This document shows positions 1 to 64,000 of a stretch of DNA of 64,000 nucleotides, one piece after another. The translations under genes were made by a program, and so were the position numbers. How positions within the stretch are numbered: the first letter of the stretch is position 1; each line of letters starts with the position of its first letter. The notes below the pieces were generated by a model. The model was not told the DNA's origin, ran no database searches, and saw only the letters and a program-made list of their open reading frames with translations. This DNA comes from Crossiella sp. CA-258035 (lineage in GTDB: Bacteria; Actinomycetota; Actinomycetes; Mycobacteriales; Pseudonocardiaceae): positions 653,001 through 717,000 of the forward strand of contig NZ_CP116413.1 of NCBI RefSeq assembly GCF_030064675.1. The letters run 5' to 3'.

Positions 1-1122
<1,122 letters not shown>

Positions 1123-1173
1123 CGGAAAGTCCTCCAGCAGCTCGTGCGGTGGCGGCGGCGAGCGCTCCGAGCT

Positions 1174-1199
1174 TGTGGTCTAGACCTATTCGCTGTCAA
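1174..1199 (-). promoter_or_regulatory. DasR-like operator (dre) next to a -35 box
   Basis: The core TGGTCTAGACC at 1176-1186 is a near-perfect palindrome and matches the dre consensus bound by the GntR-family regulator DasR, which controls GlcNAc and chitin genes in streptomycetes. On the minus strand TTGACA (1199-1194) lies just upstream of it, so the operator falls where RNA polymerase would bind for the chitinase promoter. The match is seen in the sequence; regulation by DasR is inferred. Confidence 0.75.
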
Positions 1200-1389
1200 G
1201 CAAGGGCAGCCATCCGGACCCCCGCGGACACGCCACTTCGGCCTTGCCGGTCACCGGTAAACGGGACTCGTTTTCGCAGGTAGCAGGCCCGGATCGACGT
1301 TAGCGGTGGTATTGGCGCGCGAACTAGCGTTGACTCCGCTGCCCCGGGCGCCCGGAACCCCTCACCAGGGAGTCGCCCGGACCGCGCGC

Positions 1390-1444
1390 GACCGGCCCCC
1401 GATTTCCCTCGGCCCCGAGACCCGGGGGCCGGTCAGCCCCGCCC
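1390..1444 (-). terminator. Hairpin after the sigma-factor gene
   Basis: GACCGGCCCCC (1390-1400) pairs perfectly with GGGGGCCGGTC (1434-1444), an 11-bp GC-rich stem about 70 bases downstream of the sigma-factor stop. No T-run follows, as is common in actinomycete terminators. Confidence 0.5.
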
Positions 1445-1514
1445 GCGCACCCCAGTCAGGACCTCCCCGTCCCAGGGACGAAGAGGTCCCCCCTGACGGC
1501 CTCCCGCACCCCCA

Positions 1515-2408
1515 TCACCCGAGTAGCGTCACTTCCAGCCGCCCGAGTCGCTCCGGGTCGGCCACGACGTCGATGCCGACGATCCGATCGTCGACAACGG
1601 TGAACGCGAACGCCACCAGGGCCTGATCGCCCCTGGGCAGCACCGCGCCCACCACGCCGTCGAGCAGTGCCGGCCGGACCACGGTGGCCCGTCCGGCGAA
1701 GGTCCGCGCGATCACCTCGGCGCCCCGCAGCTCGGCTGCCAGTGGCGGTGCACCGATGCCCGCGTTGGCCGAGGCCCCGGCGACGGCCAGCTGGTCGGCG
1801 CGGAGCTCGACATCGGGATCGAGCACCGCGAGCAGTGCCGCCAGGTCGCCGTTACGGGAGGCGGCCAGGAACGCCTCCACCACGGCGCGCTGCCGGTGCT
1901 GGTCCGGTTCCAGCTCGGCCGGCGCACCCCGCACCCGGCGGCGGGCGCGGCTGGCCAGCTGCCGGGTGGCCGCGACCGAGCGACCGACGATGGGCGCGAT
2001 CTCGTCGAAGGCGACACCGAAGAGGTCGTGCAACACGAAGGCGAGCCGCTCGGCGGGCGCGAGCGTCTCCAACACGACAAGGAGCGCAACACCAACAGAG
2101 TCCGCGAGCACCGCTTCCTGCTCCGGCCCATCAGTCCCGTCGGGCAGCTCGGGCGCGTACGACCCGTGCAGCTCCTCGCGCCGGGACCGCTTGGACCGCA
2201 GCATGTCCAGGCACACCCGGCCCACCACGGTGGTCAGCCAGCCGGTGAGGTTGTCCACCTGCCCGGCATCGGCCCGGCTGAGCCGGAACCAGGTCTCCTG
2301 CACCGCGTCCTCGGCTTCGGCGCGCGAGCCGAGCACGCGGAAGGCCACTGCCAGCAGGTGGCCCCGGTTCTCCTCGAACCGGGCCGCGAGCAGATCGTGT
2401 TCGTCCAT
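1515..2408 (-). CDS. sigJ: ECF sigma factor with SnoaL-like C-terminal domain (SigJ/ECF41-like)
   Basis: Extracytoplasmic-function sigma factor of 297 residues. Sigma region 2 (FRVLGSRAEAEDAVQETWFR, about residues 22-41) and sigma region 4 (about 110-160) are followed by a roughly 110-residue SnoaL/NTF2-like domain (VVEAFLAASRNGDLAALLAV). This layout is that of ECF41 and mycobacterial SigJ, in which the C-terminal extension replaces an anti-sigma factor. The usual WLPEP linker motif is only loosely kept (APELPDG). The gene is divergent from a carboxymuconolactone-decarboxylase gene, the standard ECF41 partner and target. ECF41 membership rests on architecture and neighbour rather than on a profile search. 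Confidence 0.88.
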   Translation of the reverse strand: MDEHDLLAARFEENRGHLLAVAFRVLGSRAEAEDAVQETWFRLSRADAGQVDNLTGWLTTVVGRVCLDMLRSKRSRREELHGSYAPELPDGTDGPEQEAVLADSVGVALLVVLETLAPAERLAFVLHDLFGVAFDEIAPIVGRSVAATRQLASRARRRVRGAPAELEPDQHRQRAVVEAFLAASRNGDLAALLAVLDPDVELRADQLAVAGASANAGIGAPPLAAELRGAEVIARTFAGRATVVRPALLDGVVGAVLPRGDQALVAFAFTVVDDRIVGIDVVADPERLGRLEVTLLG

Positions 2409-2409
2409 C

Positions 2410-2436
2410 GGTCACATTCCTTCGCCGGGGTCCGTC
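2410..2436 (+). promoter_or_regulatory. Candidate ECF41-type promoter
   Basis: GGTCACA (2410-2416), 16 bases, then CGTC (2433-2436), close to the ECF41 promoter pattern TGTCACA-N16-CGTC known from the family. It points at the decarboxylase-like gene, whose start lies about 50 bases downstream, and it begins two bases from the sigma-factor start codon. Confidence 0.65.
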
Positions 2437-2485
2437 ATACCGCTGACGGAGCAGCACCCCTGGATGTGACAACAAGGAGAACACC

Positions 2486-2944
2486 ATGTCCGCTCGCATG
2501 GCCCACCCGGTCTACCTGCTGCCCGAGGTGATGAAGAGCCTGCAGGCCCTGGGCAAGGCGACCGAGCACGACGGAGTGCCCAGCAAGACCCACCAACTGG
2601 TGCAGCTGCGCGCCAGCCAGATCAACGGCTGCGGCGTGTGCGTGGACATGCACTCCCGCATGATGAAGAAGGAAGGAGAGACCGACGAACGCCTCTTCGC
2701 GGTAGCCGCCTGGCGCGACACCCCGTACTTCACCGACGCCGAACGCGCCGCCCTGGACCTGGCCGAGTGCATGACCCGCTTCAGCGACCGCGCCGACCAG
2801 GTCCCGGACGAGGTCTGGCACGAGGTCGCCAAGCACTACGACGAACCCGCCCTGGCCGCCCTGATCACCTCAATCGCCCTGATCAACGTCTGGAACCGCC
2901 TCAACGGCACCATCCGCCAGCCCGCAGGCCAGACCTGGAACTGA
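2486..2944 (+). CDS. Carboxymuconolactone decarboxylase/AhpD-like protein
   Basis: Protein of 152 residues in the CMD/alkylhydroperoxidase D-like family. It carries the redox motif CGVCVDMH (a CxxC followed by His, near residue 50), which in AhpD-type proteins reduces peroxide-linked substrates through a thiol relay. AAGGAGA lies just upstream of the ATG. The gene is divergent from, and probably the direct target of, the SigJ-like factor, the combination that defines ECF41 loci. The natural substrate of these ECF41-linked proteins is unknown, so an antioxidant role is an inference. Confidence 0.88.
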   Translation: MSARMAHPVYLLPEVMKSLQALGKATEHDGVPSKTHQLVQLRASQINGCGVCVDMHSRMMKKEGETDERLFAVAAWRDTPYFTDAERAALDLAECMTRFSDRADQVPDEVWHEVAKHYDEPALAALITSIALINVWNRLNGTIRQPAGQTWN

Positions 2945-2965
2945 CACCAGCCCAGTCAGCCGTGG

Positions 2966-3000
2966 TTGAACCCGGTCCTGGTGTATGCGTATATTCATAC
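2966..3000 (+). promoter_or_regulatory. Promoter with overlapping inverted repeat before the S9 peptidase
   Basis: TTGAAC (2966-2971), 18 bases, TATATT (2990-2995) is a good housekeeping-type promoter in an otherwise GC-rich region. The inverted repeat GTATG-N8-CATAC (2983-3000) covers the -10 box and could bind a repressor. Because the promoter lies here, the in-frame ATG at 2985 cannot be the translation start. Confidence 0.55.
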
Positions 3001-3029
3001 GTACAAAACCAAGACTGGGGAGATCGCAC

Positions 3030-5423
3030 ATGGCTGACCGGATTCCTGCCACCGTGTACGCGGCGGCGGAGAACCTGTTGTCGCACACCAGATCCGCGCT
3101 GATGGGCGAGACCAGGATCCGGCCGCGCTGGCTCGATGACGGAGCCCGGTTCTGGTACCGGGTCGACGGGCGGTTCGTGCTCGTCGACCCGGTGGCCGGC
3201 ACCAGGGAACCGGCCTTCGACCACGCCCGGCTGGCGGCGGCGCTCGCCGAGGCGGCTGGGCAGCAGGTCGACGCCGGTGAGCTGCCGTTCCGGGCGATCG
3301 AGCCGGGCGCGGGCACGGTGGCGTTCGCGGCCTTCGGGCAGCGCTGGCGCTGCGACCTGGGCGACTACACCTGCCAGCCCGAACCCGCCCCGGCACTCGG
3401 GACGGCGGCCGAGCCCGGGACCGCCGCTGAGCCCGGGACCGCAGCCGAGACCGGAGCCGCAGCCGAGACCGGAGCCGCCGCTGAGACCGGCGTCGCCACT
3501 GAGACCGCGGCCGCCGCCGACACCGGAGCCGCCGCCGAGCCCGCGGTGCCGTCGCCGGACGGCAAGCTCGCCGTGTTCCGCCGCGGGCACGACCTGTGGG
3601 CGCGATCGATGGCCGACGGCCGGGAGTGGCCGCTGACCACCGACGGGGTGGCCGACCACGACTACGGCGCCTCCGGATTCGGGCCCGGCACGTTGCTGGC
3701 CAGGTTCGGGGTGACCCCGCCGCCCACGGTGGCCTGGTCGCCGGACTCGGCCAGGGTGCTGACCAACCGGGTCGACGTGCGCGAGGTCCGGCAGACCCAC
3801 CTGGTCCAGGCGATGCCTGCCGACGGTGGCGCGCCGCGGCTGTTCAGCCAGCGGTCCGCCTACCCGGGGGACGAGCACATCCCGATGGCCGAGCTGGTGG
3901 TGCTGGAGGTGGCCACCGGCGAGGTGGTGCGGGGGCGGGGCGAGCCGCTGCCGATGCCGTTGATCTCGCCGGTGGCCTCCGGGGCGGCCTGGTGGGCGGC
4001 GGACGGGGCGGTCTACTACCTCAGCCAGCCGAGGGACCTGCGGGCCTTGTCACTGCACCGGGTCGACCCGGCGACCGGGGCGGTGGAGACCGTGGTCCGC
4101 GAGACGGGGGAGACCCGGGTGCAGGTCGCGCCGCTGCCCTTCGACCCGCCGCTGGTCCGGCTGGTCCGGGGCGGGGCGGAGCTGCTCTGGTACTCCGAGC
4201 GGGACGGCAGGGGACACCTGTACCGCTACGACCGGGCCGGGCAACTGCTGGGCCGGGTGACCTCGGGGGACTGGGAGGTGCGGCGGATCCTGCACGTCGA
4301 CGAGGACGCCGAGGTGGTGTACTTCCTCGCCGCGGGGCTGGTCGAGGCCGATCCGTACCGGCGGTCGGTGTGCCGGGCGGGGCTGGACGGGACCGGGTTC
4401 GCCCTGGTCACCGCGGACGAGCTGGACCACGTGGTCACCGTGCCCGAGCACGGCGGCTACTTCCTCGACTCGGCCTCCACGGTGGAGCTGCCGCCGGTGA
4501 CCACCGTGCGGGACTGGACCGGGCGGGTGCTCGTCGAGCTGGAGCGGGGCGACCTGACCACGTCCTGGGCGGCCGGGTGGACGGTGCCGGAGCGGTTCCG
4601 GGCCACGGCCGCGGACGGGCACACCCCGATCTACGGCGTGCTGTACCGGCCGCGCGACTTCGACCCGGCCAAGCGGTACCCGGTGATCGACAGCGTGTAC
4701 CCGGGGCCGCAGGTCACCAGGGTCGAGCCGGCCTTCGGGCCGATGGGCCTGGACATGCACGTGGCCTCGCTGACCGCGCTCGGTTTTGTGGTGGTCGCGG
4801 TGGACGGGCGGGGCACCCCGGGCCGGGGCAGGGCCTTCCACGACCACTCCTACGGCAGGCTCGGCGATGCGGGCGGGCTGGCCGACCACCTGGCCGCGAT
4901 CCGTGAGCTGGCGGCGACCCGGCCGTGGCTGGACCTGGACCGGGTCGGGGTCTGCGGCATCTCCGGCGGCGGGTACGCCACGGTCCGGGCGATGTGCGCG
5001 CACCCCGAGTTCTACCGGGCAGGGGTGGCGATCAACGGCATGCAGGACAACCGCTACTACTCGCAGGTCTGGGGCGAGAGCTTCGACGGGCCCTACGACG
5101 AGCAGACCTACGCCCGCAGCTCCAACGTGGAGATCGCCGACCGGCTGACCGGCGAGCTGCTGCTGATCCACGGCGGTTCCGACGACAACGTGCACCCGCA
5201 CCACACCCTGCGCCTGGTCGACCGGTTGATCGCCGAGGACAAGGACTTCGAGCTGGTGATCGTGCCGGGCGCCGAGCACATGTTCCTCGGCTACGAGCAC
5301 TACCTGGCCCGGCGGCTGTGGGACCACTTCGTCCGGCACCTGCTCGGCGTCCAGCCACCGGTCGGCTACCGCCTGAAGCCGACGCCGCTGGACCTGGAAA
5401 CCCTGGCCGAGCAGTTCAGCTGA
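3030..5423 (+). CDS. S9 family prolyl oligopeptidase / dipeptidyl peptidase IV-like serine peptidase
   Basis: Cytosolic serine peptidase of 797 residues with no signal peptide. The N-terminal two thirds form the DPP-IV-type beta-propeller, the last 250 residues an alpha/beta hydrolase. Catalytic motifs: GISGGGYAT (Ser), GGSDDNVHPHH (Asp) and PGAEHMF (His). It should cleave short peptides, often after proline; the exact substrate cannot be read. The ATG at 3030 is preceded by GGGGAGA; an upstream ATG at 2985 lies inside the promoter. A stretch of eight six-residue Gly/Ala/Thr/Glu repeats (residues 124-171) interrupts the propeller and is unusual for the family. An alpha/beta hydrolase gene follows 35 bases on and is probably co-transcribed. 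Confidence 0.9.
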   Translation: MADRIPATVYAAAENLLSHTRSALMGETRIRPRWLDDGARFWYRVDGRFVLVDPVAGTREPAFDHARLAAALAEAAGQQVDAGELPFRAIEPGAGTVAFAAFGQRWRCDLGDYTCQPEPAPALGTAAEPGTAAEPGTAAETGAAAETGAAAETGVATETAAAADTGAAAEPAVPSPDGKLAVFRRGHDLWARSMADGREWPLTTDGVADHDYGASGFGPGTLLARFGVTPPPTVAWSPDSARVLTNRVDVREVRQTHLVQAMPADGGAPRLFSQRSAYPGDEHIPMAELVVLEVATGEVVRGRGEPLPMPLISPVASGAAWWAADGAVYYLSQPRDLRALSLHRVDPATGAVETVVRETGETRVQVAPLPFDPPLVRLVRGGAELLWYSERDGRGHLYRYDRAGQLLGRVTSGDWEVRRILHVDEDAEVVYFLAAGLVEADPYRRSVCRAGLDGTGFALVTADELDHVVTVPEHGGYFLDSASTVELPPVTTVRDWTGRVLVELERGDLTTSWAAGWTVPERFRATAADGHTPIYGVLYRPRDFDPAKRYPVIDSVYPGPQVTRVEPAFGPMGLDMHVASLTALGFVVVAVDGRGTPGRGRAFHDHSYGRLGDAGGLADHLAAIRELAATRPWLDLDRVGVCGISGGGYATVRAMCAHPEFYRAGVAINGMQDNRYYSQVWGESFDGPYDEQTYARSSNVEIADRLTGELLLIHGGSDDNVHPHHTLRLVDRLIAEDKDFELVIVPGAEHMFLGYEHYLARRLWDHFVRHLLGVQPPVGYRLKPTPLDLETLAEQFS
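3399..3542 (+). repeat. Eight 18-bp in-frame tandem repeats
   Basis: Eight imperfect copies of an 18-base unit encode variants of GTAAEP and GAAAET inside the S9 peptidase. They probably form a flexible linker, and the unit length allows copy-number change without frameshift. Confidence 0.85.
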
Positions 5424-5458
5424 GGCAAGCGCATCAAACCGGGAGAGGGGAAATCGAG

Positions 5459-6346
5459 ATGACCCAGGTAACCGCGCCGCCGCTGGGCGAGCACGTGCGG
5501 GTGGGCGAGCGGACGCTCTACACGCACCGGTCCGGGAAAGGCGGTCCGCCGGTGGTGTTCCTGCCCGGCGCGAGCATGGTCGGCCTGCACTACCTCAACA
5601 TCCACGACCGGATCGCCGAGCACACCACCAGCGTGCTCTACGACCGGGCGGGCACCGGCTACAGCGAGCGGATCCCGTTGCCGCGCAGCGCGGCCGAGGT
5701 CGCCGACGAGCTGCGCGGGCTGTTGTGGGCCACCGATGTGCGCGGACCGTACGTGCTGGTCGCGCACTCCCTCGGCGGGGTCTACGCCCGCCGGTTCGCC
5801 CAGCGCTACCCGGACCAGGTGGCCGCGCTGGTGTCGCTGGAGGGCGCGCACGAGGACTGGGACGACTACATGCCGCCCGAGCTGCGCGTCCAGCACGGGG
5901 CCGCGGACGCGCCCATGCCCGACCTGCCGCCGGAGACCGTCCAGCGGTTCCGCGAGCTGATCACCGCGAAGCTGGCCGACTGGCCCGAGGCGGTGCGCGA
6001 GCCGATGATCGAAGCGCAGCTGAGCCTGGACTGGATGCGGATCGGCGCGGCCGAGCGGTCCAACCTGGCCGCGGTGTTCGCCGAGCTGCGCCGCGGCGGG
6101 CCGATCCCGGACGTGCCGTACCTGCTGTTCACCGCCAACGGCATCGACCCCGGCCAGCGGCTGTTCCTGTCCGAGGAACTGCTGCGGGTGCAGGGCGAGC
6201 GCAAACTGGCGATGTACCAGGCGCTGTCCGCCGCCGCACCGCGCGGCGAGCACCGCGTGCTGGCCGAGGCCGGCCACAGCTGGCTGACCATGGACCAGCC
6301 GGAGGAGGTCGTCCAGGGCATCCTGGACGTCCTCAACCGGATCTAG
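5459..6346 (+). CDS. Alpha/beta hydrolase
   Basis: Alpha/beta hydrolase fold protein of 295 residues. The nucleophile elbow AHSLGG, the early oxyanion region FLPGASM, the cap region and the late His (EAGHSWLTMDQPEEV) are all present. The ATG at 5459 follows GGGAGAGGGG at a good distance; the frame is open further upstream, but only inside the S9 peptidase. It lies 35 bases after the peptidase gene and likely shares its promoter, so the pair may act on related peptides or esters. No cofactor domain or signal peptide is seen, and the substrate is unknown. Confidence 0.85.
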   Translation: MTQVTAPPLGEHVRVGERTLYTHRSGKGGPPVVFLPGASMVGLHYLNIHDRIAEHTTSVLYDRAGTGYSERIPLPRSAAEVADELRGLLWATDVRGPYVLVAHSLGGVYARRFAQRYPDQVAALVSLEGAHEDWDDYMPPELRVQHGAADAPMPDLPPETVQRFRELITAKLADWPEAVREPMIEAQLSLDWMRIGAAERSNLAAVFAELRRGGPIPDVPYLLFTANGIDPGQRLFLSEELLRVQGERKLAMYQALSAAAPRGEHRVLAEAGHSWLTMDQPEEVVQGILDVLNRI

Positions 6347-6376
6347 CTGTCCACAAAGGACTCAGCGGCAGTGCGC

Positions 6377-7873
6377 TCAGCGGCCGCCGCGGCGGCTGCC
6401 TGCCCTGCTGCGCGAGGAGAACGTCGCCGCGCTCCCAGTAGGCGCGGGCGGCCGCGCGGCGGTGTCGGCTTCCTTGCCGGCCCGCGTGCGCGGCTTGGCC
6501 GCCGAACCGGCACGCTGGCCGGAACCACCGCGCCGGGAACCACCGCGCTCGGCGCCGGCGCGCTCACCGGAAACACCGCGCTCGCCGGAACCGGCGCGCG
6601 AGCCCGAGCGACCGCGGCCGGAACCGTTGCGGCGCGCGGGGTTCCGCGCCGTGTCGGCGACCGCGGACGGCACCGGCGGCGTGACGTAGCTGCGCTCGCC
6701 GACGGCCAGCTCAGCCAGCAGCGGGTGCTCCGGCGTCACGTGGGTCAGCCGCGGCTTGATCCCGGCCTTGCGGGTCAGGTCGCGCACGTCGGCGGCCTGG
6801 TCGGCGGTCATCAGCGTGACCACCGTGCCCTCGGCGCCCGCGCGGGCGGTGCGGCCCGAGCGGTGCAGGTATGCCTTGTGCTCCATGGGCGGATCGGCGT
6901 GCACGACCAGCGTGACGTCGTCCACGTGGATGCCGCGGGCGGCGATGTCGGTGGCCACCAGCGTGCGCACCCGGCCCTCGGCGAAGGCGCCCAGGTTGCG
7001 GGTGCGCGCGGACTGGCCCAGGTTGCCGTGCAGCTCGACCGCGGGCACGCCCGAGGCGATGAGCTGCTTGGTCAGCTTGGTCGCCCCGCGCTTGGTGCGG
7101 GTGAACACCACGGTGCGGCCGGGAGCCGCGGTCAGGTCGGCCAACACCGGCAGCCGGTGCTCGGCGCGGACCTGCAGCACGTGGTGGGTCATCGCGTCCA
7201 CCGGCGACTGCGCCGAGTCGACGCTGTGCGTGACCGGGTTGCTGAGGTAGCGGCGGACCAGGGTGTCCACCCCGCTGTCCAGGGTGGCCGAGAACAGCAG
7301 CCGCTGACCGCCCTTGGGCGTGGTGTCCAGCAGCTTGCGCACCACCGGCAGGAAGCCGAGGTCGGCCATGTGGTCGGCCTCGTCCAGCACGGTGACCTCC
7401 ACCGCGTCCAGGTTGGCGTGACCCTCGCCCATGTGGTCGGCGAGCCTGCCGGGGCAGGCCACCAGGATGTCCACGCCGTTGCGCAGCGCGTTGATCTGCG
7501 GGCGCGCGGCCACCCCGCCGAAGACGGTCAGCGTGCGCAAACGCAACGCCTTGGCCAGCGGGGCGAGGGACTCGGTGATCTGACCGGCGAGCTCGCGGGT
7601 CGGCGCGAGGATGAGCGCGCGCGGCCTGCCCGGCCGCCGGGGCGTGCCGCTGGCGGCCAGCCTGGACAGCACCGGCAGCAGGAAGGCGTAGGTCTTGCCG
7701 GAGCCGGTGCGGCCACGGCCGAGCACGTCCCGCCCGGCCAGCGAGTCCGGCAGGGTCGCCGTCTGGATCGGGAACGGGGTGCTGATGCCCTGGTCCGCGA
7801 GCACCGCGGTGAGGGCCTGGGGAACGCCGAGCTCGGCGAAGGAAAGCGTGGTGTTGGGGCGGCGGGCCGCCAT
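6377..7873 (-). CDS. DEAD-box ATP-dependent RNA helicase
   Basis: RNA helicase of 498 residues that unwinds structured RNA, probably in ribosome assembly or mRNA turnover. Motifs in order: Q-motif region near the N-terminus, motif I GRTGSGKT, motif Ia PTREL, motif II DEAD (VLDEADHMADLGF), motif III SAT, and HRSGRTAR in the second RecA domain. The last ~110 residues are basic and rich in Gly, Ser and Arg, a typical RNA-binding tail. The ATG at 7873 is preceded by GGAGA; a longer reading of the frame adds 19 residues that do not look coding. It is convergent with the hydrolase gene, 30 bases apart. Confidence 0.94.
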   Translation of the reverse strand: MAARRPNTTLSFAELGVPQALTAVLADQGISTPFPIQTATLPDSLAGRDVLGRGRTGSGKTYAFLLPVLSRLAASGTPRRPGRPRALILAPTRELAGQITESLAPLAKALRLRTLTVFGGVAARPQINALRNGVDILVACPGRLADHMGEGHANLDAVEVTVLDEADHMADLGFLPVVRKLLDTTPKGGQRLLFSATLDSGVDTLVRRYLSNPVTHSVDSAQSPVDAMTHHVLQVRAEHRLPVLADLTAAPGRTVVFTRTKRGATKLTKQLIASGVPAVELHGNLGQSARTRNLGAFAEGRVRTLVATDIAARGIHVDDVTLVVHADPPMEHKAYLHRSGRTARAGAEGTVVTLMTADQAADVRDLTRKAGIKPRLTHVTPEHPLLAELAVGERSYVTPPVPSAVADTARNPARRNGSGRGRSGSRAGSGERGVSGERAGAERGGSRRGGSGQRAGSAAKPRTRAGKEADTAARPPAPTGSAATFSSRSRAGSRRGGR

Positions 7874-8009
7874 GCAGTCTCCGAACGTCTGAGGGGTCGT
7901 CCTGCCCGGCGCGGATGATCCGCAGCGCAAAGGTGGATCGACCTGGAGGGCAGCCCGAGGCAGAACTGAGCGGGCCGCCTCTCCAGTGTAGCTGAGTTGC
8001 TTGATCTGG

Positions 8010-8978
8010 TCAGACGGAAATGACGACCTTGCCGAGCGGATGGCCCTGGTGCACGTGCCGGATCGCCTGCGCCGCCTCGGCCAGCGGAAACACCCGGTCG
8101 AGCACCGGTGTGAGCTTGCCCTCCCCGGCGAGTCCGGCCAGGAACGCGAAGTCCGCCCCGCGCTCGCTGCTGACCAGTCCGCGCAGGCGCTGGCCGACCA
8201 GCGGTGACAGCAGCGCCGCCCGCAGCACCCGGTCGATGCCGCCGAACCAGCGCCCGGCCCCCTCCCCGCCGACGATCACCAGCGTGCCGCCCGGCGTCAG
8301 CGCCCGCCGCAGCTGGGCCAGCGGCCGACGGCCCGCGGTGTCCAGGACCAGGTCGTACCGGGTGCCGTCCACGAAGTCGGCCTTGCTCCGGTCCACCACC
8401 CGGTCCGCGCCGAGCGAGCGCACCAGCTCCGTCCGGCTCGGCCCGCACACCCCGGTCACCAGTGCGCCGAACTCCGCGGCCAGCTGCACCGCGAAGCTGC
8501 CCACACCCCCGCCGGCCCCGGTGACCAGCACCTGCTGCCCCGCCCGCACCTGCCCGAGGTCCCGCAACCCCTGCAACGCGGTCCCACCGGAGACGGGCAT
8601 CGCCGCCGCCTGCTCGAAGCTGAGGTTCGCCGGTTTGACCGCCACCTGATCCGCCCTGGCACACGTGTACTCGGCGAAGGACCCGGCGCCGGTCCCGAAC
8701 ACCGCGTCCCCCTTCCGGAACCCGGTCACCCCGGCCCCGACCGACTCCACCACCCCCGCCACGTCCCGCCCGCGCACCGCAACCTTGGGCTTGCGCAGGC
8801 CGAACCCGGCCAGCCGCACCAGGTACGGCAACCCGGTCATCAGGTGCCACACATCCGGCCCCACCCCGGCCGCGCGCACCCGCAGCAACACCTCGCCCGC
8901 CCCCGGCTCCGGAATGGGAACGTCCTTGAGCGCCAACACATCCGTCGACCCGTACCGGTCCTGCGTGATCGCCTTCAC
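8010..8978 (-). CDS. Zinc-independent medium-chain NAD(P)H oxidoreductase (quinone oxidoreductase-like)
   Basis: Medium-chain dehydrogenase/reductase of 322 residues. It has a GroES-like N-terminal half and a Rossmann half with VTGAGGGVGSFAVQLA as nucleotide-binding loop. The structural zinc cysteines of alcohol dehydrogenases are missing, which places it with quinone oxidoreductase/crotonase-like reductases. Its start overlaps the stop of the upstream XRE regulator by four bases (ATGA), so the two are translationally coupled and share the operon with a small membrane protein. Substrate unknown. Confidence 0.88.
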   Translation of the reverse strand: MKAITQDRYGSTDVLALKDVPIPEPGAGEVLLRVRAAGVGPDVWHLMTGLPYLVRLAGFGLRKPKVAVRGRDVAGVVESVGAGVTGFRKGDAVFGTGAGSFAEYTCARADQVAVKPANLSFEQAAAMPVSGGTALQGLRDLGQVRAGQQVLVTGAGGGVGSFAVQLAAEFGALVTGVCGPSRTELVRSLGADRVVDRSKADFVDGTRYDLVLDTAGRRPLAQLRRALTPGGTLVIVGGEGAGRWFGGIDRVLRAALLSPLVGQRLRGLVSSERGADFAFLAGLAGEGKLTPVLDRVFPLAEAAQAIRHVHQGHPLGKVVISV

Positions 8979-9205
8979 GGCCGCTCCTCCGCGTCCCCGG
9001 GGTACTGGAAAACCTGCTCGAGCGGCACGTTGAACACCCGCGCGATCTGGAACGCCATCTCCAGCGAGGGCGAGTACCGCCCGGCCTCGATGGCGATGAC
9101 CGTCTGCCGCGTCACGCCGATCCGCTCGGCCAGCTCCGCCTGCGTCAGCTGCCCGTGCTCGAACCGCAGCGCCCGGATCGAGTTGGTCACCCTGGTCGGC
9201 TTCAC
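8975..9205 (-). CDS. Small XRE-family transcriptional regulator
   Basis: A 76-residue protein that is almost entirely a Cro/CI-type helix-turn-helix: LTQAELAERIGVTRQTVIAI spans the HTH, and SPSLEMAFQIARVFNVPLEQ completes the fold. The GTG at 9205 overlaps the stop of the preceding membrane-protein gene (GTGA), and its own stop overlaps the next start, so three genes form one tightly coupled operon. Small regulators of this YozG-like type are often paired with a DUF2178-like membrane protein, as here. It probably controls its own operon through the palindrome at 9620-9639 (inference). Confidence 0.88.
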   Translation of the reverse strand: MKPTRVTNSIRALRFEHGQLTQAELAERIGVTRQTVIAIEAGRYSPSLEMAFQIARVFNVPLEQVFQYPGDAEERP

Positions 9206-9609
9206 CACGGCTGGAACCCCCGCCGGTAGGCGACCACCTTGGCCGTCGAGCCGAGCACCGCGGAGAGCACGAACGCCAGGTAGATCGCGTTGGCGATCCA
9301 GAAGTGCGCCGCCCCCGCCAGCGCCAGCCCCAGCGCGCCCACCCCGCCGAGAACCACGAACGACTGCCCGACGTGCTCCCCGAACCGCCCGATCTCCCGG
9401 TCCCGCTGGTCCACCCGGCCGTCCGCGCCCGGCGTCAGGACCGAGGCCACGATGTGCAGCACGATCCCCGCCACGATCCCGCCGCCGATGGCCCACAGCA
9501 TCGTCGGCACGTAGGACGCCGCCAGGCCGAACACCAGGACGAGGTAGGTGGTGTAGCCGCAGACCGCGACCACCAACAAGATCCACGCCCGCTTCTCTTC
9601 AATCGCCAT
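9202..9609 (-). CDS. Small integral membrane protein (DUF2178-like)
   Basis: A 135-residue protein with about four hydrophobic segments (starting near AWILLVVAVCG, MLWAIGGGIVAG, FVVLGGVGALGLA and IYLAFVLSAVL) and a charged central loop, VDQRDREIGRFGEH. It resembles the membrane proteins encoded next to small XRE regulators; function unknown. The ATG at 9609 follows GGGGGCGGG; an ATG ten codons upstream lies inside the operator-like palindrome and is rejected. First gene of a three-gene operon. Confidence 0.75.
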   Translation of the reverse strand: MAIEEKRAWILLVVAVCGYTTYLVLVFGLAASYVPTMLWAIGGGIVAGIVLHIVASVLTPGADGRVDQRDREIGRFGEHVGQSFVVLGGVGALGLALAGAAHFWIANAIYLAFVLSAVLGSTAKVVAYRRGFQPW

Positions 9610-9619
9610 GCCCGCCCCC

Positions 9620-9655
9620 ATGTAAAGAAAACTTGACATGGGCCAATGTAAAGAA
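9620..9655. promoter_or_regulatory. Operator-like palindrome and extra half-site
   Basis: ATGTAAAG-AAAA-CTTGACAT (9620-9639) is a 20-bp inverted repeat with one mismatched pair, 11 bases from the membrane-protein start. A further ATGTAAAG half-site lies at 9646-9653, 26 bases from the first. The AT-rich repeats stand out from the local composition and are a likely binding site for the XRE regulator of this operon. Confidence 0.55.
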
Positions 9656-9742
9656 GACCGGACACCGTGTCAAATATTCTTGACCTCGACCGGCTGGGTG
9701 AAACCCGTGCCGGGCGCCGCGACGGCCGAGTACGGTGCACCG

Positions 9743-10249
9743 ATGGCCGAAGACCAGGCGACCCACCAGTGCCCATGGCTGTTCGGCAGTGAGTGGGGAA
9801 TATCGCTGGTGTTCCTGGCCAACGAGCGGCATCCCGGCACCATCGACATCCGCCACCAGCACACCCAGCTGATCTTCGCGGTCCTGGGCCGCCTGCTGCT
9901 CCGGCTGGCCGGCGAACTGGGCCGTACCACCAGGGACATGACCATCCTCGACGACGTCCCGGTCACCGAGCTGGTGACCAGGCTGACCTCGTTCGCGTAC
10001 TTCCGGCAGCTATGCACCGCCGCCGACCTGGGAACCTCGCCCGAGCTGAGCCACCCGGTGCACATCGCCAGGGCTGAAGCCGAGCACGCGGAGCTGGCCG
10101 CGCTGCTCCAGCACCCGGACGCGGAGCGGCTGCACGAGCAGTGCCTGGAGGTCTGCCGGAACGTGCGCGGCCCGCAGAGCCAGCACTGGACCCTGTGGAA
10201 CGTCCGCTACCTCACGGCGCGGATGGAACGCGACTTCTACGGCCACTAG
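9743..10249 (+). CDS. Hypothetical protein
   Basis: Predicted soluble protein of 168 residues, not recognised. It is mostly helical in character, with conserved-looking stretches IDIRHQHTQLIFAVLGRLLL and HWTLWNVRYLTARMERDFYG. The ATG at 9743 is the first methionine after the GC composition becomes coding-like; no clear ribosome site precedes it, and a longer form starting near 9638 would run through the operator of the divergent operon. It lies directly before the decayed tRNA fragment. Confidence 0.5.
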   Translation: MAEDQATHQCPWLFGSEWGISLVFLANERHPGTIDIRHQHTQLIFAVLGRLLLRLAGELGRTTRDMTILDDVPVTELVTRLTSFAYFRQLCTAADLGTSPELSHPVHIARAEAEHAELAALLQHPDAERLHEQCLEVCRNVRGPQSQHWTLWNVRYLTARMERDFYGH

Positions 10250-10259
10250 CCGGTTCGCG

Positions 10260-10311
10260 CTGGTGAGAGTTAGTGGCCCAGGATTTGGACCTGCGACACC
10301 CGCTCTAGGAG
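10260..10311 (-). pseudogene. Decayed 3' part of tRNA-Arg(CCT)
   Basis: Partial copy of the intact tRNA at 12615-12690. ACCTGCGACACCCGCT (10289-10304) is identical to 12637-12652 and is followed after one changed base by TAGGAG, also shared. The flank CTGGTGAGAG (10260-10269) is identical to the bases beyond the 3' end of the intact tRNA. The T-arm is damaged and the 5' half is absent, so it cannot be a working tRNA. It marks the far junction of the element between the two copies. Confidence 0.75.
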
Positions 10312-10445
10312 GGTGGTCGTAGGCGTTGTCAAAGCCCTCTGCCGACCACCTCGGTCACACAACCACCCCCATGATCGTGTCATGACCTCACTGAATCGCA
10401 CCGTTTCGCGTCACCAATGGTGTCATGGATGGGGCTGCGTGTCGG

Positions 10446-11552
10446 CTACCCCAACATGCTCAGCTGCTCAGGCTTCGGCGGTCGAGCGGTGATCGTTGTC
10501 GTGCCCAGGCGCAGCGCCCCGGTGGGAGTCTGGATTAGCTTGTCTTTCTCCAGCTTGGTGAGGCACCTGGTTACGTGTGATGCCTTGTAGATTGTATGGA
10601 GCTTGGTGAACTCCCGAAGCTGTTCGACGGTCTGCGACCGGTTTGGAGAGTTAAGCAGGAGCCCGTGAAGCAGTCGTTCGAGTGGGGCGAGATCGGGTTC
10701 GTGGTGCATCGGCAGCATCTGCTGCCAGGGGTCACGGGGGTCTTGGAACCCAGCGCCTTGGACAGGGTCAGCGTTCCAGAGAGCATCCTTGAACTTCTCG
10801 ACTCCCTTGGCGGAACAGGTGCCGTACAAGAGGTTGAGCTGATCGCCGCGTGAGGTGCCGAGGTTGAAGCGGAGAACGTGGTTGAACCCAGCTGTGCGCA
10901 TCGTGGTCTCAAACTCACGGGCGATGTGTTCCCGCTTCTTGTAAGGCTCATGCTGCGCCACATCGCGCCAGGCAGTGTCTCCAAAGATCGCGTCGCCGCG
11001 GGCGTGATCCGAGTGGAACCGGGCAAAGTGCTGAGGCAGGACCGTGTAGATCACCTCCGAACTCTTGTTGGTGGCGATGTTGGCGAGGAGCTGGGCAGGC
11101 ACGCCACCGCCGAAGGTGTCAAAGATCGCGAGTATCGGCTTACCCCATACTTTCGACTCATTGAGCAACTTGGGGAGTTCGTGCTGACACTCACCGCAAC
11201 GCAAGCGCACCTCGACGACGCCGTCGTCGAAGTCGAACACTGGTGCCCCGACATTCAGAATCTTCCCGAGTTCACCAGCCAGCAGGTGTGCGTTGTGCCG
11301 CTCCTTCTCGACCAACAGGAACCGAGCCCGCTGAAGCTGACTAAATTCGCGGCGCCTGCGGAGCAGTCGGCTCAACGCGATGATCGGTGAGCCCTCTTCT
11401 CCGTGGCTGTAGATGCCGCAGCCGGAAAACCCCTCGGCGTAGGTGACCTCGCCGTATCGCTGGATCAGGATGGGGAACCAGGCGTCAAGGTACTTCCCGT
11501 AGATCTTGTGCTTCGCCGCCGTGTGTGGCGCTAGATCCCAAGGCCCCTTCAT
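10446..11552 (-). CDS. tcmP: Three-Cys-motif partner protein TcmP
   Basis: About 368 residues. The N-terminus has the family hallmarks: HTAAKHKIYGKYLDAWFPI, then a YAEGFSGCGIY...EEGSP segment resembling a nucleotide- or SAM-binding loop, IFDTFGGG in the middle, and a winged-helix-like C-terminal end (REFTKLHTIYKASHVTRCLT). TcmP is named for being encoded next to three-Cys-motif (Gp37/Gp68, DUF5131) proteins, and exactly such a gene lies 60 bases upstream in the same operon. Biochemical function is unknown. The ATG at 11552 has GGGGG eight bases upstream; a TTG at 11585 in the same frame would add 11 residues. GC is clearly lower than in flanking genes. Confidence 0.85.
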   Translation of the reverse strand: MKGPWDLAPHTAAKHKIYGKYLDAWFPILIQRYGEVTYAEGFSGCGIYSHGEEGSPIIALSRLLRRRREFSQLQRARFLLVEKERHNAHLLAGELGKILNVGAPVFDFDDGVVEVRLRCGECQHELPKLLNESKVWGKPILAIFDTFGGGVPAQLLANIATNKSSEVIYTVLPQHFARFHSDHARGDAIFGDTAWRDVAQHEPYKKREHIAREFETTMRTAGFNHVLRFNLGTSRGDQLNLLYGTCSAKGVEKFKDALWNADPVQGAGFQDPRDPWQQMLPMHHEPDLAPLERLLHGLLLNSPNRSQTVEQLREFTKLHTIYKASHVTRCLTKLEKDKLIQTPTGALRLGTTTITARPPKPEQLSMLG

Positions 11553-11615
11553 CGACACCCCCGGCCATTCGTAGTGATATGGCAACTACACAGTGCGGAG
11601 GTTCAGGAAGCGGCG

Positions 11616-12374
11616 TCAAGCGGTTCCGGCAAGTTCGTTCGTTTGAGGCATCTCATCCCACGTGCGTCCCTGCAGTTCGCGGCCACCAGACTTGGGCGTC
11701 CGGCCGCCCCACTGCTTGAAGAAGAAGGGCACGTCGGCACGTACGCACTGGTCTCGAAGGCCGAGGACCCATGTCTCGTCTACGGGGCGAGCATGTGGGC
11801 CAGACTCGCCGCCGACGATGAGCCAGTGGATTCCGTCAAGGTCGAGGTTCGGCAGTGGGCCGAGCAGTGGCTCACAAGACAAGAAGCGAACGGCAGCGGG
11901 AACGGAGCGGAGATCATCCATTCGGCTGAGCGTGTCGGTGTTCTCTACAGAGACGCCAACCCAGACGTTCGGGGGCCAGGCCAAGCCCCCGGCGAGCCGG
12001 TGCAGACGCCGCGCTCGTTTGGTCAGGATTTGGTAGGTGTGCTGAGGGGTTGCCTCCATGACCGCGAAAACACGGCGAATGAAGTCCACCGAGACCTTGG
12101 CGTGGAACAGGTCGCTCATGGAGTTGACGAACACCAACCGTGGTTCTCGCCAGCGCAGAGGCGCTACGAGAGCATCGGCGTGGACTGCAACGCCGAAACC
12201 CGGCCCGCTGGTTCGAGGATCGCCGTCGTGTTGGTACTTGGCCGATCCCATCGCCTTCAGCCGTTTGGCCAAGGTCAGGGCGTAGCAGTTGTCGCACCCA
12301 GCCGAGACCTTGTCGCACCCAGTGGTCGGGTTCCACGTGGTCTCGGTCCACTCAATGCGAGACCGTGTGCTCAT
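11616..12374 (-). CDS. Phage Gp37/Gp68-like three-Cys-motif protein (DUF5131)
   Basis: A 252-residue protein of the DUF5131 (phage Gp37/Gp68) family. It opens with IEWTETTWNPTTGC and has three cysteines at residues 20, 27 and 30 (CDKVSAGCDNC), a metal- or cluster-binding arrangement reminiscent of radical-SAM enzymes but not proven to be one. Further family blocks: FVNSMSDLFH, WVGVSVEN, FLSCEPLLGPL, IVGGESGP and FFFKQWGG. The ATG at 12374 is fixed by AGGAGGT six bases upstream. It forms an operon with the TcmP gene. Members are frequent in phages and plasmids; the pair may act on nucleic acid, but no function is established. Confidence 0.88.
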   Translation of the reverse strand: MSTRSRIEWTETTWNPTTGCDKVSAGCDNCYALTLAKRLKAMGSAKYQHDGDPRTSGPGFGVAVHADALVAPLRWREPRLVFVNSMSDLFHAKVSVDFIRRVFAVMEATPQHTYQILTKRARRLHRLAGGLAWPPNVWVGVSVENTDTLSRMDDLRSVPAAVRFLSCEPLLGPLPNLDLDGIHWLIVGGESGPHARPVDETWVLGLRDQCVRADVPFFFKQWGGRTPKSGGRELQGRTWDEMPQTNELAGTA

Positions 12375-12614
12375 CGTGGCACCTCCTGAGACTGAGCCAC
12401 GGTAAACCAGTGATGATCCGCTTCTGACGCTAGCCCCTAGTACGCCCGATTCGAACACCCGTTCGGTGGATTTTGTTCGTAGAGATGCAGTGAGCGGCTC
12501 AAGGTGACTGGTCCCCTGTCTTGATCGACGAGGTGCCCGTCAAGTTGAGGACTCCCGTCAGTCACCACCAACCGGGTCGTGATCTTGCTGGCCAGCATTT
12601 CCGCTGGTGAGAGA

Positions 12615-12690
12615 TGGTGGCCCCGGCAGGATTCGAACCTGCGACACCCGCTTTAGGAGAGCGGTGCTCTATCCCCTGAGCTACGAGGCC
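12615..12690 (-). tRNA. tRNA-Arg(CCT)
   Basis: Complete cloverleaf on the minus strand reading AGG codons: acceptor GGCCTCG/CGGGGCC with one G-T pair, D-arm, anticodon stem CCGCT/AGCGG with loop CTCCTAA (anticodon CCT), T-arm GCAGG-TTCGAAT-CCTGC, and an encoded CCA at 12617-12615. It is the apparent integration site of the DUF5131-TcmP island lying downstream of its 3' end. Confidence 0.96.
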
Positions 12691-12805
12691 GGGACAAGCA
12701 CCGTCAGCCTAGCGGGTGCGCGGCTGCTTGTCCTCGGCGGCTCGGGCCTTGCCCGGAGGGGGTGGTGGAGATCGCACCCACGGTTCCCCTCCGGGCGGCC
12801 TGGGC

Positions 12806-13273
12806 TCAGCCCTTGGCGAGCTGGGCGTTGATCCAGTTCCTCAGGTCGCGCTCGGCGTTGGCGCCGCCGTAGCCGATCCTGCGGGAGTCGGGCAGGTCCG
12901 CGGCGTTGCGGATGCCCTGCAGGGTGGGCAGGTACTTGATGTTGTGCTTGGTCAGGATCGCCTTGGACTCATCCGCGTCGACCTCGGCCAGCAGCCACTT
13001 GCCACCGTTCTCCCTGGCCATCTTCTCGATGACCGGCTTCATCTTCTGGCACGGCGGACACCAGGTGGCGCCGAAGTCCATGATGACCAGCTTCTGCTTG
13101 GAGGTCTCCATGACCTGGTTGTAGTTGGCGTCGGTGACGTGGACGATGTTCTCCTCCGCGCGGACGCTGGAGGATTCCAGGCTGCTGGGCGCGGCGGCGG
13201 AGGCGGTGCCGGCGAGGGCGGCCGTGGCCAGGGCGGCCGCGGCCAGCGCGGCGGCGAAACGGGTCTTGCGCAT
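12806..13273 (-). CDS. Secreted thioredoxin-like protein
   Basis: A 155-residue exported thioredoxin-fold protein. Residues 1-27 form a signal peptide (MRKTRF, then a long Ala-rich core ending TASAAA). The mature domain has IMDFGATWCPPCQKMKPVIE, where WCPPC is the redox centre, followed by LAEVDADES and a cis-Pro motif YLPTLQG. It would oxidise, reduce or isomerise disulfides outside the membrane. It is the last gene of an operon with an M1 peptidase-like protein, a rhodanese and an NCS1 permease. Confidence 0.9.
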   Translation of the reverse strand: MRKTRFAAALAAAALATAALAGTASAAAPSSLESSSVRAEENIVHVTDANYNQVMETSKQKLVIMDFGATWCPPCQKMKPVIEKMARENGGKWLLAEVDADESKAILTKHNIKYLPTLQGIRNAADLPDSRRIGYGGANAERDLRNWINAQLAKG

Positions 13274-13302
13274 GGTGGTTCCTTTCGATCAATGGTGGGA
13301 CA

Positions 13303-14685
13303 TCAGGCGGGGAAGAGGTGCTTGTCCGCGGGGATGGTGGTGCTGTGGCTCCAGGCGTCCAGGAACTCCTTGAGGTCCATCTGCGCCTCGGCCTCCAGGT
13401 ACAGCTCCAGGTCGTGCCAGCCCTGGTTCCAGCCCTGGTTTATGGTCGGGAAGTTCGACAGGACGGTGTTGAACGCGCGTTCGCCGATCTTGCGGCGCAG
13501 GGCGTGAACGAACAGCGCGCCCTTGTCGTAGATCGCGCTGAACTCCTTGCCCTTGCCCGGATCGGCCAGCTTGCGGGCCCAGAAGGCGCCGTTGCCGCGC
13601 ACCGCGTCCACGGCCTTGCGGTACTCGGCGTCGAGGTCCTTGCCCTCCTTGGCCTCGGCCCACATCCAGCCCAGGTAGTTGGCGAAGCACTCGTGCGTGC
13701 AGGTGTCCGACCAGTTCTCCACCGACATCGACGCGCCCCACCACTGCGCGGCCAGGGTGCGCACCAGCGCCTTGAGGTCGGCGTTGCGGCCCAGCACCGG
13801 GCGGGTCTGCGCGCCGACCTGGTAGGGCTGGCTGTCGGCGAGGTGGATGGTGCCGACGGTGCCGAAGTGGTAGTCGCCGAGCTTGGAGTTCAGGAACTTC
13901 AGCACCTCGGGCAGCTTGTCCGCCAACGGTTTCCCGTTGCTGCCGGGTGCGAAGGCGGAGAGCACCGATGTGCTGTCCACAGTGGACTCCTGGAAGGTGT
14001 ACCTGTCGATGCCCAGCGCGATCAGGTGCGGGGCCACCGGGTCGGAGGTCCAGGTGGTGGTGGTCCGGCCGTTCTGGGTGACCGGCTTGGACCTGGTGCC
14101 GTTGGCCACGCTCTGCCAGCCCTCCGGCACCGAGGTGGTGATGCTGAGCTCCGCCTTGTCCATCGGGGTGTCGTTGACCGGGAACCAGGTGCTCGCCGAG
14201 TGCGGGGCGCCCGCGGCGATCACGCCGCCGGAGGGGGTGCCGCGCCAGCCGCCGAGGCCGGTGACCGGGTGCCGGACCGGCTCGGGACGGCCGCAGTAGC
14301 TGACCTCGACGGTGATCTCGGCGTCCTTGGCCAGCGGCGCGGCCGGAGTGATCACCAACTCGTGCTCGCCGGTGCGGGTGAACTTGGCCGCCTGGCCGTT
14401 GACCTTCACCGAACGCACGGTCAGGCCGCGCAGGTCCAGGTTGAACCGGCTCAGCTCCTGGGTGGTCTTCGCGGTGATCTTCGCGGTGGCGTCCAGCAGC
14501 TTGCTGCCCGGGTTGTAGGACAGGTTCAGGTCGTACTTGCTGACGTCGTAGCCGCCGTTGCCGTCGGTGGGGTAGTACGGGTCGCCGACGCCGTCCTTGC
14601 CGGGTTCCGGCGCGGCCAGCGCGGTGCCCGCGCCCAGGGCCAGGGTGGTGGCCACCGCGCCGAGCGCGAGTCCGATCTTGCGCAT
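13303..14685 (-). CDS. Secreted M1 peptidase-like protein lacking the zinc-binding HExxH
   Basis: A 460-residue exported protein with a signal peptide (MRKIGLALGAVATTLALGAG) and the layout of short actinobacterial M1 aminopeptidases: an N-terminal beta-saddle domain, then a catalytic-like domain. Where active members have HELAHQWFG, this one reads RTLAAQWWG, so both zinc His residues and the general-base Glu are replaced; the later third-ligand region is kept as THECFANYLGW. It should therefore be inactive as a classical metallopeptidase and may bind peptides or another protein. Start and upstream rhodanese stop share one base (TGATG). The substitutions are read directly; inactivity is inferred. 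Confidence 0.82.
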   Translation of the reverse strand: MRKIGLALGAVATTLALGAGTALAAPEPGKDGVGDPYYPTDGNGGYDVSKYDLNLSYNPGSKLLDATAKITAKTTQELSRFNLDLRGLTVRSVKVNGQAAKFTRTGEHELVITPAAPLAKDAEITVEVSYCGRPEPVRHPVTGLGGWRGTPSGGVIAAGAPHSASTWFPVNDTPMDKAELSITTSVPEGWQSVANGTRSKPVTQNGRTTTTWTSDPVAPHLIALGIDRYTFQESTVDSTSVLSAFAPGSNGKPLADKLPEVLKFLNSKLGDYHFGTVGTIHLADSQPYQVGAQTRPVLGRNADLKALVRTLAAQWWGASMSVENWSDTCTHECFANYLGWMWAEAKEGKDLDAEYRKAVDAVRGNGAFWARKLADPGKGKEFSAIYDKGALFVHALRRKIGERAFNTVLSNFPTINQGWNQGWHDLELYLEAEAQMDLKEFLDAWSHSTTIPADKHLFPA

Positions 14686-15038
14686 CAGGCCACCGCCTTC
14701 TCGGTCGCCAGGCCGGCTCCGGCCCAGTCCTCAATGCCCTCGCGGTACTTGCGCACGTTGGTGTAGCCGAGCTGGCGCAGGCGCTGGCCGACGAACTCGC
14801 TGTTGCGGCAGGGCACGTTCGCGCAGTAGACGACCACCGCGACGTCCTTGTCCGGCAACACCTTCGGCGCGTACTCGTCGGTGAAGTCGGCGGCCTGCTC
14901 GTACGGGAAGCCGGGGATGTTCACCGCGCCGGGCAGGTGCTCCCGCTCGTAGTAGGCCACCGGCATGGTGTCGACCACGACGACCTTGCCCTGCGCCAAC
15001 TCCGCTTCCAGCTCAGTGCGGGTGATGAGAGGCAACAC
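14685..15038 (-). CDS. Single-domain rhodanese
   Basis: A 117-residue cytoplasmic rhodanese-like sulfurtransferase. VVVDTMPVAYYEREHLPGAVNIPG is the N-terminal CH2A-type region and YCANVPCRNS the active loop; the first Cys of that loop is the expected persulfide carrier. The start lies inside the 3' end of the NCS1 permease gene (26-base overlap) and the stop overlaps the next start, so it sits in a tightly packed operon. Pairing with a secreted thioredoxin hints at sulfur or thiol chemistry, but the substrate is unknown. Confidence 0.88.
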   Translation of the reverse strand: MLPLITRTELEAELAQGKVVVVDTMPVAYYEREHLPGAVNIPGFPYEQAADFTDEYAPKVLPDKDVAVVVYCANVPCRNSEFVGQRLRQLGYTNVRKYREGIEDWAGAGLATEKAVA

Positions 15039-16383
15039 GGTGCTCTTCCTCCTTTGTGGACGGTGCGGTGGGTGCGGCGGTCGGCGTGCTGCCGATCCCG
15101 CGGGTGAGGCCGAAGCGGCCCAGCAGCAGGTAGCCGAGGAAGGCCGCCAGCACCGAGGTCAGGGTGGGAATGCCGAAGGGCAGGAAGGCGCCCGCCACCG
15201 CGCCGAACACCCAGCAGGCCACTGCGGCCGGCACCCAGGTGGGCGCGGTGGCGGGCAGTTCACCCCTGGCGCGGGACTCCTCCAGGACCGGACGCCAGGA
15301 GCGGACCAGGAAGTACTCGGCGATGATGATCCCGGCGATCGGCGGGCTGATCACCCCGATCCAGGTCAGGAACCCCTGGAACTGCCCCAAAATCCCGAGT
15401 GCGGAGAGCACCGAGCCGAGCAGGCCGAGACCGAGGGTGGCACCGATCCGGTTGGTGCGCTTGCCCAGCAGCACGTCGATGGTGTTCACCAGGCCGAGCG
15501 AGGCGCAGTACAGGTTCCAGTCGTTGACCTTGAGGATGGCCGCGACCAGGATCAGCGTGCCGAGGAAGCCGGAGGACGAGGTGATGATGTTGACCACGTC
15601 CGAGGTCTTGGCCGCGTGCGCCAGCAGCACCCCGATCAGCCCGATCACGAACTCGCCCAGGGTCACGCTGAGCACGGTCTGCTTGACCACGTCGCCGGTG
15701 CTGCGGTTGAACCTGGTCAGGTCCGGGGTCATGATCGCGCCCATGATGAACGCGCCGGAGACCAGCGTGGTCCCCGCGGCCAGCGACAGCGCCGGTCCGG
15801 GCGGCGCCGAGCTCATCAGCTCGCTCAGCGAGTGCATCCGCAGCCCGTCCCAGATCGCGTAGCCGCTGAGCAGCAGGAACGCCGGCACGGTCAGGTAGGC
15901 GGTCCATGCCATGCCGTGGATGCCGAAGACCACGATCCCGGTCACCAGCATGCCGCCGATCAGCGACCAGGCCCACAGCGGCGGCCCGCCCAGCAGGTTG
16001 CTCAGGCCCTGGGCGAACGCGCCGTTCTGCACGCCGAACCAGCCGGCCAGGCTGATCGTCATCAGCAGCCCGACCAGTGCCGAGCCTCGGTGACCGAAGC
16101 CGGACCAGCGGGTCAGCACCGAGGTGGACAGGCCCTCCCGCATGCCGGCCACGCCGAGCAGGACGGTGATCACCTCCATGATCGCCGCACCCAGGGTGAT
16201 CGCCAGCACCGCGTTCCAGAACGTCATGCCGAAACCGAGTACGGCACCCAGTAGGAACTGGTGGAAAGAGGCAATCTGGCCAAATCGCTGCACCGCGATG
16301 GAAAACCACGGGCGGCGGGCTGACTCCGGGACCCGGGAGAGGGAGAAGTCATCGCGGCCCACCGCGTTCGCTGTTCCGCTCAT
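15013..16383 (-). CDS. NCS1-family nucleobase permease (CodB-like)
   Basis: A 456-residue integral membrane protein with about 12 hydrophobic segments, related to cytosine/purine permeases (CodB type). Family-like features include FSIAVQRFGQIASFHQFLLG near the N-terminus, IMTPDLTRFNRS in the middle and WNLYCASLGLVNTID late in the sequence. It would import a nucleobase or related heterocycle by cation symport. First gene of the permease-rhodanese-M1-like-thioredoxin operon and divergent from the cyclodipeptide synthase. The 5' leader contains a CACCCCC/GGGGGTG hairpin (16416-16436). Substrate not determinable. Confidence 0.87.
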   Translation of the reverse strand: MSGTANAVGRDDFSLSRVPESARRPWFSIAVQRFGQIASFHQFLLGAVLGFGMTFWNAVLAITLGAAIMEVITVLLGVAGMREGLSTSVLTRWSGFGHRGSALVGLLMTISLAGWFGVQNGAFAQGLSNLLGGPPLWAWSLIGGMLVTGIVVFGIHGMAWTAYLTVPAFLLLSGYAIWDGLRMHSLSELMSSAPPGPALSLAAGTTLVSGAFIMGAIMTPDLTRFNRSTGDVVKQTVLSVTLGEFVIGLIGVLLAHAAKTSDVVNIITSSSGFLGTLILVAAILKVNDWNLYCASLGLVNTIDVLLGKRTNRIGATLGLGLLGSVLSALGILGQFQGFLTWIGVISPPIAGIIIAEYFLVRSWRPVLEESRARGELPATAPTWVPAAVACWVFGAVAGAFLPFGIPTLTSVLAAFLGYLLLGRFGLTRGIGSTPTAAPTAPSTKEEEHRVASHHPH

Positions 16384-16480
16384 AACCGAAGTCTGTGCAC
16401 TGGCCCATTCGATTGCACCCCCTCTTCTGGGGGGTGGTTTTCGAGGTGACTTGAACTGAATTTCAGCCGTTCACAACGCG

Positions 16481-16510
16481 TTGACGTGCGGGTTTGCCTA
16501 GACGTACGAA
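16481..16510 (+). promoter_or_regulatory. Promoter of the cyclodipeptide synthase
   Basis: TTGACG (16481-16486), 18 bases, TACGAA (16505-16510). Transcription would begin near 16517, leaving a leader of about 37 bases to the ATG at 16554. This excludes the TTG at 16494 as start. GTTGAG-N14-CTCAAAC, an imperfect inverted repeat just downstream, could be an operator. Confidence 0.55.
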
Positions 16511-16553
16511 GAGGTTGAGCACGTCGGTGAAACTCAAACGAGCGGAGTGTGTG

Positions 16554-17249
16554 ATGTACGCTGTGCGCCCACTGGTGGAAAGCTGTCCGGCTTCGGTGAT
16601 CGAGGCCGAGCACGCCTGTATCGGTATCAGCCCGTTTAACGGATATTTCACTCCGGAACGTATCAGCGAACTCGCCGCGTGGGCAGTGCGCACTTTCCCC
16701 AGTTGCCACTTCTTTGTGCCCGACGGGCCATCGGTGTACACCCTGGAAGCCCTCGGCTACTCCCCGAGCAAGGCGCGTTCCAAGGCGCGGCGGCAGGGCT
16801 GCTACGTCTACAACAAGATCCACCGGGCGCTGGCCGAGCTCGGCGTGCCGGACCCGGGCGCGCTGATCCTGGACTCGGCCGCCCTCGACCACAACCCGGA
16901 CTACCAGCAGCTCTTAGCGCACGGCGAACAGCTCTACCGGACCGACGAGGGCTTCCGCGCGGACTGCCTCTCGGCCAGCCACTGGGTGCTCGACCGCAAG
17001 TTGCCGGACGGCGTGCGGCCGAACCCCGAGCAGCTGGCCAAGGCGGTGCGCTACTTCCTGGCCGAGCTACCCCTGTTCGCCTCGACCACCAGCATCGTCG
17101 GCCGCCGCGGCTCGGTGTTCGTCTACCACCAGCGGGTGGCCTTCCTGGAACGCTTCTACCGGCGTGAGCTGAGCTGGAAACCCGCTGCGGGACAAGGGTT
17201 CCTGGTGGTCACCCCGGCCGAGGAGCTGGTCACCGCCACATCCAGCTGA
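16554..17249 (+). CDS. Cyclodipeptide synthase (NYH subfamily)
   Basis: Cytosolic enzyme of about 231 residues that takes two aminoacyl-tRNAs and makes a cyclic dipeptide. The signature GISPFNGYF gives the nucleophile Ser26 and Asn29; VPDGPSVYTLEALGYS and the basic KARSKARRQG suit tRNA binding; RYFLAELPLF gives Tyr167 and Glu171; VFVYHQ gives Tyr191-His192. All spacings equal those of AlbC (Ser37, Asn40, Tyr178, Glu182, Tyr202-His203) with a constant offset of 11, placing it in the NYH group. The ATG has GGAG upstream; a GTG at 16527 is possible. No oxidase, P450 or methyltransferase gene is adjacent; neighbours are an NCS1 permease and two regulators. The product cannot be predicted safely. 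Confidence 0.93.
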   Translation: MYAVRPLVESCPASVIEAEHACIGISPFNGYFTPERISELAAWAVRTFPSCHFFVPDGPSVYTLEALGYSPSKARSKARRQGCYVYNKIHRALAELGVPDPGALILDSAALDHNPDYQQLLAHGEQLYRTDEGFRADCLSASHWVLDRKLPDGVRPNPEQLAKAVRYFLAELPLFASTTSIVGRRGSVFVYHQRVAFLERFYRRELSWKPAAGQGFLVVTPAEELVTATSS

Positions 17250-18147
17250 TGCCGTGACCGCCGGGACCGAGATCGAAGCCGACCAGCTGCGCCTCGTTGC
17301 GAGCGCTCAGGCGCAGCTCGGTCGCCTCCCGCTGCCCGTCCCGCCCCGCCGGGTGCGCGGCGGCGCGGTGCACCCGCCACACCTTTGCCGGGGTGGCGCG
17401 CGGGTCGAAGGCCACGGTCAGCCGGTACTCCCGGCAGCCCAGCAGGAACCGCCGCTCGCAGCTGGTGACCAGCGCCTCCTCCGGCCGGTAGCCCAGCTCG
17501 TAGTCGGCCAGCACGGTCTCGGTCTGCCGCAGCGGGCGGTCGAAGCGCAGCTCGGCGAGCACCCCGCCGCCGTCCGGATCGGTGTGCATCCGGCCCAGCC
17601 GGCAGGAGTCGCTCTGCCATCGATTGGGCAGCGCGCCCGCCGGTGCGGCCAGCCGGACCAGGTGCCGGTCCACCCCGTCCACCATGGCCTGCAGCACCGC
17701 GCGCACCCGCATCGCGCGCACCGCCCGGTCCGGCCCGATGGTCCAGTGCTCGTGCACGCTCAGCGGCACGATCGCGTCGGCGGGGTGCGGCAGTCGTCTC
17801 GGCGCGATCGGCGCGCCGCGGCGGCCGCGCAGCACCAGCGGGTGCGCGGGCGCCTGCGGTTCCTCCGCCGGGCGGTCGAGCAGGGCCAGCAGCGACCGGG
17901 GTGGCAGCTCCAGCACCTCCTCCAGCTCGCGCACCACGCGCAGCGAGGCGTGCCGGTGCGGGCGGCTCTGCCCGCGCTGCCAGTAGCTCAGGCTGGCCAG
18001 GCTCACCCGGTGGCCCCGGTCGGCCAGCCGGACCTGGATCCGTTGCAGGGTCAGGCCGCTGGCCTGGATGCCCAGGTACAGCGCGTGGTGGAACGGGCCG
18101 GAGCGCAGTGCCGCACCCAGCTCGTCGGGCACTGTCGCCGCTGTCAT
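17230..18147 (-). CDS. Helix-turn-helix regulator-like protein, tandem paralogue 1
   Basis: A 305-residue protein with an XRE-like N-terminal helix-turn-helix (GLTLQRIQVRLADRGHRVSL followed by ASLSYWQRGQSRP) and a C-terminal domain of about 180 residues that I do not recognise (blocks SVHEHWTIGPDRAVRAMRV, RLGRMHTDPDGG, GYRPEEALVTSCERRFLLGC). It closely resembles the next gene in length and layout, so the two arose by duplication. Its 3' end overlaps the cyclodipeptide synthase gene by 20 bases in convergent orientation. It could sense a metabolite and regulate this neighbourhood; that is inference. Confidence 0.78.
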   Translation of the reverse strand: MTAATVPDELGAALRSGPFHHALYLGIQASGLTLQRIQVRLADRGHRVSLASLSYWQRGQSRPHRHASLRVVRELEEVLELPPRSLLALLDRPAEEPQAPAHPLVLRGRRGAPIAPRRLPHPADAIVPLSVHEHWTIGPDRAVRAMRVRAVLQAMVDGVDRHLVRLAAPAGALPNRWQSDSCRLGRMHTDPDGGGVLAELRFDRPLRQTETVLADYELGYRPEEALVTSCERRFLLGCREYRLTVAFDPRATPAKVWRVHRAAAHPAGRDGQREATELRLSARNEAQLVGFDLGPGGHGISWMWR

Positions 18148-18300
18148 GCCTACCCCCGTTCGCTGCCTGCACGATGTGGGTCATTGTTGAAAACTGGTGT
18201 CGAGACCAGCACCCCACCATGGGTGTGTCGATTTCACAATATTTTCAGTTTCAGTCTCTATTCAGTTGGCGCTGTTGGGCTTTTGTGCGCGCACTGGCGG

Positions 18301-19221
18301 TCACTTCCAGCACCAGCGCATGCCGTAATAGCCGGGTGGCAGGTCGAAGTCGATGAAATGGGCAACAAAGTTGCCGTCAACCTGAATGTCGCCGACGTCG
18401 ATGGTCGGCGAACTGTTGTCCGGCCGGAACACCCGCCACACCCTGGCCGGCGGGTCGCCCGCGGGGAAGCGCACGGTCAGGCAGTAGGTCTGGCACCCGG
18501 ACCGGAACCCGCCGCCCCAGGCCAGGCAGGTCTGGCCGCTGCCGGTGAACTCGAACACCGTGTCCACCAGCAGGTTCTCCCCGCGCCGCAGCGGGTGCGG
18601 GAAGCGCGCCTCCACCGCCATCACGCCGGAGTCGTGGTCGGTGGCCACCCGGCCCAGCCTGGTGCCCTCGCTGCGCCAGCGCACCGGCAGCTCGCCCGGC
18701 TCGCAGGCCGCGATCACCGTGTCCCGGTCCACCCCGTCGATCCGCGCCTGCCGCAGGATCTGCAAGTCCAGCCGCTCGATGCCCCGGCGCGGGGCCAGCA
18801 CCAGGTGCTCGTGCACGCTCTGCGCGGTCAGCTGGCCGTCGAACGGGTTGTTCAGCTCCACCAGCAGCTTCTGCACCGCCTCGGCGTTCGCGCACACCTG
18901 CCGCGGCGTCACCGAGTACCGGGCCCGCTCCGGCGCCGGTTCCCGCCTGGCCGGGCTGAGCAGGTCGCGCAGCGCGCCGCGGGGCAGCTCCAGCACCTCT
19001 TCCAGCGCCAGCACCAGCTCGGCTGACCTGGGGCGGCTGCGGCCGCGCTGCCAGTAGCTCAGCGTGGCCAGCCCCACCGCCACCCCGCGCTCGGCCATCC
19101 TGGCCCTGATCCGGGCCAGGGTCAGGCCGCTGGCCTGGATGGCCAGGCGCAGCGCGTGCTCGAACGGACCGGTGCGCAGTGCCTCATGCAGACTGCCGGC
19201 CACCATCTCGGATTTCCGCAC
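18301..19221 (-). CDS. Helix-turn-helix regulator-like protein, tandem paralogue 2
   Basis: A 306-residue paralogue of the preceding protein: ALRTGPFEHALRLAIQASGL and LSYWQRGRSRPRS match the corresponding N-terminal segments, and both end in a DFDLPPGYYGMRWCWK-type tail. The middle domain again has an SVHEHL...DGVDRDTV arrangement. The ATG at 19221 is used; an ATG five codons later is equally possible. An unusually AT-rich gap (18148-18300) separates the copies and may hold the promoter of paralogue 1. Function unknown beyond probable DNA binding. Confidence 0.76.
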   Translation of the reverse strand: MRKSEMVAGSLHEALRTGPFEHALRLAIQASGLTLARIRARMAERGVAVGLATLSYWQRGRSRPRSAELVLALEEVLELPRGALRDLLSPARREPAPERARYSVTPRQVCANAEAVQKLLVELNNPFDGQLTAQSVHEHLVLAPRRGIERLDLQILRQARIDGVDRDTVIAACEPGELPVRWRSEGTRLGRVATDHDSGVMAVEARFPHPLRRGENLLVDTVFEFTGSGQTCLAWGGGFRSGCQTYCLTVRFPAGDPPARVWRVFRPDNSSPTIDVGDIQVDGNFVAHFIDFDLPPGYYGMRWCWK

Positions 19222-19266
19222 GCCACCGATAGTGGCAGACGCCGGCTTTCCGGAACATTTCGGTTT

Positions 19267-22200
19267 TCAGTGCGCGTAAACTTCAATTTCGAATAAAGAG
19301 TAGCCGTAGCGGGTGGCCCGGCTGATCCCGGTGAGCCGCACGAAACGGGCCTGGGTCGCGGCGAACGGGATGTTGTCCTCGCCGCCGTCCCCCTCGGCCA
19401 CCGCCGCCACCTGCCGCCACTGCCGCCCGTCGGCGGAGACCTCGATCCGGTATGCCTTGCCGTAGGCGGACTCCCAGCGCAGCACGGTCCGGCCGACCTG
19501 GCGCACCGAGCCGAGGTCCACGGTGAGCGACTGCTGGTCGGAGAAGTCACTGGCCCAGCGGGTGCGCCGGTCGCCGTCCACCGCCTTGCCGGGCGGCGAG
19601 GGGTACGCGCCGGTCTCGTGGCTGGACGCGCTGGCCGCCTTGGACAGCGCCAGGTTGGCCACGTCCTCGCCCCGGCGCGCCGGGAACTCCACCACCTGCT
19701 GGTAGGTCGGCCGGTTCTGCCACTGCGTCTTGTCCTGGGTGATGCCGCCGGTGGGCCGGTGGATGATCTGGTCCCGGCAGAACTGGTCGCCCGGCTTGCA
19801 GTCGGCGTCGCCGGGGTAGGTGGTGGTGGCCGGAGTGTGCACCGCGGCGCGCAGCGAGTCCAGCAGCGCGGTGCGGCAGGCCGCGGCGTTGCCGTTGCCG
19901 CAGAAGGCGTTCGGCACCCAGGCCTGCACCGGGTCGCCGAGCACCTTGCGCAGGTCCTTGTGCACGTAGCCGTACCAGCCGAACTGGAAGGCCGACCCGG
20001 TGTGGCCGGGCTGCTCGTCCACCCGCAGCGCGGCCAGGAACGCCTTGTGCAGCGCGGGTTCCAGCCCCGGCTCGAACATGGCCTTGGCCAGCAGCGGGAA
20101 CCAGGCGTCCAGCACCCTGATCGCCTCGCTGTGCAGGTAGCTGAACTTGCCGCTGGCGCTGGGATCGCCGTCGGTGGTGCGGTGCCCGCCCGCGCGCTGC
20201 CAGGCGCGCAGCTGCTCGATCGCGGTGGCCAGCGCGGGCTCGGTGACCGGGGCCTGGTCCAGCACCCGCAGCAGCAGCGGCAGCACCTTGTCCGCGCGCA
20301 GGTCCACTGTGGACGCATCGGCCATCGCCTTGGTCAGCTTGGCCCTGGTGAACTTCTCGCCGCGCTGCAACAGCGGCTTGATCCGGTCGTCCAGCGGCTG
20401 GGAGCGGTGCACCGGACCGAAGCTGAAGTTGCCGTCCGCGGCCGAGTAGCCCGGGGCCTGCTTGTTGTTCCAGCTGGTCAGGTAGTCCTGGTTGACCACC
20501 TGCGGGTGCTGCTCGAACGGGGTGTAGCGGGCCAGGTTGTCGCCGGGCCGCCAGTCCTGCCACTCGTAGGCGGCGTCACCGCGCACCGGCAGGTTCGGGT
20601 CGTGGCCGGGCCTGCGCACCGGGTTGAAGCCGGAGTTGAAGTAGGCGATGTCCTTGCTGTCGGCGTAGAACCAGTTGAAGCCGTAGCCGATCTGGTTGGC
20701 CGCGCGCTGGAAGTCCGCCGCCGAGCGGATCGCCTCCGGGTCGTTGAACAGCTGGAAGCCCAGGGTGGACTCCACCTCGCGCAGGTAGGTCGAGCGCAGC
20801 TTGGTGAAGGCCACCGGCTTGCCGGCCACCGTGCCGCGGTGGGAGATCAGGCCGAGCTTGGTGCGCTGGGCGACCAGCGTGTAGGAGCCCGCTGGCGTCG
20901 CGTCGGCCAGGCTGGGCTTCCAGGCGTTCTTCTTGGTCAGCTCCTCGATCGGCAGGCACTCGCCGCGGAAGCGGTAGTGCGCCGACTTCAGCGTGGGCGC
21001 GCCGCCGCCGGGCTCGCACAGCTCCACCGCGTAGGAGTCGGTGATGTCCTGGGCCGCGGTGGTCGCGCTCCACGCGTAGTCCTGGCCGCGGCCGAGCAGC
21101 ACGTACAGGCCGAGCCCGGCGAAGGAGGCGCCCCTGGAGCTGATGCCCGGCGCCTGGATCTCCTGCACGGTCAGCAGCTGCGGGGCGAAGTAGCCGGTCT
21201 GCGGGCCGAACACGGCGACCGGGTGCCCGCTCTCGGTGTGCGCGCCGGAGACCAGCAGCGCGTTGGACATCCCGCGCTGGGCAGGCGCCGCCGGCGCGAG
21301 CGAGTCCTTGACAGCCGGTCCGACAGCATCGCGCACGATCGGCTGCGGCACCACCGAGCCGCGGTCCGGCAGGGTCACCCCGGCGGCGTCCGGATTGTCT
21401 GTGCCGTAAGGGAAAGAGGTGCCGTTGTGCACGGTCACCGGGGCTTCCGGGTCGTTCTGCGCGCGGAAGGCCCGCCACACCGCGTCGCCCTGTGCCTTGC
21501 CGTAACGCGCCCTCGCCTCCACCAGCGCGACCGCGGAGACCACTTCCTGGCCGCCGCCGGCGCCGAAGATGCCGCCGACCAGCGAGGCGATCGCGCCGAT
21601 GTCGGTGGGCTTCCAGGGTTCCGGCCCGCCCTCGTTGGTGATCGCGTCCGCCTTGCCGATGGCCACGTACTCGCCGGGGAAGTACCGGCCCGCCTTGCTC
21701 TGCGCGATGTAGAGGTTGATCCCGGCCACGTAGTCCAGCACGTCCTGCTTCATCTGCTTGCCGCGCGGCCCGAGCTGGTCCAGCCGGTCGAACTGGGCCT
21801 GCAGGTCGGCCTCGGTGTAGGGCGCGATGGACCACTGCTGCTGCTCGAACTCGCGGTTGCCGATCGCGCCACCGGCGAAGGAGGAGACCTCGCCGCGGCC
21901 GACGTGCCGGAGCACGTCCATCAGGAACAGCCGGTCCTGCGCGGAGGCGAAGCCGGAGCCGAACATCGCGCCCGCGCGGGTGCTGCCGGTGATGTGCGGG
22001 GTGCCGGTGGCCTTGTCCCGCACGATGGTCACGTCGGGGCGCGGCGAGCTGGTGCTGGCCACCTGGTCAGCTGGTACGCCGAAGGAGGCGTCGTTGAAGT
22101 AGGTGTTGAGCTGCTCGTCGGTCAGCCCGCTGTAGCCCCAGACCAGCTTCTCGTAGCGCGCCTTCTGGTCGCTGGAATGCGGCGGCCGGATGCCGAGGGT

Positions 22201-22395
22201 CTTGAACAGCAGCAGTTCGGCGAAGGTGGCGTTGCCGTTCTGGCCGGGCGGCAGGATGTCGTCGCACTGACTGATGCAATAGTCAGGAATGGGCGCGGCG
22301 GCCCGGGATTCCGTGGGTTGAGCGACTGCTGGGGGACTGCCTAGGAGTGCGGCGGTGGTCGCGGCGGTGAGCAGCAGAGTCAGCGGTCGTCGCAT
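19267..22395 (-). CDS. Secreted penicillin-acylase-family (S45) amidase with discoidin domain
   Basis: A 1042-residue exported N-terminal-nucleophile hydrolase. It has a signal peptide (MRRPLTLLLTAATTAALLGS), an alpha-chain region including SGFASAQDRLFLMDVLRHVGRG, a self-cleavage site in RGMSNALLVSG where Ser becomes the N-terminal nucleophile of the beta chain, and a C-terminal F5/8-type C (discoidin) domain, about residues 910-1042 (AVDGDRRTRWASD, FVRLTGISRATR). Relatives deacylate penicillins, acyl-homoserine lactones or lipopeptides; the discoidin domain suggests binding to sugars or cell surfaces. The ATG at 22395 sits eight bases after GAGGAG; GTG and ATG codons at 22404 and 22401 are alternatives. 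A LacI-like palindrome lies about 100 bases upstream. Confidence 0.9.
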   Translation of the reverse strand: MRRPLTLLLTAATTAALLGSPPAVAQPTESRAAAPIPDYCISQCDDILPPGQNGNATFAELLLFKTLGIRPPHSSDQKARYEKLVWGYSGLTDEQLNTYFNDASFGVPADQVASTSSPRPDVTIVRDKATGTPHITGSTRAGAMFGSGFASAQDRLFLMDVLRHVGRGEVSSFAGGAIGNREFEQQQWSIAPYTEADLQAQFDRLDQLGPRGKQMKQDVLDYVAGINLYIAQSKAGRYFPGEYVAIGKADAITNEGGPEPWKPTDIGAIASLVGGIFGAGGGQEVVSAVALVEARARYGKAQGDAVWRAFRAQNDPEAPVTVHNGTSFPYGTDNPDAAGVTLPDRGSVVPQPIVRDAVGPAVKDSLAPAAPAQRGMSNALLVSGAHTESGHPVAVFGPQTGYFAPQLLTVQEIQAPGISSRGASFAGLGLYVLLGRGQDYAWSATTAAQDITDSYAVELCEPGGGAPTLKSAHYRFRGECLPIEELTKKNAWKPSLADATPAGSYTLVAQRTKLGLISHRGTVAGKPVAFTKLRSTYLREVESTLGFQLFNDPEAIRSAADFQRAANQIGYGFNWFYADSKDIAYFNSGFNPVRRPGHDPNLPVRGDAAYEWQDWRPGDNLARYTPFEQHPQVVNQDYLTSWNNKQAPGYSAADGNFSFGPVHRSQPLDDRIKPLLQRGEKFTRAKLTKAMADASTVDLRADKVLPLLLRVLDQAPVTEPALATAIEQLRAWQRAGGHRTTDGDPSASGKFSYLHSEAIRVLDAWFPLLAKAMFEPGLEPALHKAFLAALRVDEQPGHTGSAFQFGWYGYVHKDLRKVLGDPVQAWVPNAFCGNGNAAACRTALLDSLRAAVHTPATTTYPGDADCKPGDQFCRDQIIHRPTGGITQDKTQWQNRPTYQQVVEFPARRGEDVANLALSKAASASSHETGAYPSPPGKAVDGDRRTRWASDFSDQQSLTVDLGSVRQVGRTVLRWESAYGKAYRIEVSADGRQWRQVAAVAEGDGGEDNIPFAATQARFVRLTGISRATRYGYSLFEIEVYAH

Positions 22396-22495
22396 CGCCA
22401 TCACTCCTCATGGGTTGTGATGCACGTTACGGGCGAGTAGCTTCTTGCGAAAGTGTTTCACGTTCGTGCGTTCGGATGATCCGAAATCGCGTGCG

Positions 22496-22505
22496 AGAGC
22501 GCTCT
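22496..22505. promoter_or_regulatory. LacI-type palindrome between acylase and response-regulator genes
   Basis: AGAGCGCTCT is a perfect 10-bp palindrome with the GAGCGCTC core typical of actinobacterial LacI-family operators such as CebR sites. The same 10-mer occurs before the GH2 gene at 54858-54867. It lies in the divergent region between the acylase and the NarL-type regulator and could serve either. Confidence 0.4.
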
Positions 22506-22665
22506 ACTCACCCGTTCGGTAACTCTGCGTAGATGGCCGGTTCCCTAACTGGATGCTGCGCAAACGTCCCGAACGTGATGGGATAACCACAAAGTGACAT
22601 GGATAGGCAATACTGCACGCCCACGCTTACTCGTGACCACGTCACGCCCAATCGGGGAGGCGTCC

Positions 22666-23313
22666 GTGATCAAGGTGCTTCTGGTCGATGACGAAGACCT
22701 GGTGCGCTCCGGACTTCGCATGATTCTGTCCCGGGCCGGCGACATCGAAGTCGTCGGTGAATGTGACGACGGCTCGCTCGTCGTCGACCGGGTTCGCCAA
22801 CTGCGGCCGCACGTCGTGCTGCTCGACATCCGCATGCGCACGACCGACGGCCTGTCCGCGCTGCGCAGGTTGCGTTCGCTGCCTGAGCCGCCCAAGGTGG
22901 CCATGCTGACCACGTTCGACATGGACGAGTACGTCAGCGAGGCGCTCCGGCTGGGCGCCAGCGGGTTCTTGCTCAAGGACACCGAGCCGACCCAGCTGGT
23001 CAAGGCGGTGCGCGATGTCGCCCGTGGCGGCGCGGTGCTGGACCCGGGCGTCGCCGCCAGGGTGCTGGCCGCGGTCGCGCACGGTGAGCGGGCCGCCGAA
23101 CCGGCCCGCAGCCTGCTCGGCAACCTGTCCGAACGCGAGCGCGAGGTGCTCGCGCTGATCGGCCAGGGCATGTCGAACGCGGAGATCGGCAGCGCGCTGC
23201 ACCTGTCCGAGGCCACCGTGAAGGGCTACGTGTCCTCGGTGCTCGGCAAGATCGGCGCGGTGAACCGGGTGCAGGCGGCGCTGGTCGCCTACCGCGGTGG
23301 CCTGATCGCCTGA
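22666..23313 (+). CDS. NarL/FixJ-family response regulator
   Basis: A 215-residue two-component response regulator. The receiver domain (1-120) has VDDED as acidic pocket, VVLLDIRM with the phospho-acceptor Asp, and FLLKDTEP with the conserved Lys. The output domain (about 145-215) is a LuxR-type HTH with LSEREREVLALIGQGMSNAEI and SEATVKGYVSSVLGKI. The GTG at 22666 is chosen because GGGGAGG lies five bases upstream; a longer frame adds 24 residues of non-receiver sequence. No histidine kinase gene is adjacent, so it is an orphan here and its signal is unknown. Confidence 0.92.
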   Translation: MIKVLLVDDEDLVRSGLRMILSRAGDIEVVGECDDGSLVVDRVRQLRPHVVLLDIRMRTTDGLSALRRLRSLPEPPKVAMLTTFDMDEYVSEALRLGASGFLLKDTEPTQLVKAVRDVARGGAVLDPGVAARVLAAVAHGERAAEPARSLLGNLSEREREVLALIGQGMSNAEIGSALHLSEATVKGYVSSVLGKIGAVNRVQAALVAYRGGLIA

Positions 23314-23346
23314 GGTGCCGGGGGTGGCGGCGGACTTCCGCCACCC

Positions 23347-24876
23347 TCACTTCGACGGCAGCAGCGGCGGGTGGACCTCCACCCGGTTCCGCCCGTGCCG
23401 CTTGGCCCGGTACAGGGCCTCGTCCGCGGCGTCGAACAACTCGTCCAGGTTGGCCGGTCCGGCCGCCACGCCGATGCTCACGGTCGGTCGCTTGGTGCTG
23501 CCCAGCACCATCGACCAGTCGTGGCCGTCCACCGCGGAGCGGATCCGCTCGGCCACCGCGGGTCCGGCGTCCTGCCACTCGTCGGTGGCGTCCACCAGCA
23601 GCACCACGAACTCATCGCCCGCCCAGCGGGCGACCACGTCGTCGGCCCGGCACTCCGCGCGCAGCAGCTGGGCGATCTCGCGCAGCGCGACATCGCCCGC
23701 GGCATGCCCGGCATCGTCGTTGAGGCCCTTGAACCAGTCCACGTCCACCAGCACCAGCCAGGGCACCCGGCCCTTGGCCGCGGTGCTCTCCAGCAGCAGC
23801 GGCGCGGCCCGCTCCAGGCCGAGCCGGTTGGACAGCCCGGTCAGCGGGTCACGCGCGGCGGCCTCCTGCGCGGCCATCGCCAGCCGCTGGGCCTCCACCG
23901 CCAGCCGCCGCTGCTGCAACGCCTGGCCGAGGCCCTCCTGCAGGGTCTCCACCGCCTTGCGGCCGGAGGCCACGCTGCGCCGCAGCGCCTCGGACTCGCC
24001 CACGTAGTCGCCCAGCTCGGCGCAGATGTTGGCCAGGTCCAGGGAGAACCGCAGCAGCAGCGTGGTGTCGTTGATCTTCTCCGCCTCGGCCACCGCGCGG
24101 CTGGCCATGGTGCGGGCGTCGGTGAGCCGGTTCTGCGCTCGGCGCACGGTGGCCAGCACCCAGTTGCACATGGCCAGGCCCCAGCGGTCCTCGTGCGCGG
24201 CGGCCAGCCGCTCGGCCGCGCGGGCGGTGCGCTCGGCCGCGGCGATCTCGTTGATCCCGGCCAGCGCGCGGGCGTAGGAGCCCAGCAGCGCCCGGTGCAC
24301 GTACCCGGAGCCGACCAGCTGCAAGCCCTCCCGCAGCAGCTCGCTGGCCTCGGCGAAGATCCGGCCGGATGCCTCCGGCGGGGCGTCCACCGCGCGGAAG
24401 TTCAGCGCCGCGCCCAGCCGTTGCAGGCAGTGCGCCAGGGTGTGCGGCTCGTCGGCCTCCCTGGCCACCTGCACCGACAGCCGCATCATGTCCAGGCCGG
24501 CCCTGCGGTGGCCGATGCCCTCCAGCAGGTAGGCCAGCATGCCGATGGTCTGCGCGGCGGCCGGGCCCTTGGGCGCCTCGGCGTCCAGCTCGGTCCAGCC
24601 GTCCGCGGCCAGCTCCAGCGCCAGCGGCAACCGGCCCAGCCGCCAGGCCACCACGGCCCGGTAGACCAGCACGGTCGCCCGGCGCCAGCGGTCGCCGTCC
24701 TCAGCTGGCGGGGTGCGCACCACCACGTCGTCGAAGAGGGTGTTGGCTTCCACGACCCGGCCTGAGTCCAGCAGTATCCGCACCTCGCGGTCCTGCCGCG
24801 GGATGTCGCTTTCCTGCCGCGGGAGATCGACCCCCGTCACCGGATCGTCCTGCCTCACCGTGCCCTCGGCCTCCAC
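23347..24876 (-). CDS. Cytoplasmic TPR-GGDEF diguanylate cyclase
   Basis: A 509-residue protein that should make cyclic di-GMP from two GTP. The first ~330 residues are helical TPR-like repeats, likely a protein-binding sensor; the GGDEF domain follows from ARDPLTGLSNRLGLE. The active loop reads RWAGDEFVVL (AGDEF variant, compatible with activity), and RADD five residues before it is an intact inhibitory I-site, so product feedback is expected. No membrane segment or EAL domain is present. The GTG at 24876 is used; a GTG at 24858 also has a ribosome-site-like GAGGG. It ends convergently with the NarL-type regulator, 33 bases apart. Confidence 0.9.
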   Translation of the reverse strand: MEAEGTVRQDDPVTGVDLPRQESDIPRQDREVRILLDSGRVVEANTLFDDVVVRTPPAEDGDRWRRATVLVYRAVVAWRLGRLPLALELAADGWTELDAEAPKGPAAAQTIGMLAYLLEGIGHRRAGLDMMRLSVQVAREADEPHTLAHCLQRLGAALNFRAVDAPPEASGRIFAEASELLREGLQLVGSGYVHRALLGSYARALAGINEIAAAERTARAAERLAAAHEDRWGLAMCNWVLATVRRAQNRLTDARTMASRAVAEAEKINDTTLLLRFSLDLANICAELGDYVGESEALRRSVASGRKAVETLQEGLGQALQQRRLAVEAQRLAMAAQEAAARDPLTGLSNRLGLERAAPLLLESTAAKGRVPWLVLVDVDWFKGLNDDAGHAAGDVALREIAQLLRAECRADDVVARWAGDEFVVLLVDATDEWQDAGPAVAERIRSAVDGHDWSMVLGSTKRPTVSIGVAAGPANLDELFDAADEALYRAKRHGRNRVEVHPPLLPSK

Positions 24877-24906
24877 CAGCTGGCCCGACTTCTCGACAGG
24901 CTACCG

Positions 24907-25539
24907 TCATCGTCGCTGCCCGTACCGCTCTTGGTGCACAACGTCATCAAGCGGAAGCCTCTTGCGCCAGCCGTGCCGCTCCAGGTCCGGCGTCTCGGCG
25001 AGTCCCTGCACCGGACCCAGGCAGAGCCAGGCCACTGGCCGCACCCGGCTGGGAATGCTGAGCAGCCTGCGCAGGAAGTCCTCCCGGTAGAAGCTGACCC
25101 AGCCCACGCCCCAGCCCTCGGCGGTGGCCGCCAGCCAGAGGTTCTGGATGGCCAGACATACCGAGTACAAGCCGGCGTCGGCGATCGCGTGCCGCCCGAG
25201 CACCGCCGGTGAGCCGCGGTCGGGGTCGTAGGCGACCACCACGCCGAGGCTGGACTCCAGCACGCCCTCCACCTTGATCCGGGCGAAGGTCTCCGCACGC
25301 TCGCCCGAGAGGTCGGCCGCGAAGACCTGGCGTTCTGCCTGCACGTGCTCCTGGAAGGACCGGCGCAGCGCCCGATCGCGCACCACCACGAAGTCCCATG
25401 GCTGGCTCAGGCCGACGCTGGGCGCGGCGTGCGCGGCGGCGAGGATCCGGCGCAGGGTCGCTTCGTCGACCGCTTCGCCGGTGAACTCCGCGCGCACATC
25501 GCGGCGCCGGTGCAGGACCTCGTAAAAGGGGGCGTCCAT
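24907..25539 (-). CDS. bluB: 5,6-dimethylbenzimidazole synthase BluB
   Basis: A 210-residue flavin-destroying oxygenase that converts FMNH2 to 5,6-dimethylbenzimidazole, the lower ligand of vitamin B12. Nitroreductase-fold features typical of BluB: FYEVLHRRRDVRAEFTGEAV at the start, AAHAAPSVGLSQPWDFVVV (phosphate-binding and the Asp-containing segment), LAIQNLWLAATAEGWGVGWVSFY, and a C-terminal PDLERHGW tail. No cobalamin riboswitch is visible in the 170 bases upstream. Only this B12 gene is present locally; the CobW-like gene nearby belongs to the zinc cluster. Confidence 0.92.
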   Translation of the reverse strand: MDAPFYEVLHRRRDVRAEFTGEAVDEATLRRILAAAHAAPSVGLSQPWDFVVVRDRALRRSFQEHVQAERQVFAADLSGERAETFARIKVEGVLESSLGVVVAYDPDRGSPAVLGRHAIADAGLYSVCLAIQNLWLAATAEGWGVGWVSFYREDFLRRLLSIPSRVRPVAWLCLGPVQGLAETPDLERHGWRKRLPLDDVVHQERYGQRR

Positions 25540-25658
25540 CCGGCCGATCCTGCCTGACCGCCCCTGGACGGACCCGGGCGGTCTCGGTGTTGATGCTGCG
25601 TAGATGAGCGGCTACTCAGCGTCAAGATCGCGTTGGCGGCGGTCGCGGCCGGTGCGCG

Positions 25659-25690
25659 GGGGCGGTGCCGCGGGCGACGCGCACCGCCCC
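25659..25690 (-). terminator. Terminator of the alternative ribosomal-protein operon
   Basis: GGGGCGGTGC (25659-25668) and GCACCGCCCC (25681-25690) form a perfect 10-bp stem with a 12-base loop, about 20 bases downstream of the S18 stop codon. Confidence 0.6.
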
Positions 25691-25710
25691 TGCGCACACT
25701 TCCCTTGGGT

Positions 25711-25959
25711 TCAGCGCGCGGGCTTCGCCGGCCCCGGGTAGGGCAGCAGGGCCATCTCCCGCGCGTTCTTGATCGCGGTGGCCACCTCGCGCTGCTGGCT
25801 CGGGGTCAGGCCGGTCACCCGGCGGGACCGGATCTTGCCGCGGTCGGAGAGGAACTTGCGCAGCAGCGCGACGTCCTTCCAGGCCACGTGGAACACACCC
25901 TCGCGCAGCAGCAGGTTCGGCTTGCGCTTCAGGCCGGGGCGGCGCTCGAATCGGGCCAT
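25711..25959 (-). CDS. rpsR: Ribosomal protein S18, cysteine-free (zinc-independent) form
   Basis: An 82-residue S18 paralogue of the 30S subunit. [20 protein letters not shown] and [20 protein letters not shown] are family core segments. It contains no cysteine, marking it as the C-minus form that replaces the zinc-binding S18 under zinc shortage. Last of four genes in the order L28, L33, S14, S18, read away from the Zur-like palindrome. Confidence 0.95.
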
Positions 25960-25971
25960 CGCTCTAGCTCC

Positions 25972-26277
25972 TCACCAGCTGGACTTGCGGACGCCGGGCA
26001 GTTCGCCGCGGTGCGCCATCTCGCGCAGCCGCAGCCGGGAGATGCCGAAGGCGCGGAAGAACCCGCGCGGGCGGCCGTCGGCCACGTCCCGGTTGCGCAG
26101 CCGGGTCGGGCTGGCATTGCGCGGCAGCCGCTGCAACACCGACAGCGCGGCGGCCTGCTGCTCGGGCGTGGACTTCGGCGAGCGGATGGTCTCCTTGAGC
26201 TCGGCCCGCTGCTCGGCGTACCTGGCGACGACCTCGCGCCGCTGGAGGTCGCGGGCGATCTTGGACTTCTTGGCCAT
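25972..26277 (-). CDS. rpsN: Ribosomal protein S14, zinc-independent form
   Basis: A 101-residue S14 of the long, cysteine-free type. [20 protein letters not shown] is the N-terminus; [20 protein letters not shown] and [11 protein letters not shown] form the rRNA-binding end. The four zinc Cys of the short form are missing. Its ATG shares a base with the stop of the L33 gene, so the two are coupled; S18 follows 12 bases on. Confidence 0.95.
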
Positions 26278-26441
26278 CAGCGCTCTTCCTTGAACTCGAC
26301 GTGCCTGCGGATGACCGGGTCGAACTTGCGGATCACCAGGCGGTCCGGGTTGTTGCGGCGGTTCTTGCGGGTCACGTAGGTGTAGCCGGTGCCTGCGGTG
26401 GACCGGAGCTTGATGATCGGGCGGAGCTCGTTGCGGGCCAT
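26277..26441 (-). CDS. rpmG: Ribosomal protein L33, zinc-independent form
   Basis: A 54-residue L33: [20 protein letters not shown] then [19 protein letters not shown]. No cysteines, hence the C-minus form. The start shares a base with the L28 stop and its stop with the S14 start, showing tight translational coupling. A longer frame upstream belongs to the overlapping L28 gene. Confidence 0.95.
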
Positions 26442-26677
26442 CAGACCTTCTCCCCTCGGCGGCGGATCTGTGCCACCACGGACTCGATGCCGCGCTTGTC
26501 GATCGTCTTGATCCCCTTCGCGGAGACCCGGAGGCTGACCCACCGGCCCTCGCTGGCCAGCCAGTAGCGGCGGCGCTGGATGTTGGGCAGCCACCGGCGC
26601 GAGCTGCGCGCGTGCGAGTGCGAGACCTGTTTGCCGAAGCCCGGCTCTCGGCCGGTCACCTGGCAGCGGGCGGACAT
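26441..26677 (-). CDS. rpmB: Ribosomal protein L28, zinc-independent form
   Basis: A 78-residue L28: [20 protein letters not shown] at the N-terminus, [16 protein letters not shown] and [17 protein letters not shown] after it. Only one Cys remains of the CxxC pairs seen in zinc-binding L28. The ATG at 26677 follows AAGGAG at six bases; the frame is open 17 codons further up but lacks a ribosome site. First gene of the operon, divergent from the CobW-like gene across the Zur-like palindrome. Confidence 0.95.
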
Positions 26678-26771
26678 GCGCGACTCCTTCACGATGCTGG
26701 GGACGACGCAGTTGCTAACGACATCCATTTTCGTTTAATCGGATCCGAGAGTAGCCTGACGGAGACGACGA

Positions 26772-26786
26772 TGGAAATCATTCCCA
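26772..26786. promoter_or_regulatory. Zur-like operator
   Basis: TGGAAATCATTCCCA is a 7-1-7 inverted repeat with one mismatched pair, close to actinobacterial Zur boxes (TGAAAATnATTTTCA type). It lies in the 122-base divergent region between L28 and the CobW-like gene, both members of known Zur regulons, and could repress both when zinc is ample. Confidence 0.7.
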
Positions 26787-26799
26787 ACTGGAGGCTGAC

Positions 26800-28029
26800 G
26801 TGACGCCACCCCGCACCTCGTTGGTGCTGGTCGCGGGCCTGGCGGCCGAGCACGCCACGGCCGTGGCCGACCGATTCGCGGCCGATCCGGGCACCGTGGT
26901 GCTGCACCACGACCTGCGTGAGGTGACCCACGGCGTGGTGGTCCGGCGGCTGCGGCACGGCGCCCTGGACGCCACCGAGACCCTGGAGCTGGCGCACGGC
27001 TGCGTGTCCTGCACGCTGCGCGAGGACCTGCTGCCGCTGGTGCTCCGCCTGACCCAGGCCCCGGACGTGCGCCGGATCGTGCTGCACTGCGACCGCGCGC
27101 TGGAGCCGGAGGCGGTCTGCTGGGCGCTCCAGCACGTGGTCATCGACGGCCGCACCGTGGACGAGGTCGTCTACCTCGATGCCGTGCTGACCGTGGTGGA
27201 CGCAGAGACCTGGTTCGCCGACGCCACCGGCGACCTGGAGCTGAGCGAGCGCGGCCTGGGCGCCAGCGCCGACGACGAGCGCACCATCGCCCAGGTCGCG
27301 GTCAGCCAGGTCGAGTTCGCCGACCTGCTGGTGCTGGCCGGCAGCGCCCCGGACGCCTGGACCGCGGCCCGCACCGACGCTGTGCTGGACCGGCTGGCCC
27401 CGCTGGCGCCGCGGATCCGGCTCGGCGACCTGGACCCGGTCCGCTGCCTGGACCTGGTGCCCGGCAACGCCCGGCGCGGCGAGATCGACGACGCGCACGC
27501 CCCGCTGCTGCGCGGCCAGCCGCCGTTGTCGGCCGAGTCGGGCGTCCAGGTCACCGTGTTCAGCCAGCGCAGGCCGTTCCACCCGGACCGGCTGCACGAG
27601 GCGCTGGACTTCCTGCTCGACGGCGTGGTCAGGGCCCGCGGCCGGGTCTGGGTGGCCAGCCAGCCCGACGTCGCGCTGTGGCTGGAGACCGCGGGCGGCG
27701 GACTGCGGATCGGCCACGCCGGTCCGTGGCTGGCCGCGATCGAGGACTGGTCCGGCATCGATCCGGACCGCCGCGCCATGGCCGACCTGATCTGGGACCC
27801 CTACTACGGCGACCGCAGCCAGGACCTGTTCGTGCTCTCGCACACCGCGGTCCCCGGCGAGATCGTCGAGGCCCTGGAGTCCGCGCTGCTCACCGACGAG
27901 GAGCTGGCCGAGGGCCAGGAGGCCTGGCTGGCCTACGAGGACCCGTTCGGTTCCTGGCACGAGGACCCGTGCGACGACGACCGCGCGCCCACCGATGTGA
28001 TCATCAGCAACCAGAAGGACGAAGCGTGA
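26800..28029 (+). CDS. CobW/COG0523-like zinc-regulon protein with degenerate P-loop
   Basis: A 409-residue member of the COG0523 (CobW/ZNG1/YciC) group, which contains metallochaperone GTPases, and typical of actinobacterial Zur regulons. The family motif [11 protein letters not shown] is present as CxxC instead of the common CxCC. The Walker A loop, normally GxxGxGKT, reads [12 protein letters not shown], so GTP binding is doubtful. The C-terminal CobW domain includes [19 protein letters not shown]. The GTG at 26800 follows GGAGG; the Zur-like palindrome ends 14 bases upstream of the start. Its stop overlaps the L31 start (GTGA). Probable role: helping zinc allocation under starvation, possibly without GTP turnover. 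Confidence 0.85.
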
Positions 28030-28292
28030 AAAAGGGCATCCACCCCGACTACCACCCGGTGGTCTTCCAGGACTCCTCGACCGGGATGACCTTCCTGACC
28101 CGGTCCACGGCCACCTCGAACAAGACCATCGAGTGGAGCGACGGCAACACCTACCCGCTGCTGCTCGTCGACGTCACCTCCGACTCGCACCCGTTCTGGA
28201 CCGGCGCCAGCCGGGTGATGGACACCCAGGGCCGGGTGGAGAAGTTCCGCCGCCGCTACGGCGACCGCGCGGACCGGAAGGCGGGCAACTGA
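28026..28292 (+). CDS. rpmE2: Ribosomal protein L31 type B
   Basis: An 88-residue L31 of the longer B type: [50 protein letters not shown] and a basic VEKFRRRYG tail. No CxxC, so no zinc is needed. The GTG at 28026 overlaps the CobW-like stop, and its own stop overlaps the L32 start, giving a coupled trio under the Zur-like site. Confidence 0.95.
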
Positions 28293-28450
28293 TGGCCGTC
28301 CCGAAGCGGCGGATGTCCCGCAGCAACACCCGCAGCCGCCGGGCGCAGTGGAAGGCCGAGGCGCCCGACCTGGTGCCGGTGGTGGTCAAGGGCAAGAAGA
28401 TCCTGGTGCCACGGCGGCTGGTCCGCTGGGCGCACCAGCAGAACGGCTGA
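28292..28450 (+). CDS. rpmF: Ribosomal protein L32, cysteine-free form
   Basis: A 52-residue L32 ([20 protein letters not shown]) in which the usual zinc-ribbon cysteines are missing. It ends the CobW-L31-L32 unit and is followed at once by a hairpin shared with the convergent phosphatase gene. Confidence 0.94.
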
Positions 28451-28453
28451 GCG

Positions 28454-28483
28454 GCCCGCCCGCCTCGCTCACGCGGGGCGGGC
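28454..28483. terminator. Hairpin between convergent L32 and phosphatase genes
   Basis: GCCCGCCC (28454-28461) pairs with GGGCGGGC (28476-28483), an 8-bp GC stem right after the L32 stop and overlapping the end of the phosphatase gene. It could end transcription in both directions. Confidence 0.45.
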
Positions 28484-29149
28484 GACCTCGCCGTTGCCGT
28501 CCACCTGGACCGCGCCGTCGGGGGAGTCCCGCCACTGCTCGAACGGCTGGTCCAGGGTCCACCGGCCGTCCGGGCCCTTGTGCATGGTGCGGTGCTCGCA
28601 GTGCCGAGGGTTGGACAGCGACTCGAACAGCTCGATGCTCCACATGCACAGCCGCCGCACCAGCAACCGCAGGGTCAGCCCGTGCGAGACGATCAGCACC
28701 GTGCGCGGGTGCGAGGGCTCGGTCTCCATCCGGCGTTCCAGGTCCGACATGAACCCGGCCACCCGGTCGTCCACGTCCGCGCCGGACTCGCCGTGCGCCA
28801 GCCGGAAGAAGAAGTGCCCGAAGGCGTGCCGCGCCTGTTTCTGGCGCTCCTGCTCGATCGGGTCCTGCAGGTTGCCCCAGTCCTGCTCGCGCAACCGCGG
28901 CTCGTGCACCACCCGCTCGAACAGCTCGTCCAGGTCCAGGTTCCGCAGCGTCTGCTGGGTGCGCAGGTACGGGCTGACGTACACCGCGACCGGGCCGGGG
29001 CCCAGCGCGGCCCGCACCGCGGCCCGCGCGGCCCGCGCCTGCTCCTGACCGCGCTTGGTCAGCGGGAGGGCATGGTCGGGCACCCGGCAGTACGCCATCT
29101 CGTCGACGTTGCCGAGGCTCTCGCCGTGCCGCAACAGAATGATCCGCAC
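28469..29149 (-). CDS. Histidine phosphatase (phosphoglycerate-mutase-like)
   Basis: A 226-residue enzyme of the histidine phosphatase superfamily. RIILLRHGESLGNVDEM holds the phospho-accepting RHG His, YVSPYLRTQQT the second Arg, and VLIVSHGLTLRLLVRRL the second catalytic His. It should remove phosphate from a small molecule or phosphoprotein; the substrate cannot be inferred. The GTG at 29149 places RHG in its usual position near residue 7; no strong ribosome site is visible, and longer starts would add sequence unlike the family. Confidence 0.88.
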   Translation of the reverse strand: MRIILLRHGESLGNVDEMAYCRVPDHALPLTKRGQEQARAARAAVRAALGPGPVAVYVSPYLRTQQTLRNLDLDELFERVVHEPRLREQDWGNLQDPIEQERQKQARHAFGHFFFRLAHGESGADVDDRVAGFMSDLERRMETEPSHPRTVLIVSHGLTLRLLVRRLCMWSIELFESLSNPRHCEHRTMHKGPDGRWTLDQPFEQWRDSPDGAVQVDGNGEVARPA

Positions 29150-29294
29150 AACACCATCGTGCCTGGTCCCCACTACTCCAACCGGTCGAATATCAGGAAT
29201 CCTGGCCGTTGATCCGGCTAAGCACCCGATCGGCCCGCACCCCAACGGATGCGCGCTGTTACAGTCCGATCGATATCTCTGACGGGAGTGTCAC

Positions 29295-30158
29295 ATGAGC
29301 TTCAGTGCGCCCGCTCGCGCGGCGGTGATCGGCGGCGGCACCATGGGCGCGGGCATCGCGCACGTGCTGCTGGCCGCGGGCACCAGGGTCACCGTGGTCG
29401 AGGCCGACGCCGACCGGTGCGCCGCCGCCCGCAACACCGTGACCACCTCGCTGCTCAAAGCCGAGGAACGCGGCAAGCTGCCGGCCGGCGTGGACGCCGA
29501 GGCCTGCGCCCGGCTGATGGACACCGCCGACGACCTCAGCCTGCTCTCCCCGGAGACCGAGCTGATCGTGGAGGCCGTGCCCGAGCGGGTGGACCTCAAG
29601 CGCCAGGTCTTCGCCGCCGCCGCGGCCGCCTGCCCGCGCGCCGTGCTGGCCTCCAACACCTCCTCGCTGTCCATCGCCGCGATCGCCGCCGGACCGGCCG
29701 CCGAGCGCACCCTGGGCATGCACTTCTTCAACCCGGTGCCCGCCCAGCAGTTGGTCGAGCTGGTCACCCACGCCGGGCTGGCCGAGTCCTGTCTGACGCA
29801 GGCCAAGGACTGGGCCGAGGCGCTGGGCAAGACGGTGATCGTGGTCAGGGACTCGCCCGGCTTCGCCACCTCCCGGCTGGGCGTCGCGGTCGGCCTGGAG
29901 GCCATCCGGATGCTGGCGGAGGGCGTGGCCAGCGCCGAGGACATCGACACCGGCATGACCCTGGGCTACCGCTGGCCGATGGGCCCGCTCAAGCTCACCG
30001 ACCTGGTCGGCCTGGACGTCCGGCTGGCCATCGCCGAGCACCTGGCCGCCGAGCTCGGCCCCCGGTTCGAGCCGCCGCGGCTGCTGCGGGACAAGGTGGC
30101 CAGGGGCGAGCTGGGCCGCAAGACCGGCCAGGGCTTTTTCACTTGGCCGCCTGCTTAG
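29295..30158 (+). CDS. 3-hydroxyacyl-CoA dehydrogenase (3-hydroxybutyryl-CoA type)
   Basis: A 287-residue NAD-dependent dehydrogenase that oxidises 3-hydroxyacyl-CoA to 3-ketoacyl-CoA. AAVIGGGTMGAGIAHVLLAAG is the Rossmann loop, SNTSSLSI and LGMHFFNPVP (catalytic His) follow, and the C-terminal dimer domain contains GYRWPMGPLKLTDLVGLD and GRKTGQGFF. Length and single-domain form fit the PaaH/HbdA group rather than bifunctional FadB. GACGGGAG precedes the ATG. It is followed 10 bases on by an Eis-like gene. Confidence 0.93.
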   Translation: MSFSAPARAAVIGGGTMGAGIAHVLLAAGTRVTVVEADADRCAAARNTVTTSLLKAEERGKLPAGVDAEACARLMDTADDLSLLSPETELIVEAVPERVDLKRQVFAAAAAACPRAVLASNTSSLSIAAIAAGPAAERTLGMHFFNPVPAQQLVELVTHAGLAESCLTQAKDWAEALGKTVIVVRDSPGFATSRLGVAVGLEAIRMLAEGVASAEDIDTGMTLGYRWPMGPLKLTDLVGLDVRLAIAEHLAAELGPRFEPPRLLRDKVARGELGRKTGQGFFTWPPA

Positions 30159-30168
30159 GCTCTCTCCT

Positions 30169-31320
30169 GTGGGAGACGTGACGGTTCGGGCCTACCGGTC
30201 CAGCGACGCGGACGCGGCCTGGCGGCTGCGCGGGGTGCCCTTCGGCGGGCCCAAGGAGACACCCGAGCTGTGGCGCGGGGAGACCACCTGGCGCGGGTTC
30301 ATCGCCGAGACCGGCGGGGAGCGCACCGGGTTCGCCATGGTCCGGCCCTACCGGCAGTTCTTCGGCGGGCGCGCGGTGCCGATGGGCGGCATCGCCAGCG
30401 TGGTGGTGGCCCCGCAGGCCCGCGGCCGGGGCGTGGGCAGCGCGCTGCTGGAGCGGATGCTGGCCGAGATGCGCGCCGACGGGCAGCCGATCAGCGCGCT
30501 CTACCCGACCGTGCCCGCGCTCTACCGCGGCCGCGGCTGGGAACGCGGCGGCGTGCTGGAGTCCGTCGACCTGCCCGTGCACGCCTTCCAGGGCCGCCGC
30601 TCCAAGATCGAGCTGCGCGAGGCCACCGAGGCGGACATCCCGGCCATGCGGGACTGCTACCACCGGCTGGCGCAGACCGTGGACGGCATGCTGGACCGGC
30701 GCACCAGGTCCTACCGGACCGAGGAGCTGCTGGAGTGCGACGCCTCGCTGGTCACCGACGGCGGCTACCTGCTGGCCCAGCCGGACCGCAAGAAGCGGGT
30801 GCTGGAGGTGCACGAGCTGGTCGCGGACACCCCGGAGGTCGCGCTCGGCCTGCTCGACTCGATCGGCTCCTGGACCGGCCTGCTGGACCGGGTGAAGCTG
30901 CACATCATGGACGAGACCCTGCTCGGCGTCCTGGAGTGGTCCGGTTTGGACGGTCGCAAGCGGACCCAGCCCTGGCTGCTCCGGGTCGTCGACCTGGCCG
31001 CCGCGGTGGCCGCCCGCGGCTGGCCCGGCGCGAGCTTCATCGCCGACGCGGTGACCGACCTGGAGATCGAGGACCGGCACGCGCCCTGGCAGGCCGGGCG
31101 GCACCGGCTGGTGGTCAAGGACGGCGAGGTCGTGCTGGAGCCCGGCGGCACCGGCGCGGTCCGGATCACCGCCCGCGGCCTCGGCGCCTGGTACTCCGGC
31201 TCGAACACCACCGCCGGACTGCGCAGGGCCGGGCTGCTGACGGGCGATCCCGAACACACCCGGCTGCTGGACCTGCTGGTAGGCGCACCGGGGACGGTCC
31301 GGATGGCCGATTATTTCTGA
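30169..31320 (+). CDS. Eis-like GNAT N-acetyltransferase
   Basis: About 383 residues of the Eis (enhanced intracellular survival) acetyltransferase type: an N-terminal GNAT domain with IASVVVAPQARGRGVGSALLE as acetyl-CoA loop, a second GNAT-like region, and an SCP2-like C-terminal domain ending in ADYF, the terminal carboxylate expected in this family. Relatives acetylate aminoglycosides, peptides or proteins at several amines. The GTG at 30169 is used; a GTG at 30178, close to GGGAG, is an alternative. Probably co-transcribed with the preceding dehydrogenase. Whether it confers drug resistance is unknown. Confidence 0.85.
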   Translation: MGDVTVRAYRSSDADAAWRLRGVPFGGPKETPELWRGETTWRGFIAETGGERTGFAMVRPYRQFFGGRAVPMGGIASVVVAPQARGRGVGSALLERMLAEMRADGQPISALYPTVPALYRGRGWERGGVLESVDLPVHAFQGRRSKIELREATEADIPAMRDCYHRLAQTVDGMLDRRTRSYRTEELLECDASLVTDGGYLLAQPDRKKRVLEVHELVADTPEVALGLLDSIGSWTGLLDRVKLHIMDETLLGVLEWSGLDGRKRTQPWLLRVVDLAAAVAARGWPGASFIADAVTDLEIEDRHAPWQAGRHRLVVKDGEVVLEPGGTGAVRITARGLGAWYSGSNTTAGLRRAGLLTGDPEHTRLLDLLVGAPGTVRMADYF

Positions 31321-31342
31321 CCGACCTGCCTAAGATCCGCGG

Positions 31343-31951
31343 GTGCTGATGCTGACCGTCCTGGAACTCGTCGGCATCGCGGTGTTCGCGGCCTCCGGGG
31401 CGCTGGCCGCGGTGCGGGCCCGGCTGGACGTCTTCGGCGTGGTCGTGCTCGGCATGACCACCGCGCTGGGCGGCGGCATCATCCGCGACGTGCTGCTCGG
31501 CCTGCACCCGCCGACCTCCCTGCGCACCTGGCCCTACCTGCTGGTTTCCGCGCTCACCGGCCTGCTGGTGTTCTTCTTCCACCCGCAGGTGGCCAAGCTG
31601 CGCCGGGCCGTGCTGCTGGCCGACGCGGTCGGCCTCGGCCTGTTCACCACCGGCGGCACCACCACCGCGCTGGCCCTCGGCGCGCCGGTCTACACCGCCT
31701 GCCTGATCGGCATGACCACCGGCATCGGCGGCGGCGCCCTGCGCGACCTGCTGCTGCGCGAGATCCCCACCGTGCTGCGCCAGGAGATCTACGCGGTGGC
31801 CGCGCTGGCCGGCGCGGTGGTGGTGGCCATCGGCTACCGGCTGAACCTGCCCACCGGGCCGACCGCGGTCATCGCCGCGGCCATGATCTGCGGGCTCCGC
31901 GTGCTCGCGCTCTGGCGGCGCTGGGACGCCCCGCGGCCACGCGAACGATAG
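31343..31951 (+). CDS. TRIC-type (UPF0126) membrane protein
   Basis: A 202-residue membrane protein with seven hydrophobic segments and the internal duplication of trimeric intracellular cation channels: [19 protein letters not shown] in the first half is mirrored by [20 protein letters not shown] in the second. Bacterial members conduct K+ or small cations in heterologous tests; their cellular role is unclear. A GTG at 31343 or ATG at 31349 can serve as start. A 65-base gap with the MprA-like repeats separates it from mprA. Confidence 0.9.
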
Positions 31952-31966
31952 TTTTTGCTGGTCGGG

Positions 31967-31994
31967 GTTCAGCGTGCTCTCAGGCGGCTCTTAG
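31967..31994 (+). promoter_or_regulatory. MprA-box-like direct repeats before mprA
   Basis: GTTCAG (31967), TCTCAG (31978) and TCTTAG (31989) occur at exact 11-bp steps, one helical turn apart, 22 bases before the mprA start. A response regulator of the OmpR class binds such tandem half-sites. The same hexamer at the same period precedes pepD. Confidence 0.6.
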
Positions 31995-32016
31995 GGAAAC
32001 CGGTCACACTACCGAT

Positions 32017-32712
32017 ATGCGCATCCTCGTTGTGGACGACGACCGAGCCGTTCGGGAGTCGTTGCGGCGGTCCCTGCAGTTCAACGGCTACCAGGTCGAG
32101 CTGGCCAACGACGGCCAGCAGGCGCTGGAGGTGCTGGGGCACAACCGGCCGGACGCGATGGTGCTGGACGTGATGATGCCCAGGGTGGACGGCCTGGAGG
32201 TGTGCAGGCGGCTGCGCGGCACCGGCGACGACCTGCCGATCCTGGTGCTCACCGCGCGGGACGCGGTCTCCGACCGGGTGGCCGGGCTGGACGCGGGCGC
32301 CGATGACTACCTGCCCAAGCCGTTCGCGCTGGAGGAGCTGCTGGCCAGGCTGCGCGCGCTGCTGCGCAGGGTCGGCCCGGACCAGGACACCGGACCGGTC
32401 GCGCTGGCCGCGCTGCGCTTCGCCGACCTCGAGCTCGACCCCGGCACCAGGGACGTGACCAGGGGCGGGCGGCCGATCAGCCTGACCCGCACCGAGTTCG
32501 CCCTGCTCGAGCTCCTCCTGCACCACCCGAGGCAGGTCCTGACCAGGGGCCGCATCCTCGAGGAGGTGTGGGGCTATGACTTCCCCACCTCGGGCAACGC
32601 GCTCGAGGTCTACGTCGGCTACCTGCGCCGCAAGACCGAGGCCAACGGCGAACCGCGCCTGCTGCACACGGTCCGCGGCGTGGGCTACGTGCTCAGGGAG
32701 ACCCCTCCGTGA
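32017..32712 (+). CDS. mprA: OmpR-family response regulator, MprA-like
   Basis: A 231-residue response regulator: [14 protein letters not shown] acidic pocket, [12 protein letters not shown] with the phospho-Asp, LPKPF with the conserved Lys, and a winged-helix output domain ([42 protein letters not shown]). Its stop overlaps the kinase start (GTGA). Identity with mycobacterial MprA is supported by the downstream kinase and by pepD, moaB and mscL further on. MprA controls envelope-stress genes and its own operon; repeats at 31967-31994 fit autoregulation. Confidence 0.92.
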
Positions 32713-34187
32713 CCGAGGTGCCCACCGTGCGGGTCGGCCGGGACCGCGACGCGCAGCACCCCCGCATGCAGCGGGTCACCCTGCGGAACCGGCTCACCCT
32801 CTTCGCCGCGGTCGGCGTGGGCACCGCCGTCGCGCTGGTCTCCCTGGCCGCCTACTTCACCGTGCGCACCAGCCTGTACAACGAGCTGGACGAGCAGCTG
32901 CTCAACCGGGCCAAGGTGGCCGCGGAGAGCTCGCTGTCCCAGGTGATCGAGCTGCAACGGCAGTCCCCGGCCGTGTTCGAGGCCATCGACCTGCGGCTGG
33001 GCGTGGTCCAGCTGCTCTCCGACGGCCGGACCCAGCTGTTCATCCCGCCGAACGCGCCGGGGGTGCCCTACGGCCCGGACGAGGTCGACGTGGCGGCCGG
33101 GCTGAAGCCGGACCACACCCGCACCGACAACCGCACCGACCAGCGGGTGGTCGCGGTGCCCATCGACCCGGGCTTCGCCCTGGTGATCGCCCAGCCGCTG
33201 CACCCGACCAGGGACACCCTGGCCCGGCTGGCCTGGGTGCTCTTCGCCGTGGGTGGCGCGGGCATCGTGCTGGCCGCCGCCGGTGGCCTCGGCGTGGCGC
33301 GCACCGCGCTGCGGCCGGTGGAGCGGCTGACCAAGGCCGCCGAGCACGTGGCCAGGACCGGTGACCTGCAACCGATCCCGGTCACCAGCGAGGACGACGA
33401 GCTGGCCAGGCTGACCAACAGCTTCAACGCGATGCTGGCCGCGCTGGCCGACTCCCAGGAACGCCAGCGCAGGCTGGTCGCCGACGCCGGGCACGAGCTG
33501 CGCACCCCGCTGACCTCCTTGCGCACCAACCTGGAACTGCTGGTCGCCTCGCAGCAGGCCGGCGCCAAGTACCGGCTCTCCGACGAGGACCGGGCCGAGA
33601 TCTACGCCGACGTGCGGGCCCAGATCGAGGAGCTGACCACGCTGATCGGCGACCTGGTCGAGCTGGCCCGGGACGACGCGCCGTTCGTGGTGCACGAGTC
33701 GGTCGAGCTGGTCGACGTGGTGGAGCGCGCCCTGGACCGGGCCCGCCGCCGCGCGCCCGGCGTCAGCCTGGACATCCGGCTGCGCCCGTGGACCCTGGTC
33801 GGCGATGCCAACGCGCTGGAGCGGGCGGTGATGAACCTGCTGGACAACGCGGTCAAGTGGTCGCCGCCCGATGGCCGGGTGCGGGTCGAGCTGCGCCAGG
33901 CCGGGGCGCAGGCCGCGGTGCTGGAGGTCGCCGACAGCGGCCCGGGCATCGCCGAGGACGACCTGCCGCACGTCTTCGAGCGCTTCTACCGCTCCACCGA
34001 GGCCCGCACCCTGCCCGGCTCCGGGCTCGGGCTGGCCATCGTGAAGCAGGTGGCCGAGCGGCACGGCGGCACCGTCACCGCGGGCCGCGCGGCCGAGGGC
34101 GGCGCGCTGATGTCGTTGTGGCTGCCGGGAAACCCGTCGGAGACCTTCCACACCGACGAGTACCCGGCAGCCCCTGGCGTGCGCTAG
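32709..34187 (+). CDS. mprB: Sensor histidine kinase, MprB-like
   Basis: A 492-residue membrane kinase. TM1 lies near residues 28-52, an extracytoplasmic sensor domain of ~120 residues follows, TM2 lies near 175-200, then HAMP. The phospho-accepting H-box is [19 protein letters not shown]; the ATPase domain has [12 protein letters not shown] (N), [20 protein letters not shown] (G1/F) and [14 protein letters not shown] (G2). It should phosphorylate the MprA-like partner in response to envelope stress. Its stop overlaps the convergent sugar permease gene by four bases; in mycobacteria pepD would follow directly. Confidence 0.93.
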
Positions 34188-35062
34188 CCCTTGGTCGAGC
34201 CGAGGGTGAGCCCGGCGACGAAGTGGCGTTGCAGGGTGAAGAAGACCACCAGCGTGGGCACCGCGACCAGCAGTGAGCCGGCCGCGATCAGGTTGTTGTC
34301 CTTGAAGAACTGGCCGCCGAGGTTGTTCAGCGCCGAGGTGATCGGCATCTTGTCCCCGGTCTGGATCAGCACCAGCGCCCACAGGAAGTCGTTGTAGATC
34401 CAGGTGAACTCCAGCGTGGCCAGCGCGGCCAGCACCGGACGGCACAGCGGCAGGATCACCTGCCAGTACTGCCGGAACACCCCGGCGCCGTCCACCCTGG
34501 CCGCCTCGGTCAGCTCCATCGGGATGGTCTTCATGTAGTTGCTCAGCACGAAGACGCAGAACCCGGTCTGGAACGCGACGTGGATCAGGACCACGCCCAG
34601 CTGCGAGTCCAGCAGCGAACCGGACTCGCTGAGCCACTCCGGCAGCTCGATCAGCCGGTACAGCCGGTACAGCGGGGTGACGATCACCTGCTGCGGGAAC
34701 AGGTTGCCCGCGGTGAACAGCATCAGCAGCGCCAGGTTGAACCGGAAGCTGAAGCGGGACACCACAAAGGCGACCATCGAGCTGAAGAACAGCGTGATGA
34801 CCAGCGCCGGGATGGTGATGATCAGCGTGTTCAGGTAGTAGTGCGGCAGCTCCGCCTGTTCCCAGGCCTTGCCGAAGTTGTCCAGCGTCAGCTCGGCAGG
34901 CCAGGAGAAGTAGCCGTTCTTGTTGGTGTCGTCGATGGTGCGCAGCGAGGCGAAGGCCGCCCACAGCACCGGCGCCAGCCACACCAGGCAGGTCGCCACC
35001 AGGAAGGTGTGCAGCGCGATCCGCCCGGCGCGTCCGGTGGCCGTGTTCGTCGTGCCGGTCAC
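34184..35062 (-). CDS. Carbohydrate ABC transporter permease (MalG-like)
   Basis: A 292-residue inner-membrane permease with about six transmembrane segments. The cytoplasmic EAA loop, the ATPase docking site, reads ELTEAARVDGAGVFRQYWQV, and FPQQVIVTPLYRLYR is typical of the second permease of CUT1 sugar importers. The GTG start overlaps the stop of the first permease. No ATPase gene is in this operon, so a shared MsiK-type ATPase elsewhere probably powers it. Confidence 0.92.
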   Translation of the reverse strand: MTGTTNTATGRAGRIALHTFLVATCLVWLAPVLWAAFASLRTIDDTNKNGYFSWPAELTLDNFGKAWEQAELPHYYLNTLIITIPALVITLFFSSMVAFVVSRFSFRFNLALLMLFTAGNLFPQQVIVTPLYRLYRLIELPEWLSESGSLLDSQLGVVLIHVAFQTGFCVFVLSNYMKTIPMELTEAARVDGAGVFRQYWQVILPLCRPVLAALATLEFTWIYNDFLWALVLIQTGDKMPITSALNNLGGQFFKDNNLIAAGSLLVAVPTLVVFFTLQRHFVAGLTLGSTKG

Positions 35063-36012
35063 GGCCGATCCTCCTTGCGGAAGGTCTGCATCAGGTAGGT
35101 GATGATGAAGCCCATCGAGATCAGCAGCAGCACCACGGCCAGCGCCGAGCCCCAGCCGATCCGGCTGGCCTCGCCGATGATGTTGTCGGTGACCAGGATG
35201 GACAGCAGCTCCAGCCCCTGACGGCCCTTGTTGATGATGTAGACGATGTCGAAGGCCCGCAGCGCCTCGATCACGGTGATCACCAGCACCACGATGTTCA
35301 CCGGCTTGAGCGCGGGGAAGGTGACCTGCCAGAAGGTCTGCCAGGCGCTCGCCCCGTCCAGCGCGGCGGCCTCCTTCAGCGAGGGGTCCACCGCCTTGAG
35401 CCCGGCCAGGAACAGCAGCATCACGTACCCGGCGTGCCGCCAGCCCGCCGCGACCAGCACCGCGTACAGGTTGATGTCCGGATCACCCAGCCAGTTGACC
35501 GGGTGGTCGTTCGCGGTGCCCAGCAGGTTGTTCAGCAGTCCCTGGTCCGGCTGGTAGATCAGCTGCCAGATGAACCCGATCAGGGCCAGCGACAGCATCA
35601 TCGGCAGGTACAGCACGCTCTGGTAGACCCGGCCCAGCGCCAGCTTGCGGTCCAGCAGCACCGCCATGAACAACCCGAACAGGGTCGGCAGCACCAGCAG
35701 GAACACCAGCCAGATCAGGTTGTTCCACAGCGCGGGCCAGAACCTGGGGTACGTGGTGAGGATGTCGGAGTAGTTCTGCAACCCGACGAACCTGATGTCC
35801 TCAACCCCGCCGATGCCATCCCATTCGGTGAAGGACAACAGGATCGAGCCCAGCGCGGGGAACCACACCAGGCCCAGGTGCAGCAGCGAGGGGATGCCGA
35901 GCATCACCGCGAGCACCACCTTGTCGGTGGCGGTGAACGCGCTGGCCCGGCGTCGCCTGCGTTTGTGCGGTGGCGCGCTCGTGGTGGCGGGCGCCTCGTC
36001 CAGAACAGTCAT
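35059..36012 (-). CDS. Carbohydrate ABC transporter permease (MalF-like)
   Basis: A 317-residue permease with an Arg-rich N-terminus (HKRRRRRASAF) and six predicted membrane segments. The EAA loop is SLKEAAALDGASAWQTFWQV. It pairs with the MalG-like permease to form the channel of a CUT1-type importer. It follows the solute-binding protein gene after five bases. Substrate undetermined; the adjacent galT suggests a galactose-containing sugar (inference). Confidence 0.92.
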   Translation of the reverse strand: MTVLDEAPATTSAPPHKRRRRRASAFTATDKVVLAVMLGIPSLLHLGLVWFPALGSILLSFTEWDGIGGVEDIRFVGLQNYSDILTTYPRFWPALWNNLIWLVFLLVLPTLFGLFMAVLLDRKLALGRVYQSVLYLPMMLSLALIGFIWQLIYQPDQGLLNNLLGTANDHPVNWLGDPDINLYAVLVAAGWRHAGYVMLLFLAGLKAVDPSLKEAAALDGASAWQTFWQVTFPALKPVNIVVLVITVIEALRAFDIVYIINKGRQGLELLSILVTDNIIGEASRIGWGSALAVVLLLISMGFIITYLMQTFRKEDRP

Positions 36013-36017
36013 CGGCC

Positions 36018-37316
36018 TCAGCCCGTGAAGATGTTCTTGGCCTGGTCGGCCATGCCCTTGAGCACCGAGTCCACGTCATTGGGGTTGGTGAGGAAGGCGT
36101 TGATCCCGTTGATGGCCGCGTCGTTGGCGAAGCGCGGGTCGGTGTCGCGGTCCAGGAACTGGGTGATGTGCTTGGCCTCGGCGACGAACTTCACGCACTT
36201 CTTCTGCAGCTCGTTGTAGCCGCTGGTGTCGGCCTTGCCGCTGGCCGCGATGGTCACCGGGTCGGTCTTGAGGTAGGCCAGCTGGGCGGCCGGTCCGGCC
36301 AGGTAGGTCAGCAGCTTGCGCGCGCCCTCCTCGTTGCCGGGCTTCTTGGCCAGCATGAACCCGTCGATCGGGGCCTCGACGGTGTCCGTGCCGAAGGCCG
36401 GGTTGATCTCCGGGAAGGCGAAGAAGTCCAGGTCGTTCAGCTCGTTCTTCATCTGCTGACCGATCTGCTGGGAGCCGACGATCATCATGCCGCCCTTGCC
36501 CTGCTGGATGGTCTGCGCGGCCTCCTGCCACTCCCGGCCCAGCGGGTTCTCCTGGTACAGCGGCAACATCCGCTTCCAGTTGTCGAAGACGTCGCGGACC
36601 TTCTTGCCCTGCCAGTCCTCCTTGCCCGCCATCAGGCTGACGTGGAACTCGTAGCCGTTGGTGCGCAGGTTCAGCTGGTCGAAGGTGCCCAGCTGCGGCC
36701 AGCCGTTCTTCTGCCCCACCGCCATCGGGACCAGGCCGTCGCTCTTCATCTTGTTGCCCAGCGCCAGGAACTGGTCGAAGGTCTTGGGCACCTCGTAGCC
36801 GCGCTGCCGCCAGATGCTCGGCCGGTAGAACACCGCCCACGGGTAGGAGTAGAACGGCACGAAGTACTGCTTGCCGTCACTGCCGGTGGCCGCTTCCTTC
36901 TGCGCCGGGGTGAAGTTGTCGCCAATGGTCTGCCAGAGGCCGGACAGGTCACCGGCCAGGTTCTTGGCCGCGAAGAAGCGCATCCGGTAGCCGGCGAACC
37001 AGGACCAGACGTCGTCCGGCCTGCCCTGCAGGTAGTTGTTGATCTGCTGCTGGTAGGTCTCGTGGTCCTTGGTGTTGATCTTGACTTCGAGGCCGTTCTG
37101 CTGCTTGAAGGTCTCCATCACCGCGGCGATGCCCTCACGCGGCACGGCGTCGGAGTAGTTGGAGCCGAAGGACACGGTCTTGCCGTCACTGGCGGAACCC
37201 CCGGAACCGCAGGCGGCCAGGCCGGGCACGGCGGCCAGCGCGGACGCGCCGAGCAGGCCCTTGAGCACGGTGCGACGGCCGAGCAGCGGGTTGGGCGGTA
37301 ACGGTGAGTTGGCCAT
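36018..37316 (-). CDS. Sugar ABC transporter substrate-binding lipoprotein
   Basis: A 432-residue extracytoplasmic solute-binding protein of the sugar (SBP_bac_1) type. The leader has twin arginines (GRRTVLKGLLGASALA) and a lipobox AVPGLAAC, so it is probably Tat-exported and lipid-anchored. Mature motifs include MMIVGSQQIGQQMKNEL and DGFMLAKKPGNEEGARK. The ATG at 37316 has AGGAG five bases upstream; an in-frame start eight codons earlier lacks support. First gene of the importer operon, divergent from a DeoR regulator. Confidence 0.93.
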   Translation of the reverse strand: MANSPLPPNPLLGRRTVLKGLLGASALAAVPGLAACGSGGSASDGKTVSFGSNYSDAVPREGIAAVMETFKQQNGLEVKINTKDHETYQQQINNYLQGRPDDVWSWFAGYRMRFFAAKNLAGDLSGLWQTIGDNFTPAQKEAATGSDGKQYFVPFYSYPWAVFYRPSIWRQRGYEVPKTFDQFLALGNKMKSDGLVPMAVGQKNGWPQLGTFDQLNLRTNGYEFHVSLMAGKEDWQGKKVRDVFDNWKRMLPLYQENPLGREWQEAAQTIQQGKGGMMIVGSQQIGQQMKNELNDLDFFAFPEINPAFGTDTVEAPIDGFMLAKKPGNEEGARKLLTYLAGPAAQLAYLKTDPVTIAASGKADTSGYNELQKKCVKFVAEAKHITQFLDRDTDPRFANDAAINGINAFLTNPNDVDSVLKGMADQAKNIFTG

Positions 37317-37710
37317 GGTGACTCCTGTCGCGGCTACCAAGACTTATCGAACTATTTCCAACAAAGTTGCGCACAATGTGGTAGCCGCCACAGGCCCCTG
37401 TCAAGGCCAGAAAGCCTCGCATCAGGCCAAGTGGAGCAAGAAGATGCCGGTTCGTTAGCGGGTTCAGATAGGTGAACAAGTCAAACAAGCATCAACAACC
37501 TCCGATGTTCGACTGTGTTTGACGTGTGCGGTTCGCGTAGGTCACCCTGGACGCCGCCAGCCGCCCACCCGTTACTCAGGTCACGAGCCGGTTCGAGGTG
37601 GTGCGTCGGCACGGGTCGCGATCGGGCGAGCCCGTATCGTGACTGGTCGCGATCAACCATCGCGACGCCCCGGCGGGCGGTGTCGCCGCGGCGCGGGAAG
37701 TGGGGTAGAG
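37317..37710. other. Divergent control region, sugar importer and deoR-like gene
   Basis: No separate gene seen. The left side is unusually AT-rich and should hold the importer promoter; the middle holds the inverted repeat at 37480-37523. The right side is open in the frame of the DeoR gene from 37519, so an N-terminally longer regulator cannot be fully excluded. Confidence 0.6.
37480..37523. promoter_or_regulatory. Inverted repeat, candidate DeoR-family operator
   Basis: GTCAAACA (37480-37487) and TGTTTGAC (37516-37523) are perfect 8-base inverted copies 28 bases apart, with related GTGAACA and GTTCGAC steps beside them. They lie between the importer operon and the DeoR gene and are the best candidate for its binding sites. 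Confidence 0.45.
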
Positions 37711-38514
37711 GTGCTCGCTCGGCAGCGGCAGGCGGTGATCCTGGAGGAGATCCGCCGCACCGGCGCGGTCCGGGTCTCCGACTTGGTCACCCGGCTCGGG
37801 GTCTCGGACATGACGGTCCGCAGGGACCTGGACGTGCTGGCCCGCACGGGTCTGGTGGAGAAGGTCTACGGCGGCGCCACCTCGGTGGTCGGACGCAGCA
37901 CCGACGAGCCCGGTTTCGAGGCCAAGTCGGTGCGCCAGCTGCCGGAGAAGGAGTCGATCGCCGCGCTGGCCGCCGGCATGGTCCGGCCGGGCACCGCGAT
38001 CGGCTTGTCCGCGGGCACCACCACCTGGACCATGGCCCGGTTCCTGGACGACGTGCCGGACCTGACCGTGGTGACCAACTCGATCCGGGTGGCCGACGTG
38101 CTGCAGCAGCGCGGGCGCACCGACCGGACCGTGGTGCTCACCGGCGGGGTGCGCACGCCCTCGGACGCGCTGGTCGGCCCGGTGGCCGTGCAGGCGCTGC
38201 GCGCGCTGCACCTGGACGTGGTCTACCTGGGCGTGCACGGGATGGCCCCGCAGGCCGGGTTCACCACGCCGAACCTGAACGAGAGCGAGACCGACCGCGC
38301 GCTGGTCGACGCGGCCAGCAGGCTGGTCGTGCTCGCGGACAACACCAAATGGGGAACGGTGGGCATCTCCACGATCGCCGGCCTGGACGAGGCGGATGTG
38401 CTGATCACTGACGAGGGACTGGGCGCGGAGGCCCGGCAGGTGCTGGCCGAGCAGGTCGGCGAGCTGGTGCTGGCCCCGGTGTCCGCCCGGTCCGGGGACG
38501 AGGAGCTGGCGTGA
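37711..38514 (+). CDS. DeoR-family transcriptional regulator
   Basis: A 267-residue sugar-responsive repressor. The N-terminal winged HTH reads ILEEIRRTGAVRVSDLVTRL and VSDMTVRRDLDVLARTGLVE; the C-terminal DeoR sensor domain has IGLSAGTTTW, TNSIRVADVL, YLGVHGMAP and VLADNTKWG, where sugar phosphates bind in relatives. The GTG at 37711 follows a GGGG stretch and gives the usual N-terminus. Stop and galT start overlap (GTGA). It probably controls galT and the divergent importer. Confidence 0.9.
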   Translation: MLARQRQAVILEEIRRTGAVRVSDLVTRLGVSDMTVRRDLDVLARTGLVEKVYGGATSVVGRSTDEPGFEAKSVRQLPEKESIAALAAGMVRPGTAIGLSAGTTTWTMARFLDDVPDLTVVTNSIRVADVLQQRGRTDRTVVLTGGVRTPSDALVGPVAVQALRALHLDVVYLGVHGMAPQAGFTTPNLNESETDRALVDAASRLVVLADNTKWGTVGISTIAGLDEADVLITDEGLGAEARQVLAEQVGELVLAPVSARSGDEELA

Positions 38515-39599
38515 GGCGCACCACGGCCAAGCTGGCCGACGGCCGCGAGATCATCTACTTCGACGACTCCCCGGAGGCCCCCGCGCGCACCGCGGTGGAC
38601 ACCAGGGACCTGCCGGAGCAGAAGCCCAGCTCGGAGATCCGCCGGGACCCGCTCACCGGCGAGTGGGTGGCCATGGCCTCGCACCGGCAGACCCGCACCT
38701 ACAAGCCACCGGCCGACCTCTGTCCACTGTGTCCGACCACGCCGGGCCGCCCGACCGAGATCCCGGAGGCCGGCTACGACGTCGCGGTCTTCGAGAACCG
38801 CTTCCCGTCGCTGTCCCAGCACGTGCCGGCGGTTCCGTCCACTGTGGACGGTGTGCCGATGGCGGAGCGCCGTCCCGGCACCGGCCGCTGCGAGGTGGTC
38901 TGCTTCACCTCCGACCACAACTCGGCCTTCGCCGCGCTCACCCCGGCCAGGGTGCGCACGGTGGTGGACGCCTGGGCCGACCGCAGCGCCGAGCTGGGCG
39001 CGCTGGCCGGGGTCGAGCAGGTGTTCTGCTTCGAGAACCGCGGCGAGGAAATTGGTGTCACCCTGCACCACCCGCACGGGCAGATCTACGCCTACCCGTT
39101 CGTCACCCCGCGCACCGAGCGCATGCTGGCCACCGCCAAGGCCTACCGCGCCGAGCACGGAACCCACGTCCTCGGCGACCTGATCGAGGCCGAACTGGCC
39201 CAGCAGACCCGCGTCGTGGCCACCAGCGAACACTGGGTCGCCCTGGTCCCGCCTGCCGCCCGCTGGCCGGTCGAGGTCATCCTGGCCCCCCGCCGCCAGG
39301 CAGCCGACATCCCGGACCTGACCGAGCCCGAACGCGACGACTTCGCCACCCTGTACCTGGACGTCCTGCGCCGCCTGGACCGCCTCTACGACCGCCCCCT
39401 GCCCTACATCGCGGCCTGGAACCAGGCTCCGGTGCACGCGCCGAGGGAGCTGTCCTGGCTGCACCTGCAGGTGTTCTCGGTGCTGCGGACCGCGGACAAG
39501 CTGAAGTACCTGGCGGGTTCGGAGTCCGGTATGGCGGTGTGGATCAACGACGCCACCCCGGAACAGATCGCCGAACGCCTGCGCGCCGCCGGAACCTGA
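38511..39599 (+). CDS. galT: Galactose-1-phosphate uridylyltransferase
   Basis: A 362-residue Leloir-pathway enzyme that swaps UMP between UDP-glucose and galactose-1-phosphate. CPLCPTT is the zinc-site Cys pair, TLHHPHGQIYAYPF holds the HxH catalytic His, and FENRFPSLS and YIAAWNQAPVHAPRELSWLH are conserved blocks. Translationally coupled to the DeoR regulator. No galK or galE is adjacent; galU, which makes the UDP-glucose co-substrate, lies about 5 kb downstream. Confidence 0.95.
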   Translation: MRRTTAKLADGREIIYFDDSPEAPARTAVDTRDLPEQKPSSEIRRDPLTGEWVAMASHRQTRTYKPPADLCPLCPTTPGRPTEIPEAGYDVAVFENRFPSLSQHVPAVPSTVDGVPMAERRPGTGRCEVVCFTSDHNSAFAALTPARVRTVVDAWADRSAELGALAGVEQVFCFENRGEEIGVTLHHPHGQIYAYPFVTPRTERMLATAKAYRAEHGTHVLGDLIEAELAQQTRVVATSEHWVALVPPAARWPVEVILAPRRQAADIPDLTEPERDDFATLYLDVLRRLDRLYDRPLPYIAAWNQAPVHAPRELSWLHLQVFSVLRTADKLKYLAGSESGMAVWINDATPEQIAERLRAAGT

Positions 39600-39657
39600 G
39601 GACGGCGCGGAACCTGAGCGGAACTCTCGGCGGAAACACAAGAGAGCCAAAGCTGGG

Positions 39658-39674
39658 TCTCAGCACGTTCTCAG
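39658..39674 (+). promoter_or_regulatory. MprA-box-like direct repeats before pepD
   Basis: TCTCAG at 39658 and again at 39669, an 11-bp step identical in hexamer and spacing to the repeats before mprA. The second copy ends 24 bases from the pepD start. This supports MprA control of pepD in spite of the sugar genes lying between them. Confidence 0.6.
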
Positions 39675-39697
39675 GTCCGGGCCCCACAGTAAGTCCC

Positions 39698-41383
39698 ATG
39701 ACCGAGAACACCCCCGGCGCTCCGGGCCCCAAGCCAGAGCGCCCGCAGCAGTCAGCCGAGGGCACCACCCCCGCGGAGCACACCCCGGACTCGCCATGGG
39801 CCGCCCCGCAGCAACGCGGCCTGGACTCCGGCTTCGGCGAGGCCCCCTCGGCAGCCCAGTCCGACTCCGGCGCGCAGCCGACCCCGGGCGTCCAGCCCAG
39901 CTTCGGCGCGCAGCCCGACTCCGGCACCACCCCCGGCAGCCAGCCCACCTCCGGCAGCCAGCCCACCCCCGGCAGCCAGCCCGCCCCCGGCGGCCAGCCC
40001 ACCCCCGGCGGCCAGCCCACCCCCGGCGGCCAGCCCGCCCCCGGGAGTCAGCCCGGCTTCGGCGCTTCGCCCGGTCACCAGCCCGGGTCCGGTTTCGGCG
40101 GCCAGTCCACCACCGGCCCCCAGCCAAGCCTCGGCGGCCACACCCCCGGCGGCCCCGGCGGCTACCCGCCGCCCGGCGGCCCCGACTACGGCGCCCCCCT
40201 GACCAACCCCCTCGGCGTCCCGGTGCAGACCGTGCAGCCGCAGCGCAAGGCGGGCGGGCGCGGCAAGCTCGTCGCCGGCGCGCTCGCGCTGGTGCTGCTC
40301 GGCGGCGCGATCGGCGGCGGCATCGGCGGCGCGGTCGCCTACAACCTCGCGGGCTCCTCGGCCCCGTCCTCCAGCAACTCGCTCAACGACCCCCGCCCGC
40401 CGGCCAGGGACATCAACAGCCCGGCGCCGCAGGGCTCGATCGAGCAGGTGGCGCAGAAGGTGCTGCCGAGCGTGGTGCAGATCAAGGTCATCGCTCCCGG
40501 CGGCGCGGGCTCCGGCTCGGGCGTCGTGCTCAGCAGTGACGGCATGATCCTGACCAACAACCACGTGGTCGAGGCCGCGGCCAACGGCGGCCAGATCACC
40601 GTGCAGTTCAACGACGGCCGGACCGCCACGGCCAAGATCGTCGGCAGGGACGCCACCTCCGACCTGGCCGTGCTCAAGGCCGACGGCGTCTCCGGCCTGA
40701 CCGCCGCCGAGCTCGGCCGCTCCGACGACCTGCGGGTCGGCCAGCAGGTGGTCGCCATCGGCGCGCCGTTCGGCCTGTCCAGCACGGTCACCAGCGGCAT
40801 CGTCAGCGCGTTGCAGCGCCCGGTGCGCACCGGCGACACCCCGGACCAGAGCACCGTGATGGACGCGGTGCAGACCGACGCCGCGATCAACCCCGGCAAC
40901 TCCGGCGGCGCGCTGGTGGACATGCAGGGCAAGGTCATCGGCATCAACTCGGCCATCCGCACCGCCACCGGCTCGCAGCAGCAGGGCGGCTCGATCGGCC
41001 TCGGCTTCGCCATCCCGGTGGACCAGGCCCGCCGGATCGCGGACGAGCTGATCAAGAACGGCAAGGCCACCCACTCGCTGCTCGGCGTCGGCCTCGGCCA
41101 GCAGCAGCCCGGCGGCGGCCAGCAGCAGCAACAGCAGCAGGTCGCGGGCGCCACGGTCTCCCAGGTCACCCCCGGCGGCGCGGCCGACCAGGCCGGGATC
41201 AAGGTCGGCGACGTGATCACCAAGATCGACAACCGCCGGATCAGCGACGCCGACTCGCTGATCGCCGCGGTCCGCTCCTACGCCCCCGGCACCAAGGTCA
41301 AGCTGACCATCAACACCGGCGGCGGTGACCGCGTGGTCGAGGCGACCCTGGGCAGCCAGACCCTCGACAACGGCGGTCGCTGA
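39698..41383 (+). CDS. pepD: HtrA/DegP-like membrane serine protease, PepD-like
   Basis: A 561-residue envelope protease. About 185 cytoplasmic residues are low-complexity Pro/Gly/Gln sequence with tandem repeats, followed by a TM segment near 190-212 (LVAGALALVLLGGAIGGG), a trypsin-like domain with catalytic His (ILTNNHVVE, ~289), Asp (ATSDLAVLK, ~320) and Ser (NPGNSGGALVD, ~401), and a C-terminal PDZ domain (AGIKVGDVITKIDNRRI). Mycobacterial PepD processes envelope proteins under MprAB and SigE control. The ATG at 39698 starts the coding-type sequence; the frame is open upstream only as a shadow of galT. Gene order with moaB and mscL matches mycobacteria. Confidence 0.93.
   Translation: MTENTPGAPGPKPERPQQSAEGTTPAEHTPDSPWAAPQQRGLDSGFGEAPSAAQSDSGAQPTPGVQPSFGAQPDSGTTPGSQPTSGSQPTPGSQPAPGGQPTPGGQPTPGGQPAPGSQPGFGASPGHQPGSGFGGQSTTGPQPSLGGHTPGGPGGYPPPGGPDYGAPLTNPLGVPVQTVQPQRKAGGRGKLVAGALALVLLGGAIGGGIGGAVAYNLAGSSAPSSSNSLNDPRPPARDINSPAPQGSIEQVAQKVLPSVVQIKVIAPGGAGSGSGVVLSSDGMILTNNHVVEAAANGGQITVQFNDGRTATAKIVGRDATSDLAVLKADGVSGLTAAELGRSDDLRVGQQVVAIGAPFGLSSTVTSGIVSALQRPVRTGDTPDQSTVMDAVQTDAAINPGNSGGALVDMQGKVIGINSAIRTATGSQQQGGSIGLGFAIPVDQARRIADELIKNGKATHSLLGVGLGQQQPGGGQQQQQQQVAGATVSQVTPGGAADQAGIKVGDVITKIDNRRISDADSLIAAVRSYAPGTKVKLTINTGGGDRVVEATLGSQTLDNGGR
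39935..40060 (+). repeat. Seven 18-bp in-frame repeats in pepD
   Basis: Seven consecutive 18-base units encode variants of GSQPTP and GGQPAP in the cytoplasmic tail of the protease. The Pro/Gly/Gln repeat is disordered and can change length without frameshift. Confidence 0.85.
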
Positions 41384-41424
41384 CCCCAAGACCCCCGGTC
41401 ACAGCCACCCGACCGGGCCGATCC

Positions 41425-41472
41425 GCGGCGCCGAAGTCCCGCGAAGCCCCTCTCGCGGAACTTCGGCGCCGC
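41425..41472 (+). terminator. Long hairpin between pepD and moaB
   Basis: GCGGCGCCGAAGT (41425-41437) pairs perfectly with ACTTCGGCGCCGC (41460-41472), and CCGCGA/TCGCGG continues the stem inside after one mismatch: about 19 pairs closing an 8-base loop. No T-run follows. It may end pepD transcripts or protect their 3' ends. Confidence 0.6.
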
Positions 41473-41514
41473 GCACGCACATCCACCAACACCCGGCGAG
41501 GAGAGCCAGCTAAC

Positions 41515-42024
41515 GTGATCGGCATGGAACGCACCGCGCAGCGCCTGGGACGGGCATTGGTCGTGCTTGTGGACGACCGGGTGGCACAGGGGGAGCACGA
41601 CGACACCACCGGTCCGCTGGTGGGCGAACTGCTCGAAGAGGCCGGTTTCATCGTCGACGGCACGGTGGCGGTGGCCGGTGAGGTCACCGACATCCGCAAC
41701 GCGCTCAACACCGCGGTCATCGGCGGCGTCGACCTGGTGGTCACCGTCGGCGGCACCGGCGTCTCACCCCGCGACGTCACCCCGGACGCCACCCTCGGCC
41801 TGCTGGACCGGCCGATCCCGGGCATCGCCGAGGCCCTCCGCGCCTCCGGCCTGGCCGCGGGCGCCACCGACGCGGGCATCTCCCGCGGCGTGGTCGGCGT
41901 CTCCGGCAGCACCCTGGTGGTCAACCTGGCCGGCTCCCGCTCCGCCGTCCGCGACGGCATGGCCACCCTCACCCCGCTGGTCCAGTTCGTGATCGAGCAG
42001 ATCAGCGGCCTGGAGGAGAGCTGA
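41515..42024 (+). CDS. moaB: MoaB/Mog-type molybdopterin-binding protein
   Basis: A 169-residue protein of the MogA/MoaB fold that adenylylates molybdopterin. Motifs: GGVDLVVTVGGTGVSPRDVTPD (the TGGTG-type loop), GIAEALRASG, and VVGVSGSTLVVNLAGSR. GGAG lies about ten bases before the GTG at 41515; an ATG three codons on is an alternative. It matches moaB2, which follows pepD in mycobacteria. A small frame overlaps its stop. Confidence 0.93.
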   Translation: MIGMERTAQRLGRALVVLVDDRVAQGEHDDTTGPLVGELLEEAGFIVDGTVAVAGEVTDIRNALNTAVIGGVDLVVTVGGTGVSPRDVTPDATLGLLDRPIPGIAEALRASGLAAGATDAGISRGVVGVSGSTLVVNLAGSRSAVRDGMATLTPLVQFVIEQISGLEES

Positions 42025-42185
42025 CCACCCCGGAACCCGAGGCGGAACGCCCCCGCCCCGACGTGGCGGAAGTCTTCGGTGAGGTCCTCCCGGACACCAC
42101 CTCGGACGAACGCGACCACCACCGCCCCAACCCCCGCGACGACGACTGGTTCCTGGAGAACCGCCCACCGCACCACGACCGCTGA
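42021..42185 (+). CDS. Possible small acidic protein coupled to moaB
   Basis: A 54-codon frame beginning with CTG that overlaps the moaB stop as CTGA and is preceded by GGAGGAG. It encodes an acidic peptide with FGEVLPDTTSDERD and a DDWFLENRPPHHDR tail; the composition looks constrained rather than random, and a terminator follows. The first conventional start is a GTG at 42063, which would leave 40 residues. Function unknown. Confidence 0.45.
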   Translation: MTTPEPEAERPRPDVAEVFGEVLPDTTSDERDHHRPNPRDDDWFLENRPPHHDR

Positions 42186-42212
42186 CCCGGGACACCGGTA
42201 AGCGGGGGAGCT

Positions 42213-42241
42213 CGGCCAGCCCACAGCTGTTGGGCTGGCCG
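42213..42241 (+). terminator. Terminator after moaB and the small frame
   Basis: CGGCCAGCCCA (42213-42223) and TGGGCTGGCCG (42231-42241) form a perfect 11-bp stem with a 7-base loop, followed by TTCTGTTGT, a classical intrinsic terminator. Confidence 0.8.
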
Positions 42242-42722
42242 TTCTGTTGTGCGGGGAGGGCGGGTGGAGCGGTGAGCGGGGCGGGCCGGTGATTGGGACG
42301 GGGCGGTGATTGGGCGGGCGGGGGCGGTGGCTCGGCGGGTCTTGGCGGCGGAACTGGGCTTGGCTGGTGCTCGATCGTGGCGGCCGCGAGACGGGATCGG
42401 GTTCCGGGCGCGGGTGGTCACTCACCGCACGGGTGGCCGGGCGGTGAGGCTGGTGGTTGGGCAGCCGGGCGGTGGGGATGGCCGGTGGCCCGGTGGCTGG
42501 GCAGCTGAGCAGGAGGGTGGCTGGCTGGCCGGGCGCGGGTCGGGATGGTGGTTGGCCGGGGCGGGACAGTGGCTGGGCAGTTGGTCGGTGGGGCGGTGGT
42601 TGGCTCGCCGGGTGCCGGGTGCCGGGTGCCGGGTGCCGGGTGCCGGGTGCCGGGTGGGCGGTTGGGTTGGGGGTTGCCGGTCCTGGCCGGGGCTGGGGTG
42701 GCCAGGACCGGGCAGGGGACGG
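42242..42722. other. Gene-free, strongly G-rich spacer before mscL
   Basis: About 480 bases with extreme G over C on the plus strand, made of short runs such as GGTGGCTGG and GGGCGG plus the heptamer array at 42607. Open frames here translate to Gly/Trp/Arg-rich low-complexity sequence and lack ribosome sites, so I see no gene. G-run density makes G-quadruplex formation plausible. Confidence 0.7.
42607..42655 (+). repeat. Seven tandem copies of a GCCGGGT heptamer
   Basis: Seven perfect head-to-tail copies of GCCGGGT in the gene-free spacer. Each copy supplies a GGG run. The array is too short and lacks spacers, so it is a simple tandem repeat, not a CRISPR. Confidence 0.95.
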
Positions 42723-43124
42723 TCAGGAGGTCTTGTTCTGGTTGCGGAGCAGGTCGCGGATCTCGGTGAGCAGTTCGACGTCGGTGGGTTCGGCGGGGCC
42801 TGCCTCCTGGCCGCGCTTGCGGCGTTCCTGGATCTTCTGCATGGGCAGGACCAGGAGGAAGTAGACGACCGCGGCCACGATGACGAAGTTGATCGCGGCG
42901 TTGATCACCGAGCCGAGGTCGATGAACGTGGCCTCCTTGCCGGAGATGATGTGGAAACCCAGGCCCTTGGCCGGGTCCGAGCCGCCGATGGAGTTCACCA
43001 GGGGCAGGATGAGGCTCTTGGTGACGGCGGTGACGATGGCGGTGAAGGCGGTGCCGATGACCACGGCCACGGCCAGCTCGACCACGTTGCCGCGCATCAG
43101 GAAGTCCTTGAAACCCTTGAGCAT
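42723..43124 (-). CDS. mscL: Large-conductance mechanosensitive channel MscL
   Basis: A 133-residue channel that opens under membrane tension and rescues cells from osmotic downshock. MLKGFKDFLMRGNVVELAVA is the N-terminal amphipathic helix and start of TM1; VINAAINFVIVAAVVYFLLV is TM2; a charged C-terminal helix bundle follows. Its start shares a base with the stop of the SAF-domain gene, so they are coupled. The position opposite moaB matches mycobacterial gene order. Confidence 0.96.
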   Translation of the reverse strand: MLKGFKDFLMRGNVVELAVAVVIGTAFTAIVTAVTKSLILPLVNSIGGSDPAKGLGFHIISGKEATFIDLGSVINAAINFVIVAAVVYFLLVLPMQKIQERRKRGQEAGPAEPTDVELLTEIRDLLRNQNKTS

Positions 43125-43756
43125 TAGCGCAGCGTAATCGCCACCGATCGGGTGAGTGACGAGGTGGCCACCTTGGCCGCGTCCTGCCTGGGTACCGCGA
43201 TCAGGGCCATCCGGTGGCCGTCGGCGCCCTCGGCCTTGGGGCTGAGCACGGTCAGGACGGTGGCGGCCTCGGTGAGTAACTCGGGTGGGTCGGCGGAGAA
43301 GACGTCCACCTTGGCGCCGGGGGTGAGCAGCTCGGTGACGGCGGGGTCGGACAGGCGGACCGGGACCGCGGTGGCGTCCTTGCCCGCGGCCACGGCGGTC
43401 AGGTGCGGGCCGGTGAGGCTCAGGTCGGTGAGCGGTTCGCCGCGGCGGGCGGCGCGGGCCAGCAGGCGGCCCTGGGCCGCGGCTGGCTCGGTGAGGGCGC
43501 CGTCGGGGACGGCGTCGGCCGGGTGCTGGGACTGGCGGAGGTCAGCAGGGGTCAGCTGGGTGCCGGGGGACAGGTCCTTGGCGGCGAGCAGGACCGGTGT
43601 GGTGCGTGGGCCTGGACTGCCTGGGCGCAGCAGCAGGGCCAGGGCGAGCAAGGTGAGGCAGGCCGCGGCCAGCTTGCGCAGGGCCGGTGGCCTGGTCCAC
43701 GGCAGGCGGGTCAGCAGGGTGCGGAGTCGGTCCCAGGGGGTTCGGTCGAGGGGCAT
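43124..43756 (-). CDS. SAF-domain protein (CpaB/RcpC-like)
   Basis: A 210-residue protein with one N-terminal membrane anchor (LAAACLTLLALALLLRPG) and an extracytoplasmic SAF domain (VLLAAKDLSPGTQLTPADLR, then ARRGEPLTDLSL). This is the fold of CpaB/RcpC proteins, which help assemble Flp-type pili, but no other pilus genes are nearby. It overlaps mscL by one base and probably shares its transcript. Function unknown. Confidence 0.75.
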   Translation of the reverse strand: MPLDRTPWDRLRTLLTRLPWTRPPALRKLAAACLTLLALALLLRPGSPGPRTTPVLLAAKDLSPGTQLTPADLRQSQHPADAVPDGALTEPAAAQGRLLARAARRGEPLTDLSLTGPHLTAVAAGKDATAVPVRLSDPAVTELLTPGAKVDVFSADPPELLTEAATVLTVLSPKAEGADGHRMALIAVPRQDAAKVATSSLTRSVAITLR

Positions 43757-43843
43757 GGCTCGACGTTAGGGCTCCTGGGAGCGGGGTGGGGGTGGCCGCC
43801 GGGGGAGCTGTGGACAACCCGGTGGCTGTGGATAACTCCGGGG

Positions 43844-44152
43844 TCAGCTGGCGGCGGAGCTTGTGGAGGTGGTGCTGGTGGAGGAAGATGCCGCGCTGCT
43901 CGACTCGGACTTGGCCGGGGAGCTGCTCGACTCCGACTTCGCCGGCGTGGCGGCCACTGTGGACGAGCCACCGCCGCTGCGACTGTCGGTGCGGTAGAAA
44001 CCGCTGCCCTTGAACACGATGCCGACCGCGCCGAAGAGCTTGCGCAGCTTGCCGGTGCAGCTGGGGCACTCGGTGAGGGATGCGTCGGTGAAGGCCTGCA
44101 CCGCCTCGAAGCGGTGCCCGCACTCGGTGCATGCGTACTGGTAGGTCGGCAC
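43844..44152 (-). CDS. FmdB-type zinc-ribbon protein, Ruc (Rv0991c)-like
   Basis: A 102-residue protein: an N-terminal zinc ribbon with two Cys pairs (YACTECGHRFEAVQ and TECPSCTGKL), KGSGFYRTD, and a disordered Ser-rich tail containing two PAKSESSS repeats. In Mycobacterium tuberculosis the equivalent Rv0991c (Ruc) is a redox-switched chaperone controlled by HrcA. The same neighbours (FTHF cyclo-ligase, galU, glp) and a CIRCE element directly upstream support the assignment. The GTG at 44152 has GGAGGG eight bases upstream and yields the typical MPTYQY start. Confidence 0.85.
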   Translation of the reverse strand: MPTYQYACTECGHRFEAVQAFTDASLTECPSCTGKLRKLFGAVGIVFKGSGFYRTDSRSGGGSSTVAATPAKSESSSSPAKSESSSAASSSTSTTSTSSAAS

Positions 44153-44178
44153 GACAGTCCCTCCGCGAACAACTCCGG

Positions 44179-44205
44179 CTGGCACTCAGGTTGTGAGAGT
44201 GCCAA
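44179..44205. promoter_or_regulatory. CIRCE element (HrcA operator)
   Basis: CTGGCACTC-N9-GAGTGCCAA, an almost perfect match to CIRCE, the inverted repeat bound by the heat-shock repressor HrcA. It lies 27 bases from the start of the Ruc-like gene. The match is seen; heat control is inferred from family knowledge. Confidence 0.85.
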
Positions 44206-44251
44206 CAAACATGATGCGCCAGCCGAGGGGGCGAGCGCAAACAGGCGTCGC

Positions 44252-44839
44252 TCACACCCGTTCGGGTAATACCACCAGTCCGCCACCCGGAGTCAGCGCG
44301 CCGGTCATCCGCACGTCGTGTGGCTCGGCGGGCAGCGCGGCCACCAGCTCCTCGTCCCGCACCACCGCCACCACCGGCACCCCGGCCCTGACCAGCGGCA
44401 ACGACCGGTCGTAGTGCCCGGCGCCCCGGCCGAGCCTGGTCCCGGCCCGGTCCACCGCGAGCGCGGGCACCAGCAGTCCGGCCACCTCGGTCAGCGCGGC
44501 CTCGCCCAGCCGGGGCCCGTTCGGCTCCAGCAGTCCGAAGCGGGCGGGGGACAGCGAGTCCGGCCCGGTGTACTCGGCCCAGTCCAGCGGCGCGGCCCCG
44601 GTGACCACCGGCAGCAGCACCCGGACTCCGCTCGCGCGCAGCGCGTCGACCATGGCGGGCGAACCCGGTTCGGCGCCGACCGGGACGTAGGCGGCGACCG
44701 GCCCGTCCAGCGCCGCCGCCCAGGCCACCGCGGCCGTGGTCAGCGCCGCCGCCTCGGCCGCCCTGACCGGGCCTGGCACCGCCCGCCGGGCCGCCACCAG
44801 CCGGGCGCGCCAGTCGTTCTTCGAGGTCACCGTGCTCAC
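44252..44839 (-). CDS. 5-formyltetrahydrofolate cyclo-ligase
   Basis: A 195-residue enzyme that converts 5-formyl-THF to 5,10-methenyl-THF with ATP. The N-terminus reads KNDWRARLVAARRA (basic nucleotide/folate part), then PVTGAAPLDWAEY and the signature VPALAVDRAGTRLGRGAGHYDRSL, with the glycine-rich G-R-G-x-G-x-Y-D-R ATP site. The GTG at 44839 is used; a GTG three codons on is possible. Located between the Ruc-like gene and divergent galU, as in mycobacteria. Confidence 0.92.
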   Translation of the reverse strand: MSTVTSKNDWRARLVAARRAVPGPVRAAEAAALTTAAVAWAAALDGPVAAYVPVGAEPGSPAMVDALRASGVRVLLPVVTGAAPLDWAEYTGPDSLSPARFGLLEPNGPRLGEAALTEVAGLLVPALAVDRAGTRLGRGAGHYDRSLPLVRAGVPVVAVVRDEELVAALPAEPHDVRMTGALTPGGGLVVLPERV

Positions 44840-44921
44840 AGCCGCTGACAATAGCGCCGGGCCAACCCGTATTCGAGGCGTCACGAAACGTGGTTTCCGG
44901 TCCCCGTTAGGCTCGCTTCCC

Positions 44922-45812
44922 ATGAGCTCGTCGAGCGCCTTCCGTACCGCCATCGTGCCTGCCGCGGGGCTGGGCACCCGATTCCTGCCGACCACCAAGA
45001 CGGTTCCCAAGGAACTGCTGCCGGTGGTGGACACCCCCGGCATCGAAATGGTGGCCGCCGAGGCCGCCGAGGCCGGCGCCACCCGGCTGGTGATCGTCAC
45101 CTCGCCCGGCAAGGACGCCGTGGTCAAGCACTTCGAGTCCCAGCCGGAACTGGAGGCCACCCTGGCCGCCAGGGGCAAGGACGCCCTGCTCGCCAAGGTC
45201 CGCAGGGCCCACGAACTGATCAAGGTCGAGACCGCGATCCAGGAGGAGGCCAAGGGCCTCGGGCACGCGGTCGGCTGCGCCGAGGGCAACCTGGACGGCT
45301 CCGACGACGCGGTCGCCGTGCTGCTGCCGGACGATCTGGTGCTGCCCACCGGCGTGCTGAAGGCCATGGCCGAGGTGCGCGCCCGCCACGGCGGCAGCGT
45401 GCTGTGCGCCTTCGACATCCCGCGCGCGGAGATCTCCGCCTACGGCGTCTTCGACGTGGCCGACACCGACGAGGACGACGTCAAGCAGGTCCGCGGCATG
45501 GTCGAGAAGCCGAAGGCCGAGGACGCTCCGTCCACCTTCGCCGCGGCCGGTCGCTACCTCCTCGATCGGGCGATCTTCGACGCGCTGAAGCGGATCACCC
45601 CTGGCGCCGGCGGCGAGCTGCAGCTCACCGACGCGATCGCGCTGCTCATCGCCGAGGGCCACCCGGTGCACGTCGTGGTGCACCGCGGCGGCAGGCACGA
45701 CCTGGGCAACCCCGGCGGCTTCCTGCGGGCCGCCGTCGATTTCGCTCTCAAAGATCCGGAGTACGGCCCCGGCCTGTTGCAGTGGCTTCAGGGTCGGGTT
45801 GCCGCATCCTAA
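44922..45812 (+). CDS. galU: UTP-glucose-1-phosphate uridylyltransferase
   Basis: A 296-residue enzyme making UDP-glucose. FRTAIVPAAGLGTRFLPTTK is the nucleotide-binding loop, TVPKELLPVVDTPGIEMVAA, LLPDDLVL, VEKPKAEDAPSTFAAAGRYL and GGRHDLGNPGGF are conserved blocks. The ATG at 44922 gives the standard N-terminus. glp follows after five bases. UDP-glucose feeds cell-wall sugars and the GalT reaction encoded about 5 kb upstream. Confidence 0.96.
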   Translation: MSSSSAFRTAIVPAAGLGTRFLPTTKTVPKELLPVVDTPGIEMVAAEAAEAGATRLVIVTSPGKDAVVKHFESQPELEATLAARGKDALLAKVRRAHELIKVETAIQEEAKGLGHAVGCAEGNLDGSDDAVAVLLPDDLVLPTGVLKAMAEVRARHGGSVLCAFDIPRAEISAYGVFDVADTDEDDVKQVRGMVEKPKAEDAPSTFAAAGRYLLDRAIFDALKRITPGAGGELQLTDAIALLIAEGHPVHVVVHRGGRHDLGNPGGFLRAAVDFALKDPEYGPGLLQWLQGRVAAS

Positions 45813-45817
45813 ATGTC

Positions 45818-47041
45818 ATGAGGTCAGTAGACGAGCAGCTCGCCCGCGTCCTCGCCGCCGCGGTGCAACCGTCACCGGTGCGGGTGGCCATCTCCGAGGC
45901 GCAGGGTCTGCTCTGCGCCGAGGAGGTCGTCGCCGAGCGGGCGCTGCCCGGCTTTGACCAGGCCGCCGTGGACGGCTACGCGGTACGCAGCGTGGACGTC
46001 CAGGGCGCGGCCACCGAACCGGTGGTGCTGCCGGTGGTCGGCGAGATCGCGGCCGGCTCCCGGCAGCCCAGCAGGCTCCAGCCCGGTCAGGCGGTGCGGG
46101 TGGCCACCGGCGCCCCGCTGCCCACCCTCGCCGACGCGGTGGTGCCGCTGGGCTACACCGACGGCCACCTCGCGCGGGTGTCCGTGCAGCAGCCGGTGCC
46201 CTCGGCCGCCTACGTGCGGCGCACCGGCGAGGACGTGCAGACCGGCGACGTCGCGGTCCGGCGCGGGGCGGCCATCGGCGCCGCCCAGGTCGGGCTGCTG
46301 GCCGCGGTCGGCAAGGACAAGGTGCTGGTGCACCCCCGGCCGAGGGTGTCGATCGTGTCCATCGGCGACGAGCTGGTCGACGTGGACCGCTCGCCGGGCC
46401 CCGGCCAGGTCTACGACGTCAACTCCTACGCGCTGGCCGCGGCGGCCAGGGACGCGGGCGCGGAGGTCAGCCGGGTCGGCATCGTCTCCAGCGACCTGCG
46501 CAGGCTGCGCGAGGTGATCGAGGGCAGGCTGCTGCTCTCCGAGATCGTGGTGGTCGCGGGCGCGGTCGGCGGCTCGGCGGGCACCGAGATCTGCGCGACC
46601 CTGGCCGACCTCGGCGACCTGGACACCTCCCGGGTGGCCATGCACCCCGGCTCGGTGCAGGGCTTCGGGCGGCTCGGCCCGGACGCGGTGCCCACCTTCC
46701 TGCTGCCCGGCAACCCGATCAGCGCGCTGGTCGTCTTCGAGGTGCTGGTCCGGCCGCTGATCAGGGCTTCGCTGGGCAAGAACAACCCGCACCGGCGCAC
46801 CGTCACCGCCCGGCTGGTCTCGCCGGTCAGCTCCACCAAGGGCCGCCGCGGCTACCTGCGCGGCACCCTGCTGCGGGACACCGAGACCGACGACTACCTG
46901 GTGCAGCCGCTGGGCACCGCGGGCGCGCACCTGCTGTCCTCCCTGGCCGAGGCGAACTGCCTGATCGTCATCGACGAGGACACCGCGGAGGTGCCGATCG
47001 GCGAGCCGGTCCGGGTGAGCTTCCTCGCGCAGCGCGGGTAG
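45818..47041 (+). CDS. glp: MoeA/gephyrin-like protein Glp
   Basis: A 407-residue MoeA-fold protein: ALPGFDQAAVDGYAVRS, VSIVSIGDELVDVD, the VVAGAVGGSAGTEI region and LLPGNPISALVVFEVLVRPL. By sequence it is a molybdopterin molybdotransferase homologue. Its position between galU and rimJ-glpR is that of corynebacterial Glp, a gephyrin-like protein reported to bind FtsZ and the membrane receptor GlpR in cell division. The typical MoeA segment with a TGGxS-like loop is altered here (AGAVGGSAG), consistent with a division rather than cofactor role. Confidence 0.88.
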   Translation: MRSVDEQLARVLAAAVQPSPVRVAISEAQGLLCAEEVVAERALPGFDQAAVDGYAVRSVDVQGAATEPVVLPVVGEIAAGSRQPSRLQPGQAVRVATGAPLPTLADAVVPLGYTDGHLARVSVQQPVPSAAYVRRTGEDVQTGDVAVRRGAAIGAAQVGLLAAVGKDKVLVHPRPRVSIVSIGDELVDVDRSPGPGQVYDVNSYALAAAARDAGAEVSRVGIVSSDLRRLREVIEGRLLLSEIVVVAGAVGGSAGTEICATLADLGDLDTSRVAMHPGSVQGFGRLGPDAVPTFLLPGNPISALVVFEVLVRPLIRASLGKNNPHRRTVTARLVSPVSSTKGRRGYLRGTLLRDTETDDYLVQPLGTAGAHLLSSLAEANCLIVIDEDTAEVPIGEPVRVSFLAQRG

Positions 47042-47047
47042 CCGGCG

Positions 47048-47734
47048 ATGTCCCAGCCAGAGCCGGCCGAGCACGGCAGGCATCCCGGCTGGCCGGCGCG
47101 GCTGGGCCCGATCGTGACCCCGGCCGGGCACGTGGCGCTGCGCCCGCCCCGGCTGCGGGACGCGGGCGTGTGGAGTGCCATCCGGCTGCGCGACCGCCCG
47201 CACCTGGAGGACTGGGAACCCAGCGCCTTCGGCGACTGGTCCGACCGCAACGCCGCCTTCGCCTGGCCTGCCCAGTGGTACGCGCTGCGCACGCTCGGGC
47301 GGCGGGGCCAGGCGCTGCCGTTCGTGATCACGGTGAACGACCGGTTCGCCGGGCAGATCACCATCGGCAACGTGGTCCGCGGCGCGCTCCGCTCGGCCTG
47401 GCTCGGCTACTGGGTGAGCAGCTCGCTGACCAGGGGCGGGATCGCCACCGCGGCCGCCGCGCTGGTCGTGGACCACGCCTTCGGCCCGGCCGGGCTGCAC
47501 CGGATCGAGGCCACCGTGCGGCCGGAGAACACCGCCAGCCTGCGGGTACTGGCCAAGCTCGGCTTCCGACAGGAGGGCGTGTACCGCCGCTACCTGGACG
47601 TGGCCGGATCCTGGCGGGACCACCTCTGCCTGGCACTGACCACCGAGGACACGCCCGGCGGGCTGGTCAACCACCTTGTGCACGAAGGACTGGCCTGGCC
47701 GCCCGGCGCACGCCTGTCCGGCGGCGGTCGTTAA
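47048..47734 (+). CDS. rimJ: RimJ-like GNAT acetyltransferase
   Basis: A 228-residue N-acetyltransferase of the RimJ/RimL group, which acetylates N-termini of ribosomal proteins. LRPPRLRDAGVWSAIRLRDR opens the GNAT domain; RSAWLGYWVSSSLTRGGIAT and AAALVVDHAFGPAGLHRIEA cover the acetyl-CoA loop; ENTASLRVLAKLGFRQEGVY is the conserved end. Six bases after glp and part of the galU-glp-rimJ-glpR unit, as in mycobacteria. Target unproven. Confidence 0.9.
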   Translation: MSQPEPAEHGRHPGWPARLGPIVTPAGHVALRPPRLRDAGVWSAIRLRDRPHLEDWEPSAFGDWSDRNAAFAWPAQWYALRTLGRRGQALPFVITVNDRFAGQITIGNVVRGALRSAWLGYWVSSSLTRGGIATAAAALVVDHAFGPAGLHRIEATVRPENTASLRVLAKLGFRQEGVYRRYLDVAGSWRDHLCLALTTEDTPGGLVNHLVHEGLAWPPGARLSGGGR

Positions 47735-47862
47735 CCCCAACGGGGGACAGACACAGCTTGACTAAAGCCACTAAGTCGGCGTGCCTCCGACACGGATGTG
47801 ACTGCTGTGACTAGCGTGGCAGGAGGTAATGGCCGCTCGGACCGCGGGGGAGGTGGCGCGGG

Positions 47863-48621
47863 ATGCCAAGTTCACTGATTTTCGCGGCGCTCGCAGCCGC
47901 TTGGCTGATCGTCCTGGTGCCCATGGTCGCCCGTCGCAGGGGCCCGGTGGCCCGCACCGCCGACTCGGCGCTTGCCGCCAGGGTCGTGCGCCGCGGCGGT
48001 TCGACGGGCACGGTGGAAGAGGTGCTCGCCATGCCAGAACCCGAGGACGGCCACCACGACGATCCCGTCGAGGCAGCGCCGGAACGCCCACACCGGGCCA
48101 AGTTCACCCCACTCGACGGCGAAGAAGCCGCGCCACGCCGCTACCGCCCAGGTAGAGGCGGTTTCGACCCGGAACAGGCGGCCCTGGTCGCCGAGGCCAA
48201 GTACGCCTTCCGGCAGCGCGTGGTGCTCGCCATGCTGGTGCTCGCGCTGGGCACCGGCCTCGCCGCCGGGTTCGTCTGGCCGATGCTGTGGTGGGGCCAC
48301 GGCGCCATCGACCTGTTCCTTGTGGGCTATCTCACGTACCTGCGCAGGCAGGTCCGGATCGAGGCCGAGGTGCGCGAACGCCGCCTCGCCCGGCTCGGCG
48401 GCAGGCGCGCGGTGGCCGAGGACGAGGACCACGACCAGGACGCCGAGACCGAGTCCGAGTACCCCGCGCCCAAGCCCACGGCCGGCGTGAAGCCCACGCC
48501 CAAGACCAGCTGCACCTCCCGGCCCGGCACGGTCATGGTGGAGATCGACGACGAGGACCCCTCCTTCGACGAGCTCGACCCGCCCGGTCCGGTGTCCTAC
48601 CGACGCGCCGCGGGCGAGTAG
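47863..48621 (+). CDS. glpR: Divisome membrane protein GlpR-like
   Basis: A 252-residue membrane protein with an N-terminal segment (SLIFAALAAAWLIVLVPMVA), a polar stretch, then two closely spaced membrane helices (about 125-160, VVLAMLVLALGTGLAAG and IDLFLVGYLTYL) and an acidic tail ending SYRRAAGE. The layout and place after rimJ match GlpR, the membrane partner of Glp in corynebacterial division. GGGGGAGGT precedes the ATG. A tRNA-Ala gene follows. The assignment rests mainly on synteny and topology. Confidence 0.8.
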   Translation: MPSSLIFAALAAAWLIVLVPMVARRRGPVARTADSALAARVVRRGGSTGTVEEVLAMPEPEDGHHDDPVEAAPERPHRAKFTPLDGEEAAPRRYRPGRGGFDPEQAALVAEAKYAFRQRVVLAMLVLALGTGLAAGFVWPMLWWGHGAIDLFLVGYLTYLRRQVRIEAEVRERRLARLGGRRAVAEDEDHDQDAETESEYPAPKPTAGVKPTPKTSCTSRPGTVMVEIDDEDPSFDELDPPGPVSYRRAAGE

Positions 48622-48679
48622 ACCCCCCCGCTGCACAGCCCCCTCCAGATCGACTGCTATGCTCTGCGAGCACGGATGA

Positions 48680-48752
48680 GGGGCTGTAGCGCAGTTGGTA
48701 GCGCGTCTCGTTCGCATCGAGAAGGTCAGGGGTTCGATTCCCCTCAGCTCCA
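48680..48752 (+). tRNA. tRNA-Ala(CGC)
   Basis: Cloverleaf with acceptor GGGGCTG/CAGCTCC, anticodon stem TCTCG/CGAGA, loop TTCGCAT giving anticodon CGC (reads GCG), T-arm AGGGG-TTCGATT-CCCCT and discriminator A at 48752. The genomic bases after it are CCG, so CCA is added post-transcriptionally. A terminator follows. It borders the lower-GC van locus. Confidence 0.96.
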
Positions 48753-48762
48753 CCGCAGCGCG

Positions 48763-48794
48763 GAGGCCGTCCACAGTAGGTTGTGGACGGCCTC
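48763..48794 (+). terminator. Terminator of tRNA-Ala
   Basis: GAGGCCGTCCAC (48763-48774) pairs perfectly with GTGGACGGCCTC (48783-48794) around an 8-base loop, followed by TTCT. Confidence 0.9.
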
Positions 48795-48913
48795 TTCTGC
48801 GTCTGTGCCGCAGTGCATGAGCCGCCGAGGCAGCAGTGCGGTGTGAAAATGTCACGGCTCACTCAGTGAAGCGTGCACTTCCTTGCGAACAGGCCATTGC
48901 TTAGATTTTGTGC

Positions 48914-49204
48914 ATGGCCGCAAATAAAAAGGGTCCGGCGCGTCGACGGCTGGTGGCTCTTTCGTTGATTGCTGGATTTGTTGTGGTGAACGGTGTCTTG
49001 TCGGCCAATGCTGCTTCGGCGATCACTATCAATCCGTTCCCGCCTCCGAAGCTTCCGCCGCCGGCGTGTGTGGCGAAGGATCAGGCGGAGGGAAACTATG
49101 AGTTCGTTCGGGGCTGCGTGCGCCGACCGATGTGCTACCGGTCGGTAACATATCGTTGGCGTATCGAAAACCTCATACGGGCTGGCAACACCGCCCGGCC
49201 TTGA
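48914..49204 (+). CDS. Putative small secreted protein, possibly truncated
   Basis: A 96-codon frame with a convincing signal peptide (RRRLVALSLIAGFVVVNGVL, ending SANAASA) and a Pro/Cys-containing mature part (PPPKLPPPACVAKDQAEGNY). Codon use is less GC-rich than in the chromosome around it. The last 18 codons run through the VanR-like repeats and leader of vanH, so the original 3' end may have been replaced when the van cassette arrived. Function unknown. Confidence 0.4.
   Translation: MAANKKGPARRRLVALSLIAGFVVVNGVLSANAASAITINPFPPPKLPPPACVAKDQAEGNYEFVRGCVRRPMCYRSVTYRWRIENLIRAGNTARP
49149..49166 (+). promoter_or_regulatory. VanR-box-like direct repeat before vanH
   Basis: CATATCG-TTGG-CGTATCG: two heptamers at an 11-bp step, as expected for an OmpR-class regulator dimer. 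It ends 46 bases from the vanH ATG and has an ungapped counterpart before vanY. Direct control by VanR is inferred. Confidence 0.65.
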
Positions 49205-49212
49205 CTGTGGGC

Positions 49213-50256
49213 ATGTCCTACCGCGAACCGGCGCGAACAGCGGACCGCCGCACCCGATCGCTGGCGGCCGGGTCCTTCTCCGCCGTCCCTGGCGCGGGCA
49301 TCACGATCTACGGGTGCGGGCCGGATGAGGCCGCGCTGTTCCGGGAGCTGGCGCCTCGCTTCGGGGTGCGGCCGGTCATCACCGAGGACCCGGTGTCCGA
49401 AGCCACCATTGCGGCGGCTTATGGGAACCGGTGCATCAGCGTGGGTCATAAGACGCGGATCACCGACGACACCCTGCTCGCGCTCAGTCAGGCCGGGGTG
49501 GAGTACATCTCCACCAGGAGCATCGGGTACAACCACATCAACGTGAAGTACGCGGAGACCATTGGCATCTCCGTGGAGAACGTGTCCTACTCGCCGGACA
49601 GCGTGGCCGACTACACGGTGATGTTGATGCTGATGGCGGTGCGGCAGGCCAAGTCCATCATCAGGCGGGCCGATGTTCATGACTACCGGCTGAACGATGT
49701 GCGCGGGAAAGAGTTGCGCGACCTGACGGTGGGGATTGTCGGCACCGGGCGTATCGGCGCTGCGGTGATGGACCGGCTGCGGGGTTTTGGCTGCCGCATG
49801 CTGGCCTGTGACAGTCGGCCCAATGTCGATGCCGATTACGTTCCTCTTGATGAGTTGTTGCGGCGAAGTGACCTGGTGACGCTGCACACGCCGCTCACCG
49901 CCGAGACCCATCACCTCCTCAATCGTCGGCGTATCGGGGCGATGAAGCGCGGTGCTTATGTCGTCAACACCGGGCGCGGTTCGCTTCTGGACACCGAGGC
50001 CCTTGTTGCCGCGTTGGAAAGCGGTCAGTTGGGCGGTGCGGCGCTGGATGTCCTTGAGGGGGAGGACGGAATATTCTACGCAGATCACCGGGGCAAGCCC
50101 GTGGGAAGCGATCTGTTGGTGCGGTTGCAGGAAATGTCGAATGTGATCGTCAGTCCGCACACCGCCTACTACACGGATCACGCGCTGGGCGACACCGTTG
50201 AGAACTCTATTGTCAACTGTCTGAACTTCGAGAGCAGAAAGCGGCACTGGATATGA
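49213..50256 (+). CDS. vanH: D-lactate dehydrogenase VanH
   Basis: A 347-residue D-2-hydroxyacid dehydrogenase that reduces pyruvate to D-lactate for VanA. ITIYGCGPDEAALFREL opens the family domain; TRSIGYNHINVKYAE, VGIVGTGRIGAAVMDRL (NAD loop), VVNTGRGSLLDTEAL and VSPHTAYYTDHAL (catalytic His) follow. The first ~25 residues are extra, and MSYREPARTA resembles the VanY N-terminus. No clear Shine-Dalgarno precedes the ATG. Its stop overlaps vanA (ATGA). First gene of vanHAX, GC visibly lower than in the chromosome around it. Confidence 0.94.
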   Translation: MSYREPARTADRRTRSLAAGSFSAVPGAGITIYGCGPDEAALFRELAPRFGVRPVITEDPVSEATIAAAYGNRCISVGHKTRITDDTLLALSQAGVEYISTRSIGYNHINVKYAETIGISVENVSYSPDSVADYTVMLMLMAVRQAKSIIRRADVHDYRLNDVRGKELRDLTVGIVGTGRIGAAVMDRLRGFGCRMLACDSRPNVDADYVPLDELLRRSDLVTLHTPLTAETHHLLNRRRIGAMKRGAYVVNTGRGSLLDTEALVAALESGQLGGAALDVLEGEDGIFYADHRGKPVGSDLLVRLQEMSNVIVSPHTAYYTDHALGDTVENSIVNCLNFESRKRHWI

Positions 50257-51284
50257 AGATCGGAATTATCTTCGGGGGAAGTTCCGAAGAACATCCCGTT
50301 TCCGTTAAGTCTGCGCAAGAGGTGGCCAAGCACCTCGACACCGACAAGTACGAGCCGTTCTGGATCGGCATCACGCAGAGCGGGGACTGGCAGCTCTGCG
50401 ATGGGCCTGACGAGGGCTGGGACAACGCCGATGGCCGTCCGGTCATGTTGTCGCCGGACCGCAGCGTGCACGGGCTGGTCGTCCTGGAGGAGGGGCGGTT
50501 CGACTCGATCAGGCTGGACCTCGTGCTGCCGGTGCTGCACGGCAAGCTCGGCGAGGACGGTGCGATGCAGGGGCTGCTGGAGCTCTCCGGCATCCCCTAC
50601 GTCGGCTGCGACGTCCAAGCCTCCGCGCTGTGCATGGACAAGTCCCTCGCCTACCTCGTCGCCAGGAACGCGGGCATCCCGACGCCGTTCTTCCGGATTC
50701 TCGGGGCGGACGAAAGCATTGATCCGGACCGGGTCAGCTATCCCGTCTTCGTCAAGCCGGCGCGGTCGGGGTCGTCTTTTGGTGTCAGCAAGGTGTCCAG
50801 CAAGGAAGAAATGCTGAGTGCGGTGGAGACCGCGCGGGAGTACGACTCGAAGGTGCTGATCGAAGAGGCTGTTGTCGGCAGCGAGGTCGGCTGCGCCATC
50901 CTGGGGAACGAGCTGGACCTGATCGTTGGCGAGGTTGACCAGATCTCGCTGAGCCATGGCTTTTTCAAGATCCATCAGGAGGTGGACCCGGAAAGCGGGT
51001 CCGAGAACTCGACGATCACCGTGCCTGCCGATCTTCCGGCGGAGACCCGGTTGCTCGTCCAGGAGACGGCGAAGGACATCTACCGCGCCCTGGGCTGCCG
51101 GGGGTTGTCGCGGGTGGACATGTTCCTGAAGCCGGACGGGACGGTGGTCCTCAACGAGGTCAACACTTTCCCTGGGCTGACCTCCTACAGCCGTTATCCG
51201 AGGATGATGGCGGCCGCCGGACTGTCGTTCGGCGACATGCTCGACCGGATGGTGTCGGTGACCTTGACCGGGAAGGTGCAGTGA
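50253..51284 (+). CDS. vanA: D-alanine-D-lactate ligase VanA-type
   Basis: A 343-residue ATP-grasp ligase joining D-Ala to D-lactate, yielding peptidoglycan precursors that glycopeptides bind poorly. MKIGIIFGGSSEEHPVSVKS is the N-terminus and PVFVKPARSGSSFGVSKV the ATP-grasp lid. The omega-loop region reads SLSHGFFKIHQE: the His near residue 235 replaces the Tyr of D-Ala-D-Ala ligases and marks D-lactate specificity. VVLNEVNTFPGLTSYSRYP holds the metal site. Overlaps vanH and vanX by four bases each. Confidence 0.95.
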   Translation: MKIGIIFGGSSEEHPVSVKSAQEVAKHLDTDKYEPFWIGITQSGDWQLCDGPDEGWDNADGRPVMLSPDRSVHGLVVLEEGRFDSIRLDLVLPVLHGKLGEDGAMQGLLELSGIPYVGCDVQASALCMDKSLAYLVARNAGIPTPFFRILGADESIDPDRVSYPVFVKPARSGSSFGVSKVSSKEEMLSAVETAREYDSKVLIEEAVVGSEVGCAILGNELDLIVGEVDQISLSHGFFKIHQEVDPESGSENSTITVPADLPAETRLLVQETAKDIYRALGCRGLSRVDMFLKPDGTVVLNEVNTFPGLTSYSRYPRMMAAAGLSFGDMLDRMVSVTLTGKVQ

Positions 51285-51889
51285 AAGACGGCTTCGTGTT
51301 CGTGGACGAGTTGGTGCCCGGAATTCGCTGGGACGCCAAGTATGCCACCTGGGACAACTTCACCGGCAAACCCGTCGACGGCTACACGGCGAATCGCATT
51401 GTCGGCACCAGGGCTCTGTGCGTGGCCCTGGAGAGCGCACAGGAGAAGGCCGCCTCCCATGGCTTCGGCTTGCTCCTGTGGGACGGCTACCGCCCGCAGC
51501 GGGCCGTGAACTGTTTCTGGCGCTGGTCGCAGCAGCCGGAGGATGGCCGGACGAAGCTGCGGCACTATCCGAACATCGACCGGACCGAGATGTTCAAAAA
51601 GGGATACGTGGCCGAGAAGTCGGGTCACAGCCGGGGAAGCACGGTCGACCTGACGCTCTACCACCTGGACACCGGTGAACTCGCCGCCATGGGTGGTGGG
51701 CATGACCTGATGGATCCGATCTCGCACCATGGCGCACCGGGAGTCACCCCGGCCGAAGCGAGGAACCGGCAATGCCTCCGTTCCATCATGGAGGCTTGCG
51801 GGTTCAGCTCCTACGAATGCGAGTGGTGGCACTACTCGCTGGAGGACGAGCCTCATCCGGACACCTATTTCGATTTTCCCATCGTCTAG
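51281..51889 (+). CDS. vanX: D-Ala-D-Ala dipeptidase VanX
   Basis: A 202-residue zinc dipeptidase of the cytosol that destroys D-Ala-D-Ala so only D-Ala-D-Lac enters the wall. SGHSRGSTVDLTL supplies His116 and Asp123, ECEWWHYS supplies Glu181 and His184, and WDGYRPQRAV carries the catalytic Arg; these positions equal the classical VanX numbering. The GTG start overlaps the vanA stop. Last of the core resistance trio; a GNAT gene follows 23 bases on. Confidence 0.96.
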   Translation: MKDGFVFVDELVPGIRWDAKYATWDNFTGKPVDGYTANRIVGTRALCVALESAQEKAASHGFGLLLWDGYRPQRAVNCFWRWSQQPEDGRTKLRHYPNIDRTEMFKKGYVAEKSGHSRGSTVDLTLYHLDTGELAAMGGGHDLMDPISHHGAPGVTPAEARNRQCLRSIMEACGFSSYECEWWHYSLEDEPHPDTYFDFPIV

Positions 51890-51912
51890 TCGAGTCGCGC
51901 ACAGGGGAAGAC

Positions 51913-52380
51913 ATGCGGATACGGCCGGTCCACAGCACCGACGCCGCGGCCGTCAACGAGCTGCTCCACCAGCTGGGCTACCCGCAAGATGACGCCGCCG
52001 GGACCGCGGACCGGATCAAGAGCTGGGGTGCGGACCCGGCGGGCGCGGCCTATGTGGCGGAGGTGGACGGCGACCTGCTCGGCCTGGTCGCGGTGCACAC
52101 CTGCCCGTTCTTCGAGCGCCCCGGTTCCTGGGGCCGGATCGTGGCGCTGGTCGTCTCCGATCGGGCCCGCCGCCGACGCGTGGGCAGTCGGCTGGTCGCG
52201 GCGGCGGAGCTGTTCGCGGCCAGCCGGGGCTGCGTGCGGATGGAGGTCACCAGCGCGGACCGCCGGCTGGCCGCGCACGAGTTCTACCGGCGCCGCGGCT
52301 ACCTGAGCCAGACCGGGAGGTCGTCGCGGTTCCTGCGCGATCTCCCGGACGTCAGGCCTGGGCGGCCAGCTGCACCGTGA
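51913..52380 (+). CDS. GNAT acetyltransferase attached to vanHAX
   Basis: A 155-residue GNAT-fold protein: MRIRPVHSTDAAAVNELLHQ, IVALVVSDRARRRRVGSRLV (acetyl-CoA loop) and DRRLAAHEFYRRRGYL. The ATG at 51913 follows CAGGGGAAG. It lies 23 bases after vanX in the same direction, so it should be co-induced, and it overlaps the convergent vanS by 29 bases. An acetyltransferase is not part of the minimal resistance pathway; its substrate is unknown. Confidence 0.82.
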   Translation: MRIRPVHSTDAAAVNELLHQLGYPQDDAAGTADRIKSWGADPAGAAYVAEVDGDLLGLVAVHTCPFFERPGSWGRIVALVVSDRARRRRVGSRLVAAAELFAASRGCVRMEVTSADRRLAAHEFYRRRGYLSQTGRSSRFLRDLPDVRPGRPAAP

Positions 52381-53473
52381 CGCGGAGCCCACCCTCGGGG
52401 CGGGGGGTGAGGGTGAGGGTTCCGTCGTGCGCCTGGGTGATGCTCTTGACGATCGCCAGGCCGAGGCCGAGGCCGACTCCGGCGTGGTCGGCGCGGATGC
52501 GCTGGGTGCCGCGCTGGAACGGCTCGACCAGCGTGGACACCAGCTGGGCGGCCAGCTTCGGGCCGGTGTTCTCCACGGTGAGCACCACGGTCTTGGCGCC
52601 GGCACTGGTGCTGACCCACACGGTGCCCTGCTCGGGCAGGTTGTGCACGATCGCGTTGTGCACCAGGTTCGTGGTCAGCTGCAGCAGCAGCGCGTGTGAG
52701 CCGTTGGTGGGAGCGATGTCGCCGGAGGTCTCGATGGTGAGGCCGCGTTTCTCCGCGAGCGGGAGCAGCGTTTCGGTGGCTTCCTCCGCGACCAGGGACA
52801 GGTCGACGGCCTCCTTGGTGAAGGACCGCCGGTCGGCGCGGCTGAGCATGAGCAGCGCTTCGGTGAGGTCGATCGCCCTGGTGTTGACGAAGTGCAGGCG
52901 CTCGACCAGCTCTCTGGTGTCCGGGCTCGGATCGTTGCGGGCCACGTCGAGCAGGGTCTGCGTGATCGCCAGCGGGGTGCGCAGCTCGTGGGAGGCGTTG
53001 GCGGCGAACCGCTGCTGTTCGGCGACCTGGGCTTCCAGCCGGGCCAGCATGGTGTCGAAGGCGTCGGCGAGCTCGCGGAACTCGTCGTTGCGGCCCTCCA
53101 GCTGGATCCGGTGGGAGAGCGATCCGGTCGAGGCCAGGCGGGTGGCATTGGTGATCCGGGTCAGCGGGGCGAGCATGTGGCCGGCCAGGAACCAGCCGCC
53201 GAGCAGGCCGAACACCAGCAGGAACGCCATCGCTGCCTCCGCCTTCGGGGCGAAGGCGCGCTGGAGGGCGGCGCGGTCGGGGATGTGCGGCCCCATCCCG
53301 CCCGGCCCCGGGCCCGGTCCCCTGGGGATCTCGGGCAGCCGGATCACCTCGGGCACGTAACGCAGCAGGAACACCCACACGGCCGCGAGCAGCAGGGAGC
53401 CCGCGAACATGAGGAACCCGGCGTAGCTGAGGGTGAGTTTGAGGCGGACGCTCAACCCAGGCGTTCTATCCAC
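52352..53473 (-). CDS. vanS: Sensor histidine kinase VanS-like
   Basis: A 373-residue membrane kinase. Two membrane helices (about 15-37, and about 80-100 FLLVFGLLGGWFLAGHML) enclose a short external loop rich in Pro and Gly (PRGPGPGPGGMGPHIPDR), which may meet the inducing glycopeptide or cell-wall signal. HAMP, the H-box ANASHELRTPLAITQTLLDV and an ATPase domain with NLVHNAIVHN (N) and [14 protein letters not shown] (G2) follow. Translationally coupled to vanR by an 8-base overlap and convergent with the GNAT gene. Confidence 0.92.
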   Translation of the reverse strand: MDRTPGLSVRLKLTLSYAGFLMFAGSLLLAAVWVFLLRYVPEVIRLPEIPRGPGPGPGGMGPHIPDRAALQRAFAPKAEAAMAFLLVFGLLGGWFLAGHMLAPLTRITNATRLASTGSLSHRIQLEGRNDEFRELADAFDTMLARLEAQVAEQQRFAANASHELRTPLAITQTLLDVARNDPSPDTRELVERLHFVNTRAIDLTEALLMLSRADRRSFTKEAVDLSLVAEEATETLLPLAEKRGLTIETSGDIAPTNGSHALLLQLTTNLVHNAIVHNLPEQGTVWVSTSAGAKTVVLTVENTGPKLAAQLVSTLVEPFQRGTQRIRADHAGVGLGLGLAIVKSITQAHDGTLTLTPRPEGGLRVTVQLAAQA

Positions 53474-54161
53474 GGTCTGCTCCCGTGCGTTCGGTGTCTG
53501 GGTGAGTGTCGATGCGGTAGCCGACTCCGGGCACGGTGGCGATGATCCAGGGTTCGCCGAGCCGCTTGCGCAGGGCCGAGACGGTGATGCGCACGGCGTT
53601 GGTGAACGGGTCGGCGTTCTCGTCCCAGGCCCGCTCCAGCAGTTCCTCGGCGCTGACCACCCCGCCCTCGGCCGCGACCAGGACCTCGAGCACGGCGAAC
53701 TGCTTCCTGGTCAGCCCGACGTACCGGCCGTCCCGGTAGACCTCGCGGCGGAACGGGTCCAGCCGCAGTCCGGCGATCTCCCGCACGGGTGGCCGGAAGC
53801 GCGCCCGCCTGCGGTCGAGGGCGCGCAGGCGGAGCACGAGCTCGCGCAGCTCGAACGGCTTGGTGAGGTAGTCGTCGGCGCCGAGCTCGAACCCGGATGC
53901 CTTGTCGTCGATCCGGTCGGCGGCGGTGAGCATCAGGATCGGCATGCCGCTGCCGGAGGCGATGATGCGTTCGGCGATCTCGTCACCGGAAGGCCCCGGA
54001 ATGTCGCGGTCCAGGACGGCGATGTCATAAGTGTTGAGGCGCAACAGTTCCAGCGCGGTGTCGCCGTCACCGGCGATGTCGCCCGCGATCGCCTCGTGGC
54101 GCAGCCCGTCGCGGATGGCTTCTGCCATGAAGGGTTCGTCCTCGACGATCAACACGCGCAT
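53466..54161 (-). CDS. vanR: Response regulator VanR-like
   Basis: A 231-residue OmpR-family regulator: VLIVEDEPFMAEAI acidic pocket, DIAVLDRDIPGPSGDEIAER with the phospho-Asp, YLTKPFELRELVLRLRAL, and a winged-helix output domain (LTRKQFAVLEVLVAAEGG, VRITVSALRKRLGE, VPGVGYRI). It should bind the direct repeats before vanH and between itself and vanY, switching on D-Ala-D-Lac synthesis. vanR starts 23 bases from the repeat at 54184-54201. Confidence 0.93.
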   Translation of the reverse strand: MRVLIVEDEPFMAEAIRDGLRHEAIAGDIAGDGDTALELLRLNTYDIAVLDRDIPGPSGDEIAERIIASGSGMPILMLTAADRIDDKASGFELGADDYLTKPFELRELVLRLRALDRRRARFRPPVREIAGLRLDPFRREVYRDGRYVGLTRKQFAVLEVLVAAEGGVVSAEELLERAWDENADPFTNAVRITVSALRKRLGEPWIIATVPGVGYRIDTHPDTERTGADRG

Positions 54162-54183
54162 GCTCCGAAGCTACGAGCCCGCG

Positions 54184-54201
54184 CATATCGCCGGCATATC
54201 A
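54184..54201 (+). promoter_or_regulatory. VanR-box-like direct repeat between vanR and vanY
   Basis: CATATCG-CCGG-CATATCA, heptamers at an 11-bp step, followed by AAAAACC, TACGCGCTGG and CAAC. It aligns without gaps to the vanH upstream region, and both ATGs lie exactly 57 bases after the first heptamer. It could drive vanY and, in reverse, vanR. Confidence 0.65.
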
Positions 54202-54247
54202 AAAACCGCGTACGCGCTGGCAACGCGCCACGAAGTTGATTGGCGGT

Positions 54248-54745
54248 ATGACCTACCGCGAACCAGTGCGAACAGTCCTGCCGCGCGTCCTCGGCAAGGC
54301 GCACGGCGCTGTCCCCGACCCGGTGTCGGTCTTTGCCGACGAGGCGCCTGCCGTGGCCAACCTCGATCCCGGGCTGCTCGGCGCCCTGCGCCGGGCCGCG
54401 ACCGATGCCGCTGCCGACGGGATCACGATCTTCGTCAATGGTGGCTGGCGTTCTCCGGAGTACCAGGAGGAACTGCTGCGCAAGGCGGTCCTGAAGTACG
54501 GCTCGGCGGAGGAGGCCGCCCGGTGGGTGGCCACGCCCGAGACGTCCGCGCACGTGTCGGGGGACGCGGTGGACATCGGACCGCCCGCGGCCAGGGCGTG
54601 GCTGTCCGAGCACGGCGCCGGGTACGGGCTGTGCCAGATCTACCGCAACGAACCCTGGCACTTCGAGCTGCGCCCGGAAGCCGTCGATGGCGGCTGCCCG
54701 CCCATGTATGCCGACCCTTCGCACGATCCAAGGATGCGGCGGTGA
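54248..54745 (+). CDS. vanY: VanY-type D,D-carboxypeptidase (M15B)
   Basis: A 165-residue zinc carboxypeptidase that trims the terminal D-Ala from pentapeptide precursors, lowering glycopeptide binding sites. TSAHVSGDAVDIGP holds the SxHxxGxAxD zinc motif, EPWHFELRPE the catalytic Glu and third zinc His, and FVNGGWRSPEYQEELLRKAV precedes them. No signal peptide or membrane anchor is visible, so it is probably cytosolic unless the start is wrong. MTYREPVRT at the start resembles the vanH N-terminus. The ATG lacks a clear Shine-Dalgarno. Confidence 0.92.
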   Translation: MTYREPVRTVLPRVLGKAHGAVPDPVSVFADEAPAVANLDPGLLGALRRAATDAAADGITIFVNGGWRSPEYQEELLRKAVLKYGSAEEAARWVATPETSAHVSGDAVDIGPPAARAWLSEHGAGYGLCQIYRNEPWHFELRPEAVDGGCPPMYADPSHDPRMRR

Positions 54746-54855
54746 CCGGCGCGCGTGGCGTATCCCAGCCGGATCGGGTGTGTCCGGGGTCGGCCACCGT
54801 TTCGGGCCGGATCAGTCTGGTGGTTCTTGTGGGAGTTTGTTCGCGCATGTTCTTG

Positions 54856-54867
54856 TGAGAGCGCTCT
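54856..54867. promoter_or_regulatory. LacI-type operator before the GH2 gene
   Basis: TGAGAGCGCTCT contains the perfect palindrome AGAGCGCTCT (54858-54867), the core of actinobacterial LacI-family operators. It lies 25 bases before the GH2 start, where a bound repressor would block transcription until a sugar inducer appears. The same 10-mer is found at 22496-22505. Confidence 0.6.
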
Positions 54868-54892
54868 TGTGGTCTCTGGGCTGGAGGCGCGG

Positions 54893-57163
54893 ATGCGGCG
54901 TGCGGTGCTGGTGCTGGGTGTGGTCCTGACGACGCTGGTGGCCTTGCTGCCCGGTGCGGCCGGGGCACCGGGGAGTGCGGAGTGGCGGCCGGGGAAGCCG
55001 CCGATCAGCACCCCGTGGACCGGGCAGGTGGGGCCGGGCAACGCGTTGCCGGAGTACCCGCGGCCGCAGCTGACCCGGAGCGAGTGGTTGAACCTCAACG
55101 GGGTGTGGCAGTGGGCGCCCGCGCGCGAGGGGGAGGCGCCGCCGATCGGGCGTCGGCTGGACCGGGCGGTGCTGGTGCCGTTCGCGGTGGAGTCCGCGCT
55201 GTCCGGGGTGATGGAGCGGCACGAGCGGATGTGGTACCGGCGGGAGTTCCTGGTGCCGGAGGGGTGGCGGGGGCGGCGGGTGCAGCTGCACTTCGGCGCG
55301 GTGGACTGGCGGGCCGAGGTGTGGGTCAACGGGGTCAGGGCCGGTGCGCACACGGGCGGGTACACCGGGTTCTCCTTTGACATCACCGGGTTGTTGCGGG
55401 CGGGCGGCAACGAGGTGGTGGTGGGGGTGTTCGATCCCTCGGACGCGACCGGGATTCCGGTGGGCAAGCAGAGCCGGAACCCGGGCGGGGTGTACTACAC
55501 GGCGGCCTCCGGGATCTGGCAGACGGTGTGGCTGGAGCCGGTGCCCGAAGCCTATGTGTCCGAAGTGGACATCACGCCGGATGTGGCCGCTGGGCGGGTT
55601 TCCGTGCTCGCGCGGGCTTCGGGGCGGGCGGCGTTCCGAGTGGAAGTCGTGGTGCGGGACGGGGATCGGGTGGTCGGGCGGGGCAGCGGGCGGCCGGGGG
55701 CGGTGATTTCCGTTGCGATGCCAGGGGCCCGGCTGTGGAGTCCGGATGATCCGTTCCTGTACGGGGTGGAGGTTCGGCTCAACGGCGGGCAGGACGTGGT
55801 GGGCAGCTACTTCGGCATGCGGTCGGTGGGGCTGGGGGTGGTGGACGGCGTGACGCGGCCGCTGTTGAACGGGCGGTTCGTGTACCAGATGGGCACGCTG
55901 GACCAGGGGTACTGGCCGGACGGGATCTACACCGCGCCGACCGACGAGGCGTTGCGGTTCGACATCCAGGCGCACAAGGACCTGGGGTTCAACACGATTC
56001 GCAAGCACATCAAGGTGGAGCCCGCGCGGTGGTACTACTGGGCGGACCGGCTGGGACTGCTGGTGTGGCAGGACATGCCGTCGATGCCGCTGCACCTGGG
56101 CAGTCCCACGGCGGCGGCGCGGAGCAACTTCGAGGTCGAGCTGCGGGAGGTGTACGAGCAGCTGCGGTCGGTCACCTCGATCGTGCAGTGGGTGGTGTTC
56201 AACGAGAGCTGGGGGGAGTACGACTCGGCGCGGCTGGCCGGGCTGGTGCGCGGGTGGGACCCGGGCAGGCTGGTGAACGGGAACTCGGGATCTCCTTGCT
56301 GTGGCGGGGATTTTGTGGACGACCACATCTACGTGGGGCCGGGGAGCCCGCGGCCGCCGGCGGACGGGAAGGCCGCGGTGCTGGGGGAGTACGGCAGCGT
56401 CGGGGTGATGGTTCCCGGGCACGAGTGGGGACCGGGGCGCGGGGTCAGCGCGGAGATGAAGGCGGACGGGGCCGCGTTGGAGGCGCGGTACCTGGGAATG
56501 CTCGCGCAGGTGCAGAAACTGGCCAGGGAGCGGGGAAACTCGGCGGCGATCTTCACCCAGCTGACCGATGTGGAGGTTGAGGTCAACGGGCTCTACACCT
56601 ATGACCGGAAGGTGCTGAAGGTGGACCGGGAGCGGGTCCGGGCGGCGAATCTGGCTCTGTTGAGCGGGAAACCGGTGTTCGGTGCGGTGGACGTGCCGGT
56701 GGGGCCGGTGTCGTTGCAGGTGACCACGGAGGGTTTGCACGACCGGTACCTGCGGCACGCCGGGGGTGTGGCGCGGACGGATGTCGTTACCGGAGAAGGG
56801 GATCCGGGGCTCAAGGCGGACGCCACCTGGCGGGTGGTCGCGGGTCTGGCGGATCCGGCGTGCCGGTCGCTGGAGTCGGTGAACTTCCCCGGCGAGTTCC
56901 TGCGGCATCGCGGGGGTCGGGTCTACCGGGAAGGCGATGACGGGTCGGCGGGGTTCCGGGGCGCGGCGACCTGGTGCGCGCGGCCGGGGCTGGCCGGGGA
57001 CGGGGTGTCGTTCGAGTCGTGGGACCGGCCGGGGCGGTTCCTGCGGCACTACGGGGCGCTGATCTGGTTGGCGGACAACAGCGGCGACGCCGTGCCCGGC
57101 AACAACGCCGGACTGTTCAACCGGGACAGCACCTGGCGACTGACGCCGCCCTGGGCTGGGTGA
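54893..57163 (+). CDS. Secreted GH2 glycoside hydrolase with AbfB-like sugar-binding domain
   Basis: A 756-residue exported enzyme. The signal peptide (MRRAVLVLGVVLTTLVALLP) is followed by the GH2 jelly-roll (YRREFLVPEGWRGRRVQLHF, FSFDITGLLRAGGNEVVVGV), the Ig-like middle and the barrel, where VVFNESWGEY carries the acid/base Glu and VLGEYGSVG the probable nucleophile. The last ~150 residues form a beta-trefoil of the AbfB (arabinose-binding) type (YLRHAGGVAR, FLRHRGGRVYREG, FLRHYGALIW). Family 2 includes galactosidases, mannosidases and glucuronidases; the exact sugar is unclear. GGAGG precedes the ATG at 54893; a longer upstream frame would run through the LacI-type site. Confidence 0.9.
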   Translation: MRRAVLVLGVVLTTLVALLPGAAGAPGSAEWRPGKPPISTPWTGQVGPGNALPEYPRPQLTRSEWLNLNGVWQWAPAREGEAPPIGRRLDRAVLVPFAVESALSGVMERHERMWYRREFLVPEGWRGRRVQLHFGAVDWRAEVWVNGVRAGAHTGGYTGFSFDITGLLRAGGNEVVVGVFDPSDATGIPVGKQSRNPGGVYYTAASGIWQTVWLEPVPEAYVSEVDITPDVAAGRVSVLARASGRAAFRVEVVVRDGDRVVGRGSGRPGAVISVAMPGARLWSPDDPFLYGVEVRLNGGQDVVGSYFGMRSVGLGVVDGVTRPLLNGRFVYQMGTLDQGYWPDGIYTAPTDEALRFDIQAHKDLGFNTIRKHIKVEPARWYYWADRLGLLVWQDMPSMPLHLGSPTAAARSNFEVELREVYEQLRSVTSIVQWVVFNESWGEYDSARLAGLVRGWDPGRLVNGNSGSPCCGGDFVDDHIYVGPGSPRPPADGKAAVLGEYGSVGVMVPGHEWGPGRGVSAEMKADGAALEARYLGMLAQVQKLARERGNSAAIFTQLTDVEVEVNGLYTYDRKVLKVDRERVRAANLALLSGKPVFGAVDVPVGPVSLQVTTEGLHDRYLRHAGGVARTDVVTGEGDPGLKADATWRVVAGLADPACRSLESVNFPGEFLRHRGGRVYREGDDGSAGFRGAATWCARPGLAGDGVSFESWDRPGRFLRHYGALIWLADNSGDAVPGNNAGLFNRDSTWRLTPPWAG

Positions 57164-57247
57164 ACTGCGCCGACCAGGTGCTTTTCGCCGGTTCCACCGC
57201 GCACTTCCGTCACACTGGCCCGAGGCCGGGTGCGGGAGGGGGCGGTC

Positions 57248-58117
57248 GTGTTTCCGAAGTTCATGGACTGGCTGGACGGCTTCCTCGTCGACGAAGGCGC
57301 GCGCGGCATCGTGCGGGCCGCGCTGGGGCTGATGTCCTTCGGCGCGGTGCTCGGGGTGCTCTTCGGCAACACCGCGGTGCGCGCCGGGGTCATGATCGCC
57401 ACGATTCTGGTGGTGCTGGCGCTGATGGTGGCGCTGACCAGTGACCGGCGGCGGCTGGCCGGTGAGCTGGAGGAGCAGAAACACCTGGTCCGGGCCTACG
57501 GGGACGCGCTGTGGGAGCAGCACACCCGCAACTTCCGGGTGCTCAGCTGGGAGCAGACCGCCTACATCGAGGGCAACGGCGACACCCGCGAGTTCATCGT
57601 GATCCACGCGGTGATCGAGGGGCAGGACGCGCGGTTCCTCCGGCTGCGGTTCGGGCCGGGGTGGCCGCAGCCCAAGCGCTACCAGCGCAAGGTCTCGGTC
57701 AACGTGCGCAGCGTGGCGGTGGACGGGCGGGCCGGGACCCGGTTCAAGGTGACCAAGGACTGGATGCCGGACGGGCGGATCAGCGTGATGTCGCACTTCA
57801 CCACGCCGGCCGCGGTGGGCACCGACGTCCGGCTGCGGATGGAGTGGTTCTGGCCGGGCAAGAGCGTTCCGCTGACCATCCGGCGCAGCCCGGACGACTT
57901 CACCTTCCGGTTCGGCAACCCGGTCGAGCGGGCGGTGTACCGGGTGATCCTGCCGCTGGGCGCGAAGGTCTACTGGGAGCCGATCGGGTTCCGCATCGGC
58001 GACGGGGTGGCCACCGTGGACGTGGACGAGCAGGGCGAGCGCACCCAGATCACCGTGGACGTGCAGCGGATGCCGGTGAGCCGCAGGGTCGGCGTGCAGC
58101 TGGAGCTGAAGAAGTAG
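57248..58117 (+). CDS. Conserved membrane protein of unknown function
   Basis: A 289-residue protein not recognised by family. The N-terminal 70 residues have two hydrophobic segments (about 20-42 and 45-65, AALGLMSFGAVLGVLFG and VMIATILVVLALMVAL); a short coiled-coil-like stretch (DRRRLAGELEEQKHLVRAYG) leads to a ~200-residue soluble beta-rich domain with EQTAYIEGNGDTREFIVIHA and LPLGAKVYWEPIGFRIGDG. The GTG at 57248 follows GGGAGGG. A strong terminator follows, so this is a single-gene unit. Confidence 0.72.
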   Translation: MFPKFMDWLDGFLVDEGARGIVRAALGLMSFGAVLGVLFGNTAVRAGVMIATILVVLALMVALTSDRRRLAGELEEQKHLVRAYGDALWEQHTRNFRVLSWEQTAYIEGNGDTREFIVIHAVIEGQDARFLRLRFGPGWPQPKRYQRKVSVNVRSVAVDGRAGTRFKVTKDWMPDGRISVMSHFTTPAAVGTDVRLRMEWFWPGKSVPLTIRRSPDDFTFRFGNPVERAVYRVILPLGAKVYWEPIGFRIGDGVATVDVDEQGERTQITVDVQRMPVSRRVGVQLELKK

Positions 58118-58154
58118 CGAAGCCCGCTCCGGCTGGGCCAGGAGCGGGCTTCGC
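58117..58154 (+). terminator. Terminator after the membrane-protein gene
   Basis: GCGAAGCCCGCTCC (58117-58130) and GGAGCGGGCTTCGC (58141-58154) form a perfect 14-bp stem with a 10-base loop starting at the last base of the stop codon. Confidence 0.85.
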
Positions 58155-58354
58155 GAAGTCGTGGGGTGGCGTCTTACTCGTCGCCGTTCTCGCCACCGGT
58201 GTGGAGAACCACGGTGTTGCCTCCTGCGTCTGGGCCAGCTCCTGTGCGCGGGCCAAAGCGGCACTCTAGCCGGTGGCCGAGGGCAGGAAGTGGGCTGTGG
58301 ACGGGTTCTTCCGGGAAACGACACCCAATCGTGTGGGTCGACCAGCGGGAACCC

Positions 58355-59068
58355 TCAGTCGGCCGCACCAGAGCGGTAGACCAGACAGCCCCGCGCCTCC
58401 AGTTCGGCGATCCAGGACGGCTCGGCCGCCAGCGGGTTCCAGCGGAGGTCGAGTTTTTCCAGGGCCGGGGGCGGTGGCAGTTCTGTGGGCAGGGTGCGGA
58501 TGCCGTTGGCGCGCAGGTCGAGGTGGCGGAGGCGGGGCAGGGTCAGCAGGGTGGTGGGGAAAGCGCCGAGGTTGTTGTTGCGCAGCACCAGGGTGTGCAG
58601 GTCGGTGAGGCCGGGCAGTGGGGGGAGCTCGGTGAGGCGGTTGTTGTCGAGGTGGAGCTCGCGCAGGGCGCGGAGGTTGGTGAAGGACGCCGGCAGGGTG
58701 GCGGCCCGGTTGTTGTAGAGGCGGAGCTCGACCAGGTTGGCGAGGTTGCCCAGGGTGTCCGGGAACCGGGTGAGCTGCTGGTGCGTCAGGTTCAGGTAGC
58801 GGAGGTTGGTGAGGTCCCCCAGGGAGTCGGGGACCTCGGTCAGCTGGCCGTCGCTGGCGTAGAGGAACTGCAGGTTCGACAGGTTGCCGAGGGTGGCCGG
58901 CAGGGCGCGGAGCCGGTTGTGACCCAGGTCCAGGATGCGCAGGGCGGACTGCTCCCCGAGGGTGTCCGGGATGTGCTCCAGGGCGTTCTCGTGCAGGTAG
59001 AGCTCGGTGAGGTCCGGGGGCAGCGGGGGGACCGCGGTGAGCTCGCGGTGGCCCAGGTTGAGGATCAC
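58355..59068 (-). CDS. Leucine-rich-repeat protein
   Basis: A 237-residue protein made almost wholly of about nine leucine-rich repeats of ~23 residues (pattern LRxLDLxxNxLxxLPxTLGxL), for example LRILDLGHNRLRALPATLGN and LRELHLDNNRLTELPPL. A short cap ends WIAELEARGCLVYRSGAAD. No signal peptide, kinase, ligase or nuclease domain is fused. Such bacterial LRR proteins bind other proteins; the partner is unknown. The GTG at 59068 begins the first repeat. It lies alone between the terminator at 58154 and a tRNA-like gene. Confidence 0.88.
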   Translation of the reverse strand: MILNLGHRELTAVPPLPPDLTELYLHENALEHIPDTLGEQSALRILDLGHNRLRALPATLGNLSNLQFLYASDGQLTEVPDSLGDLTNLRYLNLTHQQLTRFPDTLGNLANLVELRLYNNRAATLPASFTNLRALRELHLDNNRLTELPPLPGLTDLHTLVLRNNNLGAFPTTLLTLPRLRHLDLRANGIRTLPTELPPPPALEKLDLRWNPLAAEPSWIAELEARGCLVYRSGAAD

Positions 59069-59222
59069 AGGTTCTTGATAATCGAAAAGTTCGACCCCGT
59101 GGGAGAGCGGGTAGTACTGGTTGGTAGGCTCCTCCGCGCGAAGTGGCGGAAGTCACCGGGGAAAACCGCGTAAGCGCCGAATACCCCGTGCGTCTCCACC
59201 GTTGTACACAGCAGAACAGCAA

Positions 59223-59307
59223 GGCAACCGTCGCCCGCCGAAGGGTTAGGGCCGGTCATGAGTGCCGCCTTCATAAGCCGCACAGGGTTCGACTCCCTCG
59301 GTTGCCA
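59223..59307 (+). ncRNA. tRNA-like RNA gene with atypical cloverleaf
   Basis: GGCAACCG (59223-59230) pairs perfectly with CGGTTGCC (59299-59306) as an 8-bp acceptor, followed by A. A canonical T-arm AGGG-TTCGACT-CCCT (59284-59298) and a D-arm-like GCCC/GGGC (59233-59252) are present. The third arm is odd: GCCGC/GCCGC (59264-59281) with one mismatch and an 8-base loop CTTCATAA resembling the Met loop CTCATAA, plus about 11 extra bases before it. A promoter-like TTCGAC-N16-TAGTAC (59090-59117) lies upstream and a terminator directly downstream. It could be a decayed tRNA, an unusual functional tRNA or the tail of a longer RNA. Confidence 0.5.
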
Positions 59308-59310
59308 CTC

Positions 59311-59345
59311 GAAACGCCCCTTGGCCTCCCGCCAGGGGGCGTTTC
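59311..59345. terminator. Terminator between the tRNA-like RNA and pucR-type gene
   Basis: GAAACGCCCC (59311-59320) and GGGGCGTTTC (59336-59345) form a perfect 10-bp stem, extended by TGGC/GCCA inside. It can serve the tRNA-like gene on the plus strand and the convergent PucR-type gene on the minus strand. Confidence 0.8.
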
Positions 59346-59346
59346 C

Positions 59347-60861
59347 TCATGTCGGGGTGTCCGCGCTGAGCAGGGCGTAGCAGGCCAGGTGCAGGGCCAG
59401 GCGCTGGTCCGGTGAGTCCAGGTCGATGCCCCGGGCGCGGATGCGTTCCAGGCGGCCCAGGACTGTGTTGCGGTGGACGCCGAGGCGGGTGGCCGCTTGA
59501 CCGGTGGAGCCTGCGCAGTCGAGCAGCGCGGTGAGGGCGGAGAGCAGGACTTCGGCGTCGGGGGCGTTGATCAGTTCGGCCAGGGCGACCCTGGCGGCGG
59601 CGGCGATGTCGTCCACCGGGAGGCAGGCCAGGACGGCGCGGGGGCCCAGGTCACCGAACTGTTCCACCGGGTTGCCGCCGGGGCGGCTGGCCACGGCGGC
59701 GGCCAGGATGGCCTCGCTGACCGAGCGGGTCAGGCCGGGGAGGTCCTTGCCGGTCACGCCGATGCCGGCGACCAGGGGGATGGGCAGCGCGGCGGCGGCG
59801 AGGTGGGCGCGGACCCGGTCGGCGATCTCCTGTGGACCGCCGGGGACCGCGGTCCACCAGCTCAGCCAGCCGTCCTCGCGGGGGATCAGCGGCAGGTCGC
59901 CGAAGGACTCGCGCCAGGCCACCACGACGCCGGGGGTGGCCACCTCGGCGGGGCCGGGCACGCGTTCGGACGGCTTGAGGAAGACCGCGATGTGCTCTCC
60001 CGCCAAGCGCCAGCCGATGTCGGTGGCCTGGCGCTCGGCGGTGGGGTTCGGCGCGGTGAGCAGGGTGTGCAGCAGGAGTTTGTCCTTGGCTGCTTGGAAA
60101 ACCGGGGTCAGCCAGCTGCGGCCGACGGTGGCCGCGAGCGGGGCGCGGGCCAGCCGCAGGATGGTGCGCACCGTCTCCACCCAGGACGGGGACCAGGCCG
60201 CGAGCTGGGCCACCAGGGTCGCCCACGGCCTGCCGTCCGGGCCGGGCACCGCGACCTCGACCCGGTGGCTGCCCTGGGAGCGGTCCGCGGCGGAGCGGCC
60301 CGCCAGCACGTGGCCGTCCTCGGTGACCAGCGCGGTGATCACGCCGGGCACCTCGGTGTTGATCACGCCGATGATGTCCCTCGCGGTGCTGCGCTCGCCG
60401 AAGAGCACCGCGCAGCGGGCGGTCAGCCTGGCCCTGGCGGCCTCGGTGTCGGAGATCGCGGCGGCCAGCTCCAGCGCGCTCTTGGCCGGGTCGGCCACCA
60501 CGAACAGCGGCACCCGCAGGCGTTCGGCCAGCTGCGCGGTCGGCGTGGTCACGGTGATCTCGGCCGGGGCCACCACGCAGGCCGCGTTGCGCTCCCAGGC
60601 CAGCCGCAGCGCGGACTCCAGCGCCCAGGCGCCCAGCGCGGCCGCGCCGTGCAGCACCACCGCGGCGTGCGGCTCGCACTGGTGGATCTGGTCCAGCTCG
60701 CCGACCAGGGCCACCGCGGCCACCTGGCGGTCCAGGTCGTCGGCGGCGAAGACCTGGGACTGGGCCAGCGGGCCGAAGTGGACCAGCTCGGCCACGCTCA
60801 GCGGCTCGGGCACACGGGTTCGGCTCACGGGCGCACCATCCTCACGAAGGGCCTTCCTCAC
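59347..60861 (-). CDS. PucR/CdaR-family transcriptional regulator
   Basis: A 504-residue regulator. The N-terminal ~130 residues form the PucR (purine catabolism regulator-like) domain, the middle a GGDEF-like degenerate fold, and the C-terminus the PucR-type HTH (LLDCAGSTGQAATRLGVHRN then TVLGRLERIRARGIDLDSPD). Such regulators control use of purines, hydantoins or polyamines. It ends an operon with hydantoinase-type genes and overlaps the DUF917 gene by 20 bases, so it probably regulates that pathway. Confidence 0.9.
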   Translation of the reverse strand: MRKALREDGAPVSRTRVPEPLSVAELVHFGPLAQSQVFAADDLDRQVAAVALVGELDQIHQCEPHAAVVLHGAAALGAWALESALRLAWERNAACVVAPAEITVTTPTAQLAERLRVPLFVVADPAKSALELAAAISDTEAARARLTARCAVLFGERSTARDIIGVINTEVPGVITALVTEDGHVLAGRSAADRSQGSHRVEVAVPGPDGRPWATLVAQLAAWSPSWVETVRTILRLARAPLAATVGRSWLTPVFQAAKDKLLLHTLLTAPNPTAERQATDIGWRLAGEHIAVFLKPSERVPGPAEVATPGVVVAWRESFGDLPLIPREDGWLSWWTAVPGGPQEIADRVRAHLAAAALPIPLVAGIGVTGKDLPGLTRSVSEAILAAAVASRPGGNPVEQFGDLGPRAVLACLPVDDIAAAARVALAELINAPDAEVLLSALTALLDCAGSTGQAATRLGVHRNTVLGRLERIRARGIDLDSPDQRLALHLACYALLSADTPT

Positions 60862-61936
60862 GCGGGTGCCGGACCGGGAACCCGAAGGCGCGCGGACCGG
60901 CGATGGCCAGCCCGGCCGGGGTGTGCCACATCGGCGACACCGGCAGCATCAGCACGTCCACGTGGTGGCCAAGGGTGACCGACTCCATGCCGACCACCTT
61001 CCGCTCGTGCCGGTCCAGCAGGCAGAGCACGTCGGGCACGGCCGCGGCCAGCGCGCCGTCGATCACCGCGAGCAGCAGCTCGCTGTTGCCCTCCAACCGG
61101 ATCAGCCTGCTGGGGCTGCCGTACTCGGCGACCACGATGCTGGTCGGCACCGAGGGGTAGATCCGCGGTCCGACGGTGCGGGTGGCGTGCCCGAGCTCGA
61201 TCACCCGGCCGCTGCCCAGCACCCGGGAACCCATGATCCGGGTCAGCCCGGCCAGCAGCGACTCGCGGTCCTGCGCGGAGGTGAGCATCCGGCCGACGGT
61301 CAGCGTGCGGCTGGTCGCCCCGCGCAGCGCGGCCGGGCGCAGCGCGGCCACCGTGGCCGGGTAGCTGGCGCACATCAGCCAGCCGCCCGCGGCCTTCATC
61401 GCCGCGCGCAGCAACAGTTCTGACCGGTGCATGCTGCTGTCCAGCACCAGCACGTCCCCGGCCAGGCCGACCCCGGCCAGCGGGCCGATCGGCAGCCCGG
61501 CCAGCGCGTAGGTGGTCTGGATCATCAGCGGCAGCACCCGGCCCATGCCGTCGCAGTCCACCAGCGGCAGGCCGAGCGCGGCGGCCGCGGCCACCGGGAA
61601 GACCGCGTTGGGACCGGCGGAGTTGAGCGAGACGATCGCGTCCACCTTGCGCCCCAGGCGTTCCTCCAGCGCGCGGACCGCCAGCACGCCCTCGTCGCCG
61701 TTGGGCGGCAGCTCGATCATCGGGGCGTACCCGCCGAGCGCGCCGATGGACACGCACAGCGCCTCCGGCGGCAGGTCGTCCAGTGCCACCAGGGGGACCG
61801 GACCGTTGCGGCGCACCACATCCTCGATCGCGGCGCGGTAGCCGTCCAGGGTGATCGAGCCCGCGGAGGAGGACAGCAGCTGGGCGCCTGCCATCAGCAC
61901 CGGCACGTCCTCGGCGGTGAGCTGGGTGATGGTCAT
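60842..61936 (-). CDS. DUF917 family protein
   Basis: A 364-residue protein of the DUF917 family, regularly encoded beside hydantoinase/oxoprolinase genes. Family-type blocks: ALGGYAPMIELPPNGDEGVL, VSLNSAGPNAVFPVAAAAAL, LVDCDGMGRVLPLMIQTTYA and RIYPSVPTSIVVAE. Some members act on thiohydantoins or help process acyl-hydantoin substrates; the reaction here is not known. The ATG at 61936 overlaps the preceding stop (ATGA). The frame stays open far upstream, but only as a shadow of the HyuA-like gene. Confidence 0.88.
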   Translation of the reverse strand: MTITQLTAEDVPVLMAGAQLLSSSAGSITLDGYRAAIEDVVRRNGPVPLVALDDLPPEALCVSIGALGGYAPMIELPPNGDEGVLAVRALEERLGRKVDAIVSLNSAGPNAVFPVAAAAALGLPLVDCDGMGRVLPLMIQTTYALAGLPIGPLAGVGLAGDVLVLDSSMHRSELLLRAAMKAAGGWLMCASYPATVAALRPAALRGATSRTLTVGRMLTSAQDRESLLAGLTRIMGSRVLGSGRVIELGHATRTVGPRIYPSVPTSIVVAEYGSPSRLIRLEGNSELLLAVIDGALAAAVPDVLCLLDRHERKVVGMESVTLGHHVDVLMLPVSPMWHTPAGLAIAGPRAFGFPVRHPREEGPS

Positions 61937-63264
61937 GGCCGCCGCTCCGGCTCGGGGCGGCTGCCCACGTAGACCCAGAGCCGGTAGACGTCCCGGCCGA
62001 GGAAGGCCAGCGGGGTGGCCACCGACCGGATCACCCGTTCCCGGCCCGGCCTGCCGCCGCTGGCCGCGACCAGGGACAGCGCCTGGCCTTCCAGCATGGT
62101 CTGCCTGCGTTGCAGGTCCTCGGCGGAGTCGGCGGTGACCACCAGGTCCAGCCAGGCGCTGGGCTCGCTGACCGCCGCGCCCACCGCGCACAGGTCGGCC
62201 GCGCCGCGCACCGGGGACAGCACCGGGCGCAGCTTGCGGTGCAGCCGCTCGGCCAGCTCCTCGCCGCCCTCGTCCAGCACGCCGAGTGCGCCCGCGCCCT
62301 CCTGCTCGCGAAGCTGCGCGGCGAAGGCGTCCGCGGTGGCCGCCGGGCGCACCGTGATCGCGGCCTGCGGGGCGACCAGCCGCACGCCGAGCGCGCCCAG
62401 CAGATCGCTTTCCACCCTCGGCCACCCGGCCCTGACCTCGCCGACGAGGATCTCCTTCGGCCCGGTCAGCACGACCGGCCCGTCCGGCCGCTCGGCCAGC
62501 AGCGCCGCCCCGCGCAGCGCGGCCGCGGCGGTGGCGGCCAGCCCGCGGGCGGGCACCGAGCGCAGCCGCCGCGCGGAGACCCGGCCGCCGTCGCCGGTGG
62601 CGAACCAGCAGCCGGGCGGGCCGTCCAGGGTGGCGGTGATCCGCTCGCAGCGGTCCACCAGGTCCTCGCAGAAGTCCAGCAGCGCCGCGTTGACCACGTT
62701 GGTCGCCTCGCGCTCCACCAGGCCCAGCCCGCCCACCTCGTGCGAGAGGCAGACCCGCAGGTCGGGGAACTCCTCGGCGACCCGGCCGGCGATGGCCTGC
62801 TCGTGCTCGGCGCTGCCGGAGGCGCCGGTGGCGGTGACGGTGAGCGTGCGGATGCCCTCGGCGTAGGCGGCGGCGACCTTGGCCAGCGCGTCCTCGAGGT
62901 CCAGCGGGGCCATCTCCGCGCCGAAGATGTCGTGCCCGCCGGTGACCGTGGCCGTCCAGGTGATCAGCGAGCGGATCAGCTCGAACGGGTGGCCGCACTG
63001 CCGGGGCGCGCGCGGCAGCACCCGGATCGCGCCCACCGGCTGCACGCCCGCGCCGCGCCGCAGCGCCCGCTCCAGCAGCGCGGAGACGTCCCAGGTGACC
63101 GAGTCGACGATGGACGGCGAGGAGGCGGCCAGCCGCTTCAGCAACCCGCTGAGCTGGCGTCCGCCCCGGCCCGCGACCGCTTCGGTGCCGGTGGCCAGCA
63201 CCTGGCCCTCATGCGCGAGCGCACCGTGCGCACGGTTCACCCCGAGACGGACTCCGATGCGCAT
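61933..63264 (-). CDS. Hydantoinase/oxoprolinase subunit A-like protein (short)
   Basis: A 443-residue protein of the HyuA/oxoprolinase A group. MRIGVRLGVNRAHGALAHEG is the N-terminal sugar-kinase-like strand, VTATGASGSAEHEQAIAGRV, LSHEVGGLGLVEREATNVVN and CWFATGDGGRVS follow. At 443 residues it is shorter than classical HyuA (about 650-700), and the DFGGTxTD-type phosphate loop of active ATPases is replaced by VRLGVNRAHG, so activity may differ. It overlaps hyuB upstream by 28 bases and DUF917 downstream by four. Confidence 0.8.
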   Translation of the reverse strand: MRIGVRLGVNRAHGALAHEGQVLATGTEAVAGRGGRQLSGLLKRLAASSPSIVDSVTWDVSALLERALRRGAGVQPVGAIRVLPRAPRQCGHPFELIRSLITWTATVTGGHDIFGAEMAPLDLEDALAKVAAAYAEGIRTLTVTATGASGSAEHEQAIAGRVAEEFPDLRVCLSHEVGGLGLVEREATNVVNAALLDFCEDLVDRCERITATLDGPPGCWFATGDGGRVSARRLRSVPARGLAATAAAALRGAALLAERPDGPVVLTGPKEILVGEVRAGWPRVESDLLGALGVRLVAPQAAITVRPAATADAFAAQLREQEGAGALGVLDEGGEELAERLHRKLRPVLSPVRGAADLCAVGAAVSEPSAWLDLVVTADSAEDLQRRQTMLEGQALSLVAASGGRPGRERVIRSVATPLAFLGRDVYRLWVYVGSRPEPERRP

Positions 63265-64000
63265 TCCTGATCAGTACACCCGGAATGGGTGCGTTGTCGA
63301 ATAACGGTGCCGTACACCGCTTCTGCGTGCTCAGCGCTGAGATGACCGTCCAGCACATCGGCTCGAACCGCCTCCGGCGCGCGTTTTCCCGGGTCACCGA
63401 ATCCGCCGCCGCCACCGGTGACACAACGGACCACATCGCCCGCACGTAAATGCAAACCGTTGCATTTCAACATTCGCTGTTCATCGGGCCGGCCCGGATT
63501 GATCGTCACCTCCGGCGGCGCCGCCGGACTGCCGCCGAACAGTCCCCAGGCCGGGGTGACCGAGCGCTCGAACCAGAGCGAGACCGTGCAGTCGGCGAGC
63601 ACCTCGTACTCGCGCAGCACCCCGTTGCCGCCCCGCCACTGGCCCGCGCCGCCGGAGTCCGGCCGGATCTCGTAGCGGGTGATCCGCAGCGGGAACCGGC
63701 TCTCCAGCACCTCCACCGGCATGTCCCGCAGCGAGCCGTTCACGTTGTTGATCAGCGCGCTCTCCCCGTCGCTGCCCCGCCAGCCGCCCCAGCCGCCCAC
63801 GGTGGCCTCCTGGCTGACGTACTCGCGGCCGGTGCGCGGGTCGACCCCGGCGTACATCACGATCATCGAGTCGCCGTGGCTGGCCGCGGCCACCCGGTCC
63901 GGCAGCGCGGGGGCCAGCGCCCGCGCGACCAGGTCGATGAGCAGGCCGAGGTGGGAGAAGTACCACTGGCAGGCCGCGGGGGCCTGCGCGCCGAAGACCG
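63237..64000 (-). CDS. hyuB: Hydantoinase/oxoprolinase subunit B (N-terminus outside window)
   Basis: C-terminal ~255 residues of an HyuB-type subunit; the gene enters from the right edge. GGWGGWRGSDGESALINNVN, PLRITRYEIRPDSGGAGQWR and TGGGGGFGDPGKRAPEAVRA are the conserved C-terminal blocks of N-methylhydantoinase B/5-oxoprolinase B. With the A-like subunit it would open hydantoin or 5-oxoproline-type rings using ATP. It starts the operon visible here (hyuB, hyuA-like, DUF917, pucR-type). Confidence 0.9.
   Translation of the reverse strand, partial: VFGAQAPAACQWYFSHLGLLIDLVARALAPALPDRVAAASHGDSMIVMYAGVDPRTGREYVSQEATVGGWGGWRGSDGESALINNVNGSLRDMPVEVLESRFPLRITRYEIRPDSGGAGQWRGGNGVLREYEVLADCTVSLWFERSVTPAWGLFGGSPAAPPEVTINPGRPDEQRMLKCNGLHLRAGDVVRCVTGGGGGFGDPGKRAPEAVRADVLDGHLSAEHAEAVYGTVIRQRTHSGCTDQECASESVSG

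Follow-up and report, generated by a model that had tools for sequence, protein, structure and literature searches.

The two-gene island at a tRNA-Arg(CCT) gene of Crossiella sp. CA-258035 is probably the stranded cargo of an AICE-type element, left behind by a deletion at a site where an older element had accreted earlier, and its genes, DUF5131 and TcmP, would encode two enzymes whose nucleic-acid chemistry may help the carrier. The window, i.e., the whole stretch of 64,000 nucleotides analyzed here, belongs to one 9.17-Mb contig.

The tRNA-Arg(CCT) site in the window and in its congeners

The intact tRNA-Arg(CCT), the integration site, lies on the minus strand at 12615..12690 (ARAGORN; Rfam RF00005, 67.5 bits). 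A decayed copy of its 3' part, the distal att, was located by alignment and genome searches at 10258..10317 on the same strand; it consists of the 3' part of the tRNA and 12 identical downstream bases, and its alignment contains a gap of 4 bases as well as several substitutions. With 1.5 kb around the tRNA as the query, the decayed copy was matched at E 1.6e-10 (83%), and a 101-base query hit three places in the 9.17-Mb genome at E <= 0.001, namely the tRNA itself, the decayed fragment (E 3.8e-11, 84%) and a further site that resembles tRNA-Arg. The likeness of 10258-10317 to the tRNA is not due to chance. The 2.25 kb between the copies has a GC content of 0.610 versus 0.711 for the window without 9687-12690, and among 1235 stretches of equal length only two were equally low in GC, both of them the module itself. 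The preliminary description of this DNA, in which an intact tRNA and a decayed 3' copy bracket a low-GC segment of 2.3 kb, is thereby confirmed.

The bracketed DNA codes for DUF5131 and TcmP only, as had been proposed, while the remaining listed ORFs overlap these two on other frames. DUF5131 (phage Gp37/Gp68-like, a three-Cys-motif protein; 11616..12374, minus strand) is 252 amino acids long from the ATG at 12374 and matches PF07505 with an E-value of 4.7e-101, whereas its match to TIGR04471 is partial and under the cut-off. TcmP (10446..11585, minus strand) is 379 amino acids long from the TTG at 11585, with the ATG at 11552 as another possible start, and matches TIGR04474 (E 8.7e-38); near its C-terminus, GMT-wHTH is matched at 1.6e-4, under its cut-off. 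The above-cut-off TcmP match and the adjacency of DUF5131 agree with the three-Cys-motif partners described by TIGR04474 and DUF5131. These family models give no function, and what the present case adds to them is the habit of residing in tRNA islands. A literature search on DUF5131 by name returned nothing, no paper was found that joins Gp37, Gp68 and radical SAM, and in the portions of the literature examined the three-Cys-motif occurs in table mentions only.

We compared five Crossiella genomes, the window's own included, and found DUF5131 and TcmP in two of them, in each case at this tRNA. The G001 site is empty, with a terminator followed by a single tRNA-Arg, so that the empty site with one tRNA copy expected from the preliminary description does exist in a relative. 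Neither of the patterns that the same description had named as speaking against a tRNA-borne insertion, i.e., the two genes as stable core genes at non-tRNA positions or the decayed fragment without any insertion nearby, was seen in the genomes examined. G004, a strain of the same species as the window, lacks DUF5131 and was considered as a pristine empty site. It was rejected since element sequence remains next to its tRNA (44 bp by alignment, perhaps ~100 by eye), and G001 was taken as the empty site instead. G002 has only the tRNA region in common here.

G003 (Crossiella sp. S99.2) carries the same 2.3-kb module at the same tRNA, with 93.5% identity over 2292 columns (window 10279-12569). 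The order in G003 is the native terminator, an exact 45-bp tRNA 3' half, the module, ~21.7 kb of further DNA, a 44-bp proximal flank corresponding to window 12571-12614, and the intact tRNA, as is usual when an element integrates at the 3' end of a tRNA. The native flank of the tRNA is the terminator present in G001 and G003. The "same downstream flank" previously ascribed to the two tRNA copies holds in so far as the 12 identical bases are there, but they are element sequence, and the reading of this shared flank as native sequence was discarded.

In the window, the element-derived flank at 12571..12614 adjoins the 3' end of the intact tRNA and matches 8984-9027 of the G003 locus L038 and 10192-10235 of the G004 locus L036; the match of G001 at this flank starts only at 12603. 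The putative deletion joint between the module and the tRNA-proximal element end lies at 12567..12575, where the G003 module homology stops at 12569 and the G003 proximal-flank homology starts at 12571; the shared letters, ACC or ACCGG, were read by eye. On the other side of the island, a plus-strand gene at 9687..10249, with a product of 185-203 amino acids, was taken as the remnant of an older insertion. The left-flank homology stops at 9686 in G003 and at 9685 in G001 and reaches 10234 in G004. Most of the gene is thus found in G004, whereas G001 and G003 lack it at this position, which extends the altered region beyond 10260-12690. Its product gave no Pfam match over the cut-off, and TPR matches were sub-threshold only.

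In G003, the module makes up the distal end of an integrase-bearing AICE-type element of 24 kb. The 2.3 kb had at first been read as a stand-alone minimal island in its own right, a reading that we abandoned in view of this larger element. The scan of this element covered 16 of its 25 gene calls. A tyrosine integrase-GntR fusion adjoins the tRNA (PF00589, 3.7e-17), and the other genes encode an HTH_17 excisionase-like protein, DUF3987 (1.5e-101), a GntR regulator, NB-ARC, an inositol-phosphatase-like protein and a PycTM membrane protein. A 662-aa ATPase-like protein showed a weak FtsK/SpoIIIE match (PF01580, E 0.0074) below the Pfam cut-off. Within the G003 stretch, BLAST at E <= 1e-3 gave no further att-like match. 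According to the part of PMC3218068 available, the criteria for AICEs include an FtsK/SpoIIIE-type Tra protein and a replication protein that is RepSA, RepAM (DUF3631) or Prim-Pol. The recombinase gene and the tRNA 3' integration with att repeats are present in the G003 element. DUF3631 and Prim-Pol were not matched among the 16 of 25 gene calls, and as these two replication proteins were not found there, the element is termed AICE-type. Judged by its sequence, the gene make-up is that of an AICE-type element, and both its integration and its larger size in the congener are plain at the same level.

The pair in other genomes, phages and plasmids

The search of the genome collection gave 174 relatives of the window DUF5131. 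Eighty loci were kept, and 79 remained after the G003 copy (L041) was set aside. A TcmP match lies within 500 bp of DUF5131 in 62 of the 79, as tandem DUF5131-TcmP (26 loci), convergent (20), tandem TcmP-DUF5131 (15) or divergent (1) genes. No TcmP match was found within 500 bp in the other 17, three of which have fewer than 600 bases on one side. That the genes stay together through four reshuffled arrangements argues for a joint function. DUF5131 scored over the cut-off in 39 of 298 genomes across the order, in 159 of 50,697 phage records and in 370 of 72,556 plasmid records. Window-like TcmP was detected in 5 phage and 15 plasmid records, and the counts are low because TcmP diverges fast. 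TcmP was seen beside DUF5131 in two of the 11 phage regions viewed (Gordonia phage Jablanski and Synechococcus phage Yong-M2-251), and in both plasmid regions viewed, which had been picked from records listing TcmP.

A tRNA gene was present in 17 of the 79 loci, and in six of these 17 a repeat of its 3' end lies beyond the pair. The repeats belong to tRNA-Thr in Haloechinothrix aidingensis (L042; three copies, 42-44 bp, 97.6-97.7%), tRNA-Ala in H. halophila (L050; 46/46), tRNA-Thr in Amycolatopsis roodepoortensis (L047; 43/43), tRNA-Ala in Mycobacterium sp. M26 (L098; 28/28) and tRNA-Leu in a Sandaracinaceae bin (L107; 52/52). The sixth case, tRNA-Pro in L071, is weaker, with 22 bp, one mismatch and ordinary-looking genes among the intervening ones. 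In addition, L046 has a tRNA-Lys 3' fragment beyond the pair. By sequence comparison, unrelated bacteria carry the same pair in their tRNA islands. A profile built up from the G003 integrase, which may miss others, detected no complete integrase in the interval of the five clear islands. It found part of an integrase only in L047, L050 and L098, with Pfam agreeing on all three, and gave no match in the interval of L107 or of the first unit of L042. In L045, a near full-length integrase lies beside tRNA-Pro, 3.4 kb from the pair. The loci were viewed as 10 kb on either side, which favors short, broken islands.

As a control, the 12 kb following tRNAs of the host genome were inspected in 35 stretches (44 tRNA calls, counting overlaps), and three distinct repeat sites were seen. 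The enrichment (6/17 versus 3/35) is modest, given that repeats also occur in the control; the one-sided Fisher p is 0.025, or 0.065 without the weak L071, in a test between sets of unlike geometry, with loci selected for the gene and controls drawn from a single genome.

Predicted chemistry and possible roles

AlphaFold gave confident models of both proteins (pLDDT 89.3 for DUF5131 and 88.6 for TcmP). The best PDB fold match of DUF5131, and the sole one at E <= 0.001, was spore photoproduct lyase (E 9.1e-4, TM 0.45), from which DUF5131 differs in its Cx6Cx2C spacing, in sharing only 14% identity and in being shorter. Lipoyl synthase and MiaB were among its first ten fold matches, at modest scores and with other barrel proteins mixed in, and the viral matches of the model included DUF5131 relatives, GP88 and radical-SAM proteins. 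Sequence searches of the PDB found no DUF5131 relative, and with single-protein profiles they returned one chance-level match each or none. In an alignment of 52 of 77 usable loci plus the window, Cys 20, 27 and 30 of DUF5131 are kept in 52, 53 and 52 of the 53 sequences. Radical SAM enzymes carry their [4Fe-4S] cluster on three cysteines within a TIM-barrel-like fold; their usual motif is CxxxCxxC, unlike the spacing seen here.

For TcmP, 20 PDB fold matches were obtained at E <= 0.001, including one spermidine synthase and two of Rv2258c, which we take to be a methyltransferase; the remaining ones are named methyltransferases or the tRNA-modifying TYW4, and some of them act on RNA. Many rows of the TcmP alignment (46 of 48 loci plus the window) contain an FAGxG-type motif, so the predicted protein combines the Rossmann fold and the glycine-rich SAM motif of SAM-dependent methyltransferases. 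When the TcmP profile was compared with the PDB, four of the five weak matches were to RlmJ, a 23S rRNA methyltransferase (E about 1.3). TcmP has FAGxGxY and GSPxIA stretches in common with RlmJ, and its fold match 21 was a structure of DUF519, presumably the RlmJ family. However, the sequence match is not significant, and the DPPY-type motif is replaced in TcmP. The catalytic motif of N6-adenine methyltransferases is [DNS]PP[YFW]; this motif is absent from the 47 TcmP sequences, in which an invariant D156 is followed by PFG, SWG, PCG, PNG, QES, TFG and others.

These results suggest that DUF5131 is radical-SAM-like and TcmP a SAM methyltransferase. From fold and conserved residues, we infer that both are SAM-using enzymes with nucleic acid as their target. 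In DUF5131, the three conserved cysteines would bind a [4Fe-4S] cluster, and the enzyme would make a radical from S-adenosylmethionine; TcmP would be a SAM-dependent methyltransferase, perhaps aimed by a putative C-terminal winged helix. Together they may modify or repair nucleic acid and so help the carrier against phages or rival elements.

A role in defense, which the preliminary description had raised along with element maintenance, is a guess, with somewhat less than an even chance of being right. At the level of individual models, the adjacent TcmP and DUF5131 match components A and B of the candidate system PDC-M30 in PADLOC. TcmP matches PDC-M30A at 1.2e-27 and hardly PDC-M41A (0.027), whereas DUF5131 scores higher with PDC-M41B (6.1e-111) than with PDC-M30B (1.9e-106). 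PDC-M30 itself is a bioinformatic candidate only, and a literature search on PDC-M41 found nothing. In the accessible part of PMC10855318, PDC-M30 is predicted in 32 P. aeruginosa strains, of which 68.8% were phage-resistant, a figure that is a correlation only.

Among the PADLOC matches listed for the neighbors in 21 loci are models of HamB, which we take to be Hachiman, PifA, AbiU and methylases. Counted as models and not as proteins, 60 were matched in 142 neighbor proteins versus 23 in 109 control proteins, 17 of these 23 belonging to one system, PD-T4-6. The neighbor set is drawn from 21 of the 79 loci and uses 142 of their 160 called genes; the control set uses 109 of 151 called genes, at most 15 per locus and from Crossiella genomes only, after removal of two loci whose calls were probably out of frame within giant genes.

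Alternatively, the pair could repair or modify the DNA of its own element or phage, as housekeeping or counter-defense and not as host defense. Such a role would fit a DNA repair enzyme as the top fold match of DUF5131, and also the nine of 11 phage regions viewed in which TcmP was not detected beside DUF5131, five of them with DNA methyltransferase, HNH endonuclease or replication initiation genes as annotated neighbors. On the other hand, the pair of Gordonia phage Jablanski has integrase genes on one side and the immunity repressor on the other, a usual place for accessory cargo, and defense-type genes occur among the actinobacterial neighbors. Altogether, we regard a role confined to the element's own DNA as doubtful, if conceivable.

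Origin of the island

In the window, the module and the proximal flank meet directly, with a few letters in common, which points to an internal deletion of a G003-like element. On this view, an AICE-type element would have integrated into the 3' end of tRNA-Arg(CCT), and ~21.7 kb would later have been deleted, with loss of the integrase, excisionase-like, replication-like and transfer-like genes. The DUF5131-TcmP pair, the ~44 bp of the tRNA-proximal end and the worn distal att would have been left behind. The direction of change, a deletion, is inferred from one relative, G003; as the large element occurs in that genome only, and the genome table gives it 6% contamination, the change could have run the other way. 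Beside the decayed copy lies flank of element type and not the native terminator, suggesting an older element at the site. This second element would have accreted at the same tRNA earlier and decayed before the later arrival, and such an earlier element appears to be the simplest account of both the 9687-10249 gene and the worn fragment.

The decay of AICEs, leftover cargo between repeats and stacking at one tRNA-Arg are known in Streptomyces, as described in the part of PMC9513070 available. The likeness extends to the loss of mobility genes with cargo remaining between direct repeats and to several elements at one tRNA-Arg, with empty sites in some strains. Compared with the remnants in that part of the source, the present case differs in its Crossiella host, in its DUF5131-TcmP cargo and in that no truncated integrase was found. 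The island has two cargo genes only, and integrase, Rep and Tra genes, by which AICEs are defined, are absent from it. It is an AICE remnant and not an AICE, i.e., a known kind of remnant and a clear, if ordinary, example of element decay.

The preliminary description had also stated that the insertion lacks an integrase, and none is indeed present in the 2.3-kb module. This, together with tRNA 3' sequence at both ends, the other short islands with the pair at other tRNAs and the accretion at tRNA-Arg in the available part of PMC9513070, would also be expected if the 2.3-kb unit were a self-contained minimal mobile cassette, a satellite borrowing integrases at the same tRNA, with G003 having gained a full element beside it. 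We consider this improbable, however, for G003 has no att-like match at E <= 1e-3 between the module and the remainder, the module of the window is still attached to a tRNA-proximal end of the G003 type, and the distal att is worn. Moreover, a protein search of the window's own genome with the G003 integrase gave a best match of 28% identity, so the remnant looks stranded, as the deletion of an AICE-type element would leave it.

That the pair is neutral debris, a chance survivor of the deletion, also has little probability: mobility genes are missing from the island, remnants with leftover cargo are described in the part of PMC9513070 available, and the TcmP frame of L107 is broken by an in-frame TAG, which argues against selection on the pair at that locus, but both frames are open in the window, and dN/dS between the window and G003 copies is plainly low (0.04 for TcmP, 0.12 for DUF5131), part of the divergence perhaps predating the deletion.

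The part of these findings that could matter is the pair itself, which is widespread, occurs in four gene arrangements and is carried on phages, plasmids and tRNA islands. The comparison offers a defined pair, a congener that has the larger element and a strain of the same species that lacks the pair, so a direct test is possible. In its most far-reaching form, which we consider unlikely, DUF5131-TcmP would be a SAM-fueled, two-enzyme nucleic-acid modification defense, carried on tRNA-integrated elements across phyla and kept as resident immunity after integrase loss. If this is true, stranded DUF5131-TcmP copies would become resident immunity genes.

DUF5131-TcmP in tRNA islands of other hosts

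A tRNA and a repeat of its 3' end flank the DUF5131-TcmP pair in the unrelated hosts Haloechinothrix aidingensis (L042, tRNA-Thr), Amycolatopsis roodepoortensis (L047, tRNA-Thr), H. halophila (L050, tRNA-Ala), Mycobacterium sp. M26 (L098, tRNA-Ala), and a Sandaracinaceae bin (L107, tRNA-Leu), the last with an in-frame stop within TcmP. The same bracketing, in weaker form, was seen in L071 (tRNA-Pro) and L046 (a tRNA-Lys 3' fragment beyond the pair). The integrase in these islands was partial, or none was detected.

In the host genome of the window, exact 3'-tRNA repeats of 39–43 bp, at most 12 kb away, were found at three additional tRNA sites, near 0.33 (L211), 1.68 (L218), and 1.31 Mb (L221/L222). 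The tRNA-Lys site among them adjoins a distant integrase relative (G000:C1:1315483).

Restriction and defence-type genes nearby

An Mrr-type restriction endonuclease (L071:9038-9967; Mrr_cat, 2.8e-30) adjoins the pair in an Acidimicrobiia bin. For Sinorhizobium meliloti, an expression table lists SMa2243, a TcmP gene, beside the Hna defence gene SMa2245 (PMC12445080). Separately, a Pycsar-effector-type protein lies close to the pair in two places: Crossiella sp. S99.2 (L037:14633-15178, by PycTM match) and Micromonospora plasmid NZ_CP108881.1 (L190, by annotation).

DUF5131 in phages

TcmP was undetectable beside DUF5131 in nine of the 11 phage regions viewed (L186, L194-L201), and eight of these nine DUF5131 genes exceed the 252 aa of the window protein. 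This suggests that DUF5131 has a solo branch alongside the paired one.
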